NCBI RefSeq assembly: GCF_000421825.1
Contig: NZ_ATXT01000011.1
Location: forward strand, 620,001 to 684,000
DNA from: Humibacter albus DSM 18994
GTDB lineage: Bacteria > Actinomycetota > Actinomycetes > Actinomycetales > Microbacteriaceae
DNA: 64,000 bases
Reading direction: 5' to 3'
Below the pieces are notes generated by a model. The model was given only the letters and a program-made list of their open reading frames with translations, was not told the DNA's origin and searched no databases. The translations under genes were made by a program, and so were the position numbers. Position 1 is the stretch's first letter. Every line of letters starts with the position of its first letter. Of this stretch, positions 1 through 64,000 are shown piece after piece.

Positions 1-356
1 AAGCCGAGCGCGAGCGCCTTCTCGAGCAGCGCCGCGAACTTGATCTTCTCGTTGCAGCGCAGGCACGGGTTCGGGGTGCGTCCCGCGGAGTACTCGGCGA
101 TGAAGTCGTCCACCACGTCGAGCTTGAAACGCTCGGAGAAGTCCCACACGTAGTACGGGATGCCGATCATGTTCGCCACGCGCTGCGCATCCATCGAGTC
201 CTCGATCGTGCAGCATCCGCGGCTTCCCGTTCGCAGGGTGCCGGGCATGCGGCTCAACGCCAGGTGCACTCCGACCACGTCGTGGCCGGCTTCGACGGCA
301 CGCGCCGCCGCCACCGCCGAGTCGACACCACCGCTCATCGCCGCAAGAACACGCAT
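1..356 (-). CDS. mnmA: tRNA-specific 2-thiouridylase MnmA (partial, 3' end outside window)
   Basis: First 118 codons of MnmA; the gene runs off the left edge. MnmA adenylates and thiolates U34 in the wobble position of tRNAs for Lys, Glu and Gln, in the cytoplasm, using sulfur relayed from a cysteine desulfurase. Visible here: the PP-loop SGGVDS at residues 8-13 and the [12 protein letters not shown] block at residues 96-107, whose second Cys (residue 101) aligns with the family's catalytic Cys. The ATG at 356 gives the normal N-terminus ([10 protein letters not shown]). The gene lies 87 nt downstream of the cysteine desulfurase on the same strand, so the sulfur donor and the thiolase are probably co-transcribed. 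The family call is secure; only the truncation limits it. Confidence 0.95.
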
Positions 357-443
357 GAGGGCCAGTCTACGAAACGCGCCCTGGGAGCAGGCCTCGACCG
401 TGGTGAGGCTTCCCGCGCACGCGGGTGATCGCCGTCGTGGCTG

Positions 444-1694
444 TCAGGCGCGAAGCCCGAAGGCCGATTCCTGCGTGGCCAGGCCTGCTTTGGATGCCTG
501 AGCGTACGCCGCAGGCAATGCCGCCAGGAACGCGTCGACGTCGGCCTCGCTCGACGTGCGCCCCAACGTGATGCGGAGCGCTCCGCGTGCTTCGTCCTCG
601 GTGCGCCCCATGGCGCGCAGCACGTGCGACGGCTCGGGGATTCCCGCCTGGCACGCGGATCCGGTGGAGACCTCGACTCCTGCCGCATCGAGCAGGAACA
701 GCAGCGAATCTCCCTCGCAGCCGGAGAACGTGAAGTGCGCGTTGGTGGCGAGACGGGCATCGCCAGGCTCGCCCGGCGCCGCCCTTGGCGGCTCGGGGCC
801 GTTCAACACCGCGTCGGGCACGAGTCGCCGCACGCCATCGATCACGCGGTCCCGCAGCACCGTCAGCCGTGCGGACTCCGCGGCCCGATCCGCCTCGGCC
901 GCCGCAGCGGCCACCGCGAACGCCGCCGCCGCCGCCACGTCCTGGGTGCCGCTACGCACCTGCCGCTGCTGTCCGCCGCCGTGCAGCAGCGGCACGATGA
1001 CGGCGTCGCGCGACAGCACCAGCGCACCGGCGCCGATCGGCCCGCCTATCTTGTGTGCCGAGACGCTCAGTGCTGCCAGTCCCGCACGACCCGTCGACCC
1101 CGTCGCGGCCCGGAGTGCGGCGAAGTCGATCGGCAGATGTCCGTAGGCCGAGACCGCATCCAGGTGAACGGGAACCCCCGCCGCCGCGGCGAGTGCGATG
1201 ATCCGCTGAGCCGGCTGTATCGTCCCGACCTCGTTGTTCGCCCACAGAAAGGTCAGCAGCGCGATCGAGGCGGGCTCGCGCGTCAGCGCCGCCTCGAGCG
1301 CGTCCAGGCGCAGGAAGCCACGATCATCAAGCGGCAGCCATTCCACTTCGGCCTCTTCGGAGGCGGCCAACCACTCGACCGTGTCGAGCGTGGCATGGTG
1401 TTCGCCCTCCGGCACGAGCACGCGGGTGGCACCCGCCTTGCGGCGCGCCCAGTACAGTCCCTTCACCGCGGCGTTGATCGCCTCGGTGCCTCCGGAGGTG
1501 AACACGACTTCGATCCCCTGGCAGCCGAGGGTCGCGGCGACCTGCTCGCGAGCATCCTCGAGCAGTCGCTTGGCGTCTTGACCCGCCGAGTGGATGCTCG
1601 CCGGATTGCCGACGCGTGTCAGGGCGCTCGTGTACGCCTCGATCGCCTCCGGCAGGACGGGAGTGGTGGCGGCGTGGTCAAGGTAGACCGGCAT
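444..1694 (-). CDS. cysteine desulfurase (NifS/IscS class, PLP-dependent)
   Basis: A 416-aa fold-type I PLP enzyme that removes sulfur from cysteine as a protein persulfide; with mnmA next door its likely job is sulfur supply for tRNA thiolation, perhaps also Fe-S assembly. Visible: N-terminal YLDHAATTP, SGGTEAIN at residues 68-75, the EHHAT histidines near 99-100, HLDAVSAYG with the PLP-binding Asp at 179, the Schiff-base Lys 215 in SAHKIGG, and the persulfide Cys 348 in STGSACQAG. An upstream in-frame start exists at 1775, but ATG 1694 gives the family's standard N-terminus. That ATG sits 7 nt after a TACAGT box, so the mRNA is probably leaderless. Divergent from glgX with only 19 bp between the start codons. 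Confidence 0.93.
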   Translation of the reverse strand: MPVYLDHAATTPVLPEAIEAYTSALTRVGNPASIHSAGQDAKRLLEDAREQVAATLGCQGIEVVFTSGGTEAINAAVKGLYWARRKAGATRVLVPEGEHHATLDTVEWLAASEEAEVEWLPLDDRGFLRLDALEAALTREPASIALLTFLWANNEVGTIQPAQRIIALAAAAGVPVHLDAVSAYGHLPIDFAALRAATGSTGRAGLAALSVSAHKIGGPIGAGALVLSRDAVIVPLLHGGGQQRQVRSGTQDVAAAAAFAVAAAAAEADRAAESARLTVLRDRVIDGVRRLVPDAVLNGPEPPRAAPGEPGDARLATNAHFTFSGCEGDSLLFLLDAAGVEVSTGSACQAGIPEPSHVLRAMGRTEDEARGALRITLGRTSSEADVDAFLAALPAAYAQASKAGLATQESAFGLRA

Positions 1695-1700
1695 AGGAAT

Positions 1701-1707
1701 TACTGTA
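1701..1707. promoter_or_regulatory. overlapping divergent -10 boxes for desulfurase and glgX
   Basis: The seven bases TACTGTA read as TACTGT on plus (1701-1706) and TACAGT on minus (1707-1702). Each hexamer is followed by exactly 7 nt and then an ATG (1714 plus, 1694 minus). Both fit the actinobacterial TANNNT -10 element placed for leaderless transcription, so one near-palindrome would serve two genes. No good -35 was identified on either side. Confidence 0.6.
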
Positions 1708-1713
1708 GGACGC

Positions 1714-3780
1714 ATGCCTGCAGAGGACCCGTTCGCGCTGCTGGGCGTGCATCCCGGTGTGGACGGCGGAAGCATCGGCGTCTATTCGGCGCACGCCGAC
1801 GAGGTGGAGCTGCTCGTCTTCGACGGCGCGGATGCCCGTTGGCTGGCCGAGCGCATTCCGCTGAACCGCGGAGACGGAGACGTCTGGACCGCGCAGAGCG
1901 AGCAGCTGAGGCCCGGCGTGCGGTACAACATCCGGTGCTCGGGGCCCGAAGGGCCCGGGCATCGCTTCGATGCCCGGCGAGTGCTGATCGATCCGTACGC
2001 ACGCGGTCTCGAGCGGGTCGGAGACCGGGAGTGGCGCTGCGTCGCCCTCGACGGCGCCTTCGACTGGGGAGGAGTCGCCAAGCCACGTGTTCCCCGAGAC
2101 CACACGGTGATCTACGAGGCGCACGTGAAGGGGCTGACGGCGCTCAACCCCGACATCCCGGAACAGCTGCGGGGCACATATGCCGGGCTGGCGCACCCCG
2201 CCACCATCGAGCACCTGCACCGCCTCGGCGTGACGAGCGTCGAGCTTCTCCCGGTGCACGCGTTCATGACTGAGGACCGGCTGCGCCGCCTCGGGCTGAC
2301 GAACTACTGGGGCTACAACACCCTGAACTTCTTCACGCCGCACGCGCCGTACGCGACGCAAACGGCGCAGGCGGCCGGTGCGGCCGACGTGCTGCGCGAG
2401 TTCAAGGGCATGGTGCGGCTGCTGCACGAGGCCGGGATCGAGGTCATCCTCGACGTCGTGTACAACCACACCGCCGAGGGCGGCCCCGGCGGTCCCACGA
2501 CGAGCCTGCGCGGCATCGACGACGCGACCTACTACCGGCAGAACGACGACGGCTCGTACATCGATACCACCGGCGTGGGCAACACCCTCGACTTCGGCCG
2601 ACGCGCACCGCGACGGCTCGTCCTCGACTCGTTGGCGTATTGGGCGAATGAGGTGCAGGTCGACGGATTCCGGTTCGACCTCGCCACCGCTCTGGGCCGC
2701 GACGAGAACGGCGACTTCAGCAACGATCACTCCCTGCTCACCGCGATCACCGACGATCCCGCCCTGGAGGGTGTCAAACTCATCGCCGAACCGTGGGACA
2801 TCGGTTCCGACGGGTGGCACACGGGCGGTTTTCCGGACGGCTGGTCGGAGTGGAACGACCGGTTCCGCAACAATGCGCGATCGTTCTGGCTCAGCGACAT
2901 CGCGGATGCCCGTGCTCACGGTGCGCCCGGCGCCGGCATCGGTTCGTTCGCCACTCGCCTCGCCGGCTCCTCCAACCTGTTCAGTCCGCAGCGCGGTCCG
3001 CTCGCCTCGGTGAACTTCATCACCGCTCACGACGGCTTCACGCTCGAGGACCTGGTCTCGTACGACGAGAAGCACAACCTGGGCAACGGCGAGGACAACC
3101 GCGACGGCAGCGATGACAACCGGTCGTTCAACCACGGAGCCGAGGGCCCGGCCGACGACGAGGGAATCCGTGCCGCGCGACGCAAGGCGGCCCGCAACCT
3201 GATGGCGACGCTCCTGCTCTCGGCCGGCATCCCGATGATCACCGCCGGTGACGAGTACGGGCGCACGCAGTCGGGCAACAACAACGCGTACTGCCATGAC
3301 GACGAGCTCACCTGGACCCGCTGGGACTGGGACGAGCGGCAACGCGACCGCGCGGCCATCACGACCGAGCTGATCCGGCTGCGCCGAGAGAACCCCGCGC
3401 TGCGCCCGGTGCGCTACGGCGAAAGCGGCCGAGTCGTACCGAGCGCGAGCGAGATCGACTGGTACGACGCCGACGGTCAGGTCATGGATGAGCAGGACTG
3501 GGACTCCCCGCAGAACCGCACTCTGCAGTATGTGGCTGCTTCCAGCCCGGAGTTCGAGGGACGCAACCGCATTCTGCTCATCGTGCACGGCCTGGAGACC
3601 GACATCTCCGTCTCGCTCCCCGAGCACGACGGCGTTGACTGCTACGAACTGCTGTGGGACTCCGCCGACGAGACCGTCGTCACCGGCGCCAGTGAGCATT
3701 CCCCCGGCACGAGCGTGGCGATGGGCCCCACCTCGATGAAATTGTTCCGCGCACACGAGCGAGCGGAACGCGACGACTGA
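1714..3780 (+). CDS. glgX: glycogen debranching enzyme GlgX
   Basis: A 688-aa GH13 isoamylase-type enzyme that hydrolyses alpha-1,6 branches of phosphorylase-limited glycogen in the cytoplasm. In order: an N-terminal beta-sandwich (about 1-130), then the TIM barrel with DVVYNHTAEG (region I), DGFRFDLA with the nucleophile Asp near residue 322, LIAEPWDIG with the acid/base Glu near 359, and FITAHDGFT with the transition-state Asp near 439. The loop rich in NGEDNRDG-type residues and ITAGDEYGRTQ are typical of GlgX. The length is normal for the family. The start codon lies 7 nt after TACTGT with no Shine-Dalgarno, suggesting a leaderless mRNA. glgP, glgE and glgB follow within 8 kb, so this belongs to a glycogen turnover locus. 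Confidence 0.95.
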   Translation: MPAEDPFALLGVHPGVDGGSIGVYSAHADEVELLVFDGADARWLAERIPLNRGDGDVWTAQSEQLRPGVRYNIRCSGPEGPGHRFDARRVLIDPYARGLERVGDREWRCVALDGAFDWGGVAKPRVPRDHTVIYEAHVKGLTALNPDIPEQLRGTYAGLAHPATIEHLHRLGVTSVELLPVHAFMTEDRLRRLGLTNYWGYNTLNFFTPHAPYATQTAQAAGAADVLREFKGMVRLLHEAGIEVILDVVYNHTAEGGPGGPTTSLRGIDDATYYRQNDDGSYIDTTGVGNTLDFGRRAPRRLVLDSLAYWANEVQVDGFRFDLATALGRDENGDFSNDHSLLTAITDDPALEGVKLIAEPWDIGSDGWHTGGFPDGWSEWNDRFRNNARSFWLSDIADARAHGAPGAGIGSFATRLAGSSNLFSPQRGPLASVNFITAHDGFTLEDLVSYDEKHNLGNGEDNRDGSDDNRSFNHGAEGPADDEGIRAARRKAARNLMATLLLSAGIPMITAGDEYGRTQSGNNNAYCHDDELTWTRWDWDERQRDRAAITTELIRLRRENPALRPVRYGESGRVVPSASEIDWYDADGQVMDEQDWDSPQNRTLQYVAASSPEFEGRNRILLIVHGLETDISVSLPEHDGVDCYELLWDSADETVVTGASEHSPGTSVAMGPTSMKLFRAHERAERDD

Positions 3781-3860
3781 ACCGTTCGATCACGACGACC
3801 GGTCTGCGCTCGCATGACCGGAGCGCGATGACGGGTCGAGCGACCGAGCGGGGAACGATG

Positions 3861-4349
3861 ATGGCGAAGAAGGCCACGGTGGGAACACCGGCCACGCTCG
3901 CACTGGCCCGCGCGGGCATCCCGTTCACACCGCACGCCTACGAACACGACCCGGCGGCCGGCTCGTTCGGGCTCGAGGCCGCGGAGGCGCTCGGTGTTCC
4001 TCCGGAACGCGTGTTCAAGACTCTGATCGCGCGCGCCGACGCCGTGGTCGTCGTCGGCATCGTTCCGGTCGTCGGCCGCCTCGATCTCAAGGCCTTGGCC
4101 GCGGCGGTGGGCGCCAAGCGCGCAGTCCTGGCGGATGCGGCGGTCGCCGAACGCAGAACCGGTTACGTCGTGGGCGGCATCTCGCCGATCGCGCAGAGAT
4201 CCCGCCTCCGCACGGTATTGGATGCCTCGGCGTGCGACTTCGAGACCGTCTACGTCTCCGGCGGCAGGCGGGGTCTCGACATCGAACTGACCCCGGAAGA
4301 CCTGATCACGGCGACCGGCGCCACGCTCGCGCGGATCGGCCGCGACTGA
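3861..4349 (+). CDS. ybaK: Cys-tRNA(Pro)/Cys-tRNA(Cys) deacylase, YbaK family
   Basis: A 162-aa YbaK/EbsC-family protein. The family hydrolyses Cys-tRNA(Pro) mischarged by prolyl-tRNA synthetase (trans-editing). Seen: the first half with GTPATLALARAGIPF and the Tyr-Glu-His run, the VFKTLI segment carrying the conserved editing-site Lys, GYVVGGISPIAQ near residue 100-115, and RGLDIELTPEDLI near the end. Several in-frame starts exist (3828, 3858, 3861). GGGGAA at 3850-3855 lies 5 nt before ATG 3861, the best Shine-Dalgarno spacing. It sits between glgX and the convergent glgP and shows no functional link to either. Confidence 0.9.
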   Translation: MAKKATVGTPATLALARAGIPFTPHAYEHDPAAGSFGLEAAEALGVPPERVFKTLIARADAVVVVGIVPVVGRLDLKALAAAVGAKRAVLADAAVAERRTGYVVGGISPIAQRSRLRTVLDASACDFETVYVSGGRRGLDIELTPEDLITATGATLARIGRD

Positions 4350-4374
4350 GCGTCGTTCCCGGCCGGCGGCGGGC

Positions 4375-6885
4375 TCACTCGGGGCCGACGACCAGCCCGA
4401 GTTCCGCGGGATCGGCCATGGCGGGATTCCGCGGGACGACGCGCACCGTGTAGCCGAACGTGCCGGCAGCCGTCAGCGGCACCACGCCCTCGAATCGGAT
4501 CGACGGCGCGGGATCGCCGTCCCGCGGCTCGAGCGCGACATACCTCGCGTTCCGGAGCGCACCGTCATCGCACACTCGGCCCACTATCGCTTCGACGGCC
4601 ACGTCGCCCGGGCCGAGCTCGCCGAGGAGCACGTGCGCGCGCACGCGCAAACCGTCACCCACGCTGGGCAGATCGTCGGGCATGCTGGCGCCGACGTGCG
4701 CCACCGAGACACCGTTCCAGGCACCGTGCACGCGCGCCTTCCACCCCGCGAAGTCGCGGGCCGCGGCGAAGTCGTCGGCCGACATCCGCATCGCCGCCCT
4801 GTGCGCCGGAACATAGAGATCGTCGACGTATTGCGTCACCATGCGGTCGGCGCTGAGCTGCGGCGACAGGGCCGCCATCGAGTGCCGAACCCGGCGCATC
4901 CACTCCGAAGGGATGCCGGCCTCGTCCCTGTCATAGAACCGGGGCGCGATCTCGTTCTCGATCAGGTCGTAGAGCGCGTTCGCCTCCCGGGCGTCCCGCT
5001 CCGCCCCGTCGCCGACGGTATCGGCCGAGGGGATCGCCCAGCCGTTCTCGCCGTCGTAGAACTCGGCCCACCAGCCATCGAGGATCGAGAGGTTCAGCGT
5101 GCCGTTGAGCGCCGCCTTCATGCCGCTGGTTCCGCACGCCTCGAGCGGTCGCAGCGGGTTGTTCAGCCAGATGTCGCAGCCCGGGTACAGCGTCTGCGCC
5201 ATGCCGATGTCGTAATCCGGCAGGAACACGAGCCGGCCGCGCACCTCGGGGTGTTCGGTGAAGTCGATCAGCTCCTGAATGAGCCGCTTCCCCTCGTCGT
5301 CGGCGGGATGCGCCTTCCCGGCGACCACCAGCTGCACCGGGTGCTCGGGGTCGTTCAGCATGCGGATGAGCCGTTCCCGGTCGTGCAGCATGAGCGTGAG
5401 CCGCTTGTACGTGGCGACGCGCCGGGCGAAGCCGATCGTGAGCACGTCGGGATCGAGCACGTTCGCTTTCACGCGGGCACGGGCATCCTGCACCAGGTTC
5501 GCGCGCAGTCGGCCGCGCACCCACCACAGCTGTTCGTCGGTGAGTTCGGGCGAGAGCCAGTCCGCGTGCGCCGTGTCGCCCGTGCCGAGAGCCTCCTGCG
5601 CGAGCTGCTGCAGCAGCGGATCCGTCCAGGTCGCCGCGTGCACGCCGTTGGTCACGGAGCCGATCGGCACCTCGTCGGCGTCGAATCCTGGCCACAGACC
5701 GGCGAACATGGGCCGCGAAACGGCTCCGTGCAGCTTCGACACCCCGTTGGCGCGCTGTGCGAGTCGCAGCCCCATCACCGCCATGTTGAAGACGCCGGGC
5801 GTTCCGCCCTCGTAGTCCTCGGCACCGAGGCGCATCACGTCGTCCACGTCCACGCCCGGCACCAGGTCGTGCGGCTCGAAATACCGGCGAACGAGGGATG
5901 CCTCGAATCGGTCGATCCCCGCCGCCACCGGTGTGTGCGTGGTGAAGACCGTGCTCGCCCGTACGGCCTCCAGCGCCTGCCGAAGCGTCAGTCCGCCGCG
6001 GATCAGCTCGGCGACGCGCTCCAGCCCCTGGAACCCGGCATGCCCTTCGTTCGTGTGGAACACCGTGGGCGACGCCGTGCCCAGCAGCCGCTGTGCCACT
6101 CGCAGCGCACGCACCCCGCCGATGCCGAGCAGCAGCTCCTGCCTCAACCGGTGCTCGCCATCGCCGCCGTACAGGCGATCGGTCACCGAACGCAGGCCGT
6201 CGTCGTTCTCGGGCACGTCGGCATCGAGGAGCAACAGGCGCACGCGGCCCACCTGCGCCATGCGGATGCGCGCGGTGAGGGTGCGTCCTTCGGGCAGCGC
6301 GAGCGAGACGGTCGCCGGTGTGCCGTCCGGATTGCGCAGTAGCGACAGCGCCAGCCCGTCCGGGTCGAAGACCGGATAGCTCTCCTGTTGCCAGCCGGCC
6401 GCCGAAAGGGACTGACGGAAGTATCCCGACCTGTAGTACAGCCCGATGCCGAGCAGCGGGACGCCCAGGTCGGAGGCGGACTTCAGGTGATCGCCCGCAA
6501 GGATTCCGAGGCCGCCCGAGTATTGCGGCAGAGCCGCGGTGATGCCGAACTCGGGCGAGAAGTACGCGATCGCCTCCGGAGCCTCGGCGAGGCTCTGGTA
6601 CCAGCGCGGTTCGTCGAGGTAGCGGCGCAGATCCTGAAGCAACGCGTCGGCCCTCGCCACGTAAGCAGGGTCGGCGGCGAGCGCCTCGAGCCGATCCGTC
6701 CCGACGGAGCTGAGCAGCGCGAGCGGATCGTGTCCGCTGCGCGTCCACAGCACATCGGAGATCTCGCGGAAGAGCTCGCTGGTCGGCTCGTGCCACGACC
6801 AGCGCAGGTTCGAAGCGAGCTCTTGCAGTGCGCTCAGCGCCGCGGGGAGGGCGGGACGAACCGTGAATCGACGTAAGACCTTCAC
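4375..6885 (-). CDS. glgP: alpha-glucan (glycogen/maltodextrin) phosphorylase
   Basis: An 836-aa GT35 phosphorylase of the actinobacterial type, with an N-terminal DUF3417-like region (VRPALPAALSALQELA, NLRWSWHEPT). It releases glucose-1-phosphate from linear alpha-1,4-glucans; phosphorylases of this type can also act on GlgE-pathway glucan. The PLP-site motif EACGTSGMKAALNG lies at about residue 590, with GWWAEFYDGENGWAIPS after it. The start is GTG 6885 (VKVLRRF), 8 nt after TAGGGT (6899-6894) and without a Shine-Dalgarno, so probably leaderless. Divergent from glgE-glgB across a 191-bp gap, the usual actinobacterial arrangement. The length matches the family. Confidence 0.94.
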   Translation of the reverse strand: MKVLRRFTVRPALPAALSALQELASNLRWSWHEPTSELFREISDVLWTRSGHDPLALLSSVGTDRLEALAADPAYVARADALLQDLRRYLDEPRWYQSLAEAPEAIAYFSPEFGITAALPQYSGGLGILAGDHLKSASDLGVPLLGIGLYYRSGYFRQSLSAAGWQQESYPVFDPDGLALSLLRNPDGTPATVSLALPEGRTLTARIRMAQVGRVRLLLLDADVPENDDGLRSVTDRLYGGDGEHRLRQELLLGIGGVRALRVAQRLLGTASPTVFHTNEGHAGFQGLERVAELIRGGLTLRQALEAVRASTVFTTHTPVAAGIDRFEASLVRRYFEPHDLVPGVDVDDVMRLGAEDYEGGTPGVFNMAVMGLRLAQRANGVSKLHGAVSRPMFAGLWPGFDADEVPIGSVTNGVHAATWTDPLLQQLAQEALGTGDTAHADWLSPELTDEQLWWVRGRLRANLVQDARARVKANVLDPDVLTIGFARRVATYKRLTLMLHDRERLIRMLNDPEHPVQLVVAGKAHPADDEGKRLIQELIDFTEHPEVRGRLVFLPDYDIGMAQTLYPGCDIWLNNPLRPLEACGTSGMKAALNGTLNLSILDGWWAEFYDGENGWAIPSADTVGDGAERDAREANALYDLIENEIAPRFYDRDEAGIPSEWMRRVRHSMAALSPQLSADRMVTQYVDDLYVPAHRAAMRMSADDFAAARDFAGWKARVHGAWNGVSVAHVGASMPDDLPSVGDGLRVRAHVLLGELGPGDVAVEAIVGRVCDDGALRNARYVALEPRDGDPAPSIRFEGVVPLTAAGTFGYTVRVVPRNPAMADPAELGLVVGPE

Positions 6886-6893
6886 GAGGCGAA

Positions 6894-6899
6894 ACCCTA
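6894..6899 (-). promoter_or_regulatory. -10 box for leaderless glgP
   Basis: On the minus strand TAGGGT ends 8 nt before the GTG start of glgP. It fits the TANNNT consensus and the spacing of a leaderless transcript. No clear -35 was identified. Confidence 0.5.
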
Positions 6900-6951
6900 C
6901 CCACCGCTCATGACGAACTCATGCACGCGCATCCGAGTGCATGGCAGCTTT

Positions 6952-7009
6952 GTCGTGACGGGCATTGTCGTGGCGGGCATTGTGGTGGGGGGCATTGTCG
7001 AGCGGCATT
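6952..7009 (+). repeat. 15-bp tandem repeat between glgP and glgE
   Basis: Three full copies of a 15-bp unit of the form GTCGTG-R-CGGGCATT (6952-6966, 6967-6981, 6982-6996) and a shortened fourth copy (6997-7009). The copies differ at one to three positions. The array fills part of the divergent intergenic region upstream of the glgE promoter and is not coding in any gene I accept. Confidence 0.85.
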
Positions 7010-7064
7010 CTCGAGTACAGGGACGTGCGGTGTCGACCGCTCGTCTTTTCGTCGCGCGGCGCGC

Positions 7065-7070
7065 TACGGT
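7065..7070 (+). promoter_or_regulatory. -10 box for leaderless glgE
   Basis: TACGGT is followed by 6 nt (CGGAGC) and then ATG 7077. The spacing puts the transcription start at or beside the A of the ATG. Confidence 0.5.
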
Positions 7071-7076
7071 CGGAGC

Positions 7077-9128
7077 ATGCCGACCACGCCCCGCTCGCCC
7101 CGCCGGGGCACCGCCGCGACATCACCTCCGTCGGCCAGGTACGAGCCGGTTCTCGGACGCCTGCCGATCCTCGACCTCAGCCCGCTCGTCGACGGCGGCG
7201 CCTGGCCCGCGAAGGCGTTCCGCGGAGAGGTGGTGCCGTTCGCCTGCACCGCCTTCCGCGAAGGGCACGACCCGATCGGTGTCGACCTGGTGCTCACGTC
7301 TCCCGACGGCGAGACGGCCCGTCACCGGATGCGCTCGCTCGGCCCTGGAACGGATCGTTGGGGCGTCAGCGCCCGGCTGGACGAGCAGGGCGCGTGGAGC
7401 TTTCGCGTGCAGGCCTGGGCCGATGACGTCGCCGCGTGGTGGCATGCCGCCTGCATCAAGGTGCCTGCTGGCATCGATGTGGAGGTGATGCTGACGCTCG
7501 GCGCACAGCTGCTCACGAGGGCGGCGGGCGAGCACGCGAACAGCGCCGACGGTGTCCTGCTGTCCACCGCGGCGACGGCGCTCACCGGCGCAAGCGGCAC
7601 GGCGGTCGACCGGCTGCGGGCGCTTGCCGACGGCGGCGTCATCGACCTCCTGGCCGAGAGCCCTCTGCGCAGTCTGGTGACGTCGTCGGCTTCACGAGAG
7701 ATTCTCGTCGAACGGGAACGCGCCGGCGTCGGGGCCTGGTACGAGTTCTTCCCACGCTCGGCAGGCGCCGAACGCCGCCGAGACGGCGCGTGGACCTCTG
7801 GCACGTTCCGCACCGCGGAAGCACGGCTGCCCGAGATCGCCGCGATGGGTTTCGATGTGGTCTATCTGCCGCCGATCCACCCGATCGGGCGTGCCTACCG
7901 CAAAGGCCCGAACAACTCGTTGGATGCCGACGAGCACGATCCCGGATCCCCCTGGGCGATCGGTTCGACCGAGGGCGGCCACGATGCGATCCATCCCGAC
8001 CTGGGCACGGAGGCCGACTTCAAGCACTTCATCGCCGCCGCCAGGAAGGTGGGGCTGGAGGTCGCGATCGATCTCGCCCTGCAGGCGTCTCCCGATCATC
8101 CCTGGGTGCGCGAGCATCCGGAATGGTTCACGACGCTGCCCGACGGCAGTATCGCCTATGCCGAGAACCCGCCCAAGAAGTACCAGGACATCTATCCGAT
8201 CAACTTCGACAACGATCCGAAGGGCATCCGCGCCGAGGCACTGCGCATCGTGAGGCGATGGATGCGCCTCGGCATCCGCATCTTCCGCGTCGACAACCCG
8301 CACACCAAGCCGCTCGACTTCTGGGAGTGGCTCATCCACACCGTGAACGCGAAGCAGCCCGACGTCGTCTTCCTCGCGGAGGCGTTCACCCGCCCGGCGA
8401 TCATGCAGACGCTCGCGAAGGCGGGTTTCCAGCAGTCGTACACCTACTTCACCTGGCGCAACACGAAGGAGGAGCTCGAGGAGTTCCTCGACCAGATCTC
8501 GCACGTGACGGCAGACTTCCTGCGCCCGAACCTGTTCGTGAACACGCCGGACATCCTCACCGAATACCTGCAGTTCGGAGGCAGAGGCGCGTTCAAGATC
8601 CGCGCGGCGATCGCCGCGACCGCGGCGCCCAGCTGGGGCGTGTACTCCGGCTTCGAGCTGTACGAGGCGGTGGCCCGCAGCGGCGCCGAGGAGTACGTCG
8701 ACAACGAGAAGTACGAGTACCGACCGCGCGACTACGCGGCAGCGGAGGCCGCGGGCGACTCACTCGCCCCGTACCTGCGCATGCTCAATCAGACACGGCG
8801 CACCCATCCTTCGCTCGGTCAGCTGCGCAATCTGCACCTGCACTCCAGCGAGGACGACGCCGTGCTGGTCTATTCCAAGCACCTGCCGGCGGAGCTCTCG
8901 CCGACGGGCGAGAACGACACGGTGCTCGTCGTCGTCAACGTCGATCCGCACTCGGTGCGCGAGACGCTCGTGCACCTCGACCTGACCGCGCTCGGCGTCG
9001 CGCCCGACACCGACATCCGGGTGACGGACGCGATCACGGGCGCCTCGTGGACGTGGTCGAGCGTGAACTACGTGCGATTGGATGCCTTCCACGAGCCCGC
9101 GCACATCCTCAGCGTGAAGGCGGCATGA
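7077..9128 (+). CDS. glgE: alpha-1,4-glucan:maltose-1-phosphate maltosyltransferase GlgE
   Basis: A 683-aa GH13_3 enzyme that extends alpha-1,4-glucans with maltosyl units from maltose-1-phosphate, in the cytoplasm. In order: an N-terminal beta-sandwich/helical domain (about 1-200), then the barrel with [27 protein letters not shown], the nucleophile Asp in [10 protein letters not shown], the acid/base Glu in FLAEAFTRP and the GlgE-typical [12 protein letters not shown]. An open frame extends upstream to 6921, but that stretch only translates the tandem repeat; ATG 7077, 6 nt after TACGGT, gives a family-like start. The stop overlaps the glgB start (ATGA), so the two are translationally coupled. 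The maltose-1-phosphate source (TreS/Pep2 or GlgM) is not in this window. Confidence 0.94.
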
Positions 9129-11353
9129 TGACCGAGACGCACCCCGTGGCGCACTCCGACGGCTCCGCCGCGATCCAGGCGCCCGCGCTCGACGACGAGC
9201 TCCTCCTGGCGGTCGCCGAGGGCCGGCACCACGACCCGCACTCGGTGCTCGGCCAGCACCTCGTGGCCGCGGCGGGCGTGGCCGACCGTGTCACGGTCAT
9301 CCGCACGTTGCGTCCTCTCGCGTCGGCGGTCACCGCCGTGCTGAGCACCGGGGCGCGCGTCTCGCTCGGCCACCTCGCCCACGGCGTCTGGCAAGGCGTG
9401 AATGTGCTCGGGCTCCAGGCGTACCGCATCGAGGCGCGCTACGAGGACGGAACGGTGTGGACCGCCGATGATCCGTACCGCTTCTCCCCCACGGTGGGCG
9501 AACTGGATCTGCACCTGATCCGCGAGGGCAGGCACGAGCGGCTCTGGGACGTGCTCGGTGCGCACCACGGCGAGCACGGCGAGGTCGTCGGGACGGCGTT
9601 CGCAGTGTGGGCGCCGAACGCGACGGCGGTGCGCGTCGCCGGCGATTTCAACGGCTGGAACGGCGTCGGATCGGCCATGCGGTCCATGGGCTCCAGCGGC
9701 GTCTGGGAGTTGTTCCTTCCCGCGGTCTCCCCCGGTGCCGTCTACAAGTTCGAGCTGCGGGGCCGAGACGGCCGGTGGCACCTGAAAGCAGACCCCCTCG
9801 CACGCTGTGCGGAGGTCCCACCCGCCACGGGTTCCGTCGTCACGGTGAGCGATCACGCCTGGGGCGACGACGAGTGGATGCGCGCACGCGTCTCCCGAGA
9901 CCCGCACTCCGGTCCGATGAGCGTCTACGAGCTCCATCTCGGCTCGTGGCGTCCCGGACTCGGCTATCGCGAGGCGGCGGATGCGCTCATCGACTACCTG
10001 ACGCCCCTCGGATACACGCACGTGGAGTTCCTGCCGCTGGCCGAGCATCCGTTCGGTGGTTCCTGGGGTTACCAGGTGACCGGCTACTACGCGCCCACCA
10101 GCCGGTTCGGCCGCCCCGACGACCTGCGCTATCTCATCGACCGGCTGCACGGCGCCGGTATCGGCGTGCTGATGGACTGGGTGCCTGGACACTTTCCGAA
10201 GGACGAGTGGGCGCTGGCGCGGTTCGACGGCGAACCGCTGTACGAGCATCCGGATCCCCGTCGCGGCGAGCAGAAGGACTGGGGAACACTCGTCTTCGAC
10301 TTCGGCCGCGCCGAGGTACGCAACTTTCTGGTGGCCAACGCGCTGTACTGGCTCGAGGAGTTCCACGTCGACGGGCTGCGCGTGGATGCCGTCGCATCCA
10401 TGCTCTACCTCGACTACTCCCGCGCCGATGGGGAGTGGGCTCCGAACGTCCACGGAGGTCGCGAGAACCTCGAGGCGATCGCGTTCCTGCAGGAGGCGAA
10501 CGCCACCGCGTACAAGCGCAACCCGGGCATCGTGATGATCGCCGAGGAGTCGACGTCGTTCCCGGGGATCACGGCCCCGACGAGCGCGGGCGGGCTCGGG
10601 TTCGGGCTGAAGTGGAACATGGGCTGGATGCACGACTCGCTGCAGTACATGCACGAGGACCCTCTTTACCGCTCCTACCACCACGGCGAGATCACGTTCT
10701 CGTTCGTCTACGCGTTCAGCGAGCAGTTCCTGCTGCCGATCAGTCACGACGAGGTCGTGCACGGCAAGGGCTCGCTGGTGAACAAGATGCCGGGCGACCA
10801 CTGGCAGAAGCTCGCCAATACTCGCGCCTACCTGGCGTTCATGTGGGCGCACCCGGGAAAGCAGCTGCTGTTCATGGGCCAGGAGTTCGGCCAGCTCTCG
10901 GAATGGAGCGAGGAACGCGGGCTCGACTGGTGGGTACTCGACCAGCCGACGCACCGGGGGCTCTGGGACCTCGTGGCGCGTCTGAACGCCCTCTATCGCA
11001 CGGAGCCGGCGCTGTGGCGCCACGACCACGACCCGCGCGGATTCCAATGGCTCGACGGCGGCGACGCACAATCCAATGTCGTGGCGTTCGCCCGGATCGG
11101 CGACGGGGACCCACTGGTGTGCATCAGCAACTTCGCGGGCGTCCCGCACACCGACTACCGTCTGCCGATGCCGTTCGCCGGTGAGTGGGAGGAACTGCTG
11201 AACACCGACGCGGTCGAGTACGGCGGTTCCGGAGCGGGCAACCTCGGCACCGTCACGGCGACGGATGCTCCGTGGGGCGGTCTGCGCGCCTCCGCCGTTC
11301 TCACGCTCCCGCCGCTGGGCACGCTCTGGCTTCGCCCCCGTCGGGCGCGCTGA
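9125..11353 (+). CDS. glgB: 1,4-alpha-glucan branching enzyme GlgB
   Basis: A 742-aa GH13_9 branching enzyme that cuts alpha-1,4 chains and re-attaches them as alpha-1,6 branches. In order: CBM48-type N-domains ([11 protein letters not shown] near residue 35; [18 protein letters not shown] near 160), the barrel with [12 protein letters not shown], nucleophile Asp in [15 protein letters not shown], Glu in [30 protein letters not shown], and [10 protein letters not shown]-terminal beta-domain ends in [10 protein letters not shown]. The ATG at 9125 overlaps the glgE stop by 4 nt. GlgE and GlgB act alternately on the same growing glucan, so the coupling makes functional sense. The full family length is present. 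Confidence 0.96.
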
Positions 11354-11428
11354 GAAGGCGCGAAGCCGGGCGCGCTCGCCCACCCGAGCGGGCTCCGCCT
11401 CGCTCCGCGACCGAGGAGGCCCCTCATT

Positions 11429-11476
11429 GGGCGCCGCCGCCTAGTAGAGAACGGGCGCCGCGGCCTAGTAGAGCAG
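11429..11476. repeat. 24-bp direct repeat at the 3' end of the thioredoxin-like gene
   Basis: Two adjacent 24-bp copies (11429-11452 and 11453-11476) share GGGCGCCG and CCTAGTAGAG with about three mismatches. The second copy holds the last codons and TAG stop of the neighbouring minus-strand gene, so the first is a duplicated gene tail downstream of the stop. Confidence 0.8.
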
Positions 11477-12418
11477 CGACGCGAGCCTGCTTCGCGCCGT
11501 GATGACGCGCGGGTCCGTGACGCCGACGATCTCGAAGTAGTCCACCAGGCGCGCGCGTATCGCGTCTTTTCCTGCCTGATCGCTGGCGCTGAAGAGGTCG
11601 AGCAGCCGCGTGAACGCGTCGTCGACGTGGCCGCCCGAGAGGTCCAGATCCGCGACCGCGAGTGCCGCGGCAGCGTCGTGCGGCGCGGCTGCTGCGGCCT
11701 CGCGCAGCGAAGCGGCATCGGCCCCGGCCAGCCGCTCCAGCAGCGTGACCTGAGCCAGACCGGCGACAGCGAGGTCGTCCCGAGGGTCTTGGGCGATGGC
11801 CAGCTTGTACTCGGCGATGGCCGTGGCGTAGTCGCCCTTCTCGATCGCCTCGTAGGCCTCTTGGTGGTGGGGCGGAAGAGGTTCGGGTTCCGGCTCCGAC
11901 GCTTCAGCCTCGTCGTTCCCGTCGGTTCCGTCGGTCGGCTCCACGCTGACGCTTCCGGTCACACCGTTCTGCGCCGCCACCTCGAGTACCTGCTCGAAGA
12001 CCTCGCGCACCTGCTGCTCGGGGATGGCTCCCACGAACAACGGCGCCGGCCGGCCGCCGATCAGTGCCGCGACCGTGGGGATCGACTGGGCCTGGAACGC
12101 CTGCGCGAGCTGCGGGTTGGCATCCACGTCGACCTTCACGAGCACCAGGCGGCCCGAGTAGTCGGCGACGGCGCGTTCCAGGGCAGGCGAGAGCTGCTTG
12201 CACGGCCCGCACCATTCCGCCCACAGGTCGACGATGACGGGCACCGTGTTCGACAACTCCAGGAACTGGGCGAAGTTCGCGTCCGTTCCGTCGTAGATCA
12301 GACCAGGGAGCGCCTGCGGGGGTGCGTCGCTCGGCGGTTGCGCCTCCGAGGAGCGGTTCGCCAGTGCGGAGAGATCCACGGCACCGCGCAGTGAGGCGGC
12401 ATCGGGCGTGTTGGTCAT
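11465..12418 (-). CDS. thioredoxin-domain protein with C-terminal TPR-like repeats (YbbN/CnoX-like)
   Basis: 317 aa. Residues 1-45 form a variable leader, about 45-150 a thioredoxin fold with the active site WAEWCGPCKQ near residue 70, about 150-185 an acidic linker, and the rest helical TPR-like repeats (HQEAYEAIEKGDYATAIAEYKLAIAQ region broken into helices). Related proteins (E. coli YbbN/CnoX) are chaperone-holdases protecting unfolded proteins under oxidative stress; that role is inferred. Both active-site Cys are present, unlike E. coli YbbN where the site is degenerate. Its ATG overlaps by 1 nt the stop of the membrane protein gene upstream (TGATG), so the two are coupled. Confidence 0.85.
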   Translation of the reverse strand: MTNTPDAASLRGAVDLSALANRSSEAQPPSDAPPQALPGLIYDGTDANFAQFLELSNTVPVIVDLWAEWCGPCKQLSPALERAVADYSGRLVLVKVDVDANPQLAQAFQAQSIPTVAALIGGRPAPLFVGAIPEQQVREVFEQVLEVAAQNGVTGSVSVEPTDGTDGNDEAEASEPEPEPLPPHHQEAYEAIEKGDYATAIAEYKLAIAQDPRDDLAVAGLAQVTLLERLAGADAASLREAAAAAPHDAAAALAVADLDLSGGHVDDAFTRLLDLFSASDQAGKDAIRARLVDYFEIVGVTDPRVITARSRLASLLY

Positions 12419-14319
12419 CAGAGCTCCTTAGCGCTGAGAAGTGTCTGGGTGAAACCGAGCATGACTATCTTCTGCTTCGAGCCCGCCGGCGGCACGTAGA
12501 ACAGCAGCTGATAGCCGTACGTGGTCTGGATGCCCTTGGTGCTGTCGGTCACGCCGGTCAGCGCCTGCACGTTGGCGTTGCTGGTCGACACCGTCGCCCC
12601 GGCCTCCACCGGCTTCAGGGTCGAGACCTCGCTGATGTCTGTGGCGACGATCGCGCCCGAGTTGTTCGTCGCCATCGCGACGGGCGCGTCATCTCCCGCG
12701 CTCGTGCTGAACGTGAGGCTCGCCGTGCTCGGAAGACTCTTGATCTGCTGCGCCTTGTAGTCCGCGCCGACCTGTGGTGCGAGCTTGTCGCTCTTGGAGT
12801 CGAAGAGGTCGTAGTACTTGCTCTTCTTGCCGTTCTGCAACACGTCGCCGTAGTAGTCGCCAAGCTTGTTCGGAGCGGCCAGAAGCAGCTTCGAGTCGGG
12901 CGGCACGATCGACGTGCCGATGTTCGCCGGGGGAAGGTCGGGCACGTCGGCGTTGGCTTCCAGCGAGATGGCGTACGCGACCTTGTAGTTGTCACGTGGA
13001 GTGTTCTGCACCATGACCAGATCCAACGGCGCGGACTTGCTGTCCTTCGGATCGTGCACGACAGCACTGACGACCCGCGGCCAGTCGGCGGTCGCCTCGG
13101 GCAGCGCCAGCGAGACGGTGCTGCTGATGCTCGGAGTCGCGGTGGCGTCGGACTTCTTGGTGCGCAACGCGTAATCCCCCGTGCGCGCCTCCAGCGCCGC
13201 GGCAGTGAAGCGAGTCGCCGCAAGAGAGGGGCTCAATGAGGCGTCGGCCTTGCCCGCCGTGACCGAGATCGAGGCCACGATGTTGTCGAGCTGCGGTTCG
13301 GTGACAGCAGGTGGCGGGGTGTCCTTCCCCTGGCCGGGCAGATCGGTGGCCAACGGGGTCGAGGATGCCGTCGCCGTCGCCGTGCTGCCGGCACCGAACT
13401 GGGGCCAATAGCTCGACGAACAGCCGGCCAGCGCAATCGTGCCGGCGAGAACGACGGGCACCGCGACGAAGGACCGGCCGATGGCGCGGCGGCCGCGGGC
13501 TGGCGGTTCGACCTCTTGCGTCGGCTTGTAATTACCCGGCTTCGGCGGCTTCGACCCGCGGGGCAGTTTCGGCGGCTTGCCGCCACCCCGGCGCGGTCCG
13601 CGCGATCGACGCAGGTGCCGGATGGCCAGGATGTACATGAAGACTCCGAAGGCCGCCAGGACGAGGCCGCCCACGATCAGCGGGCCCGCCCACGGTGTGC
13701 GATTGTCCAAGGGCCAGGTGAGGCTGATCTTGTCGGGAGCCGGCTTGGTGCCGTCGCTGGCGATGATGACGCTCACCGTGTCGGGAACGTTCATCTTGGT
13801 GACCGTGGCGTCGGAGCCGGTGAACTCCTCGAGCCAGAGGTCGGAGCCCTGAGGATTCGGCCCCGCCTTCTTCTTCGAGTCGCCACTCGTCGACGTCTGC
13901 GTCGAAGTCGTTCCGTCAGCATGGGCGGTGACGGTTGGCGCGGGGGTCGCCGTGCCGGTGGAGGTCGACTTCGAGCCGGCGTCCGCCGACGACGTGCCTC
14001 GCACGATCTTCGACGAGAGCGAGTTGGTCGCCGCGTTGTAACTCACCTTCGCGTACTTCTCGTGGCCGAGCCAGGCCAGAACATCCGCCGTACGCCCGTA
14101 GGCGACGAGCGGCTTGTCGCTGCCGGCGACGGTGAGCGTCTGCTGGCCGGTGCGAGCCCGCAGCACGGCGCCCGAGATGACGATGAACGCGGGATCGCCC
14201 TTCACCACGGTGCCGGCGGCCACGTTCGCCGGCGGAATCCAGATGGTGCGCTGCGCGATGCCGAGCGCGATGGTCACGGCCGCCGCGACGAACGCCAGGA
14301 TGGCGATCAGGAATCGCAC
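12418..14319 (-). CDS. membrane protein with an internal lipobox, function unknown
   Basis: 633 aa, no family recognised. From the N-terminus: a membrane segment (about 2-20), a short extracytoplasmic domain, a Ser/Thr-rich linker (about 108-150), a second segment (about 211-234, PLIVGGLVLAAFGVFMYILA), a very basic Pro/Lys/Arg stretch (235-281), a third hydrophobic segment (283-299) ending in a perfect lipobox LAGC with Cys 300, and a large extracytoplasmic domain rich in polar residues. It reads like a membrane protein joined to a lipoprotein. The start is GTG 14319 behind an excellent GAAGGAG; frames extending further upstream lack support. Coupled to the thioredoxin/TPR gene downstream, which hints at an envelope or folding role, unproven. 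Confidence 0.75.
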   Translation of the reverse strand: MRFLIAILAFVAAAVTIALGIAQRTIWIPPANVAAGTVVKGDPAFIVISGAVLRARTGQQTLTVAGSDKPLVAYGRTADVLAWLGHEKYAKVSYNAATNSLSSKIVRGTSSADAGSKSTSTGTATPAPTVTAHADGTTSTQTSTSGDSKKKAGPNPQGSDLWLEEFTGSDATVTKMNVPDTVSVIIASDGTKPAPDKISLTWPLDNRTPWAGPLIVGGLVLAAFGVFMYILAIRHLRRSRGPRRGGGKPPKLPRGSKPPKPGNYKPTQEVEPPARGRRAIGRSFVAVPVVLAGTIALAGCSSSYWPQFGAGSTATATASSTPLATDLPGQGKDTPPPAVTEPQLDNIVASISVTAGKADASLSPSLAATRFTAAALEARTGDYALRTKKSDATATPSISSTVSLALPEATADWPRVVSAVVHDPKDSKSAPLDLVMVQNTPRDNYKVAYAISLEANADVPDLPPANIGTSIVPPDSKLLLAAPNKLGDYYGDVLQNGKKSKYYDLFDSKSDKLAPQVGADYKAQQIKSLPSTASLTFSTSAGDDAPVAMATNNSGAIVATDISEVSTLKPVEAGATVSTSNANVQALTGVTDSTKGIQTTYGYQLLFYVPPAGSKQKIVMLGFTQTLLSAKEL

Positions 14320-14711
14320 GTACTCTCCTTCGCTGTCTCGTCTCGCCTGCATCAACCACGGCGCTCGGTGCGCTCGGCGCGTGAAGCGCGCGCGGCTTCC
14401 GGTATCGGGTGACGGCCGGTTCGACGATATTTCAGACCGGCAGAAGCACCACGATACCGAAACAGCCCTGAGAAGCCGCTCCCAGCGGGCTGGATGCCGC
14501 ATCGGCACCTGGCGAAACCCCGCCCGTGCATCAGTCCGCGCGGCCGCCCCCGGCGCCGAGGTCACCCTCCATTCGGGGCGCGTGCACGACTACACTCAGA
14601 GAACCGCCGCGCCGACGCGACGGCTTTTGCGTCGCCTGCCGGCAGCCCCCATCCGGCAGCGTCGAACGCGACTCACCACGCCCCCGAGACCAGCCGGAGA
14701 GAAGAAGCCCC
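14320..14711. other. 392-bp divergent intergenic region
   Basis: Non-coding gap between the minus-strand membrane protein and the plus-strand DivIVA-type gene. It holds the Shine-Dalgarno of the former at its left edge and a plausible plus-strand -10 box at 14591-14596. I see no gene, RNA or repeat in it. Confidence 0.5.
14591..14596 (+). promoter_or_regulatory. candidate -10 box upstream of DivIVA-type gene
   Basis: TACACT, 115 nt before the GTG start at 14712, fits TANNNT. No convincing -35 lies 16-18 bp upstream, so this is tentative. Confidence 0.35.
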
Positions 14712-16160
14712 GTGGCTACCGAAGAAACAGAGTTCACTCAAGTCTTCCGCGGTTATGACAAAGACGAAGTCGACAAGGCACTGCAGGATCTGCGCCGCGA
14801 GCTGATCCAGGCGAACGCACAGAGCGCCGACGCCGCCAAGGAGATCAAGCGTCTCAGTGCCCGCATCGACGAGCTCAACGCCGAGATCGAGGAGGTCGGG
14901 AGTCCGACCTTCTCCGGCCTCGGCACCAAGCTCGAGAACACGCTCCGTGTCGCCGAAGAGCAGTCGACACGCATGATCGCGCAGGCGGACATCGACGCGG
15001 AGAAGCTGCGCGCGGCCGTCGCCGGCGAGGTCGAGAAGACTCGGCGCACCGCAGAGGAGCAGGCCCAGCGCATCCTCTCCGAAGCGCACGCCCAGGCGGA
15101 CACCACGCTGCAGGACGCGAACATCGAGGCCAACGAGCTGGTCACCGAGTCGAGGACGCGCGCGGAGACCATGAACCAGGAGGCCCAGCGCGAAGCCGCA
15201 GCCGTGCGCAGCTCCGTCGCGACGGAGGTCGCGGAGTTGCGCGCGACCGCGAAGCGCGAGGCCGCGTCCGTGCGGGCCGAGGCCGAACACCAGGCCGCAG
15301 AGGTGAAGGCCGCGGCGACGGCGGAGGCGGCGCAGGCGCGGGCCGACGCGGATGGTCTGGCTCGCGAGGTCGAGGAGACGCGTGCCGCCCTCGCACGTGA
15401 GGTGGAACAGCGCAAGGCGGAGGTGGAGGCCGAGCTCGCGGACCGGCGCACGGAATTGGAGGCGGAGATCGCGCAGGCGAAGCGCGACCTGGCGGCCGAC
15501 ACCCAGCAGGCCCGCATCGATCTCGCCAATGAGATCGAGCAGGGGCGGGCGTCGCTCGCCCGTGACCTCGAGCAGCGCAAGGCCGAAGCCGAAGCCGAGG
15601 CAGACAAGGAGCGCAAGGCCTTCCAGCGCTCGGCGGACAAGGCGCGCAAGGAGCTCGACGAGGAGCTCGCCGGCGTTCGGTCGCAGGTCGCCGCCGAGTC
15701 CGAGCGCCTCGCCCACGAGGCGGAGCGCGCTCGCATGGAGCTCGAGGTCGAGCTCAAGGCCCGCCGCGACGAGTCCGAGAAGGAGCACCTGTCCCGGCAT
15801 CAGGAAGCCGTGGCACAGACGCAGAAGTACCTCGACGACGCGAACGCCGAGCTCGCAGAAGTCACTCGTCGCACGAACGAGGTGCGGTCAGAGGGCGAGG
15901 CGATCGAGAAGGAGATGCGGTCAGAGGTCAAGGCCGCGCGCAAGGAGGCCGAGAACTCCGCCCGCGAGATCGTGCGCGCCTCCGAAGAGCGCGCACGGGT
16001 CATCATCGATGACGCGGAAGAGCGCACCCGCGTCCTCGTGGCGGACGCGGAAGAGCGCCTGTCGCAGATTAGGATCGAGCGCGAAACCGTCGCCGGCTAC
16101 TTCGAGAGCCTCCGCGGCGTCCTGCAGCAGGCCGAAGAGGTCTCGGCAGAGAACAGCTGA
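14712..16160 (+). CDS. DivIVA-domain long coiled-coil protein
   Basis: 482 aa. Residues 1-70 match the DivIVA N-terminal region (FTQVFRGYDKDEVDKAL); nearly all the rest is continuous heptad-like coiled coil rich in Ala, Glu, Arg and Lys, with few helix breakers (one around 70-85). Such proteins (DivIVA/Wag31 relatives, Scy-like scaffolds) organise cell poles, septa or filaments in actinobacteria; here that is inference from architecture. The start is GTG 14712, about 9 nt after GGAGAGAAG. The stop lies 21 nt before the AI-2E-type permease gene, probably one operon. Because most of the length is coiled coil, similarity searches would pick up many unrelated proteins. Confidence 0.8.
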   Translation: MATEETEFTQVFRGYDKDEVDKALQDLRRELIQANAQSADAAKEIKRLSARIDELNAEIEEVGSPTFSGLGTKLENTLRVAEEQSTRMIAQADIDAEKLRAAVAGEVEKTRRTAEEQAQRILSEAHAQADTTLQDANIEANELVTESRTRAETMNQEAQREAAAVRSSVATEVAELRATAKREAASVRAEAEHQAAEVKAAATAEAAQARADADGLAREVEETRAALAREVEQRKAEVEAELADRRTELEAEIAQAKRDLAADTQQARIDLANEIEQGRASLARDLEQRKAEAEAEADKERKAFQRSADKARKELDEELAGVRSQVAAESERLAHEAERARMELEVELKARRDESEKEHLSRHQEAVAQTQKYLDDANAELAEVTRRTNEVRSEGEAIEKEMRSEVKAARKEAENSAREIVRASEERARVIIDDAEERTRVLVADAEERLSQIRIERETVAGYFESLRGVLQQAEEVSAENS

Positions 16161-16181
16161 TCCGACCACGCCGAGGGGCCC

Positions 16182-17228
16182 ATGAAGATCCAGAACGCTT
16201 TCCGTGTCGGATTGATCGGGACCCTCGGCGTCGGCCTGGGCATCCTGATCCTGTCGGCGATCGTCTCGCTGTCGACGGTGGTCACCTACATCGGTGCCGC
16301 CCTCTTCCTCGCACTGGGACTCGAGCCGATCATCGCGTTCCTCGAGCGCCGCAAGCTGCCCCGCTGGTCATCCATCGTGATCGTGCTGGTCGTCATCCTG
16401 TCCCTCCTCGGCCTGTTGCTCTGGGCGATCATCCCGATCATCGTCAAACAGGCCTCGAGCCTCGTGGAGAAGATCACCGAATTCGTACAGAACGGCACGT
16501 ACGAGGACTGGTACGTGGGGCTGCAGAAGCAGTTCCCCGGCATCGACTTCGACAAGACGCTGCAAGACGTGTGGGGCTCCGTGCAGCACTCCGCCGGCGA
16601 CATCGGGGCCGGCCTCCTCTCGGTCGGCATCGGGATCGTCTCGGGCTTCTTCGGCGTGCTGATCGTGCTGATCCTCACCATCTACTTCACCGCGTCGTTG
16701 CCCAACATGAAGCGCACGGCCTACGAGCTGGTCCCGGCGAGCAAGCGTGCGCGCTTCGCCGACATCGCCGAGCAGATCACCGACTCGGTGGGCAAGTACG
16801 TGATGGGCCAGGTCGCGCTCGCGCTCTGCAACGGCATTCTGAGCGCCATCTTCCTGACGATCATCGGCGCGCCGTTTCCCCTGCTGCTCGCGGTCATCGC
16901 CTTCCTCTTCTCGCTCATCCCGCTCGTCGGCACGCTGACCGGATCCGTCGTCATCGTGCTGCTCACGCTCGTTCTGCTGCCCTCCTCCCCCATCACCGCC
17001 CTGATCGCAGCCATCTGGTACGTGATCTACATGCAGGTCGAGGCGTACGTGCTGTCGCCGCGCATCATGAACAGGGCGGTGTCGGTGCCGGGCGCCCTCG
17101 TCGTGATCGCCGCGCTGGCCGGGGGATCGTTGCTCGGCCTCCTCGGCGCCCTCATCGCCATCCCGGTGGCCGCTTCCATGCTGTTGATCATCAAACAGGT
17201 CGTCGTGCCCCGGCAGAACGAGCTCTGA
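16182..17228 (+). CDS. AI-2E family transporter (PerM-type permease)
   Basis: A 348-aa polytopic inner-membrane protein of the AI-2E exporter/PerM family. Hydrophobic segments come in the family's usual order: two near the N-terminus (about 8-28 and 30-48), one around 63-85, a soluble loop at 85-140, then paired helices at about 145-170, 205-285 and 300-335. The late motif QVEAYVLSPRIMNRAVSVPG is characteristic. Substrates are uncertain across the family (signals, ions, sodium exchange), so no specific cargo is assigned. The ATG follows GAGGGG by 5 nt. Confidence 0.88.
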   Translation: MKIQNAFRVGLIGTLGVGLGILILSAIVSLSTVVTYIGAALFLALGLEPIIAFLERRKLPRWSSIVIVLVVILSLLGLLLWAIIPIIVKQASSLVEKITEFVQNGTYEDWYVGLQKQFPGIDFDKTLQDVWGSVQHSAGDIGAGLLSVGIGIVSGFFGVLIVLILTIYFTASLPNMKRTAYELVPASKRARFADIAEQITDSVGKYVMGQVALALCNGILSAIFLTIIGAPFPLLLAVIAFLFSLIPLVGTLTGSVVIVLLTLVLLPSSPITALIAAIWYVIYMQVEAYVLSPRIMNRAVSVPGALVVIAALAGGSLLGLLGALIAIPVAASMLLIIKQVVVPRQNEL

Positions 17229-17301
17229 CCGCCGACGGCGGGAACGCGCACACTTCCGTCGCCTACGCGGCTCGCTTACGCGGTGCACTGCGATGGAGCG
17301 C

Positions 17302-17601
17302 TTACACGACGCGCCAGCACCCGGTGTGCCAGTGCCGTCGCGAGGCCAGGTCGGCCGCGTCTCCGAGCACGCCGTCCGCCCGCCACACCACGAGGTGGGC
17401 CGTGCCCGGCGCGACGATCCCGCCGCAACCGGGACAACTGTAGTTCTTCACAGCGGAGGCGGCCGAGACCGGCTGCACGTTCCACTGGTGGCCGCGCCGC
17501 GTCTCGGTGCGACGCCAGCCCGACATCATTCTGCTCAGGTCGTCCGGCTCGGACTTCTGCTCGCCGCGGCCGCGTCGGCGGGGTCGATTGGAGCGCGGCA
17601 C
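17302..17601 (-). CDS. small conserved actinobacterial protein with CxxC...HxxC motif
   Basis: 99 aa, basic N-terminus (MPRSNRPRRRGRG) and a C-terminal half with CPGCGG at about residues 56-61 and HWHTGC near 90-95. The pair of Cys plus His/Cys suggests a small zinc ribbon. It resembles short actinobacterial proteins of unknown role, sometimes mislabelled ATP/GTP-binding. It lies between the convergent permease gene and the antiporter. The product is only described, not assigned a function. Confidence 0.7.
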   Translation of the reverse strand: MPRSNRPRRRGRGEQKSEPDDLSRMMSGWRRTETRRGHQWNVQPVSAASAVKNYSCPGCGGIVAPGTAHLVVWRADGVLGDAADLASRRHWHTGCWRVV

Positions 17602-17666
17602 CCGCCCAGTCTACAAATCTCGTATTCGAGGGGTGAGCGCGGCACACGCCCTCGTCGCGGTCGTCG

Positions 17667-19406
17667 TCAGTCGCGGCCCGCGCCCTGATCCAGCCGAGCC
17701 TCCTCCTGATCGAGCAGGCTCTCGGCACGATTCAGCACCCTCGAGGGGTAGACGCCCTTCGAACGCGCCTCCAGCAGCGCCTCGCGCTCTGCGTCGATGG
17801 TGACCCTGAGCAGCATGCGGTACTGAGCGTGAGGGCCCACCGGCGCCTCTCCCTCGTGCACCGCGGCCTGCTCCCAGGCGGACTCCGCGAGAGCGTTGAT
17901 CTCGCGGCGCAGTCGCTCGGTCACGGCCTGATCGATCTCGACGCCCTCCGGCAGATCGATCGACGCGCCGTTCAGCGCTTCTTCCGCGGCATCGGCGATC
18001 TCGTCGAGAAGCGACGCGAGTTCCCGCAGGTCTGCCGCGGCATCCGTTCCGCGGATCTTCGTCAGGCGGATGACCCAGGGCAGCGTGCCGCCCTGTGCGA
18101 GCAGCGTGACGATGGCCACGATGAAGGCGATCAGCACGAGTTGTGCTCGGTATGGAGTGTTCGCCGGAAGCGACTGCGCCGCCGCCAGCGTCACGACCCC
18201 GCGCATGCCGGCCCAGGTGAGGACGGCGCCGTCCCGCCACCCCACGTTGTTCTTCTGCAGGTCGATCATGTCGGCATCACGCCGGGCGATGGTGTGCTCG
18301 GCACGACGTACCCGCGCACTGGCCCGATGGCCGTCGCCCAGCCTGTCCCTGATCGAGCGGATGCGATCTTGCATCGACGAGAGGCGCTCGCGGCTGTCGT
18401 CGGCTCGACCGGCGGCCCGTCTGATGGAGTACAGGACCGGCATGACCACCAGGGCGCGCACCACCAGCAGGACCGCGACGACCAGCAGTCCCATGGCGAT
18501 CGTGGCGCCCAGCCCTATCTCCGCATGCTGCACAGACTCCCTCACGAGGCTGGTCAGCTCCGCGCCCATCATCAGGAACACTCCGTTCTCGATGATGAAC
18601 GCGATGACACGCCAGTTCACACGCTCGCTCATGCGCGAGAGCGCGCTCAGCCGCCGAGCCGACTGATGACCGGCGTAGAGCCCGGCGACCACGACCGAAA
18701 GCGCGCCAGACGCGCCCAGCGCCTCCGTCGGGATGAACGCGAGGAACGGCACGACGAACGTGACGACGGTCTCGAGGATCGGGTCGGAGAACTTGGAACG
18801 CACCCAAACCGTGACGAAGCCGATGATCAGGCCGACGACGACCGCGACCACGACCGAGCGCACGAAGTCTCCCGCCACGCTCCAGAGGCTGACCGAGGTG
18901 GCCGTGGCCGCGATCGCGGACTTCAGCAGGACGAGTGCCGTCGCATCGTTGACGAGGCTCTCGCCCTCGAGCAGGGTGACGTCGCGGGCGGGCAGACCGA
19001 GCCGTTTCGCCACGGCCGTGGCCGCCACGGCATCGGTCGGGCTCACCACGGCGCCCAGCGCGATCGCCGCGGCCAAATCGAGCTGCGGAAGCAGCGCGTA
19101 GAGGATGAAGCCGACGACCACGGCCGAAACGACCACCAGCACCACGGAGAGCATCGTGATGCCGCGCAGGTTGCGCCGGAAGTCCATGAGCGGTACCTGC
19201 ACTGCAGCTGCGTAGAGCAGAAGCGGCAGCAGCACTTCGAGCACGAGCTCGGGGTTCAGGCCGATGTGCGGCGCGCCGGGAACGAGCGAGTACCCGATCC
19301 CGATCACGACAAGAAGGATCGGCGTGGCCACTCCGAGCTTCTTGGAGAACGCGGCGGTCGCGACGAGCACGATGATTCCCGCGATGATGAGAAGCGCGTA
19401 CTCCAT
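17667..19406 (-). CDS. CPA1-family Na+/H+ antiporter
   Basis: 579 aa. Residues 1 to about 390 carry 11-12 hydrophobic segments of the CPA1 monovalent cation:proton antiporter fold; the central motif GAVVSPTDAVAATAV holds the ion-binding Asp, followed by EGESLVNDATALVL, both hallmarks of the family. An amphipathic cytoplasmic loop (about 325-385, Arg-rich) and a cytoplasmic tail from about 440 follow. Expected role: pH and sodium homeostasis at the plasma membrane. The ATG is at 19406; the transcript probably ends toward the short zinc-motif gene. The family is secure, ion preference unknown. Confidence 0.9.
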   Translation of the reverse strand: MEYALLIIAGIIVLVATAAFSKKLGVATPILLVVIGIGYSLVPGAPHIGLNPELVLEVLLPLLLYAAAVQVPLMDFRRNLRGITMLSVVLVVVSAVVVGFILYALLPQLDLAAAIALGAVVSPTDAVAATAVAKRLGLPARDVTLLEGESLVNDATALVLLKSAIAATATSVSLWSVAGDFVRSVVVAVVVGLIIGFVTVWVRSKFSDPILETVVTFVVPFLAFIPTEALGASGALSVVVAGLYAGHQSARRLSALSRMSERVNWRVIAFIIENGVFLMMGAELTSLVRESVQHAEIGLGATIAMGLLVVAVLLVVRALVVMPVLYSIRRAAGRADDSRERLSSMQDRIRSIRDRLGDGHRASARVRRAEHTIARRDADMIDLQKNNVGWRDGAVLTWAGMRGVVTLAAAQSLPANTPYRAQLVLIAFIVAIVTLLAQGGTLPWVIRLTKIRGTDAAADLRELASLLDEIADAAEEALNGASIDLPEGVEIDQAVTERLRREINALAESAWEQAAVHEGEAPVGPHAQYRMLLRVTIDAEREALLEARSKGVYPSRVLNRAESLLDQEEARLDQGAGRD

Positions 19407-19439
19407 CCCGTCAGCCTAGAGGCGGACAAGAGCGATCGT

Positions 19440-20117
19440 TCAGTACCAACCTGTCGACTCGGAGTGCGCCCACGCGCCGCACGGGTTCCCGTAGCGACCG
19501 TCCACGTAGCCCAGGCCCCAGTTGACCTGCGTCACGAAGCTCGTCGCCCAGTCCGCGCCCGCGGAGGCCATCTTGCTGCCGGGGAGCGCCTGCGGAATGC
19601 CATAGGCGCCCGTACTGGAGTTGTAGGCGTAGACGTTCCAGCTGGACTCGCGGTTCCAGAGCGCGACCAGGCAGTTGTACTGATCGTCGCCCATGCCGGC
19701 GGCGGCCAGGGCGCTCTTGGCGTACGCCTGGGCGCTGCCCGGATCAGGCGTTCCGGCGGCCGGTGCCCCCGAAGAACCGCTGTCGTCGTCGTCCGTCGTG
19801 ACGACGGGCGTGACGACCTTCGGCGCTGCTTTCGACGAGAACGTGTCGGCGCTGACATCGACGAGTGCCGCCCGCGCGGACACGTCGTACTTCTGCACCT
19901 TCTGGTGGAGGAAGCGCGCATGAGTCGACGCGTATTCCGGCGATGCGGTCGCACCCGAGTAGGGGTCGACGATGTTCACGAGAAAGAATCCGATCGCCGC
20001 CATGAACGCGACGGCGACGACGACGGGCCTCGTGACGCGGCGTCGCCGAACAGACGCCTCCACCGCGCTTCGGGCCGGTGTCGGAGGCTCTGCCAGGTGT
20101 CGTACTCGCCTACCCAC
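19440..20117 (-). CDS. secreted or anchored lysozyme-like (transglycosylase-fold) protein
   Basis: About 225 aa. After a basic stretch there is one membrane segment (VVVAVAFMAAIGFFLVNI), then an Asp/Gly/Ser/Pro linker, then a C-terminal domain with NRESSWN (candidate catalytic Glu), AYGIPQALPGSKM and NWGLGYVDGRYGNPCGAW. This domain is common in actinobacterial resuscitation/transglycosylase-like proteins that cut or remodel peptidoglycan outside the membrane. The start is uncertain: GTG 20117 lies 9 nt after TATCGT (20132-20127) and suits a leaderless mRNA; GTG 20123 and starts up to 20231 remain open. The catalytic call rests on motif resemblance only. Confidence 0.8.
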   Translation of the reverse strand: MGRRVRHLAEPPTPARSAVEASVRRRRVTRPVVVAVAFMAAIGFFLVNIVDPYSGATASPEYASTHARFLHQKVQKYDVSARAALVDVSADTFSSKAAPKVVTPVVTTDDDDSGSSGAPAAGTPDPGSAQAYAKSALAAAGMGDDQYNCLVALWNRESSWNVYAYNSSTGAYGIPQALPGSKMASAGADWATSFVTQVNWGLGYVDGRYGNPCGAWAHSESTGWY

Positions 20118-20126
20118 GATCACACC

Positions 20127-20132
20127 ACGATA
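20127..20132 (-). promoter_or_regulatory. -10 box for the lysozyme-like gene
   Basis: Minus-strand TATCGT ends 9 nt before GTG 20117, consistent with a leaderless or nearly leaderless transcript. Confidence 0.4.
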
Positions 20133-20252
20133 ACGAAGATCGGCACTGCAACCCAAGCCCGCGCGCGGCTTTTCCCGCTGAATTCTGCATCGGATGCCCA
20201 CAGCCGGTCTGCAAGACGCGTCGGCCGGCATCCATACCGGTGCACGCCACGG

Positions 20253-20804
20253 TCATCGAACCGCGAGCATGACGTCGACGACGGCGTCGAGGAGCAGATC
20301 GACCTGCGCTTCGCGGTAGCCGTGCCGCTGCTGACGGAAGACGGCCGTTCGCACTTCGTCGACCGACATCGGCATGCCGTCGCGAAAGTAGCGCAGCGCA
20401 CGCTTGGCGAACCGGTCGACCTCGCGCTTGTTGTACCCGATCGTGAAGATGCTCGTACGATCGAACTTCTTGCCCTCGGGGCGTCCGAGACGGTTGAGGA
20501 TCACCTGCGCCGTCGCGCGGGCCTCCTCGAGCCAGCGCTTGTCGCCCAGCTCCTGGCGGGCACGGGCGCGTTCTCGTGCAGCGAAGGCATCCTCCAGCCG
20601 TTCCAAGGCGCCATCGACGGCATCGGCCCGGTACCCCCCGCGGTGCAGCGTGAATCCCGTGCGGCGAATGTCTTCCGCGGTCAGTGGGACGGCGTCGTCA
20701 CCCTCGTAGGCCCGTCGGGCGAGCTTCAGAAACCGGTCGACCTCCTCGGGGTCGTATCCGCGTTTGCTGCGCTTGACGGTCGGAAAGGTGGCCACGGCGA
20801 ACAT
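20253..20804 (-). CDS. protein with two DivIVA-type motif repeats
   Basis: 183 aa. It contains two copies of a short DivIVA-like motif: FPTVKRSKRGYDPEEVDRFL at about residues 7-26, and FTIGYNKREVDRFAKRA near 115-131, each followed by an I/V-R-T-[GA]-F segment (DIRRTGFTLHRGGY; EVRTAVFRQQRHGY). No long coiled coil follows, unlike the 14.7-kb DivIVA-type protein. Similar small proteins sit beside cdsA in Micrococcales; a role in polar or septal organisation is inferred. ATG 20804 was chosen because homology-like sequence starts there; the frame is open to 20888. Confidence 0.75.
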   Translation of the reverse strand: MFAVATFPTVKRSKRGYDPEEVDRFLKLARRAYEGDDAVPLTAEDIRRTGFTLHRGGYRADAVDGALERLEDAFAARERARARQELGDKRWLEEARATAQVILNRLGRPEGKKFDRTSIFTIGYNKREVDRFAKRALRYFRDGMPMSVDEVRTAVFRQQRHGYREAQVDLLLDAVVDVMLAVR

Positions 20805-20909
20805 TCTTCCAGAACCGATCATGTGATCCGCCCGGGAATCGCCCGCGCGCCGCCTCCCGTGCTCGAGCGCGGTCCGCCCGAGTCTCACCGAGCCGGTCGG
20901 CCGAGCCTG

Positions 20910-21923
20910 TCAGCCGAACAACGGGGCGAACACCACGTAGAGCACGTAGCCGATCGCCACCGAGGGCAGGATCGAATCCAGCCGGTCCAGGAAGCCCCCG
21001 TGCCCCGGGAGCCATGAGCTCATGTCTTTGATGCCGATGTCCCGCTTGATCAGCGACTCGACCAGATCGCCCGCGGTCGCCGCGATCAGGATGAGCGCCC
21101 CCATGATGAGGCCGAACCACCACGGGGCGTTCAACATGAACACCGAGAGCACCACACCCGCGATGAGCGCGGCGGCCGCTGCGCCGGCGAAGCCTTCCCA
21201 GGTCTTCTTCGGACTGATCGTCGGGGCCATCGGATGCTTGCCGAACGACAGTCCCGCCGCATACGCCCCGGTGTCCACCGCCACCACGAGGATCAACGTG
21301 GCCAGAAGCCACCACTGCCCGCCGGGCTCGGCCGCCATCAGAACCGAGAAGCACGCGAGGAACGGGACGTACAGGATGGCGAGTGCCGAGGCCACAAGGT
21401 CTCTCAGCAAGGCGCCCCCGCCGACGCGATGGGCCGGGGAGATCGTCTCTGCGGCACGCCAGATCCAGAGCAGCAGCAGACCGGCGATCGCCACCAGCCA
21501 CTCCCCCGAGGCATGCAGGTAGTAGGCGGCGGGGACGAGCGCGACGGCCACGACGGCCAGTGCCACGCGCGGCACCCGCAGCCCCGCCCTGCGCAGCGCG
21601 GTGGCGAACTCGAACGAGGTGAAGCCCGCGATCGCCGCCGCGAACACCATGAAGATCTCTTTGATGAAGATCAGGCTGAACAGCAGCAGGGCGCCGCCGA
21701 CCAGGCCGATCAGGATCGCGAAGATGAGATTGCGGCCGGTGCGTTGCCGGATCTTCTCGTTCGTGGCATCCAGCTGCGCTCGGGTGGCCTGCACCTGAGC
21801 CTGAACCTGGCGCTCGATGTCGGCACGCGTCTCGTGGACGCGACGCGAGAGGGGCGAACGAGACCGCTCATGACGCACGCCATCGTCCGGCGGACCGGAT
21901 GAGGCGTCGGGCGTCGCAGGCAT
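20910..21923 (-). CDS. cdsA: phosphatidate cytidylyltransferase CdsA
   Basis: A 337-aa integral membrane enzyme making CDP-diacylglycerol from phosphatidate and CTP, the branch point for phospholipid synthesis. Residues 1-65 are a hydrophilic, coiled N-terminal extension; then about eight hydrophobic segments. The family signature is near the C-terminus: KRDIGIKDMSSWLPGHGGFL followed by DRLDS. FGKHPMAPTISPKKTWEG is the second conserved block. The ATG at 21923 is 7 nt downstream of the frr stop, so frr-cdsA are co-transcribed. An open frame extends to 22043 through frr and is not used. Confidence 0.95.
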   Translation of the reverse strand: MPATPDASSGPPDDGVRHERSRSPLSRRVHETRADIERQVQAQVQATRAQLDATNEKIRQRTGRNLIFAILIGLVGGALLLFSLIFIKEIFMVFAAAIAGFTSFEFATALRRAGLRVPRVALAVVAVALVPAAYYLHASGEWLVAIAGLLLLWIWRAAETISPAHRVGGGALLRDLVASALAILYVPFLACFSVLMAAEPGGQWWLLATLILVVAVDTGAYAAGLSFGKHPMAPTISPKKTWEGFAGAAAAALIAGVVLSVFMLNAPWWFGLIMGALILIAATAGDLVESLIKRDIGIKDMSSWLPGHGGFLDRLDSILPSVAIGYVLYVVFAPLFG

Positions 21924-21930
21924 CGTCGGA

Positions 21931-22485
21931 TCAGACCTCGAGGAGTTCCGCTTCTTTGCGGCCGAGCGCCTCATCGACCTGATCGGTGTGCTTCTTGGTG
22001 ATGGACTCGAGCTCCTTCTCGGCGCGCGCCACCTCGTCGTCACCCACCTCCGACTTGAGTGCGTCGAGCTCGTCCTTCGCCTTGCGACGGATGTTGCGGA
22101 TCGAGACCCGCGCGTCCTCCGCCTTCGAGCGCACGATCTTCACGTACTCCCTGCGGCGTTCCTCATTGAGCTCGGGCATGGTCACGCGGATGATCGTGCC
22201 GTCGTTGTTCGGTGTCGCGCCCAGATTCGGGGCGGCCACGATGGCCTTCTCGATGTCCTTCAGCGCCGACTTGTCGTACGGCGTGATGACGAGGGTGCGG
22301 GCTTCGGGGTTCTGCAACGAGGCGAGTTGCGCCAGCGGGGTGGGCGTTCCGTAGTAATCCACGAGGATGCGCTGGAAGAGTTGAGGGTTCGCGCGCCCGG
22401 TGCGCACGGTCGAGAAGTCGTCCTTGGCCACGTCGACGGCCTTGGTCATGCGCTCCGTGGCTGTGGCCAGTGAGTCGGCGATCAC
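21931..22485 (-). CDS. frr: ribosome recycling factor
   Basis: A 184-aa ribosome recycling factor that, with EF-G, splits post-termination ribosomes. The full-length three-helix plus beta domain layout is present: [14 protein letters not shown] near residue 24-37, [15 protein letters not shown], and the C-terminal helical repeats [11 protein letters not shown] and [21 protein letters not shown] start at 22485 behind AAAGGAG. It stands in the classic rpsB-tsf-pyrH-frr-cdsA order. Confidence 0.97.
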
Positions 22486-22556
22486 GTGTCGCTCCTTTGT
22501 CTCGTGTCGAACAGATCAAGCTTAGAGGCCGCGGCCCATCCGGCAGGACGCGGGAC

Positions 22557-23270
22557 TCACGCGCCGACGATCGTGCCGATCTCCCTGCCGAGAATCGCCT
22601 CGGTCACGCTGCCGGCCGGCTCGATGCCGAAGATCTGCATGGGCATGCCGTTGTCGCGGCAGAGACTGAGCGCCGTGGCATCGATCGCCTTGAGGTCGCG
22701 CACGAGCGCGTCCTGGTAGGTGATGCGGTCCAGTTTCACGGCGTCCGGGTTCTTGCGCGGGTCGTCGCTGTAGAGACCGTCCACGCCGTTCTTGGCCATC
22801 AGCACGGCCTGGGCACCGATCTCGAGGGCACGCTGCACGGCGACGGTGTCGGTGGAGAAGTAGGGCAGCCCGGCTCCAGCGCCGAAGATGACCACCCGTC
22901 CCTTCTCGAGGTGTCGCTCGGCGCGTCTCGGAATGTAGGGCTCGGCCACCTGAGTCATGCTGATCGCCGACTGGACGCGGGTGGCGGCGCCGGCCTGCTC
23001 GAGGAAGTCTTGCAGGGCGAGTGCGTTCATAACGGTGCCGAGCATGCCCATGTAGTCGGCACGACCGCGGTCCATGCCGCGCTGGCTCAGCTCCGCACCG
23101 CGGAAGAAGTTGCCCCCGCCGACCACGATCGCAACCTCGACGTCTTCGGCTGCGCGAGCGATCTCGCGGGCGAGCGAGCCGACGACATCCGGATTCACGC
23201 CGAGAGCGCCGCCCCCGAAGGCCTCACCGGAAAGCTTGAGAAGGACCCTCCGTCGGGTGGCTTGTGGCAT
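22557..23270 (-). CDS. pyrH: uridylate kinase PyrH
   Basis: A 237-aa amino-acid-kinase-fold UMP kinase that phosphorylates UMP to UDP. Visible: [11 protein letters not shown] (N-terminal nucleotide loop), [12 protein letters not shown], the UMP-site region [31 protein letters not shown], and [16 protein letters not shown]. The full length is present. ATG 23270 follows AAAGGGAC. It lies 71 bp upstream of frr and is separated from tsf by a strong terminator, so pyrH probably has its own promoter in the 171-bp gap. Confidence 0.97.
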
Positions 23271-23369
23271 GGGCGAGTCCCTTTCTGATGATGATCGAAT
23301 CTAAAGCTACCGGTGACCGGCTGTCGACGCGCCGGGAAAGCATCCGTCGCTGTGGGTCGTGTCGAAAGC

Positions 23370-23399
23370 GGCGGGCACAGAAAAGGCGGGCACAGAAAA
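23370..23399. repeat. 15-bp tandem duplication beside the tsf terminator
   Basis: GGCGGGCACAGAAAA occurs twice in a row (23370-23384 and 23385-23399). On the minus strand this gives a doubled U-tract (TTTTCTGTGCCCGCC twice) right after the terminator stem. Confidence 0.8.
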
Positions 23400-23434
23400 G
23401 GAGCCCGGACCGACATGCGGTCCGGACTCCTTTT
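23396..23434 (-). terminator. rho-independent terminator after tsf
   Basis: Starting 7 nt after the tsf stop, the minus strand forms a long stem: AAAAGGAG-T-CCGGACCG pairs with CGGTCCGG-G-CTCCTTTT across a 5-nt loop (23413-23417). The stem is followed by TTTTCTG. It is the clearest intrinsic terminator in the window and also looks functional on the plus strand. Confidence 0.9.
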
Positions 23435-23441
23435 CGCGGCG

Positions 23442-24269
23442 CTAGGCCCCGACCTTGAAGCGGGCGAAACCGGTGATGGTGAGACCGGCATCCGCCACGA
23501 CCTTGCCGACGGACTGCTTGTTGTCCTTGGCGTAGTCCTGGTCGAGCAGGGAGACCTGCTTGAAGTACGCTCCCAGGCGACCCTCGATGATCTTCGGCAG
23601 CGCGGCCTCGGGCTTGCCCTCGTTGCGCGAGATCTCCTCGACGATGCGGCGCTCGTTCTCGACCTTGTCGGCCGGAACGTCGTCGCGCGTCAGGTACTCG
23701 GGATTGGCGAACGAGATGTGCTGTGCGATGCTGCGAGCCGTTTCGGCATCGTCGCCCGAGTAGGCGACCACGACACCGACCTGCGGCGGCAGGTCTTTCG
23801 ACGTGCGGTGCAGGTAGATGGAGAAGTGCTCGCCGGTGAGGCTGGCGAAGCGACGCAACTCGACCTTCTCGCCGAGGATCGCCGCCTCGTCGTTGATCAG
23901 GTCGGCGACGGTCTTGCCCTCGGCGGGGGCGGCGAGCGCCTCGTCGAGCGACGTGGCGCTCGCGGCGACGACCGCGTCTTCCACGCCCGAGGCGAGCGCG
24001 ATGAACTTGTCGTTCTTCGCGACGAAGTCCGTCTCGCAGTTGAGCTCGAGCAGGTAGGCGCGGTCGCCGGCCTCACGGGCGGCGACCAGACCCTCGCTCG
24101 TGGAACGGTCGGCACGCTTCGCGTTGCCCTTCGCACCCTTCAGGCGCAGGATCTCCGTGGCCTTGGCGATGTCGCCGCCGGCCTCTTCGAGCGCCTTCTT
24201 GGTGTCGACCATGCCCGTACCGAGCTGCTCGCGCAGCGCCTTGATGTCGGCAATGCTGACATTTGCCAT
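23442..24269 (-). CDS. tsf: elongation factor Ts
   Basis: A 275-aa nucleotide exchange factor for EF-Tu. The N-terminal UBA-like domain (ADIKALREQLGTGMVDTKKAL, split as helices at 7-26) is followed by ELNCETDFVAKND, the EF-Tu-contacting core motif, and the long C-terminal dimer-like region with FANPEYLTRDDVP. ATG 24269 gives the normal start. It lies 34 nt downstream of the rpsB stop in the usual operon and is followed by a strong terminator. Confidence 0.97.
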   Translation of the reverse strand: MANVSIADIKALREQLGTGMVDTKKALEEAGGDIAKATEILRLKGAKGNAKRADRSTSEGLVAAREAGDRAYLLELNCETDFVAKNDKFIALASGVEDAVVAASATSLDEALAAPAEGKTVADLINDEAAILGEKVELRRFASLTGEHFSIYLHRTSKDLPPQVGVVVAYSGDDAETARSIAQHISFANPEYLTRDDVPADKVENERRIVEEISRNEGKPEAALPKIIEGRLGAYFKQVSLLDQDYAKDNKQSVGKVVADAGLTITGFARFKVGA

Positions 24270-24303
24270 GGTGGTGTGAACTCCTCGATCGAAAAGTGTG
24301 GGA

Positions 24304-25272
24304 TTACTCGGCCTCGACGGCGGCGCCCTCGGCGACCTTGTCCGCCTCGACCACCTCGGCTGCCTCGGCGGACGCACCCTCGGCGTCAGCGGCGGACTCG
24401 GTGGCCTCGACCTGCTCTGCCGACTCGTCGACGATCTCGGCGGCTTCGGCCTTGCCTTCGGCGAGGTCGGCATCGGCGACCTTGGCGGTCTCCGCGTTGG
24501 ACTGCACCCCGTCGCCGGCCTCGAGCAACTCGCGCTCCCACTCAGCCAGCGGCTCCGCGCCCTCCGCACCCTCTTCGGGCTTCTGGTGACGCTGGATCAG
24601 GCCCTCGGCCGCGGCGTCGGCGACGATGCGCGTGAGAAGGCTCACGGAGCGGATGGCGTCGTCGTTGCCCGGGATCGGGTACTGCACCTCGTCGGGGTCG
24701 CAGTTGGTGTCGAGGATGGCGATCACCGGGATGCCCAGCTTGGTCGCCTCGTCGATGGCGAGGTGCTCCTTCTTGGTGTCGACCACCCAGAGCGCGCTCG
24801 GGGTCTTGCTGAGGTTGCGGATGCCGCCCAGCGACTTGTGCAGCTTGTCGAGCTCGCGCTTCTTGATCAGCAGTTCCTTCTTGGTGAATCCGCTGGTCGT
24901 GCCTTCGAAGTCGAGCTCCTCGAGCTCCTTCATGCGAGCGAGGCGCTTGGAGACGGTCTGGAAGTTGGTCAGAAGACCGCCGAGCCAGCGCTGGTTCACG
25001 TAGGGCTGGCCCACGCGGGTCGCCTGCTCGGCGATGGCCTGCTGAGCCTGCTTCTTGGTGCCGACGAACAGGATCGTGCCGCCGTGGGCGACGGTCTCCT
25101 TGACGAAGTCGTACGCCTTGTCGATGTACGCGAGCGACTGCTGAAGGTCGATGATGTAGCTGCCGGAGCGCTCCGTGAGGATGAAGCGCTTCATCTTCGG
25201 GTTCCAGCGACGCGTCTGGTGTCCGAAGTGCACGCCGCTGTCGAGCAGCTGGCGCATGGTGACGACGGCCAT
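24304..25272 (-). CDS. rpsB: 30S ribosomal protein S2
   Basis: 322 aa. Residues 1 to about 235 are standard S2 ([19 protein letters not shown] near 9-27; [28 protein letters not shown]). The remaining about 85 residues are an Ala/Glu-rich acidic tail typical of some actinobacterial S2 proteins but longer than most. The ATG at 25272 follows AAAAGGAG with 7-nt spacing. The gene has a roughly 250-nt leader from the candidate promoter at 25530, room for S2 feedback control, which is not shown here. Confidence 0.97.
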
Positions 25273-25503
25273 GGCCGTTCTCCTTTTCTGGGCATCGCGC
25301 GCACGCACGGTACGACGGATGCCTGGGTCGGTTTTCTCGCGAGAGCCGAATGGCTCCGCGCCTGGCGCTCGACGGGCATCCGCTCCGAACAGGTCGGAGA
25401 CCAAAGGATGCCCGTGCCGCTGATCTCCGCCGGATCACTCAGACGGAGCCACCGATCCCGTCCGATCACTCGGACTGATCTGCGGCGAACGGGCGCGCGT
25501 AGT

Positions 25504-25522
25504 CATCCCGACAAGCGGGATG
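25504..25522 (-). promoter_or_regulatory. hairpin at the 5' end of the rpsB leader
   Basis: CATCCCG and CGGGATG form a perfect 7-bp stem around a 5-nt loop (25511-25515). It lies just downstream of the TATGAT box, so it would be near the 5' end of the rpsB-tsf mRNA. It may stabilise the transcript or take part in leader regulation; no U-tract follows, so it is not a terminator. Confidence 0.45.
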
Positions 25523-25529
25523 CCTGCCC

Positions 25530-25535
25530 ATCATA
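25530..25535 (-). promoter_or_regulatory. candidate -10 box of the rpsB-tsf operon
   Basis: TATGAT on the minus strand, one mismatch from TATAAT and the best -10 match in the window. It predicts a 5' leader of about 250 nt before the rpsB ATG. The -35 is not clear. Confidence 0.55.
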
Positions 25536-25567
25536 ACAGCCGCGAGCATCCGCCTCGTGTCGTCGCG

Positions 25568-27055
25568 TCACGCCTCGGCACGTTGACGATGCAGGTGCTC
25601 TAGCTTCGACTTGTCTTCCAGCTCGAGGCCTGTCACCTCCGGCAGTGCCGAGAAGACGAACCAGAACGACAGCGCGGCGAAGAGCGCGAATCCGGCGTAC
25701 ACCCAGCCGAGTCCGACCGCCTGGCTCAGAACAGGGAACAGCAGGGTGACCAGGAAGTTGAAGACCCAGTTGAAAGCGGCGGCGATGCCGAGCCCGAGGC
25801 CGCGGATCTTGTTCGGGAACACCTCGCCCAGCACGACCCACATCACCGGGCCCCAGGTGGCTGCGAAGAAGATCACGAAGAGGTTGGCGCCGATCAGCGC
25901 GATAACACCCCACGGCTGCGGCAGCGTCACGTTCGAGCCCGACACGTGCGCCTGCGAGAACGAGACGGCAGCGAGCACGAGACCGACGAACATGCCGGCC
26001 GAGCCCCAGAGCAGCAACGCCTTGCGCCCGACCTTGTCGACGAAGAAGATCGCCACGAACGTGAGCACCACGTTGATCACCGACGTGATCACCGACGTGA
26101 TGAAGGAGTCGCCCGCGCTGAAGCCGACCGACTTCCACAGCGTCGTCGAATAGTAGAAGATCGCGTTGATGCCGACCAGCTGCTGGAACGCGGCCATGCC
26201 GATGCCGACCCACAGGATCGGCTGCAGGCCGAGCGCCTTGCCGCGCAGATCGCGATACCGGGCGCGGCGTTCGCTCTCCAGGCTGTCTTGGATCTCGTCG
26301 AGGCGACGGTCGATGTCGATCGCGCCCGTGACGTCGCGCACCACGGCACGCGCATCGTTCTTGCGGCCCTTGCGCAACAGATACTGCGGTGACTCCGGGA
26401 TCGACAGCGACAGGATGCCGTAGACGACGGCCGGGATGACGCCGACCAGCAGCATCCAACGCCAGGCCGGCAGCCCGAACCAGAGTTCGCGCAGCGCGTT
26501 GCCTTCGGATCCGGCGAGCGCCGCATCCGAGAGCAGTGCCAGAAAGATTCCCAGGGTGATGGCGAGCTGCTGCAGAGAGCTCAGCGAACCGCGCAGCTTC
26601 GCGGGCGCGATCTCGCCGATGTAGGCCGGCGCGATCACGGACGCGATGCCGATGGCCAGGCCCCCGATGAACCGCCACAGCATGAGGAACCAGTCGGCGA
26701 ATGCGACTCCGGAAGCGATCGAACTGGCGATGAACAGGATCGCGGCCAGCAGCATGACCGACTTGCGTCCCCAGGCGTCGGCGAGCTGACCGGCGAACCA
26801 GGCGCCGACGGCGCACCCGATCAGCGTGATCGCGACGGTGAACCCGATGGCGGCCGAGCCGAGATCGAACGTGTGCTGGATCGAGTCGACAGCGCCGTTG
26901 ATCACGGAGGTGTCGAACCCGAAGAGGAGTCCGCCGAGAGCCGCCGAGATGGTGACGCCGAGAACCTTCCCCCTGTGCGCCGTGCCCATCGCGGAACCGC
27001 GTGCGCCCCCTCCGCCGCTGGTGTCGTTCTGCTCGTCAGATCGCGCGTTCGACAT
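25568..27055 (-). CDS. sugar porter (MFS, SP family) transporter
   Basis: A 495-aa 12-helix major facilitator of the sugar porter family, likely a proton:sugar symporter in the plasma membrane. After a hydrophilic start come GGLLFGFDTSVINGA (helix 1), GRKSVMLLAA (loop 2-3), RFIGGLAIGIASVIAPAYIG (helix 4), PESPQYLLRKGR (loop 6-7), FQQLVGINAIFYYS (helix 7), GRKALLLWG and PALPEVTG-like C-terminal FSALPEVTG, all sugar-porter signatures. The substrate cannot be read from sequence. ATG 27055; the open frame runs to 27769 but that part is antisense to the M23 gene. Inserted between rpsB and the M23/xerC pair, which are usually neighbours. Confidence 0.9.
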   Translation of the reverse strand: MSNARSDEQNDTSGGGGARGSAMGTAHRGKVLGVTISAALGGLLFGFDTSVINGAVDSIQHTFDLGSAAIGFTVAITLIGCAVGAWFAGQLADAWGRKSVMLLAAILFIASSIASGVAFADWFLMLWRFIGGLAIGIASVIAPAYIGEIAPAKLRGSLSSLQQLAITLGIFLALLSDAALAGSEGNALRELWFGLPAWRWMLLVGVIPAVVYGILSLSIPESPQYLLRKGRKNDARAVVRDVTGAIDIDRRLDEIQDSLESERRARYRDLRGKALGLQPILWVGIGMAAFQQLVGINAIFYYSTTLWKSVGFSAGDSFITSVITSVINVVLTFVAIFFVDKVGRKALLLWGSAGMFVGLVLAAVSFSQAHVSGSNVTLPQPWGVIALIGANLFVIFFAATWGPVMWVVLGEVFPNKIRGLGLGIAAAFNWVFNFLVTLLFPVLSQAVGLGWVYAGFALFAALSFWFVFSALPEVTGLELEDKSKLEHLHRQRAEA

Positions 27056-27215
27056 CGACCTCGCCCCCTCAGTCTCACTGCACGCTAACACCGCGGCATC
27101 GCACCTGCACCGAGTGCACGCCAACTCGTCCTCCCCAGGCGAGGGAAGGTGACGAGTTATCCACGGCTGTCCGCGACCGGGGCGCCGGGCCGCCGCCGGT
27201 CGGCACGATCGACAC

Positions 27216-27896
27216 ATGCCGTCACCGCGTCGCCGTCTCATTACCCGAATCCGATCGGCCGTCGCGGTGGCGGCGCTCCTGCTCGCGCTCGCCGGAACCC
27301 CCGACCCGGCGAGCGCGAGCCCCTCCGAGTGGTCGAGCGCGAGTTCCGCAGGCATCGCAGACTCGAATGCGAGTTCCGCGGGCTTTGCAGTCCCGAATGC
27401 GAGTTCCGCAGGCATCGCAGACGCGAGCGCAAGCGCCTCACCCGACGCACGCCCGCCCGACGACGAGAGCCAGGCCCGCAACGCCACGGCTTCCTGGCCC
27501 TGGCCGGTCTCTGGTGCTCGCAGCGTGATCCGCGGTTTCGAGGCGCCCGCCACCCGGTACTCGGCCGGGCACCGGGGTATCGACATCCGGGCCGGCACGG
27601 CCGAACGCGTGGCCGCTCCGATAGACGGAACGGTGCGATTCGCAGGTGTCGTCGTCGATCGGGCGACTGTCACCGTCGAGACGGCGGACGGCGTCCTGGT
27701 GAGCCTGGAACCCGTGACCACCGAGCTGGTCACGGGCGACGCCGTGACACGGGGTGCGCCGATCGGCACGATATCGACGGGTGGGCACTGCTCGCTGCGG
27801 TGTCTCCATCTCGGCGTGCGCGTGCGCGGCGATTACGTCTCGCCGATGCTCTTCTTCGGTGGTGTGCCGCGTGCGGTGCTTCTTCCGATCGAATGA
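27216..27896 (+). CDS. secreted M23-family (LytM) peptidase-like protein
   Basis: 226 aa with a signal peptide (basic start, AVAVAALLLALAG core, cleavage near PASA, residues 1-36), a low-complexity region made of three 10-aa repeats (SSAGIADSNA type, about 42-71), and a LytM domain from about residue 93. The zinc motif GHRGID (His-x3-Asp) is intact. The second motif reads RCLHLGVR, where the usual His-x-His has Cys at the first position, so catalysis may be weak or lost although metal binding could remain. Such proteins act on or regulate peptidoglycan hydrolysis outside the membrane. Divergent from the MFS gene; convergent with xerC. Confidence 0.85.
   Translation: MPSPRRRLITRIRSAVAVAALLLALAGTPDPASASPSEWSSASSAGIADSNASSAGFAVPNASSAGIADASASASPDARPPDDESQARNATASWPWPVSGARSVIRGFEAPATRYSAGHRGIDIRAGTAERVAAPIDGTVRFAGVVVDRATVTVETADGVLVSLEPVTTELVTGDAVTRGAPIGTISTGGHCSLRCLHLGVRVRGDYVSPMLFFGGVPRAVLLPIE
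27339..27428 (+). repeat. three 30-bp tandem repeats inside the M23 gene
   Basis: Units 27339-27368, 27369-27398 and 27399-27428 each begin GCGAGTTCCGC and encode SSAG-[IF]-A-x3-A. They form the flexible spacer between the signal peptide and the LytM domain, so copy number could vary without harming the fold. Confidence 0.85.
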
Positions 27897-27992
27897 TCCC
27901 GACCGATCGAATGATCCGTTTCGCCCGAGCGGTCCGTGCCGCCTGGACGATCCGCGCCGCCCGATCGGCATCGCTCGAACGATCCGCGCCGC
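27885..27992. repeat. degenerate GATC-rich repeats at the M23 gene 3' end
   Basis: CCGATCGAATGATCC occurs at 27885-27899, spanning the M23 stop codon, and again at 27903-27917. A second pair, CGATCCGCGCCGC, occurs at 27948-27960 and 27980-27992. The stretch is non-coding and joins the convergent M23 and xerC genes. Confidence 0.7.
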
Positions 27993-28036
27993 TGATCCGC
28001 GTCGCTCGCGTGGTCGCCCCCGTCTTCTTCGAGGGT

Positions 28037-28984
28037 TCAGGCGCGCGGATGCGCCCGCTGGTAGCTCTCCTTGAGTCGCTCCGCTGACACGTGCGTGTAG
28101 ATCTGTGTCGTGCCGAGACTCGCATGGCCGAGCAGTTCCTGCACGGCGCGGAGGTCCGCTCCCCCGTCGAGGAGATGCGTCGCCGCCGTGTGCCGGAGCG
28201 TGTGCGGCCCCGAGGGACCAGAGCCGGGAAGGTTCTCGAGCAGACCGGACACGAGACGGTACACGGTTCGCGTGTTGAGTCGGCCTCCGTGTGCGCCGAG
28301 GAAGAGGGCGGCATCATCGTCTGAGGATCGCGCTACCACGTTCCCGCGACGGGCGAACAGCGCCGGGCGCGCCATGCGCAGGTAGTCGACCATCGCGTTC
28401 AGTGCGGGCACGCCGAACGGCACGACCCGCTCCTTCGCCCCCTTGCCGAGCACACGAGCGGTCAGCCGATCGAGATCGACGTCGTCCACGTCGATGCCGA
28501 CGAGTTCGGAGACGCGCAGCCCCGACGCGTAGAGCAGCTCGACGACGGCGGCGTCGCGCACCGCGATGGGGTCGCCGGTCGCTGCCCGTTCGGCAAGACC
28601 GTCGAGTAGATCGGATGCCTGTTGCACGGTGACCACGCGCGGAAGTCTGCGGTCGGCCTTGGGGGCGCGCAACCGACGACCGGCATCCGTCACCGCCGCC
28701 CCGGTGCGCTCGAGCCACGCGGTGAATCCGCGAGCAGCGGCGGCGCGGCGGGCGATGGACGCCTTCGAGAGGTCCGCCTGCTGGGCTGCCCACAGCCAGT
28801 CCCGCAGCAGGCCGAGGTCGACAGCAGCGGGATCGGAGACGGCGTGTTCCGCAGCGAAGCTCGCGAGCGCTCGCAGATCGCTGCCGTACGAGCGCAGAGT
28901 GGCCACCGAGTAGCCCCGTTCAGACCTCAGGTGCGTCTCGTAGTCGGCGATCGCCCGTTCCCACTGCACGACTCCAGCTTGCAT
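28037..28984 (-). CDS. xerC: tyrosine recombinase XerC
   Basis: A 315-aa site-specific recombinase that resolves chromosome dimers at dif together with a partner. The SAM-like N-terminal core-binding domain (WERAIADYETHL, SVATLRSYGSDLRAL) is followed by the catalytic domain with all key residues: Arg in ASGLRVSEL, Lys in GKGAKER, HTLRHT, His in LLGHASLGTTQIY and the nucleophile Tyr in the same motif. ATG 28984 gives MQAGVVQW; an alternative GTG at 29014 adds 10 residues. The position beside dprA and the M23 gene is the chromosomal arrangement, so this is a housekeeping Xer and not a phage or integron integrase. Confidence 0.93.
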   Translation of the reverse strand: MQAGVVQWERAIADYETHLRSERGYSVATLRSYGSDLRALASFAAEHAVSDPAAVDLGLLRDWLWAAQQADLSKASIARRAAAARGFTAWLERTGAAVTDAGRRLRAPKADRRLPRVVTVQQASDLLDGLAERAATGDPIAVRDAAVVELLYASGLRVSELVGIDVDDVDLDRLTARVLGKGAKERVVPFGVPALNAMVDYLRMARPALFARRGNVVARSSDDDAALFLGAHGGRLNTRTVYRLVSGLLENLPGSGPSGPHTLRHTAATHLLDGGADLRAVQELLGHASLGTTQIYTHVSAERLKESYQRAHPRA

Positions 28985-29111
28985 GCCTCCACCGTCGCGG
29001 AGCAGGGGCGACACCCGGCGAGTACGGAACCGCAGCCCTCACGATCACCACATGACACCGCGCCCCGACCGCCGTCGACGACGGCCGCGCGGCGCCTCCA
29101 CGCAGTCATCA

Positions 29112-30515
29112 TCAGCGTCGCCGTGGCACGGCCACCCAGCCTTCGCCGGCTTCGCGCACTCTCCCGTCGATTTCCAGCTCGCCCAGGCCCGCGAGCACGG
29201 CGCCGAGGCCGAGTCCGGATAGGGCGGCGACCTCTCCCGGCGTGCGCGCCGTGCGGGTGGTCAGCGCGTCCAACAGCCTCACGGTCTGAGCAGAGTCGCG
29301 TGCGGCGACATCCCGATCGTCCCGGAGCTCCGGCACCAGCTGAGGCGCGACGAGCTCTGCGGCCTCTGCCGCATTTGTCACGCAGACGGCGTCGTACTCA
29401 CGCAGAAGCCGATGGCAGCCCGCCGAGGCGGGAGACGTGATGGGTCCGGGCACGGCGCCGAGCGGTCGCCCCAGCGATGCCGCGTGCCCGGCGGTGTTCA
29501 GGGAACCCGACCGGGCGCCCGCCTCCACGACCACCGTCGCGGAGCTGCAGGCCGCGATGAGCCGGTTCCGCTCCAGAAACCTCCATTTCGTGGGTGCCGC
29601 ACCACAGGGTGGCTCGGAGAGCACGAGGCCTCGATCGACGATCCGGCGCAGCAGTTCGTCGTGCCCGGCCGGGTAGAAACGGTCAACGCCTCCCGCGAGG
29701 AACGCGATCGTCACACCGCTCGAAGCGAGCGCCGCCCGATGCGCCATGCCGTCGATGCCGTAGGCGGCGCCCGAGACGACGGCGAGTCCGCGCTCGACGA
29801 GGCCGGCCGACAACTCCCCGGCGACGTGTTCGCCGTAGCCGGAGGCCGCGCGTGCCCCCACGAGCGCGACGGAGCGGGAGAGAACTTCGAGCAGATGCGG
29901 CGCACCCCGCGCCCACAGCACCACGGGCGCGTGCACACCGAGATCGGCCACGCCGGCGGGCCACGGGTCGCGGAGCCGGCCGCCCGCGTCAGTGCCCTGC
30001 CCTGCATCGACGGGCAGGCGTTCTGTTCCGGATGGCGTGCGTTCCGCACCGTGCGATACGCCGGTCGTGCTGGACGTCTGGCCCTCCGTACCGGGCGGCA
30101 CGAGCATCCGGACCCCGGCCCTGGCGGCCAGCGTCAGCGCTCGTTCGACGTCTCCGGCGCGGAGCCGAGGCTTCCATCGGGAGAAAGCCGTCCGCAGGTC
30201 GCCGTCAGCAAGCCCGTCTCCCGGATGGCCGGCGTCGCCTTCACGAGCATCGACGACAGATACCACGTCGGTGCTCTCGCCGCTCGCGGCGCCCGGGGCA
30301 TCGATCCCGGCTTCACGCAGCACGCGTCGCAGGGCCTCAGCCGCGCCGAACCGCGCGATGAGCGCGCCGGCGTCGCCATCGCCCGGCTCCGTGATCACGG
30401 ACCAAGCGGCACGGGCGAAGCGGTAAGCGACCTCGCCATCCTCGAGTTCGGTGGTTCCGCTGACCGGTGTGATCAGTGAGCGCAGGTGCGCGGGATCGAG
30501 GCCGAAGACATACAT
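29112..30515 (-). CDS. dprA: DNA-processing protein DprA
   Basis: A 467-aa DprA, which loads RecA on incoming single-stranded DNA during transformation. The N-terminal about 190 residues are poorly conserved and include a Gly/Asp-rich low-complexity stretch. The Rossmann-fold core follows: VALVGARAASGYGEHVA, GAAYGIDGMAHRAAL, the RFLERNRLIA motif and VEAGARSGSLNTA. A winged-helix-like C-terminus starts near 400. The ATG at 30515 is 2 nt after the stop of the ComM-like gene and AAGGGA lies just before, so they form one operon. The combination dprA plus comM plus yraN suggests competence or DNA-uptake functions, unproven here. Confidence 0.93.
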   Translation of the reverse strand: MYVFGLDPAHLRSLITPVSGTTELEDGEVAYRFARAAWSVITEPGDGDAGALIARFGAAEALRRVLREAGIDAPGAASGESTDVVSVVDAREGDAGHPGDGLADGDLRTAFSRWKPRLRAGDVERALTLAARAGVRMLVPPGTEGQTSSTTGVSHGAERTPSGTERLPVDAGQGTDAGGRLRDPWPAGVADLGVHAPVVLWARGAPHLLEVLSRSVALVGARAASGYGEHVAGELSAGLVERGLAVVSGAAYGIDGMAHRAALASSGVTIAFLAGGVDRFYPAGHDELLRRIVDRGLVLSEPPCGAAPTKWRFLERNRLIAACSSATVVVEAGARSGSLNTAGHAASLGRPLGAVPGPITSPASAGCHRLLREYDAVCVTNAAEAAELVAPQLVPELRDDRDVAARDSAQTVRLLDALTTRTARTPGEVAALSGLGLGAVLAGLGELEIDGRVREAGEGWVAVPRRR

Positions 30516-30517
30516 GC

Positions 30518-32044
30518 TCACAGTCCCTTCCGCAGGAAGAGCGCGGCGGACACGTCCTCCGCCGCCGGCCTGTCCCTGCCCGCGAGATCGGCTATCGACC
30601 AGGCGACTCGCAACGAGCGGTCGTAGCCGCGCATGGTGATCGCGCCGCGTTCCAGCGCGCGATCCAGAACGGCCGTGGTGCCGGGTGGGAAGGCTCGAGC
30701 CTTTTCGCGCAGCCAACTGCCGGGAACCTGCGCATTGATCATCCAAGGCGTACCGGCAAGTCGTGCCGCAGCGGACTCGCGTGCGCCCTGAACACGAGCC
30801 CGCGCTTCGGCCGTCGTGAGTCGTTTCGACGTCGAGGCCAAAGCGAGCTGAGCTGCCGTGGTGCGGCGTACACGCAGACGGATGTCGACCCGATCGAGCA
30901 GTGGGCCCGAGATCTTGGCCAGGTATCGCATGCGCGACCGCGGGGCGCAGGTGCAGTCCGCGTCGCCCGACTCGTACTGGCCGCACGGGCACGGATTCGC
31001 CGCCATCACGAGCTGGAACCGGCCCGGAAACGTCGCGACGGCATTGGCGCGATGAATTCGGATCTCGCCCGACTCGAGCGGCTGTCGAAGCACGTCGAGC
31101 ACCGACGATGCGAACTCCGGAGCCTCATCGAGGAAGAGCACGCCGTGCGACGCACGCACCGCGGCGCCCGGCCGGATTCGACCGCTGCCCCCGCCCACGA
31201 TGGCAGCCGCCGTGGCGGTGTGGTGCGGCGCCTCGAACGGTGGACGCGTCACGAGGCCGGCCACCGGGTCGCCGGCGAGCGATCGCACCGACGTCGCCTC
31301 GAGCGAGGCGGCGGTGCCGAGATCGGGCAGCAATCCCGGCAATCGCTCGGCCAGCATGGTCTTGCCGGCGCCGGGAGGCCCGACGAAGAAGACGTGGTGT
31401 CCACCCGCGGCCGCCACCGTCAGCGCCTCGATGGCTTCCTCGTTGCCTACCACGTCGGCCAGCTCGGCGGCTTCGACGTCGTCGTCCTCTGCGGGCGGAG
31501 CCGGCCACGCCTCCACCGGCTCGGGGTCGAGCTCGGCACCGTGCCGGATCGCCGCCTCGCGGAGCGACGACACGGCGAGCACCTCGGCGCCCGGAACGAG
31601 CCTCGCCTCATCGGCATTGGCCGAGGGCACCATGACCCGTGGGCTGCCGGCGCGCACCGCACCGATGACGGCGGGCAGAACGCCGGGAGTCGGCCGCAGC
31701 CGCCCGTCGAGTCCGAGCTCGCCGATGTGCACCGTCTCGGAGACGGGGCCCGCGGGAACGTCGCCGGCCGCTGCCAGTGCCGACAGGGCGATGGCGAGAT
31801 CGAAGCCGCTGCCGTGCTTCGGCAAGGCGGCCGGCGAGAGGCTCACGGTGAGCTTGCGCGAGGTGATCGGCAGCCCGGAATTGGACGCCGCGGCACGCAC
31901 CCGACCGCGGGACTCACCGAGAGCGGCATCCGGCAACCCGATCACCCAGAAGCCGGGTAGCCCAGGCGAGATGTCCGCCTCCACGTCGACCACGCTCGGC
32001 GATAGCCCGACGAGGGCGATGGACCTCGTGTGCGCGACAGCCAT
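30518..32044 (-). CDS. YifB/ComM-family Mg-chelatase-like AAA+ ATPase
   Basis: 508 aa. Order: an N-terminal Lon-protease-like domain (RSIALVGLSPSVVDVEADIS, KLTVSLSPAALPK, up to about 190), the AAA+ module with Walker A GPPGAGKTML near 230, Walker B GVLFLDEAPEF near 310, and a C-terminal Mg-chelatase-type domain with a CPCG/CTCAP cysteine cluster (NPCPCGQYESGDADCTCAP). In Vibrio and Haemophilus ComM is a branch-migration helicase for transformation; that role is inferred here. ATG 32044 overlaps by 1 nt the yraN stop (TGATG), and dprA follows after 2 nt. Confidence 0.92.
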   Translation of the reverse strand: MAVAHTRSIALVGLSPSVVDVEADISPGLPGFWVIGLPDAALGESRGRVRAAASNSGLPITSRKLTVSLSPAALPKHGSGFDLAIALSALAAAGDVPAGPVSETVHIGELGLDGRLRPTPGVLPAVIGAVRAGSPRVMVPSANADEARLVPGAEVLAVSSLREAAIRHGAELDPEPVEAWPAPPAEDDDVEAAELADVVGNEEAIEALTVAAAGGHHVFFVGPPGAGKTMLAERLPGLLPDLGTAASLEATSVRSLAGDPVAGLVTRPPFEAPHHTATAAAIVGGGSGRIRPGAAVRASHGVLFLDEAPEFASSVLDVLRQPLESGEIRIHRANAVATFPGRFQLVMAANPCPCGQYESGDADCTCAPRSRMRYLAKISGPLLDRVDIRLRVRRTTAAQLALASTSKRLTTAEARARVQGARESAAARLAGTPWMINAQVPGSWLREKARAFPPGTTAVLDRALERGAITMRGYDRSLRVAWSIADLAGRDRPAAEDVSAALFLRKGL

Positions 32045-32409
32045 CAGCAGATCCCGGTCAGGTGCTCGATGACGACGTCGCGGTCCAATGCTCCTGCGGG
32101 AGCCAGCACGGCGATCGCGTCGATGCGCAGCTCGCGCACAGCCTCGCCCGTCTCCTGGCACCACTGCGCGGCGAGCCTGCGCAGCCGCGCCGCCTTCTGC
32201 GCAGTGATGGCGTCGAACGGATGCCCGTACGCCAACGACGAGCGCGTCTTCACCTCCACGATGGCGACCAGCCCGCTCCGTTCGGCGATCACATCGATCT
32301 CACCAAGCGAACATCGCCAATTGCGGGACAGGACCCGATATCCGTGCGCTGTCAGGTAACGCGTCGCGAGTTCTTCGCCCCGGCGTCCCAGTTCGTCTTT
32401 GCGTGCCAT
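32044..32409 (-). CDS. YraN-family (UPF0102) endonuclease-like protein
   Basis: 121 aa. Contains the family's GRRGEELATRYL start, NWRCSLGEIDVIA and VEVKTRSS, the last two matching a PD-(D/E)XK nuclease core (Glu/Asp in GEIDVI; ExK in VEVKTR). Function unproven in the family; operon position with comM and dprA points to DNA processing. ATG 32409 follows GGGGGAGG. The upstream 173 bp to the beta-propeller gene carries a terminator-like hairpin. Confidence 0.9.
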   Translation of the reverse strand: MARKDELGRRGEELATRYLTAHGYRVLSRNWRCSLGEIDVIAERSGLVAIVEVKTRSSLAYGHPFDAITAQKAARLRRLAAQWCQETGEAVRELRIDAIAVLAPAGALDRDVVIEHLTGIC

Positions 32410-32540
32410 CCGTTGCCTCCCCCGCCAGCATGGCGAGGAAGCGAGCCGGGCTTGCCCGCGGTGATCCGGAATCGGGGATCGTCAGTGGAAGGCACTCCTG
32501 GGGACGGCAAGATGAGGCATTGCTGGCGAAAGACTCGTTC

Positions 32541-32570
32541 GGCGAGCGGGCCAGCCGCTGAGAGCTCGCC
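32541..32570 (-). terminator. possible terminator after the beta-propeller gene
   Basis: GGCGAGC (32541-32547) pairs with GCTCGCC (32564-32570), a 7-bp stem with a 16-nt loop, 12 nt after the stop. On the minus strand it is followed at a distance by TCTTTCG, a weak U-tract. Tentative. Confidence 0.3.
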
Positions 32571-32582
32571 TGCAGCCGCCCT

Positions 32583-34049
32583 TCAGGAGCGGGAGCACTG
32601 TCGAACGCGACGCGAGCGGCGCACCATCGCCAGGCATCCGAGGCCGAGCGCGAGCAGCACCGCGGCAGCAGTCAGAGGCCACGCCGCATCGCTTCCGCTC
32701 TCGGCCAGCTCCGCAGCGCCGGTGGACGTCGAGGTTCCCGCGGGCGTCGTACCGCTTGCCGCCGGAGCCGTCACGGTGAGCGTCCCCGCTCCCGACACCG
32801 CGTCGCCCCACAGTGTGCTTCTCGCAACGGCGCGCACGAGCATCCCGTTATCGGAACTCCGGGCGACGAACGAATACGTGGTGCTCGTCGCGCCAGCCAC
32901 GTCGTTCCAGGTCGCGCCCCCGTCGGTGCTGCGCTGCCAGGCGACGGAGTCGGGCGATCCGCTGACGGTCGTGCTGAACGCGGCCGTCGTTCCCGCCTGC
33001 ACGCTCATCGAGGCCGGAGCGGATGCCGTCGGCAGCATGTAGAGGCCGAGGACGTTGTTCGACTGTCCCGCGACGGCCAGGATCGTTCCATCCGGCGTGA
33101 CGGCCGAGCCCATCGGTCCGGCAGAATCGACGCTCGGTGTGGCTAGGACGGCGCCGTCGGCCGCATCGATCACGGAGATGCTGCTCGCTCCGGCGTTCGA
33201 GACGAAGACGCGGGATCCGTCCGGAGAGAAGGACGCGGTCACCGGGCTCATTCCGACGTCGGCCGACGACACCGCGGTGCATGTCGCCAGGTCGACGAGC
33301 GTCACCACCCTCGTCGACAGCTGCACTACGGCGGCCACTGTGCCGGCCGGGTTCACCGCCACGCCCTGCGGCATGCCGCCGACAGTCAGCATTCCCGTCA
33401 CGGTGCCATCGGCGGAGAGGCAGCCCACGGAGCCGCCGTTCAGGTTCATATTCGTGAACGCCCCGCCATGTCCCCCCATGGCCACGGCGCTGGGTCCCGT
33501 GAGCGGCTGCGATCCGGTCGCGGACCACATCGTCTGCGGCGCACCCGATGCGCCGGTGTGGGGATCGATCTCGAGCCGGGTCAGTGTTCCCGTATCGCCC
33601 GGGGCACCGAACGTCGTCACCAGCAGATACTTTCCGTCCGATGAGAACGCGACGCCGTTCGGGCTCGAGGAGAACACGGTCTGCGGCCCGACCGCCGTGT
33701 TCGTGGTGGCATCGATGAGGGAGATCGTCTTGCTGCCGTAGTCAGCGACGTAGACCCACTTGCCGTCGGGCGAGACGGCGATCGCATAGGGCGTCTGCCT
33801 GTCAGGCAAGGTCGCGACAACGCTGTGCGTCGCCAGATCCACCACTGTCACGTTGGCCGAGTCCTCGTTCGCCACGTACGCGGTGCTTCCATCGGGCGAG
33901 ATCGCGACCGCGACCGGTCCGGTTCCGACCGGGACCTGCGTCGAGGTGGCGGTCGCCGCTTGCGCGGGCATCTCGGCGCCGAGGGCGAGGCCCGTCGACA
34001 ACGCGACGGCAGCAGACACGGTGAGGGAGACTCGGGAGAGACGGCGCAT
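32583..34049 (-). CDS. secreted YVTN-type beta-propeller protein with sortase-like C-terminus
   Basis: 488 aa. A signal peptide (MRRLSRVSLTVSAAVALSTGLALG, cleaved near AQA) is followed by repeated SPDG-x3-YVAN/FVSN-type blades (AISPDGSTAYVANEDSANVTVVD, broken over residues 50-75; AVSPDGKWVYVADYG; FSPDGSRVFVSNAG), then an Ig-like region (about 335-420), and an end with LAESGSD, a hydrophobic helix and RRSRRVR. The end has the layout of a cell-wall sorting signal, with Ser where Thr is usual. Likely a surface protein of unknown ligand. ATG 34049 is preceded at once by GTGGGGGAG; GTG 34058 is an alternative start. A degraded copy of this gene's tail lies upstream. Confidence 0.8.
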   Translation of the reverse strand: MRRLSRVSLTVSAAVALSTGLALGAEMPAQAATATSTQVPVGTGPVAVAISPDGSTAYVANEDSANVTVVDLATHSVVATLPDRQTPYAIAVSPDGKWVYVADYGSKTISLIDATTNTAVGPQTVFSSSPNGVAFSSDGKYLLVTTFGAPGDTGTLTRLEIDPHTGASGAPQTMWSATGSQPLTGPSAVAMGGHGGAFTNMNLNGGSVGCLSADGTVTGMLTVGGMPQGVAVNPAGTVAAVVQLSTRVVTLVDLATCTAVSSADVGMSPVTASFSPDGSRVFVSNAGASSISVIDAADGAVLATPSVDSAGPMGSAVTPDGTILAVAGQSNNVLGLYMLPTASAPASMSVQAGTTAAFSTTVSGSPDSVAWQRSTDGGATWNDVAGATSTTYSFVARSSDNGMLVRAVARSTLWGDAVSGAGTLTVTAPAASGTTPAGTSTSTGAAELAESGSDAAWPLTAAAVLLALGLGCLAMVRRSRRVRQCSRS

Positions 34050-34151
34050 CTCCCCCACGATGGTGCACTCCGCAGTGTCGAGCGATGCCCCGATCAGGGG
34101 GCGACAGATCGGTGCACCGAGCGCCCGTCCGTCCATCTCCCGTTTGGCGGT

Positions 34152-34230
34152 CGCACCGTCGAACGGGACACGAGCGACGCGCCGTCGTGAGGCATCCGAG
34201 GCCGGGCGCGAGAAGCACTGTGGCGGCGTT
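34152..34230 (-). pseudogene. remnant of a second beta-propeller gene: duplicated sortase-signal tail
   Basis: These 79 bp align without gaps to 32594-32672, the last codons of the beta-propeller gene, at roughly four-fifths identity by eye. On the minus strand they encode AATVLLAPGLGCL and a following TARRS, against AAAVLLALGLGCL in the intact gene. No blades or signal peptide are attached, so this is the leftover 3' end of a paralogue that once lay in tandem upstream. Confidence 0.65.
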
Positions 34231-34261
34231 ACGCTTCGGCGACACCGCCCACGGGCATCCG

Positions 34262-34585
34262 CTACTCGTCGAGTGCGAGCTCCTTGGGGAGCTCGAACTC
34301 CTTGCTCGAGAGCTCCTCGATGTTCACGTCTTTGAACGTCAACACGCGCACGGACTTGACGAACCGGTCGGAACGGTAGACGTCCCAGACCCAGACGTCG
34401 TGCATCGTGATCTCGAAGTAGAAGTCGTTCGCCGTGTCGCGGCGCACGAACTCCACCTCATTCGCCAGGTAGAACCGGCGCTCGGTCTCGATCACATACT
34501 TGAACTGCGAGACGATGTCGCGGTATTCGCGGTACAGCGCCAGCTCGACCTCGCGGTCATAGTCGTCGAATTCGTCTTCGTCCAT
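34262..34585 (-). CDS. DUF2469-family protein
   Basis: A 107-aa acidic protein (MDEDEFDDYDREVELALYRE) that matches the actinobacterial DUF2469 family by length, sequence and position after rnhB. Conserved stretches include FKYVIETERRFYLANEVEF and FEITMHDVWVWDVYR. No function is established. ATG 34585 is preceded by TAGACT with 10 nt between, so the gene may be transcribed from its own near-leaderless promoter as well as from the rnhB operon. Confidence 0.9.
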   Translation of the reverse strand: MDEDEFDDYDREVELALYREYRDIVSQFKYVIETERRFYLANEVEFVRRDTANDFYFEITMHDVWVWDVYRSDRFVKSVRVLTFKDVNIEELSSKEFELPKELALDE

Positions 34586-34595
34586 CGTGCCGAAA

Positions 34596-34601
34596 AGTCT
34601 A
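34596..34601 (-). promoter_or_regulatory. possible -10 box for the DUF2469 gene
   Basis: Minus-strand TAGACT ends 10 nt before ATG 34585; slightly long for a strict leaderless start, so weakly supported. Confidence 0.3.
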
Positions 34602-35411
34602 CGCTGACGCCGCGGCGACGCCGTCCACCGCGACCCCGCCCGTGATCGTCTCGATGTGCGAGTCGGGCTCGTCGAACGCGAACTGCAGAGTCTGCTGCTC
34701 CGAGGACGTCTCCGCCTTCAGCCAGGTTCGACGATGCAACGGGCTCGGGCCCAGCCGGCGGATCGCCTCCAGGTGCGCGGCGCTCGCGTAGCCCTTGTTG
34801 CTGCTCCAGGAGTATCCGGGGTGTACCGCATCCTGCTGGATCATCAGCGCGTCACGATGGACCTTCGCGATGACGGATGCCGCCGCCACCGACGCGCAGG
34901 ACATGTCGGCCTTGACCCGGGGCACCACCGGTACGGGCACCGGGAGCGACCGCGTGAGGTAGTCGTGGTTGCCGTCGAGGACGATGGTGCAGGCATCCCA
35001 GCCGGCGCCGGATGCCTGCAAAGCGGAGAACGCGCGGGCGCCCGCCATGCTCAGGCAGGCCATGATGCCGTACGCGTCGACCTCCTCGGCCGAGGCGAGT
35101 CCGACCGCGTGGTGCCTGACCCAGGTCATGCAGAGCGGAGCGAGCTCCTCGCGCTTCGGCTCCGGGAGGAGCTTCGAGTCGCGCAGGCCCTTCGGCCAGC
35201 GTCCGACCCGCGCGTCCACGACGACCATGCCGACGGCCACCGGTCCCGCGAGCGCGCCACGGCCCACCTCGTCGCACCCGATGACGGTGAGACTGCCGGC
35301 GGACAACAGCTCGGACTCGAACCGGTAGCTCGGCGTGTTGCGCGCGCGACGCGCGCCCGCCGAGCCCGCGCGGGTCCCGGTCGTGCGTGTGGAAGTGCTT
35401 CGTGCTGCCAC
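34599..35411 (-). CDS. rnhB: ribonuclease HII
   Basis: A 270-aa RNase HII that nicks RNA-DNA hybrids and removes misincorporated ribonucleotides. Catalytic acidic residues are visible in IGCDEVGRGALAGPV (Asp-Glu), VLDGNHDY (Asp) and VKADMSCASVAAASVIAKV (Asp). A basic Arg/Thr/Ser-rich N-terminal extension of about 25 residues and a C-terminal extension of about 35 residues exceed the usual core. The GTG start at 35411 lies 9 nt after the lepB stop. It forms part of the conserved rplS-lepB-rnhB cluster. Confidence 0.94.
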   Translation of the reverse strand: MAARSTSTRTTGTRAGSAGARRARNTPSYRFESELLSAGSLTVIGCDEVGRGALAGPVAVGMVVVDARVGRWPKGLRDSKLLPEPKREELAPLCMTWVRHHAVGLASAEEVDAYGIMACLSMAGARAFSALQASGAGWDACTIVLDGNHDYLTRSLPVPVPVVPRVKADMSCASVAAASVIAKVHRDALMIQQDAVHPGYSWSSNKGYASAAHLEAIRRLGPSPLHRRTWLKAETSSEQQTLQFAFDEPDSHIETITGGVAVDGVAAASA

Positions 35412-35420
35412 GAGGGAAGG

Positions 35421-36158
35421 CTACTTGCTTTCCTCTTCGGCGCCGCGGAACACGTCGGGATAGTTGGAGAGCCAGGTCCAGTGACTGATCGGCCAGCTGA
35501 TCACGATGGCCCGGCCGACGACATCCTTCTCGGGCACGAAGCCCTTGCCCGGCAGATTCTGGTTCAGAGAGGAGTCCTGCGAGTTGTGGCGGTTGTCGCC
35601 CATCACCCACAGCTTGCCCTTGGGCACCGTGACGCTGAAGTGCACCGCAGCGGCCTCGGAGTCGCCAGGAGGAAGCTTGACGTAGGGCTCGTTGAGCGGT
35701 GATCCGTTCACGCTCAGCTGGCCTAGGGCGTTGCAGCACGACACCTTGTCGCCGGGGAGCCCGATGACGCGCTTGACCAGGTGGTCGTCGCTGTCCGGCG
35801 CGGCAAGGCCGACCAGTGAGAGCGCCCACTCGATGGGGTTCGTATCGGACTTCTCCATGTTCGCTGGCAGCCATCCGCCCGGGTCCGTGAACACGACGAC
35901 GTCGCCGTGGTGGATCGGCATGAGCTTCGGCTCGAGCTCGTTCACGATGATCAGATCGTTGATCTGCAACGTGTTCTCCATGGAACCCGAGGGAATGTAG
36001 AACGACCGGACGACGAACGTCTTGATCAGGAACGAGACGAGAATCGCGACCAGGAAGATGATCACCAGGTCACGGAGGAAGAGTTTGAGGCTGCGCTGCT
36101 TGTTCTTCTTCGCGGCCGCCGAACGGTCGGACCTGGTGGGCAGTGATTCGTCTGTCAT
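35421..36158 (-). CDS. lepB: signal peptidase I
   Basis: A 245-aa type I signal peptidase. A cytoplasmic Lys/Arg-rich head (1-25), one membrane anchor (LVIIFLVAILVSFLIKTFV), then the S26 domain with the catalytic Ser in YIPSGSMENTL, box C-like GDVVVFTDPGGW, catalytic Lys in VKRVIGLPGDKV, and MGDNRHNSQDS. It cleaves signal peptides of secreted proteins at the outer face of the membrane; clients in this window include the M23 and beta-propeller proteins. ATG 36158; the open frame continues to 36299 without support. Confidence 0.95.
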   Translation of the reverse strand: MTDESLPTRSDRSAAAKKNKQRSLKLFLRDLVIIFLVAILVSFLIKTFVVRSFYIPSGSMENTLQINDLIIVNELEPKLMPIHHGDVVVFTDPGGWLPANMEKSDTNPIEWALSLVGLAAPDSDDHLVKRVIGLPGDKVSCCNALGQLSVNGSPLNEPYVKLPPGDSEAAAVHFSVTVPKGKLWVMGDNRHNSQDSSLNQNLPGKGFVPEKDVVGRAIVISWPISHWTWLSNYPDVFRGAEEESK

Positions 36159-36245
36159 GTGCCTGCTGTGTTGCGCCAATCGATGAGCCGCCGGGCGTGG
36201 AATTTCCCAGGAGGCCGACCGGCGCGCAACGCCCGTTAAACGCCT

Positions 36246-36279
36246 GAGCTCCCGTCCTGAAGTGTAGAGGATCGGGAGC
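36246..36279 (-). terminator. hairpin between rplS and lepB
   Basis: GAGCTCCCG-TCCT (36246-36258) pairs with AGGA-T-CGGGAGC (36268-36279) around a 9-nt loop with one bulge. On the minus strand the stem is followed by only a short T run, so it could be a weak terminator or an mRNA-processing hairpin 44 nt after the rplS stop. Confidence 0.4.
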
Positions 36280-36322
36280 CCAGAGAATGCCGCGAACACG
36301 CGGCGAGGAAGCGGGTGGAGGC

Positions 36323-36670
36323 CTACGCCTCGCGCTTCTCCTTGATCTTGGCCTTCTTGCCGCGCAGCTCGCGCAGGTAGTAGAGCTTGGCGCGACGCAC
36401 GTCACCGCGGGTGACGATCTCGATGTGGTCGATGACCGGCGAGTGCACCGGGAAGGTGCGCTCCACGCCGACCTGGAAACTCACCTTGCGCACCGTGAAC
36501 GTCTCGCGGACGCCCTCACCGCTGCGGGCGATGACCACGCCCTGGAAGACCTGGATACGGGAGCGGTTGCCCTCCGTGATGTTGACGTGCACCTTGACGG
36601 TGTCGCCGGGGCGGAAGTCCGGAATGTCGCTGCGCAGTGAGGCAGCATCGACGGCGTCGAGGATATGCAT
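36323..36670 (-). CDS. rplS: 50S ribosomal protein L19
   Basis: A 115-aa L19, located at the 30S-50S interface. Visible: [20 protein letters not shown], the ribosomal L19 signature region [20 protein letters not shown] (broken over the last 25 residues). ATG 36670 gives the standard start. The gene is followed by lepB and rnhB and preceded by a 247-bp leader region with a candidate promoter. Confidence 0.96.
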
Positions 36671-36822
36671 GATGTTTCGCTCTCTGTGCCCGCCACCGGT
36701 CGAGCACGGATCAAATGGATGAAAGTTGGGGTGAATGCGTGCCGCTCGCGCGTCCACTCAGCAGAGCGGCGCACCGTGCGTGGCTCCCCGGAGGCAGAGC
36801 ACGTGCCGCGACACAGCGTTCT

Positions 36823-36852
36823 ATTCTGCCACGAGGCGGGGCGTGCCTCCAA
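36823..36852 (-). promoter_or_regulatory. candidate promoter of rplS
   Basis: On the minus strand TTGGAG (36852-36847) and CAGAAT (36828-36823) are separated by 18 bp, a fair match to -35 and -10 boxes. This would give a leader of roughly 145 nt for rplS. Confidence 0.35.
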
Positions 36853-36917
36853 AACGGTGGCGGTCCTCAGGGCGGCGGCCGAGGGCATCCGTTCGCTGCA
36901 GCATCAATGGGGCAGCG

Positions 36918-37442
36918 TCATTGCCCGTTCTCGTGCACGATGATCACGTCGCCGTCGTCGAAGCCAGGCCCCTGCATCCGCTTGGGCGTTCGCGGCGCTG
37001 TGTGGTCGGGGTTCTCGCCGGAACCGGCGCCCGCGCGAGGCGCACGACCGGATGCCCGCGCCACCGCACCCGAGACCCGCTCGCGCCACTCCCGCACCAG
37101 CTCCAGCGCCGTGAGCCAGAACGTGGCGAGCCCGAGCAGCACGGCCGCCAGGCCGAACCAGATCGCGCCGGGCCCGAAGAACCCGAGTCCGACCACGGCG
37201 AGGTGGAAGGCGACGGTGGCCGCGGCATCCGCCCGGTTCATCGCGCCGTGCTCGCGCACGAAGGGACGCGCCCGCGTGAGCCCGGCGAGTACCGCCAGAA
37301 GGACGAACAGCACGCCAGAACCGAGGAACGTGAGGAAGAAGCCGCCACCGGAACCGAACACGCCGAAGCCGACCAGCAGCCACAGCGGCAACACGGGGAT
37401 GGCGAACAACTGCCATCTCGTCAACGCCCTGCGCAGCACCAT
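36918..37442 (-). CDS. small membrane protein, function unknown
   Basis: 174 aa. Four hydrophobic segments are visible: about 12-28 (FAIPVLPLWLLVGFGVF), 32-53 (FFLTFLGSGVLFVLLAVL), 75-92, and 93-112, followed by a hydrophilic Arg/Gly/Pro tail (115-174) ending in GFDDGDVIIVHENGQ. No family recognised. It lies between rplS and trmD on the same strand. Other frames over this stretch are Arg-rich shadows without membrane character. Confidence 0.7.
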   Translation of the reverse strand: MVLRRALTRWQLFAIPVLPLWLLVGFGVFGSGGGFFLTFLGSGVLFVLLAVLAGLTRARPFVREHGAMNRADAAATVAFHLAVVGLGFFGPGAIWFGLAAVLLGLATFWLTALELVREWRERVSGAVARASGRAPRAGAGSGENPDHTAPRTPKRMQGPGFDDGDVIIVHENGQ

Positions 37443-37499
37443 GCCTGAAGGCTACGCGCGCAGCCGGGACGGCGGCTGGGAAGCGCCGCCGGGTTCGCC

Positions 37500-37551
37500 A
37501 GCGGCGCAGCCGCACACGACAACAAGCAGCGGCGCAGCCGCACGTGACAAC
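37500..37551. repeat. 24-bp direct repeat downstream of trmD
   Basis: Two copies of a 24-bp unit starting AGCGGCGCAGCCGCAC and ending GACAAC (37500-37523, 37528-37551), two mismatches, separated by 4 nt. The units lie in the 141-bp gap between trmD and the small membrane protein; each contains GGC/GCC dyads that could fold. Confidence 0.75.
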
Positions 37552-37583
37552 GGGCCAGCGGGGGTCGGCGCGAGCGAGTCGCG

Positions 37584-38273
37584 TCAGTCCTCGTCGAGCA
37601 GATCGGGACGCACGCGCCGCGTGCGCTCGACCTGCTGCTGCCGGCGCCAGCGCGCGATCTCGCCGTGGTTGCCGCTGAGCAGCACCGGCGGCACTTCACG
37701 TCCCCGCCACACCGGCGGCTTGGTGTAGGTCGGATACTCCAGCAGGCCGTCCTCGTGAGACTCCTCGACCAGGCTCCGCGGGTTGCCGACCACGCCGGGG
37801 ATGAGCCGCACGATGGCCTCGAGCATGGCCATCACGGCCACCTCTCCCCCGTTGAGCACGTAGTCGCCGAGGCTCACCAGACGCACCCGGGCACGGACGG
37901 CGGTGTCGTCGAAGACGCGCTGATCGATGCCCTCATAGCGGCCGCATCCGAATACCAGGTGCCGCTCCTCGCTGAGCTGTCGTGCCAGTGACTGGGTGAA
38001 GACCTCGCCGGCCGGAGACGGGAAGATGACGACGGGGTCGTCCGTGCGCTCGAGCGCGGCGTCCAGCGCCTCGCCCCAGGGTTCCGGCTTCATCACCATG
38101 CCGGCGCCACCGCCGTACGGCGTGTCGTCGACGGTGCGGTGGCGGTCGTGCGTGTGGTCGCGCAGGTCGCGGACCCGCACGTCGACGATGCCGTTCTGCT
38201 TCGCCCTTCCGAGCAGTGAGACATCGAGGGCGTCGAAGATCGCCGGGAAGATCGTCACGATGTCGATGCGCAC
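37584..38273 (-). CDS. trmD: tRNA (guanine37-N1)-methyltransferase TrmD
   Basis: A 229-aa SPOUT-class knotted methyltransferase that makes m1G37 in tRNAs reading CNN/GG codons, preventing +1 frameshifts. Visible: the N-terminal [12 protein letters not shown], the conserved [33 protein letters not shown] and the knot [14 protein letters not shown], ending with the C-terminal helical part with [13 protein letters not shown]. Full length. In most actinobacteria trmD directly follows rimM; here 14.5 kb of other genes separate them. Confidence 0.96.
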
Positions 38274-38340
38274 CCCGCAAGTCTAGGGAGCGCCGCGGCG
38301 CCGACCCCCGACGCATCGTGCCACGCCGACGCCCACGCGC

Positions 38341-39978
38341 TCACACCCGGTCGAGGATGCCCGTCACGTTCGTTCCCGTCGGAAGCGTCCCGTAGAGCGC
38401 ACCGCGGTCCTCGCCCAGGCGTGCCGAGCAGAAGGCTCCGGAGACGGCGCTTGGTGCGCGCCGCAGAAGCACGCTCGCCTGCAGCGCGAGTGCCAGGTCT
38501 TCGGCGAGACGACGCGCGTCGAACGCGATCTCGTCGGGCTCACGCCCCGTTGCCGATGCCAGCCGCGCATCGATCGATCGCAGGAGGGCCGCAAGCCGCC
38601 GATCGGCGCCCGCTGCCGACGCGAGCTCGTCCCGCACGGCGGCGACGGAATCCGGCTCCCGCGCGAGGACGCGCAGGATGTCCAGCGCGATCACGTTGCC
38701 GCTGCCCTCCCACACCGCCATCACGGGCTGCTCGCGGTAGCGACGGGCGAGCGGGAAGTCCTCGATGTAGCCGTTGCCGCCCAGGCACTCCAGCGCCTCG
38801 GAGGCGTGACCGGGTCCGCGCTTGCAGATCCAGTACTTGGCGGCGGCGGTCGCGAGGCGGCGGAACGCGATCTCCGACTCCGAGGCATCCTCGTCGTGCG
38901 CGCGGGCGAGGCGCAGGCCGAGTGCCACGGCCGCCTCGGACTCCAGGGCAAGGTCGGCCACGACGTTGCGCATCAGTGGCTGATCGATCAGCGTGCGCCC
39001 GAACGCTGCGCGATGGCGAACGTGCCACGCGGCCTCGGCCACGGACTGCCGCATCCCGGCGGCGGTGCCGAGTATGCAGTCCAGCCGCGTGCGGGCGACC
39101 ATCTCGATGATGGTGCGCACGCCGCGTCCCTCCGCGCCGACGGCGAACCCGACGGTTCCTTCGAACTCGACCTCGCTGGAGGCGTTCGACCGGTTGCCGA
39201 GCTTGTTCTTCAACCGCTGGATCCGGAACACGTTGCGCGTCCCGTCGTCGAGAACGCGAGGCACGAGGAAGCAGCCGAGCCCGGCATCCGTCTGCGCGAG
39301 CACGAGGAAGGCATCGCTCATCGGGGCTGAGCAGAACCACTTGTGGCCGGTCAGCAGCCAGGCGTCTCCCGCGGGCACGGCGCGTGTCGTGTTCGCGCGC
39401 ACATCGGAGCCGCCCTGCTTCTCGGTCATCGCCATACCGAACAGAGCGCTGCGCTTTCCTGGCACGAGGCGGCCGTCGTAGTCGCGGCTGAGCAGTCGCG
39501 GCATCCATTTCTGCGCCAGTTCGCTCTGCTGCCGCAGCGCGGGGACCACGGCGTGCGTCATGGAGACCGGACACGCGTGCCCAGCCTCGACCTGCGCGAA
39601 GAGCATGAACGTCGCCGCACGCGCGACGTTCGCACCCGGCCTCGGCTGCGCCCACGCCGCGGTGTGGGCGCCGTGCGACACGGCCGAGGCGATGATCCGG
39701 TGGTACGACTCGTCGTACTCGACCTCGTCGATGCGGATGCCGTGTCTGTCGAACGCGCGCAGCACGGGCTCGTGCGTGTTGGCCAGCTCGGCATCGTGCC
39801 GGAACGCCGCGGTGCCGACCAGGTCGCCGACGGCGGTGAGCTCATCGATCGCCCAGGCCGCATCGTTCGCGGCGACCGACTCGACGAGCGCTGGATGCGC
39901 GGTGAACTCGTTCAGGTCGACGCGTTCCGGCGCCTGGTTCGTCACCCCGTGCGTGAGGTGCGGTTGCGGCTTCGCCAT
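38341..39978 (-). CDS. AidB-like acyl-CoA dehydrogenase family flavoprotein
   Basis: A 545-aa member of the long acyl-CoA dehydrogenase subgroup that includes E. coli AidB (541 aa). AidB binds FAD and DNA and protects against alkylation; its true substrate is unknown. Seen: FGMAMTEKQGGSDVRANTT (FAD/substrate loop, about residue 185), RLDCILGTAAGMRQSVAEAA, AFGRTLIDQPLMRNVVADLA, and ECLGGNGYIEDFPLARRYRE near 415 with the position of the catalytic base. ATG 39978 follows GAAGGGA. It lies 46 nt downstream of the chelatase gene; because of that gene's frameshift the two frames are joined without a stop. Confidence 0.88.
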   Translation of the reverse strand: MAKPQPHLTHGVTNQAPERVDLNEFTAHPALVESVAANDAAWAIDELTAVGDLVGTAAFRHDAELANTHEPVLRAFDRHGIRIDEVEYDESYHRIIASAVSHGAHTAAWAQPRPGANVARAATFMLFAQVEAGHACPVSMTHAVVPALRQQSELAQKWMPRLLSRDYDGRLVPGKRSALFGMAMTEKQGGSDVRANTTRAVPAGDAWLLTGHKWFCSAPMSDAFLVLAQTDAGLGCFLVPRVLDDGTRNVFRIQRLKNKLGNRSNASSEVEFEGTVGFAVGAEGRGVRTIIEMVARTRLDCILGTAAGMRQSVAEAAWHVRHRAAFGRTLIDQPLMRNVVADLALESEAAVALGLRLARAHDEDASESEIAFRRLATAAAKYWICKRGPGHASEALECLGGNGYIEDFPLARRYREQPVMAVWEGSGNVIALDILRVLAREPDSVAAVRDELASAAGADRRLAALLRSIDARLASATGREPDEIAFDARRLAEDLALALQASVLLRRAPSAVSGAFCSARLGEDRGALYGTLPTGTNVTGILDRV

Positions 39979-40024
39979 CGAAACCCGTCCCTTCGTGAAC
40001 CGCGCCCGGCAGCCACGAGCGGTC

Positions 40025-40812
40025 TCAGGCGAGCACGGCGGCTCCATCTTCGCGCATGCGCGCGAACTCCGGAACACCCCGCAGCACCCCGGCGGGGCTG
40101 CCGTCGCAGGCGGCGGTTTCCGCGCGATCCAGACGATCCAGCACGATGTCGACGAGTTCGTCGGACACCGGTGCGTCGGCACGCACGAGCGGCGCGCTGA
40201 CGACGGCGGCACCGGCGGCAAGCGCGAGCTCGGCGCCAGATCAGCGAAGTAGCCGGGCGCCAGCAGGTAGGTCGCGACGACCACGCGGCGGCCGGGACGG
40301 GCCGCACCGACCGCGCGCACGGCATCCTGCAGGCGCGGGATGGCGGCGGAGATGAAACCGCAGGCCACGTCGCATCCCAACTCGCGTTCGAGGCGGGATG
40401 CCATGTCGCGGCAGTCCGTGACGGCGCGCGGATCACTGCTGCCGGCCGCCGCCAGCACGATCGCGTCGCCCGGTGCCCAGCCGGCCTCGCGCAGCCGGTG
40501 AGCCAGAAGCTCGCAGAGCCGGGCGTCGGGGCCGAGAGCCGCCGCGAGCACCCAGCGGCCGGTCTCCGCACGCACTGCGTCTCGCATGTCGACGTGCACG
40601 TGATAGCCCGCCGAGAGCAGGAGCGGAACGACGATGCCGCCGTTGGCGCGGGCCAGCATGGCCCGCAGGTCGGGCTGCTGCACGTCGACGAAGCCGGAGA
40701 TGATGCGTCTCGACGGCGCGCGTACGGTGACTGCATCGATGAGGGCGGCGACCGCCCGCCGACCGGCCGGTGATGACGTGCCGTGCGAAACGAGCGCGAC
40801 GGCGGACGTCAC
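40025..40812 (-). pseudogene. sirohydrochlorin chelatase (CbiX/SirB type), frameshifted
   Basis: Codes for a chelatase that inserts Fe2+ into sirohydrochlorin to give siroheme for NirB. GTG 40812 overlaps the nirD stop (GTGA). The first part reads well: ALVSHGTSSPAGR with catalytic-type His, LLSAGYHVHVDMRD, VLAAAGSSDPRAV, VVVATYLLAPGYFADLA. At about 40232-40240 the coding frame changes: the natural continuation (ELALAAGAAVVSAPLVRA to GAAVLA and TGA at 40025) is in another frame, one base short. Intact, it would be about 262 aa. Read unshifted, translation runs straight on into the AidB-like gene. A base lost in a G/C run, real or from sequencing, is the simplest reading. Confidence 0.85.
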
Positions 40813-41267
40813 GCGGCGAGCTCGATCTCGACGTATCCGGCGACCACGCGCGTGCGGTAGGTGGTGATAGCCGGGCCCGGACCGCTCAGACACTCCCCTG
40901 TGGCGAGGTCGTAGACCTGCTTCAGAAGCGGGGAGGCGACGGTGGGACGTTCGTTCGCGTCGACGACCATGGAACCGACGATGCCGCGCGCCATGACCGG
41001 CGCCGACGTCGTCGGATCGACGTGGTCGACCGCATACAGCTCTGTGTCGCCGAGGCGGAACAGGGCGACCCGGCGGTCGGCGAGCAGCGCGACCTCGCCC
41101 CAGCCGGGCTCGAGCTCGGCGACGGGGCACACCCGCTGCCACGCGTCGGCGTGCGTGGGGACGGCAGCGCGGTGGGAGGCCGTCGAAGCCGTGTGCACGA
41201 ACGGGCGGGACGCGCTCCGGCGCGACGCGCTGAGGCCGGATTGGTGACGGTCGATGGACAGTGTCAT
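40809..41267 (-). CDS. nirD: nitrite reductase small subunit NirD
   Basis: 152 aa. Residues 1-40 are a variable leader; the rest is the Rieske-like beta-barrel of NirD: WQRVCPVAELEPGWGEVALL, LYAVDHVDPTTSAPVMARG and ASPLLKQVYDLATGECLS. As in other NirD proteins the Rieske Cys/His cluster ligands are absent, so it does not carry Fe-S. It partners NirB, which is divergently transcribed 252 bp away; the usual nirB-nirD order on one strand is not used. ATG 41267 follows GAGGAG. Its stop overlaps the chelatase start. Confidence 0.9.
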   Translation of the reverse strand: MTLSIDRHQSGLSASRRSASRPFVHTASTASHRAAVPTHADAWQRVCPVAELEPGWGEVALLADRRVALFRLGDTELYAVDHVDPTTSAPVMARGIVGSMVVDANERPTVASPLLKQVYDLATGECLSGPGPAITTYRTRVVAGYVEIELAA

Positions 41268-41336
41268 GGCGCGCTCCTCGCGGTGGTGGCTGGTTCGGCG
41301 GTGGCCGATTCAGCGGTGGCTGCTGATCTGTTCGTT

Positions 41337-41359
41337 CGAGCGTAGGAAGGTCGTGTTAC
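41337..41359 (-). promoter_or_regulatory. nitrogen-assimilation promoter motif, nirD copy
   Basis: Minus strand: GTAAC, 6 nt, TTCC, TACGCT, CG, reading 41359 to 41337. The TACGCT fits a -10 box and lies 71 nt before the nirD ATG. The half-site GTAAC resembles a GlnR half-site (GTnAC), and another, GAAAC, lies 21 bp upstream (41380-41376). The same layout occurs before nirB and narK. Confidence 0.6.
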
Positions 41360-41462
41360 GGCCCGTCGCCGCCGTGTTTCGAGCGCGTGAAGTCCTTCTC
41401 ACCGCCTGCCCGACCGGCGTGAGGTGCGATGCGTCTGCCGTTCACGATCGGGAAAAGAGACG

Positions 41463-41485
41463 GAAACAACCCGTTCCTACGCTCG
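41463..41485 (+). promoter_or_regulatory. nitrogen-assimilation promoter motif, nirB copy
   Basis: GAAAC (41463-41467), 6 nt, TTCC, TACGCT (41478-41483), CG. The TACGCT ends 35 nt before the nirB ATG. Twelve consecutive bases from TTCC through CTCG match the nirD copy on the other strand. Confidence 0.6.
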
Positions 41486-41518
41486 GCACATCGCCGGAGA
41501 CCACGGAGAGGAACGAGC

Positions 41519-44209
41519 ATGACGCCCGCCCAGGAACACTCGGACGCCGGAGCAAACGGAACGACCGGAACCGGCACGTCGGCAGAGTCGGGCCGCTCGG
41601 CCGCAGCCGACAGAGCGACCGCGGCGGACGCCTCACGCCACGTCGTGGTGATCGGCGGCGGCCCTGCAGCCCACCGTCTCGTGGACGCGCTCGTGTCGCG
41701 CGAAGAGAAGCACGGCATCCGTCTGACCGTGATCGGCGAGGAGTCGCACCTGCCGTACGACCGCGTGTCGCTCAGCCGCCGGCTCGACGGGCCCGAGGAT
41801 CTCACGCTGTCGCCGTCGACGGTCTGGGACGACGAGCGCGTACGGCTGCGCTCTGGTGTGCGTGCCGTGTCCGTCGACCGCGAAGCGCGCGTGGTGCGCA
41901 CCGACGACGGAGATGCCATCGCCTACGACGAGCTGGTGCTCGCGACCGGTTCGAGCGCTCCCGTGCCGGAGATCCGCGGCAGCGAGCACGCTCGCGTCTA
42001 TCGCACGATCGACGACGTGGATGCCCTCGTGGCCGAGTGTGCCCAGCTACGGGAGAGCCTGGGCCGGCCGGCCCGCGTCATGGTCGCCGGCGGCGGCCTG
42101 CTCGGGCTCGAGGCGGCCGGAGGCCTCGCCCGGCTCGGTGTCGAAGCGTCGGTCGTGCACTCCGGCAGCTGGCTCATGTCGGCGCAGCTCGACGAGGGCG
42201 CCGGGCAGGCGCTTTCGCGGTTGATCGCACAGCGCGGCATCGCGCTGCACCTCGGCACCAGGCCACAGGAGTTGCTGCTCGACGACGGCCACCTGCACGC
42301 CGTGAAGTTCACCAACGGGCAGACCGTGCCGACCGATGTCCTCGTCTTCGCCATCGGCATCCGTGCTCGCGACGAGCTGGCCCGCACGTCGGGGCTTCGG
42401 CTCGGCGAGCACGGCGGCGTCGCGATCACGCCGGACTGCCGCACGAGCGACCCGCGCATCTTCGCGATCGGCGAGACGGCCAGCGTGAACGGCCGCTGCA
42501 TCGGGCTCGTCGCACCGGCGAATGCGATGGCGGAGACGGTCGCCGACCGTCTGCTGGGCGGCCACGCGGAGTTCACCACGATCGACGACGCGACCGCACT
42601 CAAGCTCTCCGGCGTCGATGTGGCCAGCTTCGGCGACACGCTCGGGGAAGCCGAGGGCGCCCTGGAGATCGTGTACGCGGATCCGGCGCGCGGTCTGTAC
42701 CAGAAGGTGGTCGTCACGCAGGATGCGAAGACGCTTCTCGGCGGCGTCTTCGTCGGGGATGCCGCGCCGTACTCTGCGCTGCGCCCCCTGCTGGGTCGCG
42801 AGTTGTCCGCCGAACCGTCGGCCTACCTCTCCGTCGGCGGCGAAACACCCGAGAGCGATCTGCCCGACGATGCCATCCTGTGCTCGTGCAACAACGTCAC
42901 GGCGGGCACCGTGCGCGAGGCCGTGCACACCGGTGGCGACGACGGTGCGGGATGCCACGACCTCGCGTCGCTGAAAGCGTGCACCCGCGCGGGGACGCAG
43001 TGCGGCTCCTGTGTGCCGCTCGTGAAGAAGCTGCTCGAGAAGGAACTCAGGGCCGCCGGCGTCGCCGTGTCGAACGCGATGTGCGAGCACTTCCCGATGA
43101 GCCGTCAGGAGTTGTTCGACGGCGTGCGCGTGCTCGCCCTGACCTCGTTCGATGAGATCATCGCCCGGTTCGGCACCGGCCGCGGGTGCGACGTGTGCAA
43201 GCCGGCCGTGGCCTCCATGCTCGCCAGTCAGCACGGCGACTACATTCTCGACGGTGGCCGCGGCGGGCTGCAGGACACGAACGACCGCGCCCTGGCGAAC
43301 CTGCAGAAGGACGGTAGCTACTCCGTGGTCCCGCGCATTCCGGGCGGGGAGATCACGCCGCAGAAGCTCGCGGTGATCGCCGCGGTGGCAGAAGAGTTCG
43401 GCCTGTACACGAAGATCACCGGCGGACAGCGCATCGACCTGTTCGGCGCACAACTGGACCAGCTGCCCGACATCTGGCGTCGGCTCGTGGACGCCGGCTT
43501 CGAGTCGGGCCACGCGTACGGCAAGGCGCTGCGCAACGTGAAGAGCTGCGTCGGCTCCACGTGGTGCCGGTACGGCGTGCAGGACTCTGTCGGCATGGCC
43601 ATCCGTCTCGAGCTGCGCTACCGCGGACTGCGGGCGCCGCACAAGCTGAAGATCGGCGTCTCCGGATGCGCGCGCGAGTGCGCGGAGGCCCGCGGCAAGG
43701 ACGTCGGAGTCATCGCCACCTCAGAGGGCTGGAACCTGTACGTCGGCGGCAACGGCGGCCTCCAGCCGGCCCACGCGCAACTGCTGGCGACCGACCTGGA
43801 CGACGAGACGCTCATCCGCTACATCGACCGGTATCTCGTGTACTACATCCGCACGGCCGACCGCCTTCAGCGCACCGCACGCTGGATCGAGGACATCGAC
43901 GGCGGTCTCGAGCACGTGCGCGGCGTCGTCGTGGACGACTCGCTCGGCCTGGCCGACGAGCTCGAGGCGACGATGCACCGGCACGTCGACGACTACCAGG
44001 ACGAGTGGGCCGCGACGCTCGCCGACCCCGACCGGCTGCGCCGTTTCCGCTCGTTCGTCAATGCGCCGGATGCGCCGGACACCGGACTGCCCCGAGTCGT
44101 CGAGCGGGGTCAGCTGCGCCCCGCACGCCAGGACGAGTCGGACGGCGTGGTCGGGCTCGGGATGCCGTCCGTGCGACGTTCCGACATCGAGAACGGAGTC
44201 GAAGCATGA
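41519..44209 (+). CDS. nirB: nitrite reductase large subunit NirB (siroheme, FAD)
   Basis: 896 aa. Reduces nitrite to ammonium with NAD(P)H in the cytoplasm. Order: a 40-residue polar leader, FAD/NAD-binding oxidoreductase (VVVIGGGPAAHRLV; LVLATGSSAP; VMVAGGGLLGLEAAGGLA) to about 410, a BFD-type [2Fe-2S] module (CSCNN and TQCGSC) near 455-510, a second degenerate module (GRGCDVCKP) near 555, then two ferredoxin-like sulfite/nitrite reductase halves. The siroheme/[4Fe-4S] ligands are in CVGSTWCRYG and VSGCARECAEA. ATG 41519 follows GAGAGGAA. Its stop overlaps cobA (ATGA), tying siroheme supply to enzyme synthesis. Confidence 0.95.
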   Translation: MTPAQEHSDAGANGTTGTGTSAESGRSAAADRATAADASRHVVVIGGGPAAHRLVDALVSREEKHGIRLTVIGEESHLPYDRVSLSRRLDGPEDLTLSPSTVWDDERVRLRSGVRAVSVDREARVVRTDDGDAIAYDELVLATGSSAPVPEIRGSEHARVYRTIDDVDALVAECAQLRESLGRPARVMVAGGGLLGLEAAGGLARLGVEASVVHSGSWLMSAQLDEGAGQALSRLIAQRGIALHLGTRPQELLLDDGHLHAVKFTNGQTVPTDVLVFAIGIRARDELARTSGLRLGEHGGVAITPDCRTSDPRIFAIGETASVNGRCIGLVAPANAMAETVADRLLGGHAEFTTIDDATALKLSGVDVASFGDTLGEAEGALEIVYADPARGLYQKVVVTQDAKTLLGGVFVGDAAPYSALRPLLGRELSAEPSAYLSVGGETPESDLPDDAILCSCNNVTAGTVREAVHTGGDDGAGCHDLASLKACTRAGTQCGSCVPLVKKLLEKELRAAGVAVSNAMCEHFPMSRQELFDGVRVLALTSFDEIIARFGTGRGCDVCKPAVASMLASQHGDYILDGGRGGLQDTNDRALANLQKDGSYSVVPRIPGGEITPQKLAVIAAVAEEFGLYTKITGGQRIDLFGAQLDQLPDIWRRLVDAGFESGHAYGKALRNVKSCVGSTWCRYGVQDSVGMAIRLELRYRGLRAPHKLKIGVSGCARECAEARGKDVGVIATSEGWNLYVGGNGGLQPAHAQLLATDLDDETLIRYIDRYLVYYIRTADRLQRTARWIEDIDGGLEHVRGVVVDDSLGLADELEATMHRHVDDYQDEWAATLADPDRLRRFRSFVNAPDAPDTGLPRVVERGQLRPARQDESDGVVGLGMPSVRRSDIENGVEA

Positions 44210-44976
44210 ACGCGATCGGAACGGTGACGCTCGTCGGCGGCGGACCCGGCGACCTCGACCTGATGACGGTAGGAGGCCTGAAGGCGCTCCAGACCGCGGA
44301 TGTCGTGCTGTACGATCGCCTCGCACCGCACGAGCGTCTGGCCGAGCTCGCTCCGGATGCAGTCCTGATCGACGTGGGTAAGCGTCCTGGCCACCACGCC
44401 GTCGAGCAGCGCGAGATCGAGCGGATGCTCGTCGAACACGCCCGCGCCGGATCCCGCGTCGTGCGCCTCAAGGGAGGCGACAGCTACGTGCTCGGTCGCG
44501 GCGGCGAGGAGGTGGCCGCGTGCCGAGCGACCGGGATTCCTGTGCGGGTCATCCCCGGCGTGACGAGCGCGACGTCCGTGCCCGCTGCGGCCGGCATCCC
44601 GCTCACGCACCGCGGCGTGAGCCGCCTCTTCACGGTCGTCTCCGGTCACGCGCCGCTCACGGACGACGAGCTGCGGCACCTCGCGGGCCTCGGAGGCACC
44701 ATCGTCGTGCTCATGGGCGTCGGCACCCTGCCGTCGCTCGTCGCAGGGCTCGCGCGCCACGGCATGGCCGGCACGACGCCCGTTGCTGCCGTCGAACGCG
44801 GCTTCACGGTTGCACAGCGCACCACCGTCTCCGACCTGCACGGTATCGTGACGGCCGCGGGCGTCGCGGGCGTCACCTCACCCGCCGTCATCGTGATCGG
44901 AGAGGTCGTGCGGCTCGCCGTCGACGGGGACGACGCTGACGACCGGCAGCTCGCACGTGCGCAGGAGTTCGCGTAA
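44206..44976 (+). CDS. cobA: uroporphyrinogen-III C-methyltransferase (SUMT)
   Basis: 256 aa. Methylates uroporphyrinogen III at C2 and C7 to precorrin-2 with SAM, the first step to siroheme. Motifs of the family: VGGGPGDLDLMTVGGLKAL near the start, LYDRLAP, VGKRPGHHAVEQ, VVRLKGGDSYVLGRGGEE, PGVTSATSVPAAAGIPLTHRG and VVLMGVG. There is no fused dehydrogenase/ferrochelatase (CysG) domain, so precorrin-2 oxidation and iron insertion depend on other proteins, including the frameshifted chelatase. ATG overlaps the nirB stop by 4 nt; hemD follows after 3 nt. Confidence 0.95.
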   Translation: MNAIGTVTLVGGGPGDLDLMTVGGLKALQTADVVLYDRLAPHERLAELAPDAVLIDVGKRPGHHAVEQREIERMLVEHARAGSRVVRLKGGDSYVLGRGGEEVAACRATGIPVRVIPGVTSATSVPAAAGIPLTHRGVSRLFTVVSGHAPLTDDELRHLAGLGGTIVVLMGVGTLPSLVAGLARHGMAGTTPVAAVERGFTVAQRTTVSDLHGIVTAAGVAGVTSPAVIVIGEVVRLAVDGDDADDRQLARAQEFA

Positions 44977-44979
44977 ACC

Positions 44980-46131
44980 ATGACCGAAGACCGGGTCGAG
45001 ACGACGGAGACCGTTCCGGGCTTCCGCCCCGATCAGCTGCAGGGCTTCCGCATCGGCGTCACGAGCGACCGGCGCAGCGGCGACCTGATCGACGCGTTCG
45101 AGCGGCGCGGGGCCCAGGTGATCCATGCACCGACCATCCGCATGGTAAATGCGGATGCCGACGACCCGGTCATCGCGGACACCCGCGCGATGATCGCGGC
45201 GTGGCCCGACATCCTGCTGGCGACGACGGCGTACGGCATCCGTCGCTGGTTCGAGGTGTCGGATGCCGCCGGGCTCGGCGAGGACCTCGTGGCCGCTCTG
45301 TCGCGGGCCGAGATCCTGGTGCGCGGCCCCAAGGCACGGGGCGGCATCCGCGCGGCCGGACTCGACGACGCGGGCATGAGCGACGAGGAGACCACGGCAT
45401 CCCTCGTTGATCGCGTGCTCGCGTCGTATCCGCCAGGACTGACGGTGGCGGTGCAGGTGCACGGCCGCATCGACGAGCCGCAGCTGGAACGCCTGCGCAT
45501 AGCTGGCCACCGCGTGCTCACCGTCGCCCCGTACAGCTGGCGCACGACCGACGGCTCCGACCTCCGCGTGCAGCGGCTGATCGAGGTGGCCTGCTCCGAC
45601 CAGCTCGACTGCATCACCTTCACCAGTGCCCCGGCCGTCGAAGCGCTGTTCGATGCCGCGGATGCCATGGGCCGCCGCAACGACCTCCTCGACGCGATGA
45701 CGGACCGCGTGGTGCCCGCCGTCGTCGGTCCTGTCACGGCCGCTCCGCTCCTCGCCGCCGGGCTGAGTCCGCTCCAGCCCGAGCGGTTCCGGATGGGCGC
45801 CCTCATCCGACTCGTCTGCGAGCACCTGGAGCGCACGGCGTCCGACGGCCTCCGCACACAGCATGGTCGCGTGCAGCTGCGCGGGGCGGTCGTGCGGATC
45901 GGGGATCGCCACGTACCTCTCACGCCGGCTCAGGTGGCCGTGTTCGGGCCGATCTTCCGCGCAAGAGGAGCCGTCGTGTCTCGCGATCAGCTGTCGCGCA
46001 TCCTCGTCGGCACGGTCGACGACCACGTGCTGGACATGGCGCTCAGCCGGCTGCGCACCGCTCTGGACGCGCCGGGCCTCATCACGACCGTCGTCAAGCG
46101 CGGCTACCGCATCGACGTGCTCGACGGCTGA
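44980..46131 (+). CDS. uroporphyrinogen-III synthase fused to an OmpR-type winged helix
   Basis: 383 aa. Residues about 20-275 have the two-domain HemD fold (IGVTSDRRSGDLIDAFERRG; APTIRMV; ITFTSAPAVEALFDAAD; VVGPVTAAPLLAAG), which would cyclise hydroxymethylbilane to uroporphyrinogen III. Residues about 290-383 are a winged-helix DNA-binding domain of OmpR/PhoB type (VPLTPAQVAVFGPIF, DDHVLDMALSRLRTAL, TVVKRGYRI). Similar fusions exist in actinobacteria (for example Mycobacterium Rv0260c). It could be enzyme, regulator of the nitrogen island, or both. It lies 3 nt after cobA; the next gene, narK, has its own promoter motif. Confidence 0.88.
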   Translation: MTEDRVETTETVPGFRPDQLQGFRIGVTSDRRSGDLIDAFERRGAQVIHAPTIRMVNADADDPVIADTRAMIAAWPDILLATTAYGIRRWFEVSDAAGLGEDLVAALSRAEILVRGPKARGGIRAAGLDDAGMSDEETTASLVDRVLASYPPGLTVAVQVHGRIDEPQLERLRIAGHRVLTVAPYSWRTTDGSDLRVQRLIEVACSDQLDCITFTSAPAVEALFDAADAMGRRNDLLDAMTDRVVPAVVGPVTAAPLLAAGLSPLQPERFRMGALIRLVCEHLERTASDGLRTQHGRVQLRGAVVRIGDRHVPLTPAQVAVFGPIFRARGAVVSRDQLSRILVGTVDDHVLDMALSRLRTALDAPGLITTVVKRGYRIDVLDG

Positions 46132-46344
46132 GAGTGGAGATTCCGGATCCTCTGCAATGGTGTGTCGTCGGGCAGCAGCGCCCGCGGGCATCCGGCACGC
46201 AGAGATAGCCGATTCCGAGGCGGCATCCGTCTTCCTGGCGCAGACGGCCGGGGTCTGAATCGAGCCGGGTGCCACCACCTCACCGCGTCTCGACGTGGTG
46301 GTGGGGACAACGTTCCACCGCGGTTACGAGCGGCGCGATCCTCC

Positions 46345-46367
46345 GAAACAGCCCCTTCGTACCGTCG
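46345..46367 (+). promoter_or_regulatory. nitrogen-assimilation promoter motif, narK copy
   Basis: GAAAC (46345-46349), 6 nt, TTCG, TACCGT (46360-46365), CG. The TACCGT ends 44 nt before the narK ATG. A GTTAC half-site lies exactly 22 bp upstream (46323-46327), matching the repeat spacing of GlnR boxes. Spacing is identical to the nirB and nirD copies. Confidence 0.6.
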
Positions 46368-46409
46368 AGGCATCCCATTCGATGCGACAGCGCACAGCTG
46401 GAGGATGAC

Positions 46410-47855
46410 ATGACGGAAACCGTCGACGCCGCACCATCCGCGCACCCGGCGCAGCCCCGATCCGGGTCCGCCGACATCCCGTCGCCGGCCACCGCCGCCG
46501 GCGCACCGCTCGCTTTCCGCCCCGGCAGCTGGATCGAGGGCTGGAACCCCGAGGATGCCGCACAGTGGGCCCTTCAGGGCCGCTCGATCGCGCGCCGCAA
46601 CCTCGGCTGGTCCGTCTTCGCGGAGTTCCTCGGATTCGTGGTCTGGCAGCTCTGGTCGATCGTCGTGGTGCCGCTGCCAGGAGCCGGATTCCACCTCACG
46701 ACCAGCGAGAGCTTCTGGCTCATCTCCCTGCCCAGCCTGGTCGGCGCGACCCTGCGCATCCCGTACTCGTTCATGGTCCCGCTGATCGGTGGGCGCAACT
46801 GGACCATCGTGTCCGCCGCTCTGCTGCTCGTGCCGACCGTCGGACTCGCCCTCGCCGTCGGCAACCCGGCGACGCCGTTCTGGGTGCTGCTCACGGTCGC
46901 CGGGCTCGCCGGATTCGGCGGCGGCAACTTCGCCAGCTCCATGTCGAACATCACGTTCTTCTTCCCGCAGCGCGAGAAGGGATGGGCGCTCGGCCTGAAC
47001 GCCGCAGGCGGCAATCTCGGCGCTGCCGTCGCGCAGCTCGCGGTTCCGGTCGTCGTCGCGCTGACCGCGAGCGCAGGGCTCGGCCTCGGGATCGCCGGAT
47101 GGATGTGGGTGCCGCTGATCGTCGTGGCGATGGTCGGCACATGGAAGGGCCTGAACAACCTGGCGAACGCGAAGACCGACTTCGCGGCATCCGCCTCCGC
47201 TGTCAAGGAGCCGCATCTGTGGCTGCTCGCTCTGCTCTACATCGGAACGTTCGGATCGTTCATCGGCTTCGCCGGCGTCTTCCCGAAGCTCATCGCCGAC
47301 CAGTTCCCGGCGTTCGCGACGATCCCGATCGGACCCGCAGCGCTCTCGCTGGCGTTCCTCGGCGCTCTGGTCGGATCGCTCGCACGGCCATACGGCGGAC
47401 GACTCGCGGACCGATTCGGCGGCACGGTGGTCGCTGCGCTCTCCTTCGCCGTGATGGGTGTGATCGCCCTGGCCGTCGTGCTCACCCTGCCGGCCGGATC
47501 GTTCTGGCTGTTCCTCGCCTTCTTCCTGGTGCTGTTCGTGGCAAGCGGCATCGGGAACGGTGCGACGTATCGCATGATCCCGACGGTCTTCCTCGTCGCC
47601 AGCGGCGCGACGGGACCCGACGACCCGGCCGCCCAGGACGCCCAGCGACGCTCCGCCGCGGCGCTCGGAATCATCTCCGCGATCGGCGCGTACGGAGGGT
47701 TCCTCATCCCGCAGGTGCTGAACCTCTCGTTCACCACGACCGGCGGCTACGAGTCCGCCTTCCTCTGGTTCGTCGCCGGGTACGCGGTGCTTCTCGTGCT
47801 GACGCTCGCGGTGTACTTCACGCCGCGCGGACGCCTCGCCGGACACCGCATCTGA
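46410..47855 (+). CDS. narK: nitrate/nitrite transporter NarK (MFS)
   Basis: 481 aa. A 12-helix MFS protein of the nitrate/nitrite porter family. After a polar head of about 45 residues: NLGWSVFAEFLGFVVWQLWS (helix 1), RIPYSFMVPLIGGRNW with the substrate-site Arg region, the family signature GFGGGNFASSMSNITFFFP (helix 5), LNAAGGNLGAAVAQ, and GGRLADRFGG before helix 9-10. It brings nitrate in, and possibly nitrite out, across the plasma membrane. ATG 46410 is 6 nt after GGAGG. Its stop overlaps the next gene by 1 nt (TGATG), so transport and reduction are coupled. Confidence 0.94.
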   Translation: MTETVDAAPSAHPAQPRSGSADIPSPATAAGAPLAFRPGSWIEGWNPEDAAQWALQGRSIARRNLGWSVFAEFLGFVVWQLWSIVVVPLPGAGFHLTTSESFWLISLPSLVGATLRIPYSFMVPLIGGRNWTIVSAALLLVPTVGLALAVGNPATPFWVLLTVAGLAGFGGGNFASSMSNITFFFPQREKGWALGLNAAGGNLGAAVAQLAVPVVVALTASAGLGLGIAGWMWVPLIVVAMVGTWKGLNNLANAKTDFAASASAVKEPHLWLLALLYIGTFGSFIGFAGVFPKLIADQFPAFATIPIGPAALSLAFLGALVGSLARPYGGRLADRFGGTVVAALSFAVMGVIALAVVLTLPAGSFWLFLAFFLVLFVASGIGNGATYRMIPTVFLVASGATGPDDPAAQDAQRRSAAALGIISAIGAYGGFLIPQVLNLSFTTTGGYESAFLWFVAGYAVLLVLTLAVYFTPRGRLAGHRI

Positions 47856-49462
47856 TGCACGTTCTCATCGTGGGGGCCGGACCGGTCGGCGCACGGCTGG
47901 CCGAGGGCCTGCTGCCCGCGCTGCGGTCCGGCGCCGTCGAGGTCACCATCGTCGGCGCCGAGCCCGTCCCTGCGTACAACAGGGTCTTAGTGGCCGAACA
48001 TGCCGTCGGCGGCATGGGTTTCGACGAGATCCTCGTGCACGACGCCGACGAGCTCGCGGATGCCGGTGCCCGCGTCTTCCTCGGAGCGCGGGTGACCGCC
48101 GTCGATGCTGCGCGACACGTGGCCTCCGTCGACGACGGCTCGGGGACGGACTCCGAGATCGGCTACGACCGCATCGTGTTCGCGACCGGTGCGCGCGCGA
48201 ACATCCCCACGCTCGACGGGGTGCCACGCACCGCACGGGACGCGGGATCGCTGCGCCGAACCGACGCCGCGACGATCGGACTCGACGACCGCCTCCCTCG
48301 CGGCGTCACAGCCCTCCGGGACCTCGACGACGCCGCCCGCGTCGCCACCGCCGTTCAGGCCCGGCAACGCGTGGTCGTCCTCGGCGCCGGCGTGCTCGGT
48401 CTGGAGCTCGCCCTCCTGCTCGCCGCGGCCGGCTGCGAGGTCGTCGTCGTGCACCACGGACCGACCCCGATGCCGAGGAATCTCGACCGCGGCGCCGGAC
48501 TCACGCTGGCCGCCGCGCTGCGGGCGGCGGGCGTCGGCATCGTGGCGCACTCCAGGGCCGAAGCCGTCGCCGTGCGCCACGATCCGGACACGCGCGAGGC
48601 GCACTTCGACGCTCTCGTGACGGCCGACGGCAAGCACGTGCACGGCGGGCTGCTCGTGCTCTCCTGCGGCGTGGGCGCGCGGAGTGAGCTGGCCACGCTC
48701 GCGGGGCTGCCGGTGGAGGCGGGCATCCTCGTGGACCGCACGCTCACGTCGTGGACGGATCCGTCGGTGCACGCCATCGGAGACTGCGCGCACGTGGCCG
48801 ATCCACCCGCCGACGTCCGTGCCTGGGCCCAGGCCGGCGGACGCGTGGGAGGCGGGCCGAGCGGACTCATCGGGCCGGGCTGGCAGCAGGCGGACTGGCT
48901 CGCGGCGAGGCTGGCGGCCGAGGCATCCGGGGTCCCGTTCGACCTCGAACCGCCGGACGAGCGCCCGGCGATCGTCATGCTGAAGGGTGAGAGCGTGGAC
49001 TGCGTCGCCGCCGGCGACGTCACCCCGGAGCCGTGGGACGTGCTCGACGACGGACGACGAGTGGCGCAATGGGCGGATCCCGAGCACGGCGGGTATGTCA
49101 AGACGGTGACCAGAGCGGGCGTCCTGACAGGATTCGCGACCGTCGGGATGCCCCGCACCGCCTCCGAGCTGACACTTCTGTTCGAGCGCGGCGCCGAGCT
49201 GCCTGCTGATCGCTCGGTCGTGCTGCGCTTCGACGGCGTCGACCACGATCCGTCGGCGGAGTCCTCCGCAATCACGCCGGAGACCACCATCTGCTGGTGC
49301 AACGGCGTGAGCGCCGGCCGCATCGGCGAGGCGATCGCGTGCGGCGCGACCACCGTCGTCGATGTCGGCGGGGCGACCCGCGCGGGCACCGGCTGCGGCG
49401 GCTGCCGGGAACGCATCCAGGGAATGCTCGACGATCGCTCCCCCGCGGTCATCGGGGTGTGA
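47855..49462 (+). CDS. assimilatory nitrate reductase electron-transfer subunit (FAD, [2Fe-2S])
   Basis: 535 aa. Residues 1 to about 340 are an FAD/NAD(P)-dependent oxidoreductase (VLIVGAGPVGARLAEGLLP; RIVFATGARANIP; VVVLGAGVLGLELALLLAAAG; SVHAIGDCAHV). A middle domain follows (about 360-480), and a C-terminal BFD-like [2Fe-2S] module has Cys in ICWCNGVSAGRI and GCGGCRERI. This layout resembles NasB-type proteins that pass electrons from NAD(P)H to the nitrate reductase catalytic subunit, encoded 18 nt downstream. It has no siroheme domains, so it is not a second NirB. Confidence 0.88.
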   Translation: MHVLIVGAGPVGARLAEGLLPALRSGAVEVTIVGAEPVPAYNRVLVAEHAVGGMGFDEILVHDADELADAGARVFLGARVTAVDAARHVASVDDGSGTDSEIGYDRIVFATGARANIPTLDGVPRTARDAGSLRRTDAATIGLDDRLPRGVTALRDLDDAARVATAVQARQRVVVLGAGVLGLELALLLAAAGCEVVVVHHGPTPMPRNLDRGAGLTLAAALRAAGVGIVAHSRAEAVAVRHDPDTREAHFDALVTADGKHVHGGLLVLSCGVGARSELATLAGLPVEAGILVDRTLTSWTDPSVHAIGDCAHVADPPADVRAWAQAGGRVGGGPSGLIGPGWQQADWLAARLAAEASGVPFDLEPPDERPAIVMLKGESVDCVAAGDVTPEPWDVLDDGRRVAQWADPEHGGYVKTVTRAGVLTGFATVGMPRTASELTLLFERGAELPADRSVVLRFDGVDHDPSAESSAITPETTICWCNGVSAGRIGEAIACGATTVVDVGGATRAGTGCGGCRERIQGMLDDRSPAVIGV

Positions 49463-49480
49463 CGCGAGGAGAGGACGACC

Positions 49481-51625
49481 ATGAACATCGCTGACGCGGA
49501 TCCCGAGGCGTCTGCCCGAGCGGATCCGTCCCGTGCCGAGACGCAGGGCACTCCGACGCACTGTCCGTACTGCGCGCTGCAGTGCGCGATGACCCTCACG
49601 CGTCCGAAGGAGCGCGCCGACGGTGCTCCTCTGCTCGACGTCGCCGGCCGCGCGTTCCCGACCAACCGCGGCGGCCTCTGCAAGAAGGGCTGGACCTCAA
49701 CCGTCGTGCTCGATGCTCCGGGACGACTCACTGCACCGCTGATCCGGGATGCCGACGACGAGTTCGTGGAGACCTCGTGGAACGACGCGCTCGATCTGGT
49801 CGCCCTGCGCATCCGGGAGGCGGAGGCGGCGCGCGGGCCGGATGCCGTCGGCGTGTTCGGCGGCGGTGGTCTCACGAACGAGAAGGCCTACCAGCTCGGC
49901 AAGTTCGCCCGAGCGGCGCTGCGCACCTCGCGCATCGACTACAACGGACGGTTCTGCATGTCGTCCGCCGCTGCAGCTGCGAACCGGGCCTTCGGGCTCG
50001 ACCGCGGGCTGCCGTTCCCCGTGACGGATCTCGACACGGCGCGCACCATTCTCATCCTCGGGTCGAACATGGCGGACACGATGCCGCCGTTTCTCGGACA
50101 TCTGGAGGGTGCCCGTGCCGCGGGCGGGCTCATCGTGGTGGATCCGCGCCGCTCCTCGACAGCACGGCTGACCGACGACGGCGCGGGGACGCACCTCGCA
50201 CCGGCACCCGGATCCGATCTTGCGCTCCTCCTCGGGCTCGCCCACCTCGCGATCGCCGAACACCTCGTGCACGACGACTACGTCGAAGCGCGCACGACAG
50301 GCTTCGCATCTTTCCGCCGCAGTCTCGCCGAGTGGTGGCCGGAGCGCACCCAGGCGGCGACGGGCGTGCCGGCCGAACGCCTGAGGCAGGTGGTGCGGCG
50401 GCTCGCGGAGGGCGACGCGTACATCCTCACCGGTCGCGGCGTGGAGCAGCACGCGGACGGCACGGACACGGCGACAGCAGCAATCAACCTCGCCCTGCTG
50501 CTCGGGCTTCCCGGCACGACGGGATCGGGATACGGCACCATGACCGGCCAGGGCAACGGTCAGGGTGGGCGCGAGCACGGGCAGAAGGCCGACCAACTGC
50601 CCGGATACCGGTCGATCACCGATCCTGCAGCGCGCGACCACGTCGCACGCATCTGGGGCATCGAGCCGGAGGCGATCCCTGGGCCGGGCATCCCGGCCGT
50701 CCGGCTGCTGGAGAGCGCGGGATCGGCGGACGGCGTGCGGTGCCTGCTCATCCACGGCTCGAATCCCGTGGTCTCCGCGCCGAACGTCGACGCGGTGCGC
50801 ACAGCGATCGACCGGCTCGACACGCTCGTGGTCTGCGACGTCGTGATGAGCGAGACCGCGGAGCGAGCGGATGTCGTGCTCCCCGTGACCCAGTGGGCGG
50901 AGGAGGACGGAACCATGACGAATCTCGAGGGTCGGGTTCTGCGCCGGCGTCGGACCGTCGATCCTCCGGGCGAGGCGCGGAGCGAACTCTGGATCCTCGC
51001 CGAACTCGCCGGACGGCTCGCACCGCAGGTGCACTTCGACGTCGAGGCCGAGAGGGTGTTCACGGAGCTGGGACGCGCATCCGCGGGCGGGAGATCCGAC
51101 TATTCGGGCATCGACTACGGGATGCTCGACGGCGACGAATCCGTGCACTGGCCGTGTCCTGCCGGCGGCAGCTCCACGCCGAGGCCGTTCGACGTGCGTT
51201 TCGCGCATCCCGACGGCCGCGCACGATTCGTGTCGGTGAGGCGCCGCCCGAACCCCGAGACGCCGCGCGGATCCGATCAGCTCTGGCTCGTCACCGGACG
51301 ACTCCTCGAGCAGTACCAGTCGGGAGCACAGACCCGCCGCGTGCCCGAGCTGGTCGCAGCGCGTCCGCGTGTGGAGCTCGTGCTGCATCCGGCGGCGGCG
51401 CATGCGCGTGGCCTCGCCGACGGCGACCTCGCGGTCATCGCGAACGACCGCGGACACCTCACCGCTCCGGTCAAGCTAGACGCCGGCATCCGCATGGACA
51501 CGGTCTTCCTGCCGTTCCATTTCCCGGAGGCGGACAGCGCCAACCTGCTCACGAGCGATGCCGTCGATCCGGTCTCCGCGATGCCCGAGTTCAAGACGGC
51601 GGTCGTCACGGTCGCCCGCGCCTGA
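49481..51625 (+). CDS. assimilatory nitrate reductase catalytic subunit (Mo-bisMGD, [4Fe-4S])
   Basis: A 714-aa cytoplasmic molybdopterin oxidoreductase reducing nitrate to nitrite. The N-terminal [4Fe-4S] ligands are in HCPYCALQCAMT and GGLCKKGW; no Tat signal precedes them. YNGRFCMSSAAAAANRAFG carries the Cys expected at the molybdenum, and GQGNGQGGREHGQKADQLPG is typical of NasA/NarB. The C-terminal molydopterin dinucleotide-binding domain (LWLVTGRLLEQYQSGAQTRR) is complete. No C-terminal [2Fe-2S] domain is present; that cofactor is in the partner protein upstream. ATG 49481 follows GAGGAGAGG. Confidence 0.93.
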   Translation: MNIADADPEASARADPSRAETQGTPTHCPYCALQCAMTLTRPKERADGAPLLDVAGRAFPTNRGGLCKKGWTSTVVLDAPGRLTAPLIRDADDEFVETSWNDALDLVALRIREAEAARGPDAVGVFGGGGLTNEKAYQLGKFARAALRTSRIDYNGRFCMSSAAAAANRAFGLDRGLPFPVTDLDTARTILILGSNMADTMPPFLGHLEGARAAGGLIVVDPRRSSTARLTDDGAGTHLAPAPGSDLALLLGLAHLAIAEHLVHDDYVEARTTGFASFRRSLAEWWPERTQAATGVPAERLRQVVRRLAEGDAYILTGRGVEQHADGTDTATAAINLALLLGLPGTTGSGYGTMTGQGNGQGGREHGQKADQLPGYRSITDPAARDHVARIWGIEPEAIPGPGIPAVRLLESAGSADGVRCLLIHGSNPVVSAPNVDAVRTAIDRLDTLVVCDVVMSETAERADVVLPVTQWAEEDGTMTNLEGRVLRRRRTVDPPGEARSELWILAELAGRLAPQVHFDVEAERVFTELGRASAGGRSDYSGIDYGMLDGDESVHWPCPAGGSSTPRPFDVRFAHPDGRARFVSVRRRPNPETPRGSDQLWLVTGRLLEQYQSGAQTRRVPELVAARPRVELVLHPAAAHARGLADGDLAVIANDRGHLTAPVKLDAGIRMDTVFLPFHFPEADSANLLTSDAVDPVSAMPEFKTAVVTVARA

Positions 51626-51961
51626 CGTTCCGCACGCGAGGCTACGTGCCGCCGAGTGCCTGGCCCAGCCGAAAATTCAGCCGGTGTTCCCGACGACGCG
51701 TTTCCACGGCGCCCGGTCGACCAGTAGTCTGACGCCCGTGGCTCTCGGCGACGGCGCAGCGATCAAGGCCCGTCGCGGCGAAGGGCGTCGCCTCCTCCCT
51801 GGCCGTGCTGATGCTGTGCCAGCCGATGGCGGACGCCCAAGGATACTGGACGGTCCCCGGCACATCCCTCGACGCTGTGGTGTCCTTCCTCACGACTCAC
51901 GCGCCGCCGGGTCTGCCGCTCGAGGAGTCCACAGGGACGAACGCCGTCGACCGCGCGGCTC
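51626..51961. other. 336-bp region between nitrate reductase and phosphotransferase genes
   Basis: No intact gene. It holds no obvious terminator after the nitrate reductase stop, a TAGTCT box with a GTG at leaderless spacing, and a gene remnant reading on the plus strand (see 51738-51978). The minus strand has a short open frame with no protein character. Confidence 0.5.
51725..51730 (+). promoter_or_regulatory. orphan leaderless -10 box
   Basis: TAGTCT followed by 7 nt and GTG 51738, the same layout as the glgX and desulfurase starts. The frame from this GTG does not look like a real protein, so the promoter probably outlived its gene. Confidence 0.4.
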
Positions 51962-51978
51962 TCAGACCAGCGACCTGA
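51738..51978 (+). pseudogene. remnant of a small plus-strand gene
   Basis: From 51781 to the TGA at 51978 one frame reads KGVASSLAVLMLCQP, ADAQGYWTVPGTSLDAVV, SFLTTHAPPGLPLEES, which has the composition of a genuine extracytoplasmic protein fragment (a short hydrophobic piece and a Trp/Tyr/Pro-containing core). It has no good start codon; the promoter-like GTG at 51738 opens a different frame. The end overlaps the 3' end of the minus-strand phosphotransferase gene. I do not recognise the family. Best explained as a decayed, frameshifted and truncated gene. Confidence 0.4.
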
Positions 51979-52707
51979 GCACGTCGACCTCGGCTCCCGG
52001 CATGAACGCGTCGAAACCGTTGTCGACGAGCCACCGGATGGCGAGCAGGCATCTCACCGCCCACCACGCACGGATCGCATCGAGGTCGACGTCGGCGCCG
52101 TAGCCCGCCACGACGTCGCCCAGGTGCTCCTCGTGGCCGAGCGTGAGGGTGGCAAGATCGAAGAGAGCGTCGCCGCGACCGCCTCCGACCAGTCGATCAC
52201 GCCCGTGACCTCGTCCCCCACGACGAAGACGTGCTCGACCTGGAAGTCGCCGTGCATGAAGGCCGGTCTTGATGACCGGAGAGCCTGTTCGGCCAAGCGT
52301 CGACTGTCCGCGATCAACTCGGCGGGCAGCATGCCGCGCGCAATGAGCACCGCGCATTCGCCATCGAGCCGCGACGAGACGTCGATCAGGCTCCGTCCCT
52401 GCCATGGCGGCAGCGGTGCGTCGTGGAGTGTGCGGGCGGCAGCACCCGCCGCGGCCCATGCTGCAGGGGACGCCGTCGACGGTGCTCCGAGATGGGCGAG
52501 CGGCTCACCCCGGAGTGCTGCCATGGCGAGCACGGGCGGGGTGCGCCACAGGATGGTCGGCGTCGGGATCGGTGCGAGACGCATCGCCTCGACTTCGCGG
52601 TCCGTCATGCTCCGGTCGGAGTCGACCTTGAGGAACGTGTCACCTACGCGCAGGGTCGCACGTTCGGAGTGCGCGACGACCACAGAGACTGCATCCACGA
52701 CCGCCAT
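51962..52707 (-). pseudogene. aminoglycoside-phosphotransferase-family gene, frameshifted
   Basis: Intact it would be about 248 aa. ATG 52707 opens MAVVDAVSVVVAHSE; the kinase-like core has HGDFQVEHVFVVGDEVTGV and IDWSEA (catalytic and metal-binding Asp). At about 52179-52180, right after the metal-binding motif, the frame shifts: the true continuation GDALFDLATLTLGHEEHL to EVDVLRSLV and TGA at 51962 is in another frame, one base short. Restoring one G gives SEAGRGDALFDLA. Family members phosphorylate small molecules; the substrate is unknown and drug resistance should not be assumed. It lies 29 nt downstream of rimM. Real decay or a sequencing error are both possible. Confidence 0.8.
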
Positions 52708-52736
52708 CCTCGCAGGACGGCTGCCGTGGCGTCTCC

Positions 52737-53495
52737 TCAGTCGGCCGATTCCTCCGTGCCAGCCTGTTTGTCGGGCTCGCCAGGGTTCTCGGATTCGCCA
52801 GGGTTCTCGGATTCGCCAGGGTTCTCGGATTCGCCAGGGTTCTTGGATCCGCCAGAATTCTCGGATGCCGTCGCCGTCCTGGATGCCGTCGCCGTCTCGG
52901 ACGACTCGGCCGCGGAATCCGCCGCGTCGTCGTCGCCCTCCGTCTCGGGGATCTCCTCGAACAGGCCGATCGGAGGCGTCACGGTGACGGTGCCGGCCGC
53001 GACGTCCACCTCCGGCACGATCGCGGACACGAACGGCACGAGCACCTCGCCGCTCGCCGTCTTCACCGCGAGCAGGTCCTGCGCCGGCAAGTGGTCGACG
53101 CGGGCGATGGTGCCCACCACCGCGCCCTCGCGCAGCACTCGCAGCCCGACGAGCTGATGGTCGTACCAGGCATCGTCCTCGACCGAGTCGTCCTGGTCGA
53201 CCCAGAGGATCGCCTTGATGAGCGTCTCCGCCTCCGTGCGGTCGTTGACGCCCTCGAAGAATCCCACCGGATGCCCGTTGTACCAACGCAGCTCGGCCAG
53301 CGTGAGCGTCTTGCCGTGCCACGGGGAACCGGTGGGCACCTGCAGTGAGAACTCGGCGCCGGGCACGAAGCGGTGCTCGGGATCGTCCGTGTAGAGCTCG
53401 AGCTTGATGGCCCCCTTGAGACCGTGGGCCTTGGTCAGTCTGCCGACGCGAAGCTGCTGCTTCGGCGGTTTCGGCTCGTCCTTCTTTCCGCTCAC
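52737..53495 (-). CDS. rimM: ribosome maturation factor RimM with repetitive acidic tail
   Basis: 252 aa. Residues about 14-180 are RimM: VGRLTKAHGLKGAIKLELYT, the PRC-barrel part with DDAWYDHQLVGLRVL, VDHLPAQDLLAVKT and VTPPIGLFEEI. RimM helps 16S processing and 30S assembly by binding S19. The last about 70 residues are an unusual acidic low-complexity tail with tandem NPGESE hexapeptides encoded by 18-bp repeats. Family members are usually about 170 aa. It lies 6 nt after khpA in the rpsP-khpA-rimM operon; trmD, its usual next gene, is 14.5 kb away. Confidence 0.93.
   Translation of the reverse strand: MSGKKDEPKPPKQQLRVGRLTKAHGLKGAIKLELYTDDPEHRFVPGAEFSLQVPTGSPWHGKTLTLAELRWYNGHPVGFFEGVNDRTEAETLIKAILWVDQDDSVEDDAWYDHQLVGLRVLREGAVVGTIARVDHLPAQDLLAVKTASGEVLVPFVSAIVPEVDVAAGTVTVTPPIGLFEEIPETEGDDDAADSAAESSETATASRTATASENSGGSKNPGESENPGESENPGESENPGEPDKQAGTEESAD
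52773..52898 (-). repeat. seven 18-bp tandem units in the rimM 3' end
   Basis: Plus-strand units of the form GGATTCGCCAGGGTTCTC run from 52773; the second and third are identical, the others differ slightly, and the last two (52863-52880, 52881-52898) are a diverged type GGATGCCGTCGCCGTCCT. All units are 18 bp, so the rimM frame is kept and the protein gains or loses six residues per unit. Confidence 0.9.
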
Positions 53496-53501
53496 CGCGT
53501 G

Positions 53502-53729
53502 TCAGTCGAGGAGATCGACGCGAACACGGCGGCCGTCGGCGAGCGCACCGACGACGGTGCGCAGGGCCTTCGCCGTGCGACCGGAGCGACCGATCACGCG
53601 ACCGAGGTCCTCGGGGTTCACGCGAACCTCGAGGACCTCGCCGCGCGGGGACTCCTTCGCCACGACGTGGACGTCGTCGGGGTGGTCGACGATGCCTTCG
53701 ACCAGGTGCTGCAGAGCGGAGGAGAGCAA
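53502..53729 (-). CDS. khpA: KH-domain RNA-binding protein KhpA
   Basis: A 75-aa single KH domain: LQHLVEGIVDHPDDV, VRVNPEDLGRVIGRSGRTAKALRTVV with the GxxG loop (GRSG). KhpA binds RNA, usually as a heterodimer with KhpB/Jag, and sits between rpsP and rimM in most Gram-positive bacteria. The start is TTG 53729 (the encoded LLSSALQHL fits the family start), with GAGG about 10 nt upstream; no ATG or GTG is available before the domain. Confidence 0.92.
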   Translation of the reverse strand: MLSSALQHLVEGIVDHPDDVHVVAKESPRGEVLEVRVNPEDLGRVIGRSGRTAKALRTVVGALADGRRVRVDLLD

Positions 53730-53733
53730 GGTG

Positions 53734-54153
53734 TTACGCCTCGGTGGTCTCGTCGGCGGACTCGGATGCCTCGTCCTTCGGCGCGGCCTTCTCGGCCGGC
53801 TTCTCGGTCTTCGGCTTGAGCACCGGCTTCTTCTTCTCGTCGGCGACGAACGCGACCTTCGCCTCGGCCGTCTGGACGGTGCTCACGGCGTTCTTGTCGC
53901 CCTTGAACTTGCCCCAGTCGCCGGTCAGCTTGAGGATGGCCAGCACCTGCTCGGTCGGCTGAGCGCCGACGCCGAGCCAGTACTGGGCGCGGTCGGAGTC
54001 GACCTCGATGAACGAGGGGTTCTCAGTGGGGTGGTACTTGCCGATCTCCTCGATCACTCGACCGTCGCGCTTGGTGCGCGAGTCGGCGACGACGATGCGG
54101 TAGTAGGGGGCGCGGATCTTTCCGAGCCGCTTAAGGCGGATCTTGACAGCCAC
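53734..54153 (-). CDS. rpsP: 30S ribosomal protein S16
   Basis: 139 aa. S16 core [40 protein letters not shown], then a Lys/Glu/Ala-rich C-terminal extension of about 50 residues common in actinobacteria. GTG 54153 is the start, with GGAG 5 nt upstream. It leads the rpsP-khpA-rimM operon. In relatives ffh lies directly upstream; here the cyclohexyl operon and ybdK are in between. Confidence 0.95.
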
Positions 54154-54222
54154 AATTCTCCGTAGTGTGTTGAATGTTTCGCGCGAACTGACTGCCGGAG
54201 GCGTGGGGCACACCCGGCAGGA

Positions 54223-54262
54223 GGTCTGATGGAGAGTCGCATCACGGTCTGATAGAGGGTCG
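54223..54262. repeat. 17-bp direct repeat in the rpsP leader
   Basis: GGTCTGATGGAGAGTCG (54223-54239) and GGTCTGATAGAGGGTCG (54246-54262) differ at two positions and are 23 bp apart. They lie 70-110 bp upstream of the rpsP start, so they could be paired protein-binding sites or part of the leader mRNA. Confidence 0.7.
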
Positions 54263-54331
54263 TCCCGAGTGAACTCGACTGGTCATTCTTGCAGATTCCG
54301 CTGGGAGATCGGTAATCGACGCCCTCACCGC

Positions 54332-56461
54332 TCAGGGCGCGAGACGGCGCGCGGCGACCAGGCCCTCGCTCGTCGCGCGCACGGCATCCACCCGACTCGC
54401 GTCGCGCGCTCCGCCGACCACCTCGAAGCGGATGCCCCGCTCGGCCAACTCGCGTCCGAGCGGGTCATGCGCTTCCTGCCCCGCGCACACCACGACGGCA
54501 TCCGCCGGCAGGAGCTCCACCTGGCCCCCCACGCGCGCGATCTCCACACCCTCCGGCGTGATGCGTCGGTACGTCAGCTCGTTGATCATGCGCACGCCCG
54601 CGTCCCGCAGCGCGCCGAGCACGACCCAGCGCGCCGTGATGCCGACTCCCTGGCCGAACTTGCCGGACCGGCGAAGGATCGTGACGTCCGATCCCGGGCG
54701 CGCGAGTCGGGACGCGGCCGCCGTCGCATCGCCCGGAGCCGTCGGGTCGCCCGGACGATTCGCCCAGTTGCCGCGCTTCGCCTCGAGCACGTCGGCGGGC
54801 CACGGAAGGCCGAAGCGCGGGGCGAACCCCGAGGCCCGCACCCGGGCATCCGCCGGCTCGACGAGCATGGTGGCGACATCGACGCCGATGCCTCCGCCGC
54901 CGACGATCACGACCTTGCCGGCCGGCACACCGTGCTGGATGGCGCGCTCGTAGTCGAGCACGTGCGGCAGCTCGGCTCCGGGGATGTCGACGACACGCGG
55001 TCGCACGCCCGTGGCGAGCACGACCCCGTCGAAGCCCGCCAGATCGTCGGCGGTCGCCGCCGCACCGAGCTCGAGCCTCGCACCGAGCCGGCTCAGCTCT
55101 TCGGATGCCGCGCGCGGCGTGGCCGCGTAGTCCTCCTTGCCCGGGATGCGCGCGGCGAGGGCGAACTGCCCGCCGAGGGCGTCGGCCGCCTCGAACAGTG
55201 TGACGTCGTGCCCGCGCCGCGCGAGGTCCAGGGCGGATGCCATTCCCGCCGGTCCACCTCCGACGACCGCGATGCGCGCACGCGATCGAGCCGCGACCAG
55301 TGGGAACTGCGACTCGCGTCCGGCGCGCGGGTTCACCAGGCACGAGACGGGCTCGAAGACGAGTGAGCGGTCGATGCACGCCTGATCGCAGCCGATGCAC
55401 GTGTTCACCAGGGAGAAGGCACCACCCCGCGATCGTTGGATGAGCTGCGGGTCGGCGAGGAACGGCCGTGCCAGTGCGATCGCGTCCACCGTACCGCGTT
55501 GCAACACCGTCTCCGCGTCGCGCAGGTCTGTGAAGCGGTTGCTCGCGATCACGGCGGCGTGTTCGCCGGCCTCGCGCAGCGCCGACACGATGCCCTCGGC
55601 CGCGGAGAGCCAGGCGCCGTGCGGAACGGCTGCCTGCACCGTCGGCACCCGGGATTCGTGCCACCCGATGCCCACGCTGATGGCGTCGGCACCGATGGTG
55701 GCCAGGCGCACCGCGAGCCGCGCGTAGTCGTGCGGCGCCGGAGCTTGGGGCATGAGGTCATCGCCCGAGATGCGCACCGTGACGGGGAGGTCGCCCACGG
55801 CGACGCGCACGGCACGCAGCGTCTCGATCGCGAAGCGCGAGCGGCGATCGCCGTCGCCGCCCCACTCGTCTTCGCGCAGGTTCGTCACCGGGGAACAGAA
55901 CTGGTTGATCAGGTAGCCCTCGGATGCCATCACTTCGACGGCGTCGAAGCCCAGACGCTTCGCCGTCGCGGCCGCGGTGGCGAACTGCTCGATGACCTCC
56001 CACGCCTCGTCGCTTCCGAGCGCACGCGGCACCTCGCCGTGCGCAGCACGCCACGGCAGCGCCGAGGGCGCCACGGACCGCGCCGGGGCACCCACGTCGT
56101 CCACGAGCCCGTCGAGTACGGCGTAACGACCTGCATGGAAGAGCTGCGCGGCCACCGCACCCCCGGCCTCGTGTGCAGCGCCCACGGCGTACGCGAGGCG
56201 CTCCTGCGCTTGAGGATCGCTCAGCACCGCATAGTCGGGCCCGCCTCGCCCCTCCGGCGACACCGCCAGGCCTCCGGTGACGATCAGCGCGGCCCCGCCC
56301 TCGATGCGCTCGCGGTAGAACGCGGCGAGGCCCTCTCCCCCGTCGTCGCGCATCTCCAGGCCGGTGTGCATGCTGCCCACCACCACGCGGTGCGGCAGTC
56401 GCAGCGTGCCCAGCGACCACGGGGTGAAGGTGCGGGTCAGCGCGGAGGGATCGGCGGGCAT
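54332..56461 (-). CDS. NADH:flavin oxidoreductase / 2,4-dienoyl-CoA reductase-like protein
   Basis: A 709-aa FadH-type protein. Residues about 10-350 are an old-yellow-enzyme TIM barrel (LPHRVVVGSMHTGLE; QLFHAGRYAVLDG; EVMASEGYLINQFCSP), followed by [4Fe-4S] ligands in CIGCDQACID and CLVNP near 345-370, then an FAD/NAD(P) Rossmann region (IAVVGGGPAGMASALDLARR; VVIVGGGGIGVDVATMLVE) to the end. It reduces conjugated double bonds in CoA esters in relatives. As last gene of the operon, 3 nt after the SDR, it suits reduction of a cyclohexadiene-type ring intermediate; that step is inferred. Full length. Confidence 0.88.
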   Translation of the reverse strand: MPADPSALTRTFTPWSLGTLRLPHRVVVGSMHTGLEMRDDGGEGLAAFYRERIEGGAALIVTGGLAVSPEGRGGPDYAVLSDPQAQERLAYAVGAAHEAGGAVAAQLFHAGRYAVLDGLVDDVGAPARSVAPSALPWRAAHGEVPRALGSDEAWEVIEQFATAAATAKRLGFDAVEVMASEGYLINQFCSPVTNLREDEWGGDGDRRSRFAIETLRAVRVAVGDLPVTVRISGDDLMPQAPAPHDYARLAVRLATIGADAISVGIGWHESRVPTVQAAVPHGAWLSAAEGIVSALREAGEHAAVIASNRFTDLRDAETVLQRGTVDAIALARPFLADPQLIQRSRGGAFSLVNTCIGCDQACIDRSLVFEPVSCLVNPRAGRESQFPLVAARSRARIAVVGGGPAGMASALDLARRGHDVTLFEAADALGGQFALAARIPGKEDYAATPRAASEELSRLGARLELGAAATADDLAGFDGVVLATGVRPRVVDIPGAELPHVLDYERAIQHGVPAGKVVIVGGGGIGVDVATMLVEPADARVRASGFAPRFGLPWPADVLEAKRGNWANRPGDPTAPGDATAAASRLARPGSDVTILRRSGKFGQGVGITARWVVLGALRDAGVRMINELTYRRITPEGVEIARVGGQVELLPADAVVVCAGQEAHDPLGRELAERGIRFEVVGGARDASRVDAVRATSEGLVAARRLAP

Positions 56462-56464
56462 CCG

Positions 56465-57316
56465 TCAGTCGCCGAAGACCGCGGCGCGCAACTCGCCGGA
56501 GGTGTCCGCCCAGTACGGCGGGGCCACGACGGTCAGCCCGCCGTCGACGGTGATGGTCTGACCGGTGATGTACCCGGCGTGGGCACCGAGCAGGAACTCG
56601 ACGGCGGATGCCATGTCGTCCGCCGTTCCCGGACGTCCGAGCGGCACCTTCTCGATCACGGACTGCATGGGCGCCATTCCCGGCACCCGCTCGTAGAAGT
56701 ACTCGAGCGAGTCGGTGTCGATCAGGCCGCCGTTCACCGCGTTCACGGTGATGTTGCGCGGACCGAATTCCGTCGCCATGAACTTGACGTACGACTCCAC
56801 CGCCGCCTTCGCCGCACCCAGCGAAGCGTAGGTCGGGAACGCGCGCAGCGATCCGTAGCTCGTGACGGCGACGATGCGCCCACCATTCGTCATCAGGGCG
56901 GATGCCCGCTGTGCGCCGAGCACGAACGAGCGCACGTTCATGGCCCAGCTGCGGTCCAGGTGGTGCAGCTTGAGCGCCGAGACCGGCTTGAAGGCGCTCG
57001 CCGCCGCGTTGGCGACGAAACCGTCGAGTCGGCCGTACTCGGCCCGCACCTTCTCGAAGAGCGCGTCGATGTCGTCGGGCTCCTCGATGTCGGCCTGCAC
57101 GGCCAGGCCGCCGCCACCCAGTTCGCGCGCCTCGCGCACCACGTCGTCGGCCAGCTCGGCGTTCTTCTTGTAGTTGACGACCACGTGCTCACCGCGCGAT
57201 GCCAGCTTCAACGCCAGCACGCGGCCGATGCCGCGTGAGCTGCCGGTGATGAGCGTGACGCGCGGCCTCGCGGCCGTCTCGGCGGAGGCGGCGGATGTCG
57301 TCTCGGGTTCCGTCAT
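56465..57316 (-). CDS. short-chain reductase, FabL-like (candidate cyclohexenylcarbonyl-CoA reductase)
   Basis: A 283-aa SDR. N-terminal cofactor loop TGSSRGIGRVLALKL and NYKKNAELADDV; NAAASAFKP; then SYGSLRAFPTYASLGAAK where the active Tyr and Lys are spaced Tyr-x6-Lys, not the usual Tyr-x3-Lys. The segment ITVNAVNGGLIDTDSLEYF and the GQTITVDGG end also match the FabL type of enoyl reductase. In this operon the best role is reduction of the enoyl-CoA 1-cyclohexenylcarbonyl-CoA, the job of ChcA in Streptomyces collinus; identity with ChcA is not demonstrated. ATG 57316, 81 nt after the dehydrogenase stop. Confidence 0.82.
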   Translation of the reverse strand: MTEPETTSAASAETAARPRVTLITGSSRGIGRVLALKLASRGEHVVVNYKKNAELADDVVREARELGGGGLAVQADIEEPDDIDALFEKVRAEYGRLDGFVANAAASAFKPVSALKLHHLDRSWAMNVRSFVLGAQRASALMTNGGRIVAVTSYGSLRAFPTYASLGAAKAAVESYVKFMATEFGPRNITVNAVNGGLIDTDSLEYFYERVPGMAPMQSVIEKVPLGRPGTADDMASAVEFLLGAHAGYITGQTITVDGGLTVVAPPYWADTSGELRAAVFGD

Positions 57317-57397
57317 GAGCGGATGTGCTCCTGTTCTCGTTCGTTCTTCGTTCGTGTTCGGCATGCGGTCCGGCATGCGGCTCCGGGCGGGGCTGTC

Positions 57398-58564
57398 TCA
57401 GACCTGGCCTGTCAGCACGGCGCGGCCGACGACCAGCTTCTGGATCTCGTTCGTGCCCTCCTCGAAGCGCTGCGCACGGGCATCCCGGTACACGCGTTCG
57501 ATGGGGTTGCGCTTCCAGTAGCCCTGGCCGCCGTGAATCTGCAGCGCCTTGTCGGTCACCCGGGTGAGCATGTCGACGGCGACCATCTTGCTCGCGCTGG
57601 AGAGCACGCCCGCCTCCGGGTCGTCGTTCTCATACGCGCGCGCCGCCTCGAGCACGAGGGCCCTGGCGGCCCGGATGTCGGCGTAGTTCTCCGCGAGCAG
57701 GAACTGCACGGCCTGGCGCTGGGCGAGCTTCTTGCCGAACGTCTCGCGACGCTGCGCGTACTGCACGGCGAGCTCCTGCGCCCGCTCGGCGAGGCCCACG
57801 CAACTCATCGCCACCGAGACACGACTGGGCAGCAAGAAACCGCCCAGCATGACTTCGAGGCCCTGACCCTCTTCGCCGACACGGTTCGCCACCGGCACGG
57901 GCGTGTCGTGAAAACGCAGGATGGCGTGGTCGGTGCCGTGCACGCCCATCGTCTGCGAGTCGTCGACCACCTCGGCGCCGTCGAGGCCGGTGTTCGGCAC
58001 CATCATGGCGACGATGCCGTCCTTGCCGGTCGAGCCCTCGAGGCGGGCGGCGAGCAGCCACCAGTCGCACTTCACGCCGAACGTGATGAGGTGCTTCTCG
58101 CCGTTCAGCAGGTACCTGTCGCCCTCGCGGCGCACGGTGGAGTGGATGTCCGCGCCGGTTCCGCCCGTCGCCTCCGTGAGCGTGAACGCGACCAGCTTCT
58201 CGCCCTTCACCGATGGCACGACGAACTTCTCGCGCTGCTCATCGGTCATGTACGGGTCCATCGCGCGCCACGTGCCGTTGATGACGTGCACGAGCATGCG
58301 GATGGACGCGTGCGAGCGGGAGACGATCTCCATCAGCTCCAGGTACTGCGCGAATGGGATGCCGCGCCCGCCGAGCCGCTGCGGCGCCGCCAGCGAGAGA
58401 TAGCCGCGGTCGCGGAGCTCGGCGAACAGTTCCGGCGGAACCTCGCCGGTCGCCTCGATGCGCTCGGCGTACTGCTCGCCGGGGCCCGTGACCCACTGCG
58501 TGATCTCGCGCTTCAGTGCGGCGTACTCGTCGGCGTCCTCACGGGTGCCGGCATCCTGGCTCAT
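57398..58564 (-). CDS. acyl-CoA dehydrogenase
   Basis: A 388-aa medium/short-chain type acyl-CoA dehydrogenase. Visible: AFTLTEATGGTGADIHSTV (FAD and substrate loop near 125-145), RRETFGKKLAQRQAVQF, HGGQGYWKRNPIERVYRDAR near 350 and EGTNEIQKLVVGRAVL at the end, where the catalytic Glu of this subgroup is normally found (EGTNEI). It introduces or, in ring systems, rearranges a double bond alpha-beta to a CoA thioester. Its ATG overlaps the stop of the fused ligase (ATGA), so both are made together; the substrate is probably the CoA ester the ligase produces. Confidence 0.9.
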   Translation of the reverse strand: MSQDAGTREDADEYAALKREITQWVTGPGEQYAERIEATGEVPPELFAELRDRGYLSLAAPQRLGGRGIPFAQYLELMEIVSRSHASIRMLVHVINGTWRAMDPYMTDEQREKFVVPSVKGEKLVAFTLTEATGGTGADIHSTVRREGDRYLLNGEKHLITFGVKCDWWLLAARLEGSTGKDGIVAMMVPNTGLDGAEVVDDSQTMGVHGTDHAILRFHDTPVPVANRVGEEGQGLEVMLGGFLLPSRVSVAMSCVGLAERAQELAVQYAQRRETFGKKLAQRQAVQFLLAENYADIRAARALVLEAARAYENDDPEAGVLSSASKMVAVDMLTRVTDKALQIHGGQGYWKRNPIERVYRDARAQRFEEGTNEIQKLVVGRAVLTGQV

Positions 58565-61500
58565 GCGTTCTCCTTCCGCTGCGCGTTCTCCGTGGCCACC
58601 AGCACGGCGGCCCGCTCGCGCAGCACGTTCTTCTGGATCTTGCCCACCGCGTTGCGCGGCAGCTCGTCGATCAGTTCGACCCGCTCCGGCCAGTAGTACT
58701 TCGAGGTGCCGTGGCGTCGCAGATAATCCTGCACCTCCGCCAGTGCCAGGGGCGAACCCTGCGCCGCCGGCACCACGAAAGCGCACGCGCGTTCGCCGAG
58801 CCGAGGGTCGGGCATCGCGACGATCGCGACGTCGGTGACCTTCGGGTGCTGGTAGAGCAGATTCTCGATCTCGACGACCGGGATCTTCTCGCCGCCACGA
58901 TTGATCACGTCCTTCACCCGTCCGGTGATGTGCAGGTAACCCGCCTCGTCGAGACGGGCGAGGTCGCCGGTGCGATACCAGCCGTCGTCGGTGAACACGT
59001 CTGCGGTGAGGTCGGGGCGCTGCAGGTAGCCGTCGAAGACGGTCGGCGAGCGCAGCTCGTAGTTGCCCTCCACGCCGGCGGCCACGCGCTCGCCGTTGTC
59101 GTCGACGATACGGATGTCCACGCCGAACAACGCGCGCCCGTCGCTGCCCCAGGCATCCTCGGGCTTGTCGTCCGTTCCCGCGAGCGTGCCGAGGCACGTC
59201 TCCGTGGTGCCGAACGCGCCGAGTACCCGCGTGCCCAGCACCTCGGTGGCACGCTGCGAGAGCGCGCGCGGCACGGCGGCGCCGGTGGCCACGAAGATGC
59301 GCAGGCTCTCCGGTTTCGCCTCACCTCCCTCGACCAGGGAGAGCAAGTCGGAGAGGAACGGGGTCGCCGCCTGCACGAACGTGGCCCTGCCCTCGCCGAA
59401 CGCCCGCTCGAGCGCCACGCGCCCGTCCCAGATCGGCTGGATGACCACGGCGACGCCGAGCCGCCAGGCGAGCAGCATGCCGTAGAGGAATCCGGTCTGG
59501 TGAGCGAGCGGCGACGGCACGTAGATGCGATCGTCGTGCGTGAGGCCGAGGTGGCGCACCTCCATGGCAGTGGCCAGCCCCAGGCTGCGATAGGTGTGAC
59601 GCACACCCTTCGGCTCCCCTGTGGTGCCGGAGGTGAACAGCAGCTGGCAGTAGTCGTCGAGCGTGGGGGCGGCCTGCGCGATGGCATCCGTGTCCACGTC
59701 CACGGCAGCGAGCGCGGCGTCGTAGTAGCGCCAGTTCCAGTCCGTGGTGCGGGCGTCCGCCACCGCGTCGGAGGGGATGGGCGGGATCTCCACCGACGAG
59801 TCCGCACCACGCCGATTCTCGCTGCGCAGAACGATCACGTGCTCGACCGCGAGCTCTCGGCCCTGCGACTCCGCTTCGCCGATGGCGGCGAGCAGTTCGA
59901 CGACGGGCTGCCGACCGCGGAAGTAGTTCGGCAGGAACAGCACCCGGGCGCGGGACCGCGCCAGCGTCATCGCCGTCTCGCGGGGACCGAACACCGGCAT
60001 GATCGGCGTCACGACACCGCCGACGCGCATGATGCCGAGCGCGATGGCGACGAATTCGCTCCAGTTCGGCAGCTGCACCGCCACCGCCTCTCCGCGCCGC
60101 ACGCCGGCCTCCAGCAGCAGCGCGGCGACTCGATCGGCCTCCTCGTCGAGCTCGCGCCAGGTGAGCGAACTCAGCGCGTGGCCGTCGGCCTCCAGCACCG
60201 CCGGCGCGTCGGGTTCCGCCGCCGCGGTCTGCGCGACGGCCTCGGTCAGCTGCAGCGGCTCGGCGGTCCCGGCGAGCGACGATGCGACATCTTCGGCCGA
60301 GGTCGCGACGGCCTCGTCCTCGTGGTCGTCGCGCTCGTCGTCGGCGGGCGGAGTGCCGATGTCCATGTGAAGTCCGATGCCGTTCATCTCGTCGAGGAAG
60401 GTGGGATAGGAGATGCGATAGGCGCGCGGATATGTCAGCGTCGACTCGCCGTCGGCCCGGGACGCCGCGACCGCCAGCGCCATCAGGACGCGATGGTCGT
60501 TGAACGACGACATGGCCGCCCCGCTCAACGAACGCACACCCGTGATGCGCAGCTCGTCAGGACTCTGCTCGAGTCGCCCGCCCATGCGGTTCAGCTGCAG
60601 CATGGCCGCCACGCGGTCGGACTCTTTGAGCCGGATGTGGCGCACGTTGTGCAGCCGCGACGTTCCGTCGGCGAACGCCGCCATGGAGGAGAGCACGGGT
60701 AGCAGGTCGGGGATCGGGCCGCAGTCGACGTCGATCGGACGCAGGTCGAGACCGTCGTGGGCGATGCGCACGAAGCCGGTGTCGGCATCCAGGGTCATCG
60801 GCACGCCCATCTCGGCGGCCAGGTCGAGGAACTCGGCCTCGGGATGATCCGTCTCGGCCGCGCGCGTCGCCGAGAGTCCCCGAAGCAGCACATCGCCCGG
60901 ATGCAGCGCCGCGGCCGCGATGCCGAAGGCGGCGGAGCCGATGTCGGGCGGGATGCGGTAGTCGCACGGCGTCGCCGTCTGCTGCGCCGGGATGCGGTAC
61001 GTGAGCCAGTCGTCGGAGACCTCGACGCGCAGGCCGAACATGCGCATCATGCGCACCGTCAGATCGACGTACGGCTGCTCGTTGAGACGCCCGCCCGTGA
61101 CATGAATCGTGGTGTCGTTCTCGGCGAACGGAGCGAGGAGGAGCAGACCGCTCAGCCACTGCGAGAGGGTACCGGCGATCGACACATCGCCACCGGTCGG
61201 CGCGTGCGGCTGCACCGTGATCGGCGGGCAGTCGTGCGTGCTCTGCAACCGCACGCCCATCTGGGTCAGCGAGTCGAGCAGCGCCTTGATCGGCCGGCGC
61301 TGGAAGTACTTCATGCCGGTCAGTGTCATCGGCTTGTCGGCCAGCGAGGCGAGTCCGACCATGAAATAGAGGGTGGTGCCGCTGGATCCGACGTTGAGCA
61401 CGCCGTCGGGCCCGCTCGAGCCGCGCTCGACGACGTCCGAAGCCCGGTAACGGCCACCGTGCACGACGTAGGCGTCACCGTCCACGTCGATGCGCGTGCC

Positions 61501-61680
61501 CAGGGCACGCAGCACGCCCACCGTCCACTCGACCTGCCGAGTGGACGACAGCCCCCGGATCACGCTCGTGCCCTCCGCCAGCGATGCCAGCACGAGGGCG
61601 CGGTGCGCGTGATACTTCGAGACCGGGATGTCGAGCTCGTTGACGAGCCGATCACGGGTTCCTTGGACCATCAGTCGCAT
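58561..61680 (-). CDS. fusion: EPSP-synthase-fold domain + acyl-CoA ligase (ANL)
   Basis: 1039 aa, one open frame. Residues 1-440 are an enolpyruvyl-transferase fold: IPVSKYHAHRALVLASLAEG at 19-38, NVGSSGTTLYF at 96-106, RRPIKALLDSL at 128-138, SQW at 173-175, PDLLPVLSSMAAF with Asp 325, RLKESDRV at 350-357, and FNDHR at 393-397. Residues 441-475 are an acidic linker. Residues 476-1039 are an ANL acyl-CoA ligase: LLFTSGTTGEPKG (P-loop, 680-692), GAFGTTETCLG, YRTGDLARLDEAG, INRGGEKI and the C-terminal Lys 1014 in RNAVGKIQ. Several EPSP-synthase PEP-site residues look changed. The two parts match separate proteins of the Streptomyces cyclohexanecarboxyl-CoA set. ATG 61680 follows GAAGAGG. Confidence 0.88.
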   Translation of the reverse strand: MRLMVQGTRDRLVNELDIPVSKYHAHRALVLASLAEGTSVIRGLSSTRQVEWTVGVLRALGTRIDVDGDAYVVHGGRYRASDVVERGSSGPDGVLNVGSSGTTLYFMVGLASLADKPMTLTGMKYFQRRPIKALLDSLTQMGVRLQSTHDCPPITVQPHAPTGGDVSIAGTLSQWLSGLLLLAPFAENDTTIHVTGGRLNEQPYVDLTVRMMRMFGLRVEVSDDWLTYRIPAQQTATPCDYRIPPDIGSAAFGIAAAALHPGDVLLRGLSATRAAETDHPEAEFLDLAAEMGVPMTLDADTGFVRIAHDGLDLRPIDVDCGPIPDLLPVLSSMAAFADGTSRLHNVRHIRLKESDRVAAMLQLNRMGGRLEQSPDELRITGVRSLSGAAMSSFNDHRVLMALAVAASRADGESTLTYPRAYRISYPTFLDEMNGIGLHMDIGTPPADDERDDHEDEAVATSAEDVASSLAGTAEPLQLTEAVAQTAAAEPDAPAVLEADGHALSSLTWRELDEEADRVAALLLEAGVRRGEAVAVQLPNWSEFVAIALGIMRVGGVVTPIMPVFGPRETAMTLARSRARVLFLPNYFRGRQPVVELLAAIGEAESQGRELAVEHVIVLRSENRRGADSSVEIPPIPSDAVADARTTDWNWRYYDAALAAVDVDTDAIAQAAPTLDDYCQLLFTSGTTGEPKGVRHTYRSLGLATAMEVRHLGLTHDDRIYVPSPLAHQTGFLYGMLLAWRLGVAVVIQPIWDGRVALERAFGEGRATFVQAATPFLSDLLSLVEGGEAKPESLRIFVATGAAVPRALSQRATEVLGTRVLGAFGTTETCLGTLAGTDDKPEDAWGSDGRALFGVDIRIVDDNGERVAAGVEGNYELRSPTVFDGYLQRPDLTADVFTDDGWYRTGDLARLDEAGYLHITGRVKDVINRGGEKIPVVEIENLLYQHPKVTDVAIVAMPDPRLGERACAFVVPAAQGSPLALAEVQDYLRRHGTSKYYWPERVELIDELPRNAVGKIQKNVLRERAAVLVATENAQRKENA

Positions 61681-61714
61681 ATATGCCTCTTCGCGTTCCT
61701 TCTCCGCCACGTCC

Positions 61715-61727
61715 GTCCCGACGGGAC
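61715..61727. promoter_or_regulatory. 13-bp palindrome upstream of the fused gene
   Basis: GTCCCG-A-CGGGAC is a perfect inverted repeat 34-46 bp upstream of the ATG of the cyclohexyl operon. It could be an operator or an mRNA stem; no family-specific match is claimed. Confidence 0.4.
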
Positions 61728-61833
61728 GCACACGAGACGTCGCCGGAAACAGCCATGGCACCTGTGCCTTGCCAAGGGGTCGCGACACGGAACACGTCGT
61801 CGACGAGCACCGTTTCCCGACCTCGGCGAACGT

Positions 61834-61840
61834 TAGGCTA
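61834..61840. promoter_or_regulatory. overlapping divergent -10-like boxes between ybdK and the cyclohexyl operon
   Basis: TAGGCTA reads TAGGCT on plus (61834-61839) and TAGCCT on minus (61840-61835), both TANNNT. Leaders would be about 90 nt (ybdK) and 150 nt (operon). Weak, since TANNNT is short and -35 boxes are not clear. Confidence 0.3.
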
Positions 61841-61934
61841 GCCCCCGAGTCCCGAGTCGGGAAACCGTTCGCGTCGGCCAGGCGTGGAATGCCCCGGAGG
61901 TATGGGCTCGCCGACCACGCGAGAGGGGCGGCGC

Positions 61935-63068
61935 ATGCGGATCGAGTTCACCCGGTCGGAGCGTTCCACCGTGGGCATCGAGTGGGAGATCGCACTCGTC
62001 GACCGCGACACCGGCGACCTGGTGCAGAGCGCCGACGAGGTTCTGCACGCGCTGGAACCGGCTGACGGCGGCGAGCAGTCGCAGATCACCCACGAGCTGC
62101 TGCGCAACACCATCGAGTTGATCAGCAGCGTGCACCACAGCGTTCCCCATGCCGTCGCCGAGTTGCAGGGACTGATCGAGTCCGTGCGCGAGGTCACCGA
62201 CGACCTGGGCATCGAACTGATGTGCGCCGGAACGCATCCGTTCGCGCAGTGGTTCGACCAGAAGCCGACCCCGTCGGAACGCTACGAGCATCTGCTCGAG
62301 CGCACGCAGTGGTGGGGGCGCCAGATGCTGATCTGGGGCGTGCACGTGCACGTCGGCATCGAGCAGCGCGACAAGGTGCTGCCCATCGTGAACGGGCTGC
62401 TCACGTACCTTCCGCACCTGCAGGCGCTGAGCGCCTCGAGCCCGTTCTGGGGCGGTGTCGCCACGGGGTACGCGTCGAATCGCGCGCTGATGTTCCAGCA
62501 GCTTCCGACAGCCGGCCTGCCGTGGCAACTGGAGCACTGGAGCGACTACGAGCGCTACGTCGACGATCTCGTGAAGACGCAGGTAATCCGCGACTACACG
62601 GAGGTCCGCTGGGACATCCGCCCGTCAGCCCACTGGGGAACCGTGGAGATGCGCGCATGCGACGGCGTCTCCACCGTGACGGAACTCGGGGCGCTGGCCG
62701 CGATCATCCATTGCCTGACGGAACGGATGTCCGCCCAGCTCGACGGTGGAGAGCCGCCTCTCGTGCTCCCGCCGTGGTTCGTGCGCGAGAACAAGTGGCG
62801 TGCGGCCCGGTACGGCATCGACGCGGACATCATTCTCGACCCCGGCGGCGCACAGGGACCGGTGGCCGACGGACTGCGCTCACTCGTGACGGAACTCGCA
62901 CCGACGGCCGAGCGCCTCGGATGCTCCGCCGAGCTCGCCGATGTCGAGCGCATTCTGCGCACGGGCGTCAGCTACCAGCGGCAGCTCGCGGTGGCCGAGG
63001 CCAACGGTGGCAGTCTTCCCGCCGTGGTGTCGTCGCTGACGACGGAACTGCGAACCGGATTGAAGTAG
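61935..63068 (+). CDS. ybdK: YbdK-family carboxylate-amine (glutamate-cysteine) ligase
   Basis: A 377-aa glutamate-cysteine ligase 2 family protein (E. coli YbdK 372 aa). Visible: TVGIEWEIALVDRDTGDLV near residues 12-30 with metal-binding Glu, TIELISSVHHSVPHA, GTHPFAQW, and WGVHVHVGIE near 135 with conserved His, plus DYTEVRWDIRPSAHWGTVEMR. E. coli YbdK has weak ligase activity and no glutathione role is established; actinobacteria mostly use mycothiol. ATG 61935 follows GAGAGGGG; alternative starts at 61902 and 61884. Divergent from the cyclohexyl operon, convergent with ffh. Confidence 0.9.
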   Translation: MRIEFTRSERSTVGIEWEIALVDRDTGDLVQSADEVLHALEPADGGEQSQITHELLRNTIELISSVHHSVPHAVAELQGLIESVREVTDDLGIELMCAGTHPFAQWFDQKPTPSERYEHLLERTQWWGRQMLIWGVHVHVGIEQRDKVLPIVNGLLTYLPHLQALSASSPFWGGVATGYASNRALMFQQLPTAGLPWQLEHWSDYERYVDDLVKTQVIRDYTEVRWDIRPSAHWGTVEMRACDGVSTVTELGALAAIIHCLTERMSAQLDGGEPPLVLPPWFVRENKWRAARYGIDADIILDPGGAQGPVADGLRSLVTELAPTAERLGCSAELADVERILRTGVSYQRQLAVAEANGGSLPAVVSSLTTELRTGLK

Positions 63069-63089
63069 AGGCCGCTCGAGCAGGGCCTC
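63068..63089. terminator. possible shared hairpin between convergent ybdK and ffh
   Basis: GAGGCC (63068-63073) and GGCCTC (63084-63089) form a 6-bp stem spanning the 19-bp gap between the two stop codons. No U-tract on either side, so termination activity is doubtful. Confidence 0.3.
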
Positions 63090-64000
63090 AGCCGCGGCCG
63101 AACAGCTTCTGCACCGCCGCGAGCTCATCGCCGCTCGGAGCATTCTGGCCGCCGATGCCGAAACCGGAACCTCCCGCGTCGCCGCCGGCGGACGCGGCAT
63201 TGGTTCCCGCCGCGATGGCGGCATTCTCCGCGGCGCGCTTCGCCGGGTTGCCCGAGCGCGACGACTTGCCCTTCTTCTTCTGCTGCTTGCGACCGCCATA
63301 GCTCGCACCCGGCACCGGACCCATCCCAGGAACGTTCGGCACGCCGCCCTTGGCGACGGTCTTCATCACCTTGGACGCCTGCTCGAACCGCTGCACGAGC
63401 TGGTTCACATCGGTCACGGTCATGCCGGAGCCCTTGGCGATGCGCAGTCGCCGCGAGCCGTTCAGCAGCTTCGGGTTGTGCCGTTCCGACGGCGTCATCG
63501 ACTGGATGATCGCCTCGGTGCGCACGATCTCCTTCTCGTCGAACTGGTCGAGCTGCTGCCGCATCTGCCCCGCGCCGGGCAGCATGCCGATCATCTTCTT
63601 GATCGAGCCCATGTTGCGCAGCTGCTGCATCTGCTTGAGAAAGTCGTCGAGCGTGAAGCTGTCGGTCGCGAACTTCTCCGCGACCTTGCGCGCCTCCTCC
63701 TCGTCGAAGGCCTGCTGCGCCTGCTCGATGAGGGTGAGAACGTCGCCGAGGTCCAGGATGCGGCTGGCCATGCGGTCGGGGTGGAACGGCTCGAAGTCGT
63801 CGAGGCCCTCGCCGGTGGACGCGAAGATGATGGGGCGTCCGGTGATCGACGCGATCGAGAGCGCGGCGCCGCCGCGCGCGTCGCCGTCCAGCTTGGTGAG
63901 CACGACGCCGGTGAAATCGACGCCCTCCTGGAAGGCCTTGGCCGTGTTGACGGCGTCCTGACCGATCATCGCGTCGATGACGAACAACACCTCGTCGGGG
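63088..64000 (-). CDS. ffh: signal recognition particle GTPase Ffh (partial, 5' end outside window)
   Basis: C-terminal about 304 codons of Ffh; the gene runs off the right edge. The end of the GTPase domain is visible (DEVLFVIDAMIGQDAV, VVLTKLDGDARGGAAL, GEGLDDFEPFHPDRMASRILDLGD split over about 100 residues), then the methionine-rich M domain that binds SRP RNA and signal sequences (FLKQMQQLRNMGSIKKMIGMLPG; SRRLRIAKGSGMTVTDVNQL), and a Gly/Ala/Lys-rich tail. It targets membrane proteins co-translationally. In relatives rpsP follows directly; here 9 kb of other genes intervene. Confidence 0.96.
   Translation of the reverse strand, partial: PDEVLFVIDAMIGQDAVNTAKAFQEGVDFTGVVLTKLDGDARGGAALSIASITGRPIIFASTGEGLDDFEPFHPDRMASRILDLGDVLTLIEQAQQAFDEEEARKVAEKFATDSFTLDDFLKQMQQLRNMGSIKKMIGMLPGAGQMRQQLDQFDEKEIVRTEAIIQSMTPSERHNPKLLNGSRRLRIAKGSGMTVTDVNQLVQRFEQASKVMKTVAKGGVPNVPGMGPVPGASYGGRKQQKKKGKSSRSGNPAKRAAENAAIAAGTNAASAGGDAGGSGFGIGGQNAPSGDELAAVQKLFGRG

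What the first reader, a model, noticed from the sequence alone, without database searches (positions are those of the whole stretch)
54332..61680. Four-gene operon resembling a cyclohexanecarboxyl-CoA (omega-cyclohexyl fatty acid starter) pathway
In one minus-strand operon: EPSP-synthase-fold plus acyl-CoA ligase, acyl-CoA dehydrogenase, FabL-like SDR, and old-yellow-enzyme/dienoyl-CoA-type reductase, with ATGA overlap, 81-nt and 3-nt gaps. Known families: the Streptomyces collinus ansatrienin cluster (ansJ-ansM, chcA) uses an EPSP-synthase homologue, CoA ligase, acyl-CoA dehydrogenase, dienoyl-CoA-reductase-like protein and the SDR ChcA to turn shikimate into cyclohexanecarboxyl-CoA. Omega-cyclohexyl fatty acids are reported in a few Microbacteriaceae. 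Inference: this operon supplies the starter unit for such lipids here. It would be a compact version of the pathway in a housekeeping locus, far from any polyketide cluster.
Basis: partly seen in the sequence, partly recalled or inferred. Interest (0 to 1): 0.9.

Follow-up and report, generated by a model that had tools for sequence, protein, structure and literature searches.

The report
Gene set for cyclohexane-tipped membrane lipids
Four adjacent genes in a bacterium of the family Microbacteriaceae very probably turn shikimate into a six-membered-ring starter for membrane fatty acids, and the same gene set turns up in several other bacterial groups.

Summary
One minus-strand operon (54332-61680) encodes an EPSP-synthase-fold/acyl-CoA-ligase fusion (JK), an acyl-CoA dehydrogenase (L), a FabL-like SDR (A) and a 2,4-dienoyl-CoA-reductase-like flavoenzyme (M). 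The genome has its own aroA and murA and a single full-length FabF-type ketosynthase, so no modular PKS was seen. J-K-L-A-M order recurs in 38 of 41 other cassette-bearing Microbacteriaceae loci, in Streptomyces, Solirubrobacterales and Eremiobacterota; Alicyclobacillaceae have J-K-L with A-M divergent. Herbiconiux, described as able to contain cyclohexyl-C17:0, lies in the window's clade.
Product, lipid and J reaction remain unproven.

The parts
60349..61680 (-). J domain (EPSP-synthase fold) of the fused protein JK
   Evidence: Pfam EPSP_synthase and TIGR01356; solved relatives are EPSP synthases; AlphaFold pLDDT 95.1, best PDB match E. coli EPSPS with TM 0.86
58561..60288 (-). K domain (acyl-CoA ligase) of JK, with stop codon
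   Evidence: AMP-binding and AMP-binding_C; best NCBIfam model TIGR03208 cyclohexanecarboxylate-CoA ligase, 424 bits but below its 792-bit cut-off
57398..58564 (-). L: acyl-CoA dehydrogenase-type flavoenzyme
   Evidence: Pfam acyl-CoA dehydrogenase domains; best NCBIfam model acryloyl-CoA reductase, third cyclohexane-1-carbonyl-CoA dehydrogenase, all far below cut-off
56465..57316 (-). A: FabL-like (ChcA-like by inference) SDR (alternative start 57376)
   Evidence: closest solved structure FabL 3oic, E 2e-52; S-G...Y-x6-K pattern in 96 of 98 A homologues, Y-x6-K anywhere in 98 of 98
54332..56461 (-). M: 2,4-dienoyl-CoA-reductase-like OYE/Fe-S/FAD flavoenzyme
   Evidence: full-length match to E. 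coli 2,4-dienoyl-CoA reductase 1ps9, E 3e-140; SEGY-type and GWHE patterns each in 91 of 92 M homologues
61078..61080 (-). Glu codon of J at the position of E. coli EPSPS Ser197 (a 3-phosphate ligand, recalled)
   Evidence: Glu in 130 of 130 J sequences
61156..61173 (-). GTLSQW loop of J, where the residue matching EPSPS Ser169 is missing
   Evidence: gap in 130 of 130 J sequences; Ser170 and Gln171 kept
61884..63068 (+). flank: glutamate-cysteine-ligase-like gene next to the operon (context, not part of the pathway)
   Evidence: in same-genus genome G126, which lacks the cassette, it lies directly between rpsP and ffh

Best explanation
A vertically inherited, FAS-II-coupled cyclohexanecarboxyl-CoA cassette. 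J acts on shikimate (not its 3-phosphate) and removes or prepares the first hydroxyl; K makes the CoA thioester; M (dienoyl-CoA reductase type), L (acyl-CoA dehydrogenase type) and A (FabL/ChcA-type enoyl reductase) carry out the alternating reductions and oxidations, A finishing with 1-cyclohexenylcarbonyl-CoA to cyclohexanecarboxyl-CoA. A beta-ketoacyl-ACP synthase III, perhaps the unlinked second FabH (G000:C16:276474-277424) in this strain, condenses that starter with malonyl-ACP, and FAS II extends it to omega-cyclohexyl fatty acids. Shown: genes, order, conservation, co-divergence, residue changes in J, lack of a second full-length KS, FabH2 co-occurrence. Inferred: substrate, order of steps, product, lipid.
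For: Enzyme set and motifs. A stand-alone AroA scoring better than the fusion, and MurA, elsewhere in the genome. One full-length PF00109 match, the FabF, beside FabH, and a second FabH. J, K and L with divergent A and M in Alicyclobacillaceae L170 and L181. Herbiconiux sp. L211 has J-K-L-A-M and sits in the window's clade; that genus is described with 'Cyclohexyl-C17:0 may be present' (PMC10011130, passage); Curtobacterium pusillum has cyclohexyl fatty acid (PMC3426160, passages). FabF-type genes adjoin the cassette in Microbacterium, Streptomyces, Streptosporangium, Solirubrobacterales and Eremiobacterota loci. FabH2-like protein of 59% identity or more in 18 of 42 cassette-positive and 1 of 356 cassette-negative family genomes; in the host's genus 3 of 3 against 0 of 2. 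Altered shikimate-3-phosphate pocket in the J sequences.
Against: No lipid data for this strain; host genus not named. A ChcB-type isomerase, recalled as needed in S. collinus, was not looked for. 24 of 42 cassette-positive genomes lack the FabH2-like protein and G257 has it without the cassette; the 59% cut was chosen after seeing the data, the Fisher test ignores relatedness, and some genomes are incomplete. Some Streptomyces and Lentzea copies lie near PKS- or NRPS-like genes, so the cassette is not always for fatty acids. Four of four loci of family f18 have no M in the fetched stretch and L097 lacks A and M. Co-divergence partly reflects plain relatedness.
Confidence: 0.86

Rival explanations
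1. The pathway ends elsewhere: a shikimate-derived cyclohexenyl or hydroxylated alicyclic acid is made and used for another lipid or a small molecule.
For: L, A and M belong to broad families; loci lacking A or M exist (J-K-L-A in 4 of 4 f18 loci and 5 of 74 named loci, J-K-L-M in 5 of 74 named loci).
Against: All parts are present here and co-diverge; the same set is in Alicyclobacillaceae.
Confidence: 0.08
2. Catabolic operon for alicyclic or aromatic acids (aliA/bad-like) in which the EPSPS-like domain is a recruited binding domain.
For: K's best NCBIfam model is cyclohexanecarboxylate-CoA ligase and L matches cyclohexane-1-carbonyl-CoA dehydrogenase among others; plasmid genes annotated aliA are 39-41% identical to K.
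Against: Those scores are far below the curated cut-offs; 0 of 36 plasmid records matched over 80% of JK and the 20 rows listed cover only K; no ring-cleavage enzyme among the four genes; A and M resemble reductases; J keeps the shikimate-binding Arg27 and the same pocket changes throughout.
Confidence: 0.03
3. Starter unit for a polyketide or other secondary metabolite, as in ansatrienin or phoslactomycin (recalled).
For: The characterised examples I recall are polyketide clusters; some Streptomyces loci have KS and FabD/AT-like matches nearby.
Against: One full-length KS, the FabF, in the 99%-complete host genome; the type III PKS-like gene on C13 (named by eye) is on another contig.
Confidence: 0.02
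4. J is an extra AroA and the rest is an unrelated fatty-acid operon.
For: The protein passes the TIGR01356 aroA cut-off, 315 against 287 bits, and keeps many EPSPS residues.
Against: S169 missing and S197 to Glu in 130 of 130, S23 to Tyr in 129 of 129, K411 to Ile in 127 of 130; stand-alone aroA elsewhere; fusion to K and co-divergence with L, A and M.
Confidence: 0.01

Closest known systems
ansJ-ansM/chcA genes of Streptomyces collinus and plmJK-L-M/chcA of the phoslactomycin cluster (both recalled; no paper on the genes was seen here)
   Same: EPSPS homologue, CoA ligase, acyl-CoA dehydrogenase, dienoyl-CoA-reductase-like protein and SDR. Eight unnamed Streptomyces-genus loci have the same J-K-L-A-M order, J 57-63% identical. 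A JK fusion is, as I recall, also in plmJK.
   Different: Stand-alone beside ffh and rpsP, no modular PKS seen in the genome, inherited in a Microbacteriaceae clade, apparent coupling to FAS II.
Omega-cyclohexyl (omega-alicyclic) fatty acid genes of Alicyclobacillus and Sulfobacillus
   Same: J, K, L, A and M homologues all lie together in Alicyclobacillaceae L170 and L181. Sulfobacillus genomes are said to hold genes for omega-alicyclic fatty acids (PMC4378227, passages; genes not named there).
   Different: J and K are separate and A and M divergent in L170 and L181; J there is 48 and 49% identical to the window's.
AroA / EPSP synthase
   Same: Fold (TM 0.86 to 3fk0 and 1g6s); K22, R27, R124, Q171, E341, R344 and R386 equivalents kept.
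   Different: S169 missing, S197 to Glu, S23 to Tyr, K411 mostly to Ile.
E. coli 2,4-dienoyl-CoA reductase and Bacillus FabL
   Same: M and A are close relatives along most of their length with matching active-site patterns.
   Different: Encoded with J and K; ring substrates are inferred.

Membership tests
Cyclohexanecarboxyl-CoA (ans/plm-type) biosynthetic cassette | EPSPS-like + CoA ligase + acyl-CoA dehydrogenase + dienoyl-CoA-reductase-like + SDR encoded together (list recalled) | tested here: met
   order shared with Streptomyces-genus and other loci
Cyclohexanecarboxyl-CoA (ans/plm-type) biosynthetic cassette | Orthology to AnsJ-M/ChcA themselves | not testable with these tools
   S. 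collinus cluster not identified among the records; two papers tried by DOI are not held
Cyclohexanecarboxyl-CoA (ans/plm-type) biosynthetic cassette | ChcB-type enoyl-CoA isomerase in the genome (recalled as unlinked in S. collinus) | not tested
   no search made for it
Cyclohexanecarboxyl-CoA (ans/plm-type) biosynthetic cassette | Converts shikimate to cyclohexanecarboxyl-CoA | not testable with these tools
   needs biochemistry or feeding
Omega-cyclohexyl fatty acid pathway | Same cassette in groups known for these lipids | tested here: met
   Alicyclobacillaceae L170, L181 and Herbiconiux L211; lipid statements on the groups from PMC10011130 and PMC3426160 passages. These three are MAGs or isolates without lipid data of their own here.
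Omega-cyclohexyl fatty acid pathway | FAS II with KASIII in the host and no competing modular PKS | tested here: met
Omega-cyclohexyl fatty acid pathway | Omega-cyclohexyl acids in this strain | not testable with these tools
   no lipid data; host genus not identified
AroA / EPSP synthase (for the J domain) | 3-phosphate ligands S169 and S197 of shikimate-3-phosphate (roles recalled) | tested here: not met
   missing and Glu, respectively, in 130 of 130 J; the third, S170, is kept
AroA / EPSP synthase (for the J domain) | PEP ligands K22, G96, R124, Q171, R344, R386, K411 (roles recalled) | tested here: inconclusive
   six kept in every J that covers them, K411 replaced in 130 of 130 (Ile 127, Gly 2, Val 1)

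The most novel reading that the evidence does not exclude
J is a remodelled EPSP synthase that works on unphosphorylated shikimate: the 3-phosphate pocket is replaced by an invariant Glu that could protonate the leaving C3 hydroxyl (a shikimate 1,4-dehydratase, with or without transient use of PEP). Cassette, partner FabF or FabH and J signature together predict omega-alicyclic membrane lipids in Eremiobacterota, Solirubrobacterales and many actinobacteria, where I know of no report of them.
Probability: 0.5. Interest if true: 0.75.

Novelty: new member of a known kind. Interest (0 to 1): 0.6.

Why it matters
Omega-cyclohexyl lipids are, as far as I recall, a chemotaxonomic oddity of thermoacidophilic bacilli and a few Microbacteriaceae; this gives a testable gene basis in the latter and a genome marker for predicting them in other, partly uncultured groups. 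The J residue signature separates this enzyme from AroA, whose NCBIfam model accepts it, and points to an uncharacterised step in a pathway that also makes antibiotic starter units. Presence and absence at one locus within one genus is a natural experiment for the function of these lipids.

Tried and rejected
Plasmid search with JK: 36 records, none with 80% of the query; the 20 rows listed match only the ligase part; no cassette there. Promoter/terminator scan: no promoter-like site, one terminator-like site on the plus strand, no more than in shuffles. Rfam over the window at gathering threshold: no match. Literature: ten searches listed no paper that I recognised as describing this cassette in Microbacteriaceae; most subscription papers are not held, so this is no claim of novelty in print. 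J-alone loci (L154, L169, L191, L198) were inspected for a clue to the J reaction without a clear answer. An extra-aroA reading of J was rejected on residues and on the separate aroA. The FabH2 link is kept as suggestive only. KS subfamilies rest on identities among 20 sequences, not on a tree. A ranking bias remains: the 80 named loci are the best of 265 by likeness to a family-f18 J, so 185 relatives were not seen.
Full report
Observation. The first encodes a fusion, JK: an EPSP-synthase fold (Pfam 281 bits) followed by an acyl-CoA ligase (AMP-binding 237 bits). The next, L, overlaps it by ATGA and is an acyl-CoA dehydrogenase. Then come A, an SDR whose closest solved relative is FabL (3oic, E 2e-52), and M, a full-length relative of E. 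coli 2,4-dienoyl-CoA reductase (1ps9, E 3e-140). Neighbours, named by eye, are ffh and a glutamate-cysteine-ligase-like gene on one side and rpsP and rimM on the other.

The fused EPSPS domain is spare. The host genome (G000, 3.69 Mb, completeness 99.15) has three EPSP_synthase matches: the fusion (284 bits), a better-scoring stand-alone protein on contig C17 (342 bits) that reads as AroA, and one at C11:708653 (193 bits) that reads as MurA (sequences, named by eye).

No polyketide synthase to feed was seen. PF00109 gives one full-length ketosynthase in the genome, at C11:426813, and three short partial matches. It reads as FabF and lies beside a FabH (families) and a FabD-like gene named by eye. 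A second FabH lies at C16:276474-277424, and a type III PKS-like gene, named by eye, on C13. A CoA-activated starter made here would most simply enter FAS II.

Distribution in the family. At E <= 1e-100, 43 of 398 sampled family genomes matched JK; one (G065) matched only in the ligase part, leaving 42 of 398, by my count in 14 of 85 genera. I fetched the 41 loci besides the window's own. Order J-K-L-A-M is in 38 of 41; L080 and L082 end at contig ends, and L097 lacks A and M. In 22 of 41 the cassette has rpsP and/or ffh beside it (L060-L080, L096), in 17 none of these genes was found in the fetched stretch, and in two (L081, L082) the contig is too short.

Vertical descent and loss. In a quick maximum-likelihood tree of 130 J sequences plus two AroA, the window sits in a clade of 39 rows (SH-aLRT 100) made of 37 other family rows and Herbiconiux L211. 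Its 28-row subclade (99) holds the window, the 22 rpsP/ffh loci, L081, L082 and L088-L090. A second Microbacteriaceae group (L084-L087, with Arthrobacter L212) lies elsewhere on the tree, near Streptomyces, Lentzea and Microlunatus, so it looks like a separate acquisition. In the host's own genus, G126 has rpsP, the ligase-like gene and ffh with no cassette in between, and G179 has rpsP and ffh with neither; a whole-genome search found no JK in either.

Wider distribution. A scan of the 84,980-species collection gave 280 pattern matches, 265 relatives, of which the best 80 were kept, ranked by likeness to a family-f18 J. Named holders include Alicyclobacillus and Alicyclobacillaceae, Eremiobacterota, Solirubrobacterales and Conexibacter, Lentzea, Streptosporangium, Kutzneria, Micromonospora, Microlunatus, a Rubrobacteraceae MAG (of family f18) and a group of MAGs labelled Gammaproteobacteria. 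Of 74 non-redundant named loci 38 have J-K-L-A-M, 13 J-K-L, 6 J-K, 5 J-K-L-A, 5 J-K-L-M, 4 J alone and 3 (L170, L181, L213: two Alicyclobacillaceae and one Bacillota MAG) J-K-L with A and M divergent. Several of the short ones are cut by contig ends. MAG labels may be wrong.

Co-divergence and motifs. Over 87 loci with all five parts, plus the window, pairwise distances correlate at r = 0.85 to 0.92 (0 of 500 permutations for each pair); relatedness adds to this. Simple pattern searches on the hit-bounded translations: A has Y-x6-K, which I recall as enoyl-reductase-like, in 98 of 98, and with the preceding Ser-Gly context in 96 of 98. M has the S[EH]GY and GWHE patterns of dienoyl-CoA reductase in 91 of 92 each and CX2CX3CX11C in 85 of 92. 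L has the EGT glutamate pattern in 110 of 118. K has its P-loop in 121 of 126. Some misses may be cut matches.

J does not look like an EPSP synthase in its pocket. Against E. coli EPSPS, 130 non-redundant J sequences have S169 missing (130), S197 to Glu (130), N94 to Ser (130), K411 to Ile (127; Gly 2, Val 1), R100 to Tyr (125) or Gln (5), and S23 to Tyr (129 of 129 that cover the site). K22, R27, G96, R124, S170, Q171, D313, K340, E341, R344, H385 and R386 are kept in every sequence that covers them. The ligand roles are recalled: R27, S23, S169, S170 and S197 hold shikimate-3-phosphate; K22, G96, R124, Q171, R344, R386 and K411 hold PEP. The 74 named sequences were found through the motifs SKYHAHRA or [FY]NDHR[VI]LM, but the 56 found by whole-protein search, with the window, show the same. 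The host's stand-alone AroA keeps S23, S169, S170, Q171, S197 and K411; it differs from E. coli at N94, D313, N336 and K340, so those sites are not diagnostic. The J model (pLDDT 95.1) matches S3P-bound E. coli EPSPS best (TM 0.86). I read J as a shikimate enzyme that does not need the 3-phosphate. Whether PEP is still used is open, since six of seven PEP ligands remain. The Glu at position 197 would sit where the 3-phosphate was, close to the C3 oxygen, and could act as acid for its departure. That is inference. The protein passes the NCBIfam aroA cut-off (315 against 287 bits), so automatic annotation may call it aroA.

Link to fatty acid synthesis. FabF-type ketosynthase genes sit beside the cassette in other taxa: 46 of 138 loci have a FabD, FabH or KS match somewhere in the fetched stretch (the 138 include six duplicates and L105, which has no cassette). 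Of these I examined one KS in each of 35 loci; all 35 keep the Cys-His-His triad. In the 20-sequence comparison, one subfamily (58-89% identical) is shared by Microbacterium, Streptomyces, Acidothermus, Solirubrobacterales-type and Streptosporangium loci, and a second (56-76%) by Eremiobacterota, the MAGs labelled Gammaproteobacteria and an unclassified MAG. The Microbacterium and Streptomyces KS pass the fabF equivalog cut-off, the Eremiobacterota one does not; the host's own FabF also falls just short, so the cut-off is not decisive. Among the Microbacteriaceae loci only L085 and L086, of the second group, had such a match; in the window's clade no KS adjoins. There an unlinked FabH2 draws attention. 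FabH2-like proteins of 59% identity or more are in 19 of 398 genomes, 18 of them cassette-positive: 18 of 42 against 1 of 356, Fisher 1e-18, not corrected for relatedness, with the cut chosen after the fact (same handles). Including the next match (54%) it is 18 of 42 against 2 of 356. Within the host's genus it is 3 of 3 cassette-positive and 0 of 2 cassette-negative. Against: 24 cassette-positive genomes lack it and G257 has it without JK.

Literature seen. PMC10011130 (passage): Herbiconiux, 'Cyclohexyl-C17:0 may be present'. PMC3426160 (passages): cyclohexyl fatty acid in Bacillus acidocaldarius (now Alicyclobacillus, recalled) and Curtobacterium pusillum. PMC5118839 (passage in the reference list): a 1986 title on Curtobacterium with omega-cyclohexyl fatty acids. 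PMC4378227 (passages): genes for omega-alicyclic fatty acids in Sulfobacillus, not named. PMC8788734 (passages): labelled shikimate enters the cyclohexane carboxylic acid moiety of ansatrienin. The S. collinus ansJ-M/chcA/chcB and plmJK work is recalled only.

Verdict. The pathway type is known, so the window is a new member of a known kind; the J signature, the breadth across phyla and the FabF/FabH2 partners are what a specialist might find new.

Noticed in passing
window 52777-52866: Five 18-bp tandem repeats at the 3' end of rimM encode a repeated ESENPG tail on the RimM protein (translation).
   Followed up: no
L154 8956-10350, L169 8929-10323: J gene without K, L, A or M, next to a LysR-like gene (by eye), in Streptomyces endocoffeicus and S. 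rugosispiralis; the related J in G877 (L120, L133) is shortened, with a stop inside the match.
   Followed up: partly
L191 8995-10272: A second, stand-alone J gene in Lentzea sp. NBRC 105346 amid large NRPS-like genes (by eye) and a ketosynthase.
   Followed up: partly
L161 7796-17199: In Streptosporangium saharense an ACP-like and a FabI-like gene (by eye) precede the cassette and a FabF-type gene follows it.
   Followed up: no
L171, L184, L190 (S. sp. NRRL B-1140, S. katrae, Kitasatospora mediocidica): Two FabH-type matches lie upstream of J-K-L-A, with two KS matches as well in L171 and L184; this recalls manumycin-type (asukamycin) clusters.
   Followed up: no
L223 6702-7880 (G000 contig C13): Type III PKS-like gene (by eye) in the host genome.
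   Followed up: no
L170, L181, L173, L186, L188, L193, L213 (M genes): Their M homologues lack the CX2CX3CX11C spacing in the matched stretch; they are Alicyclobacillaceae, Bacillota and Conexibacter-type loci.
   Followed up: no
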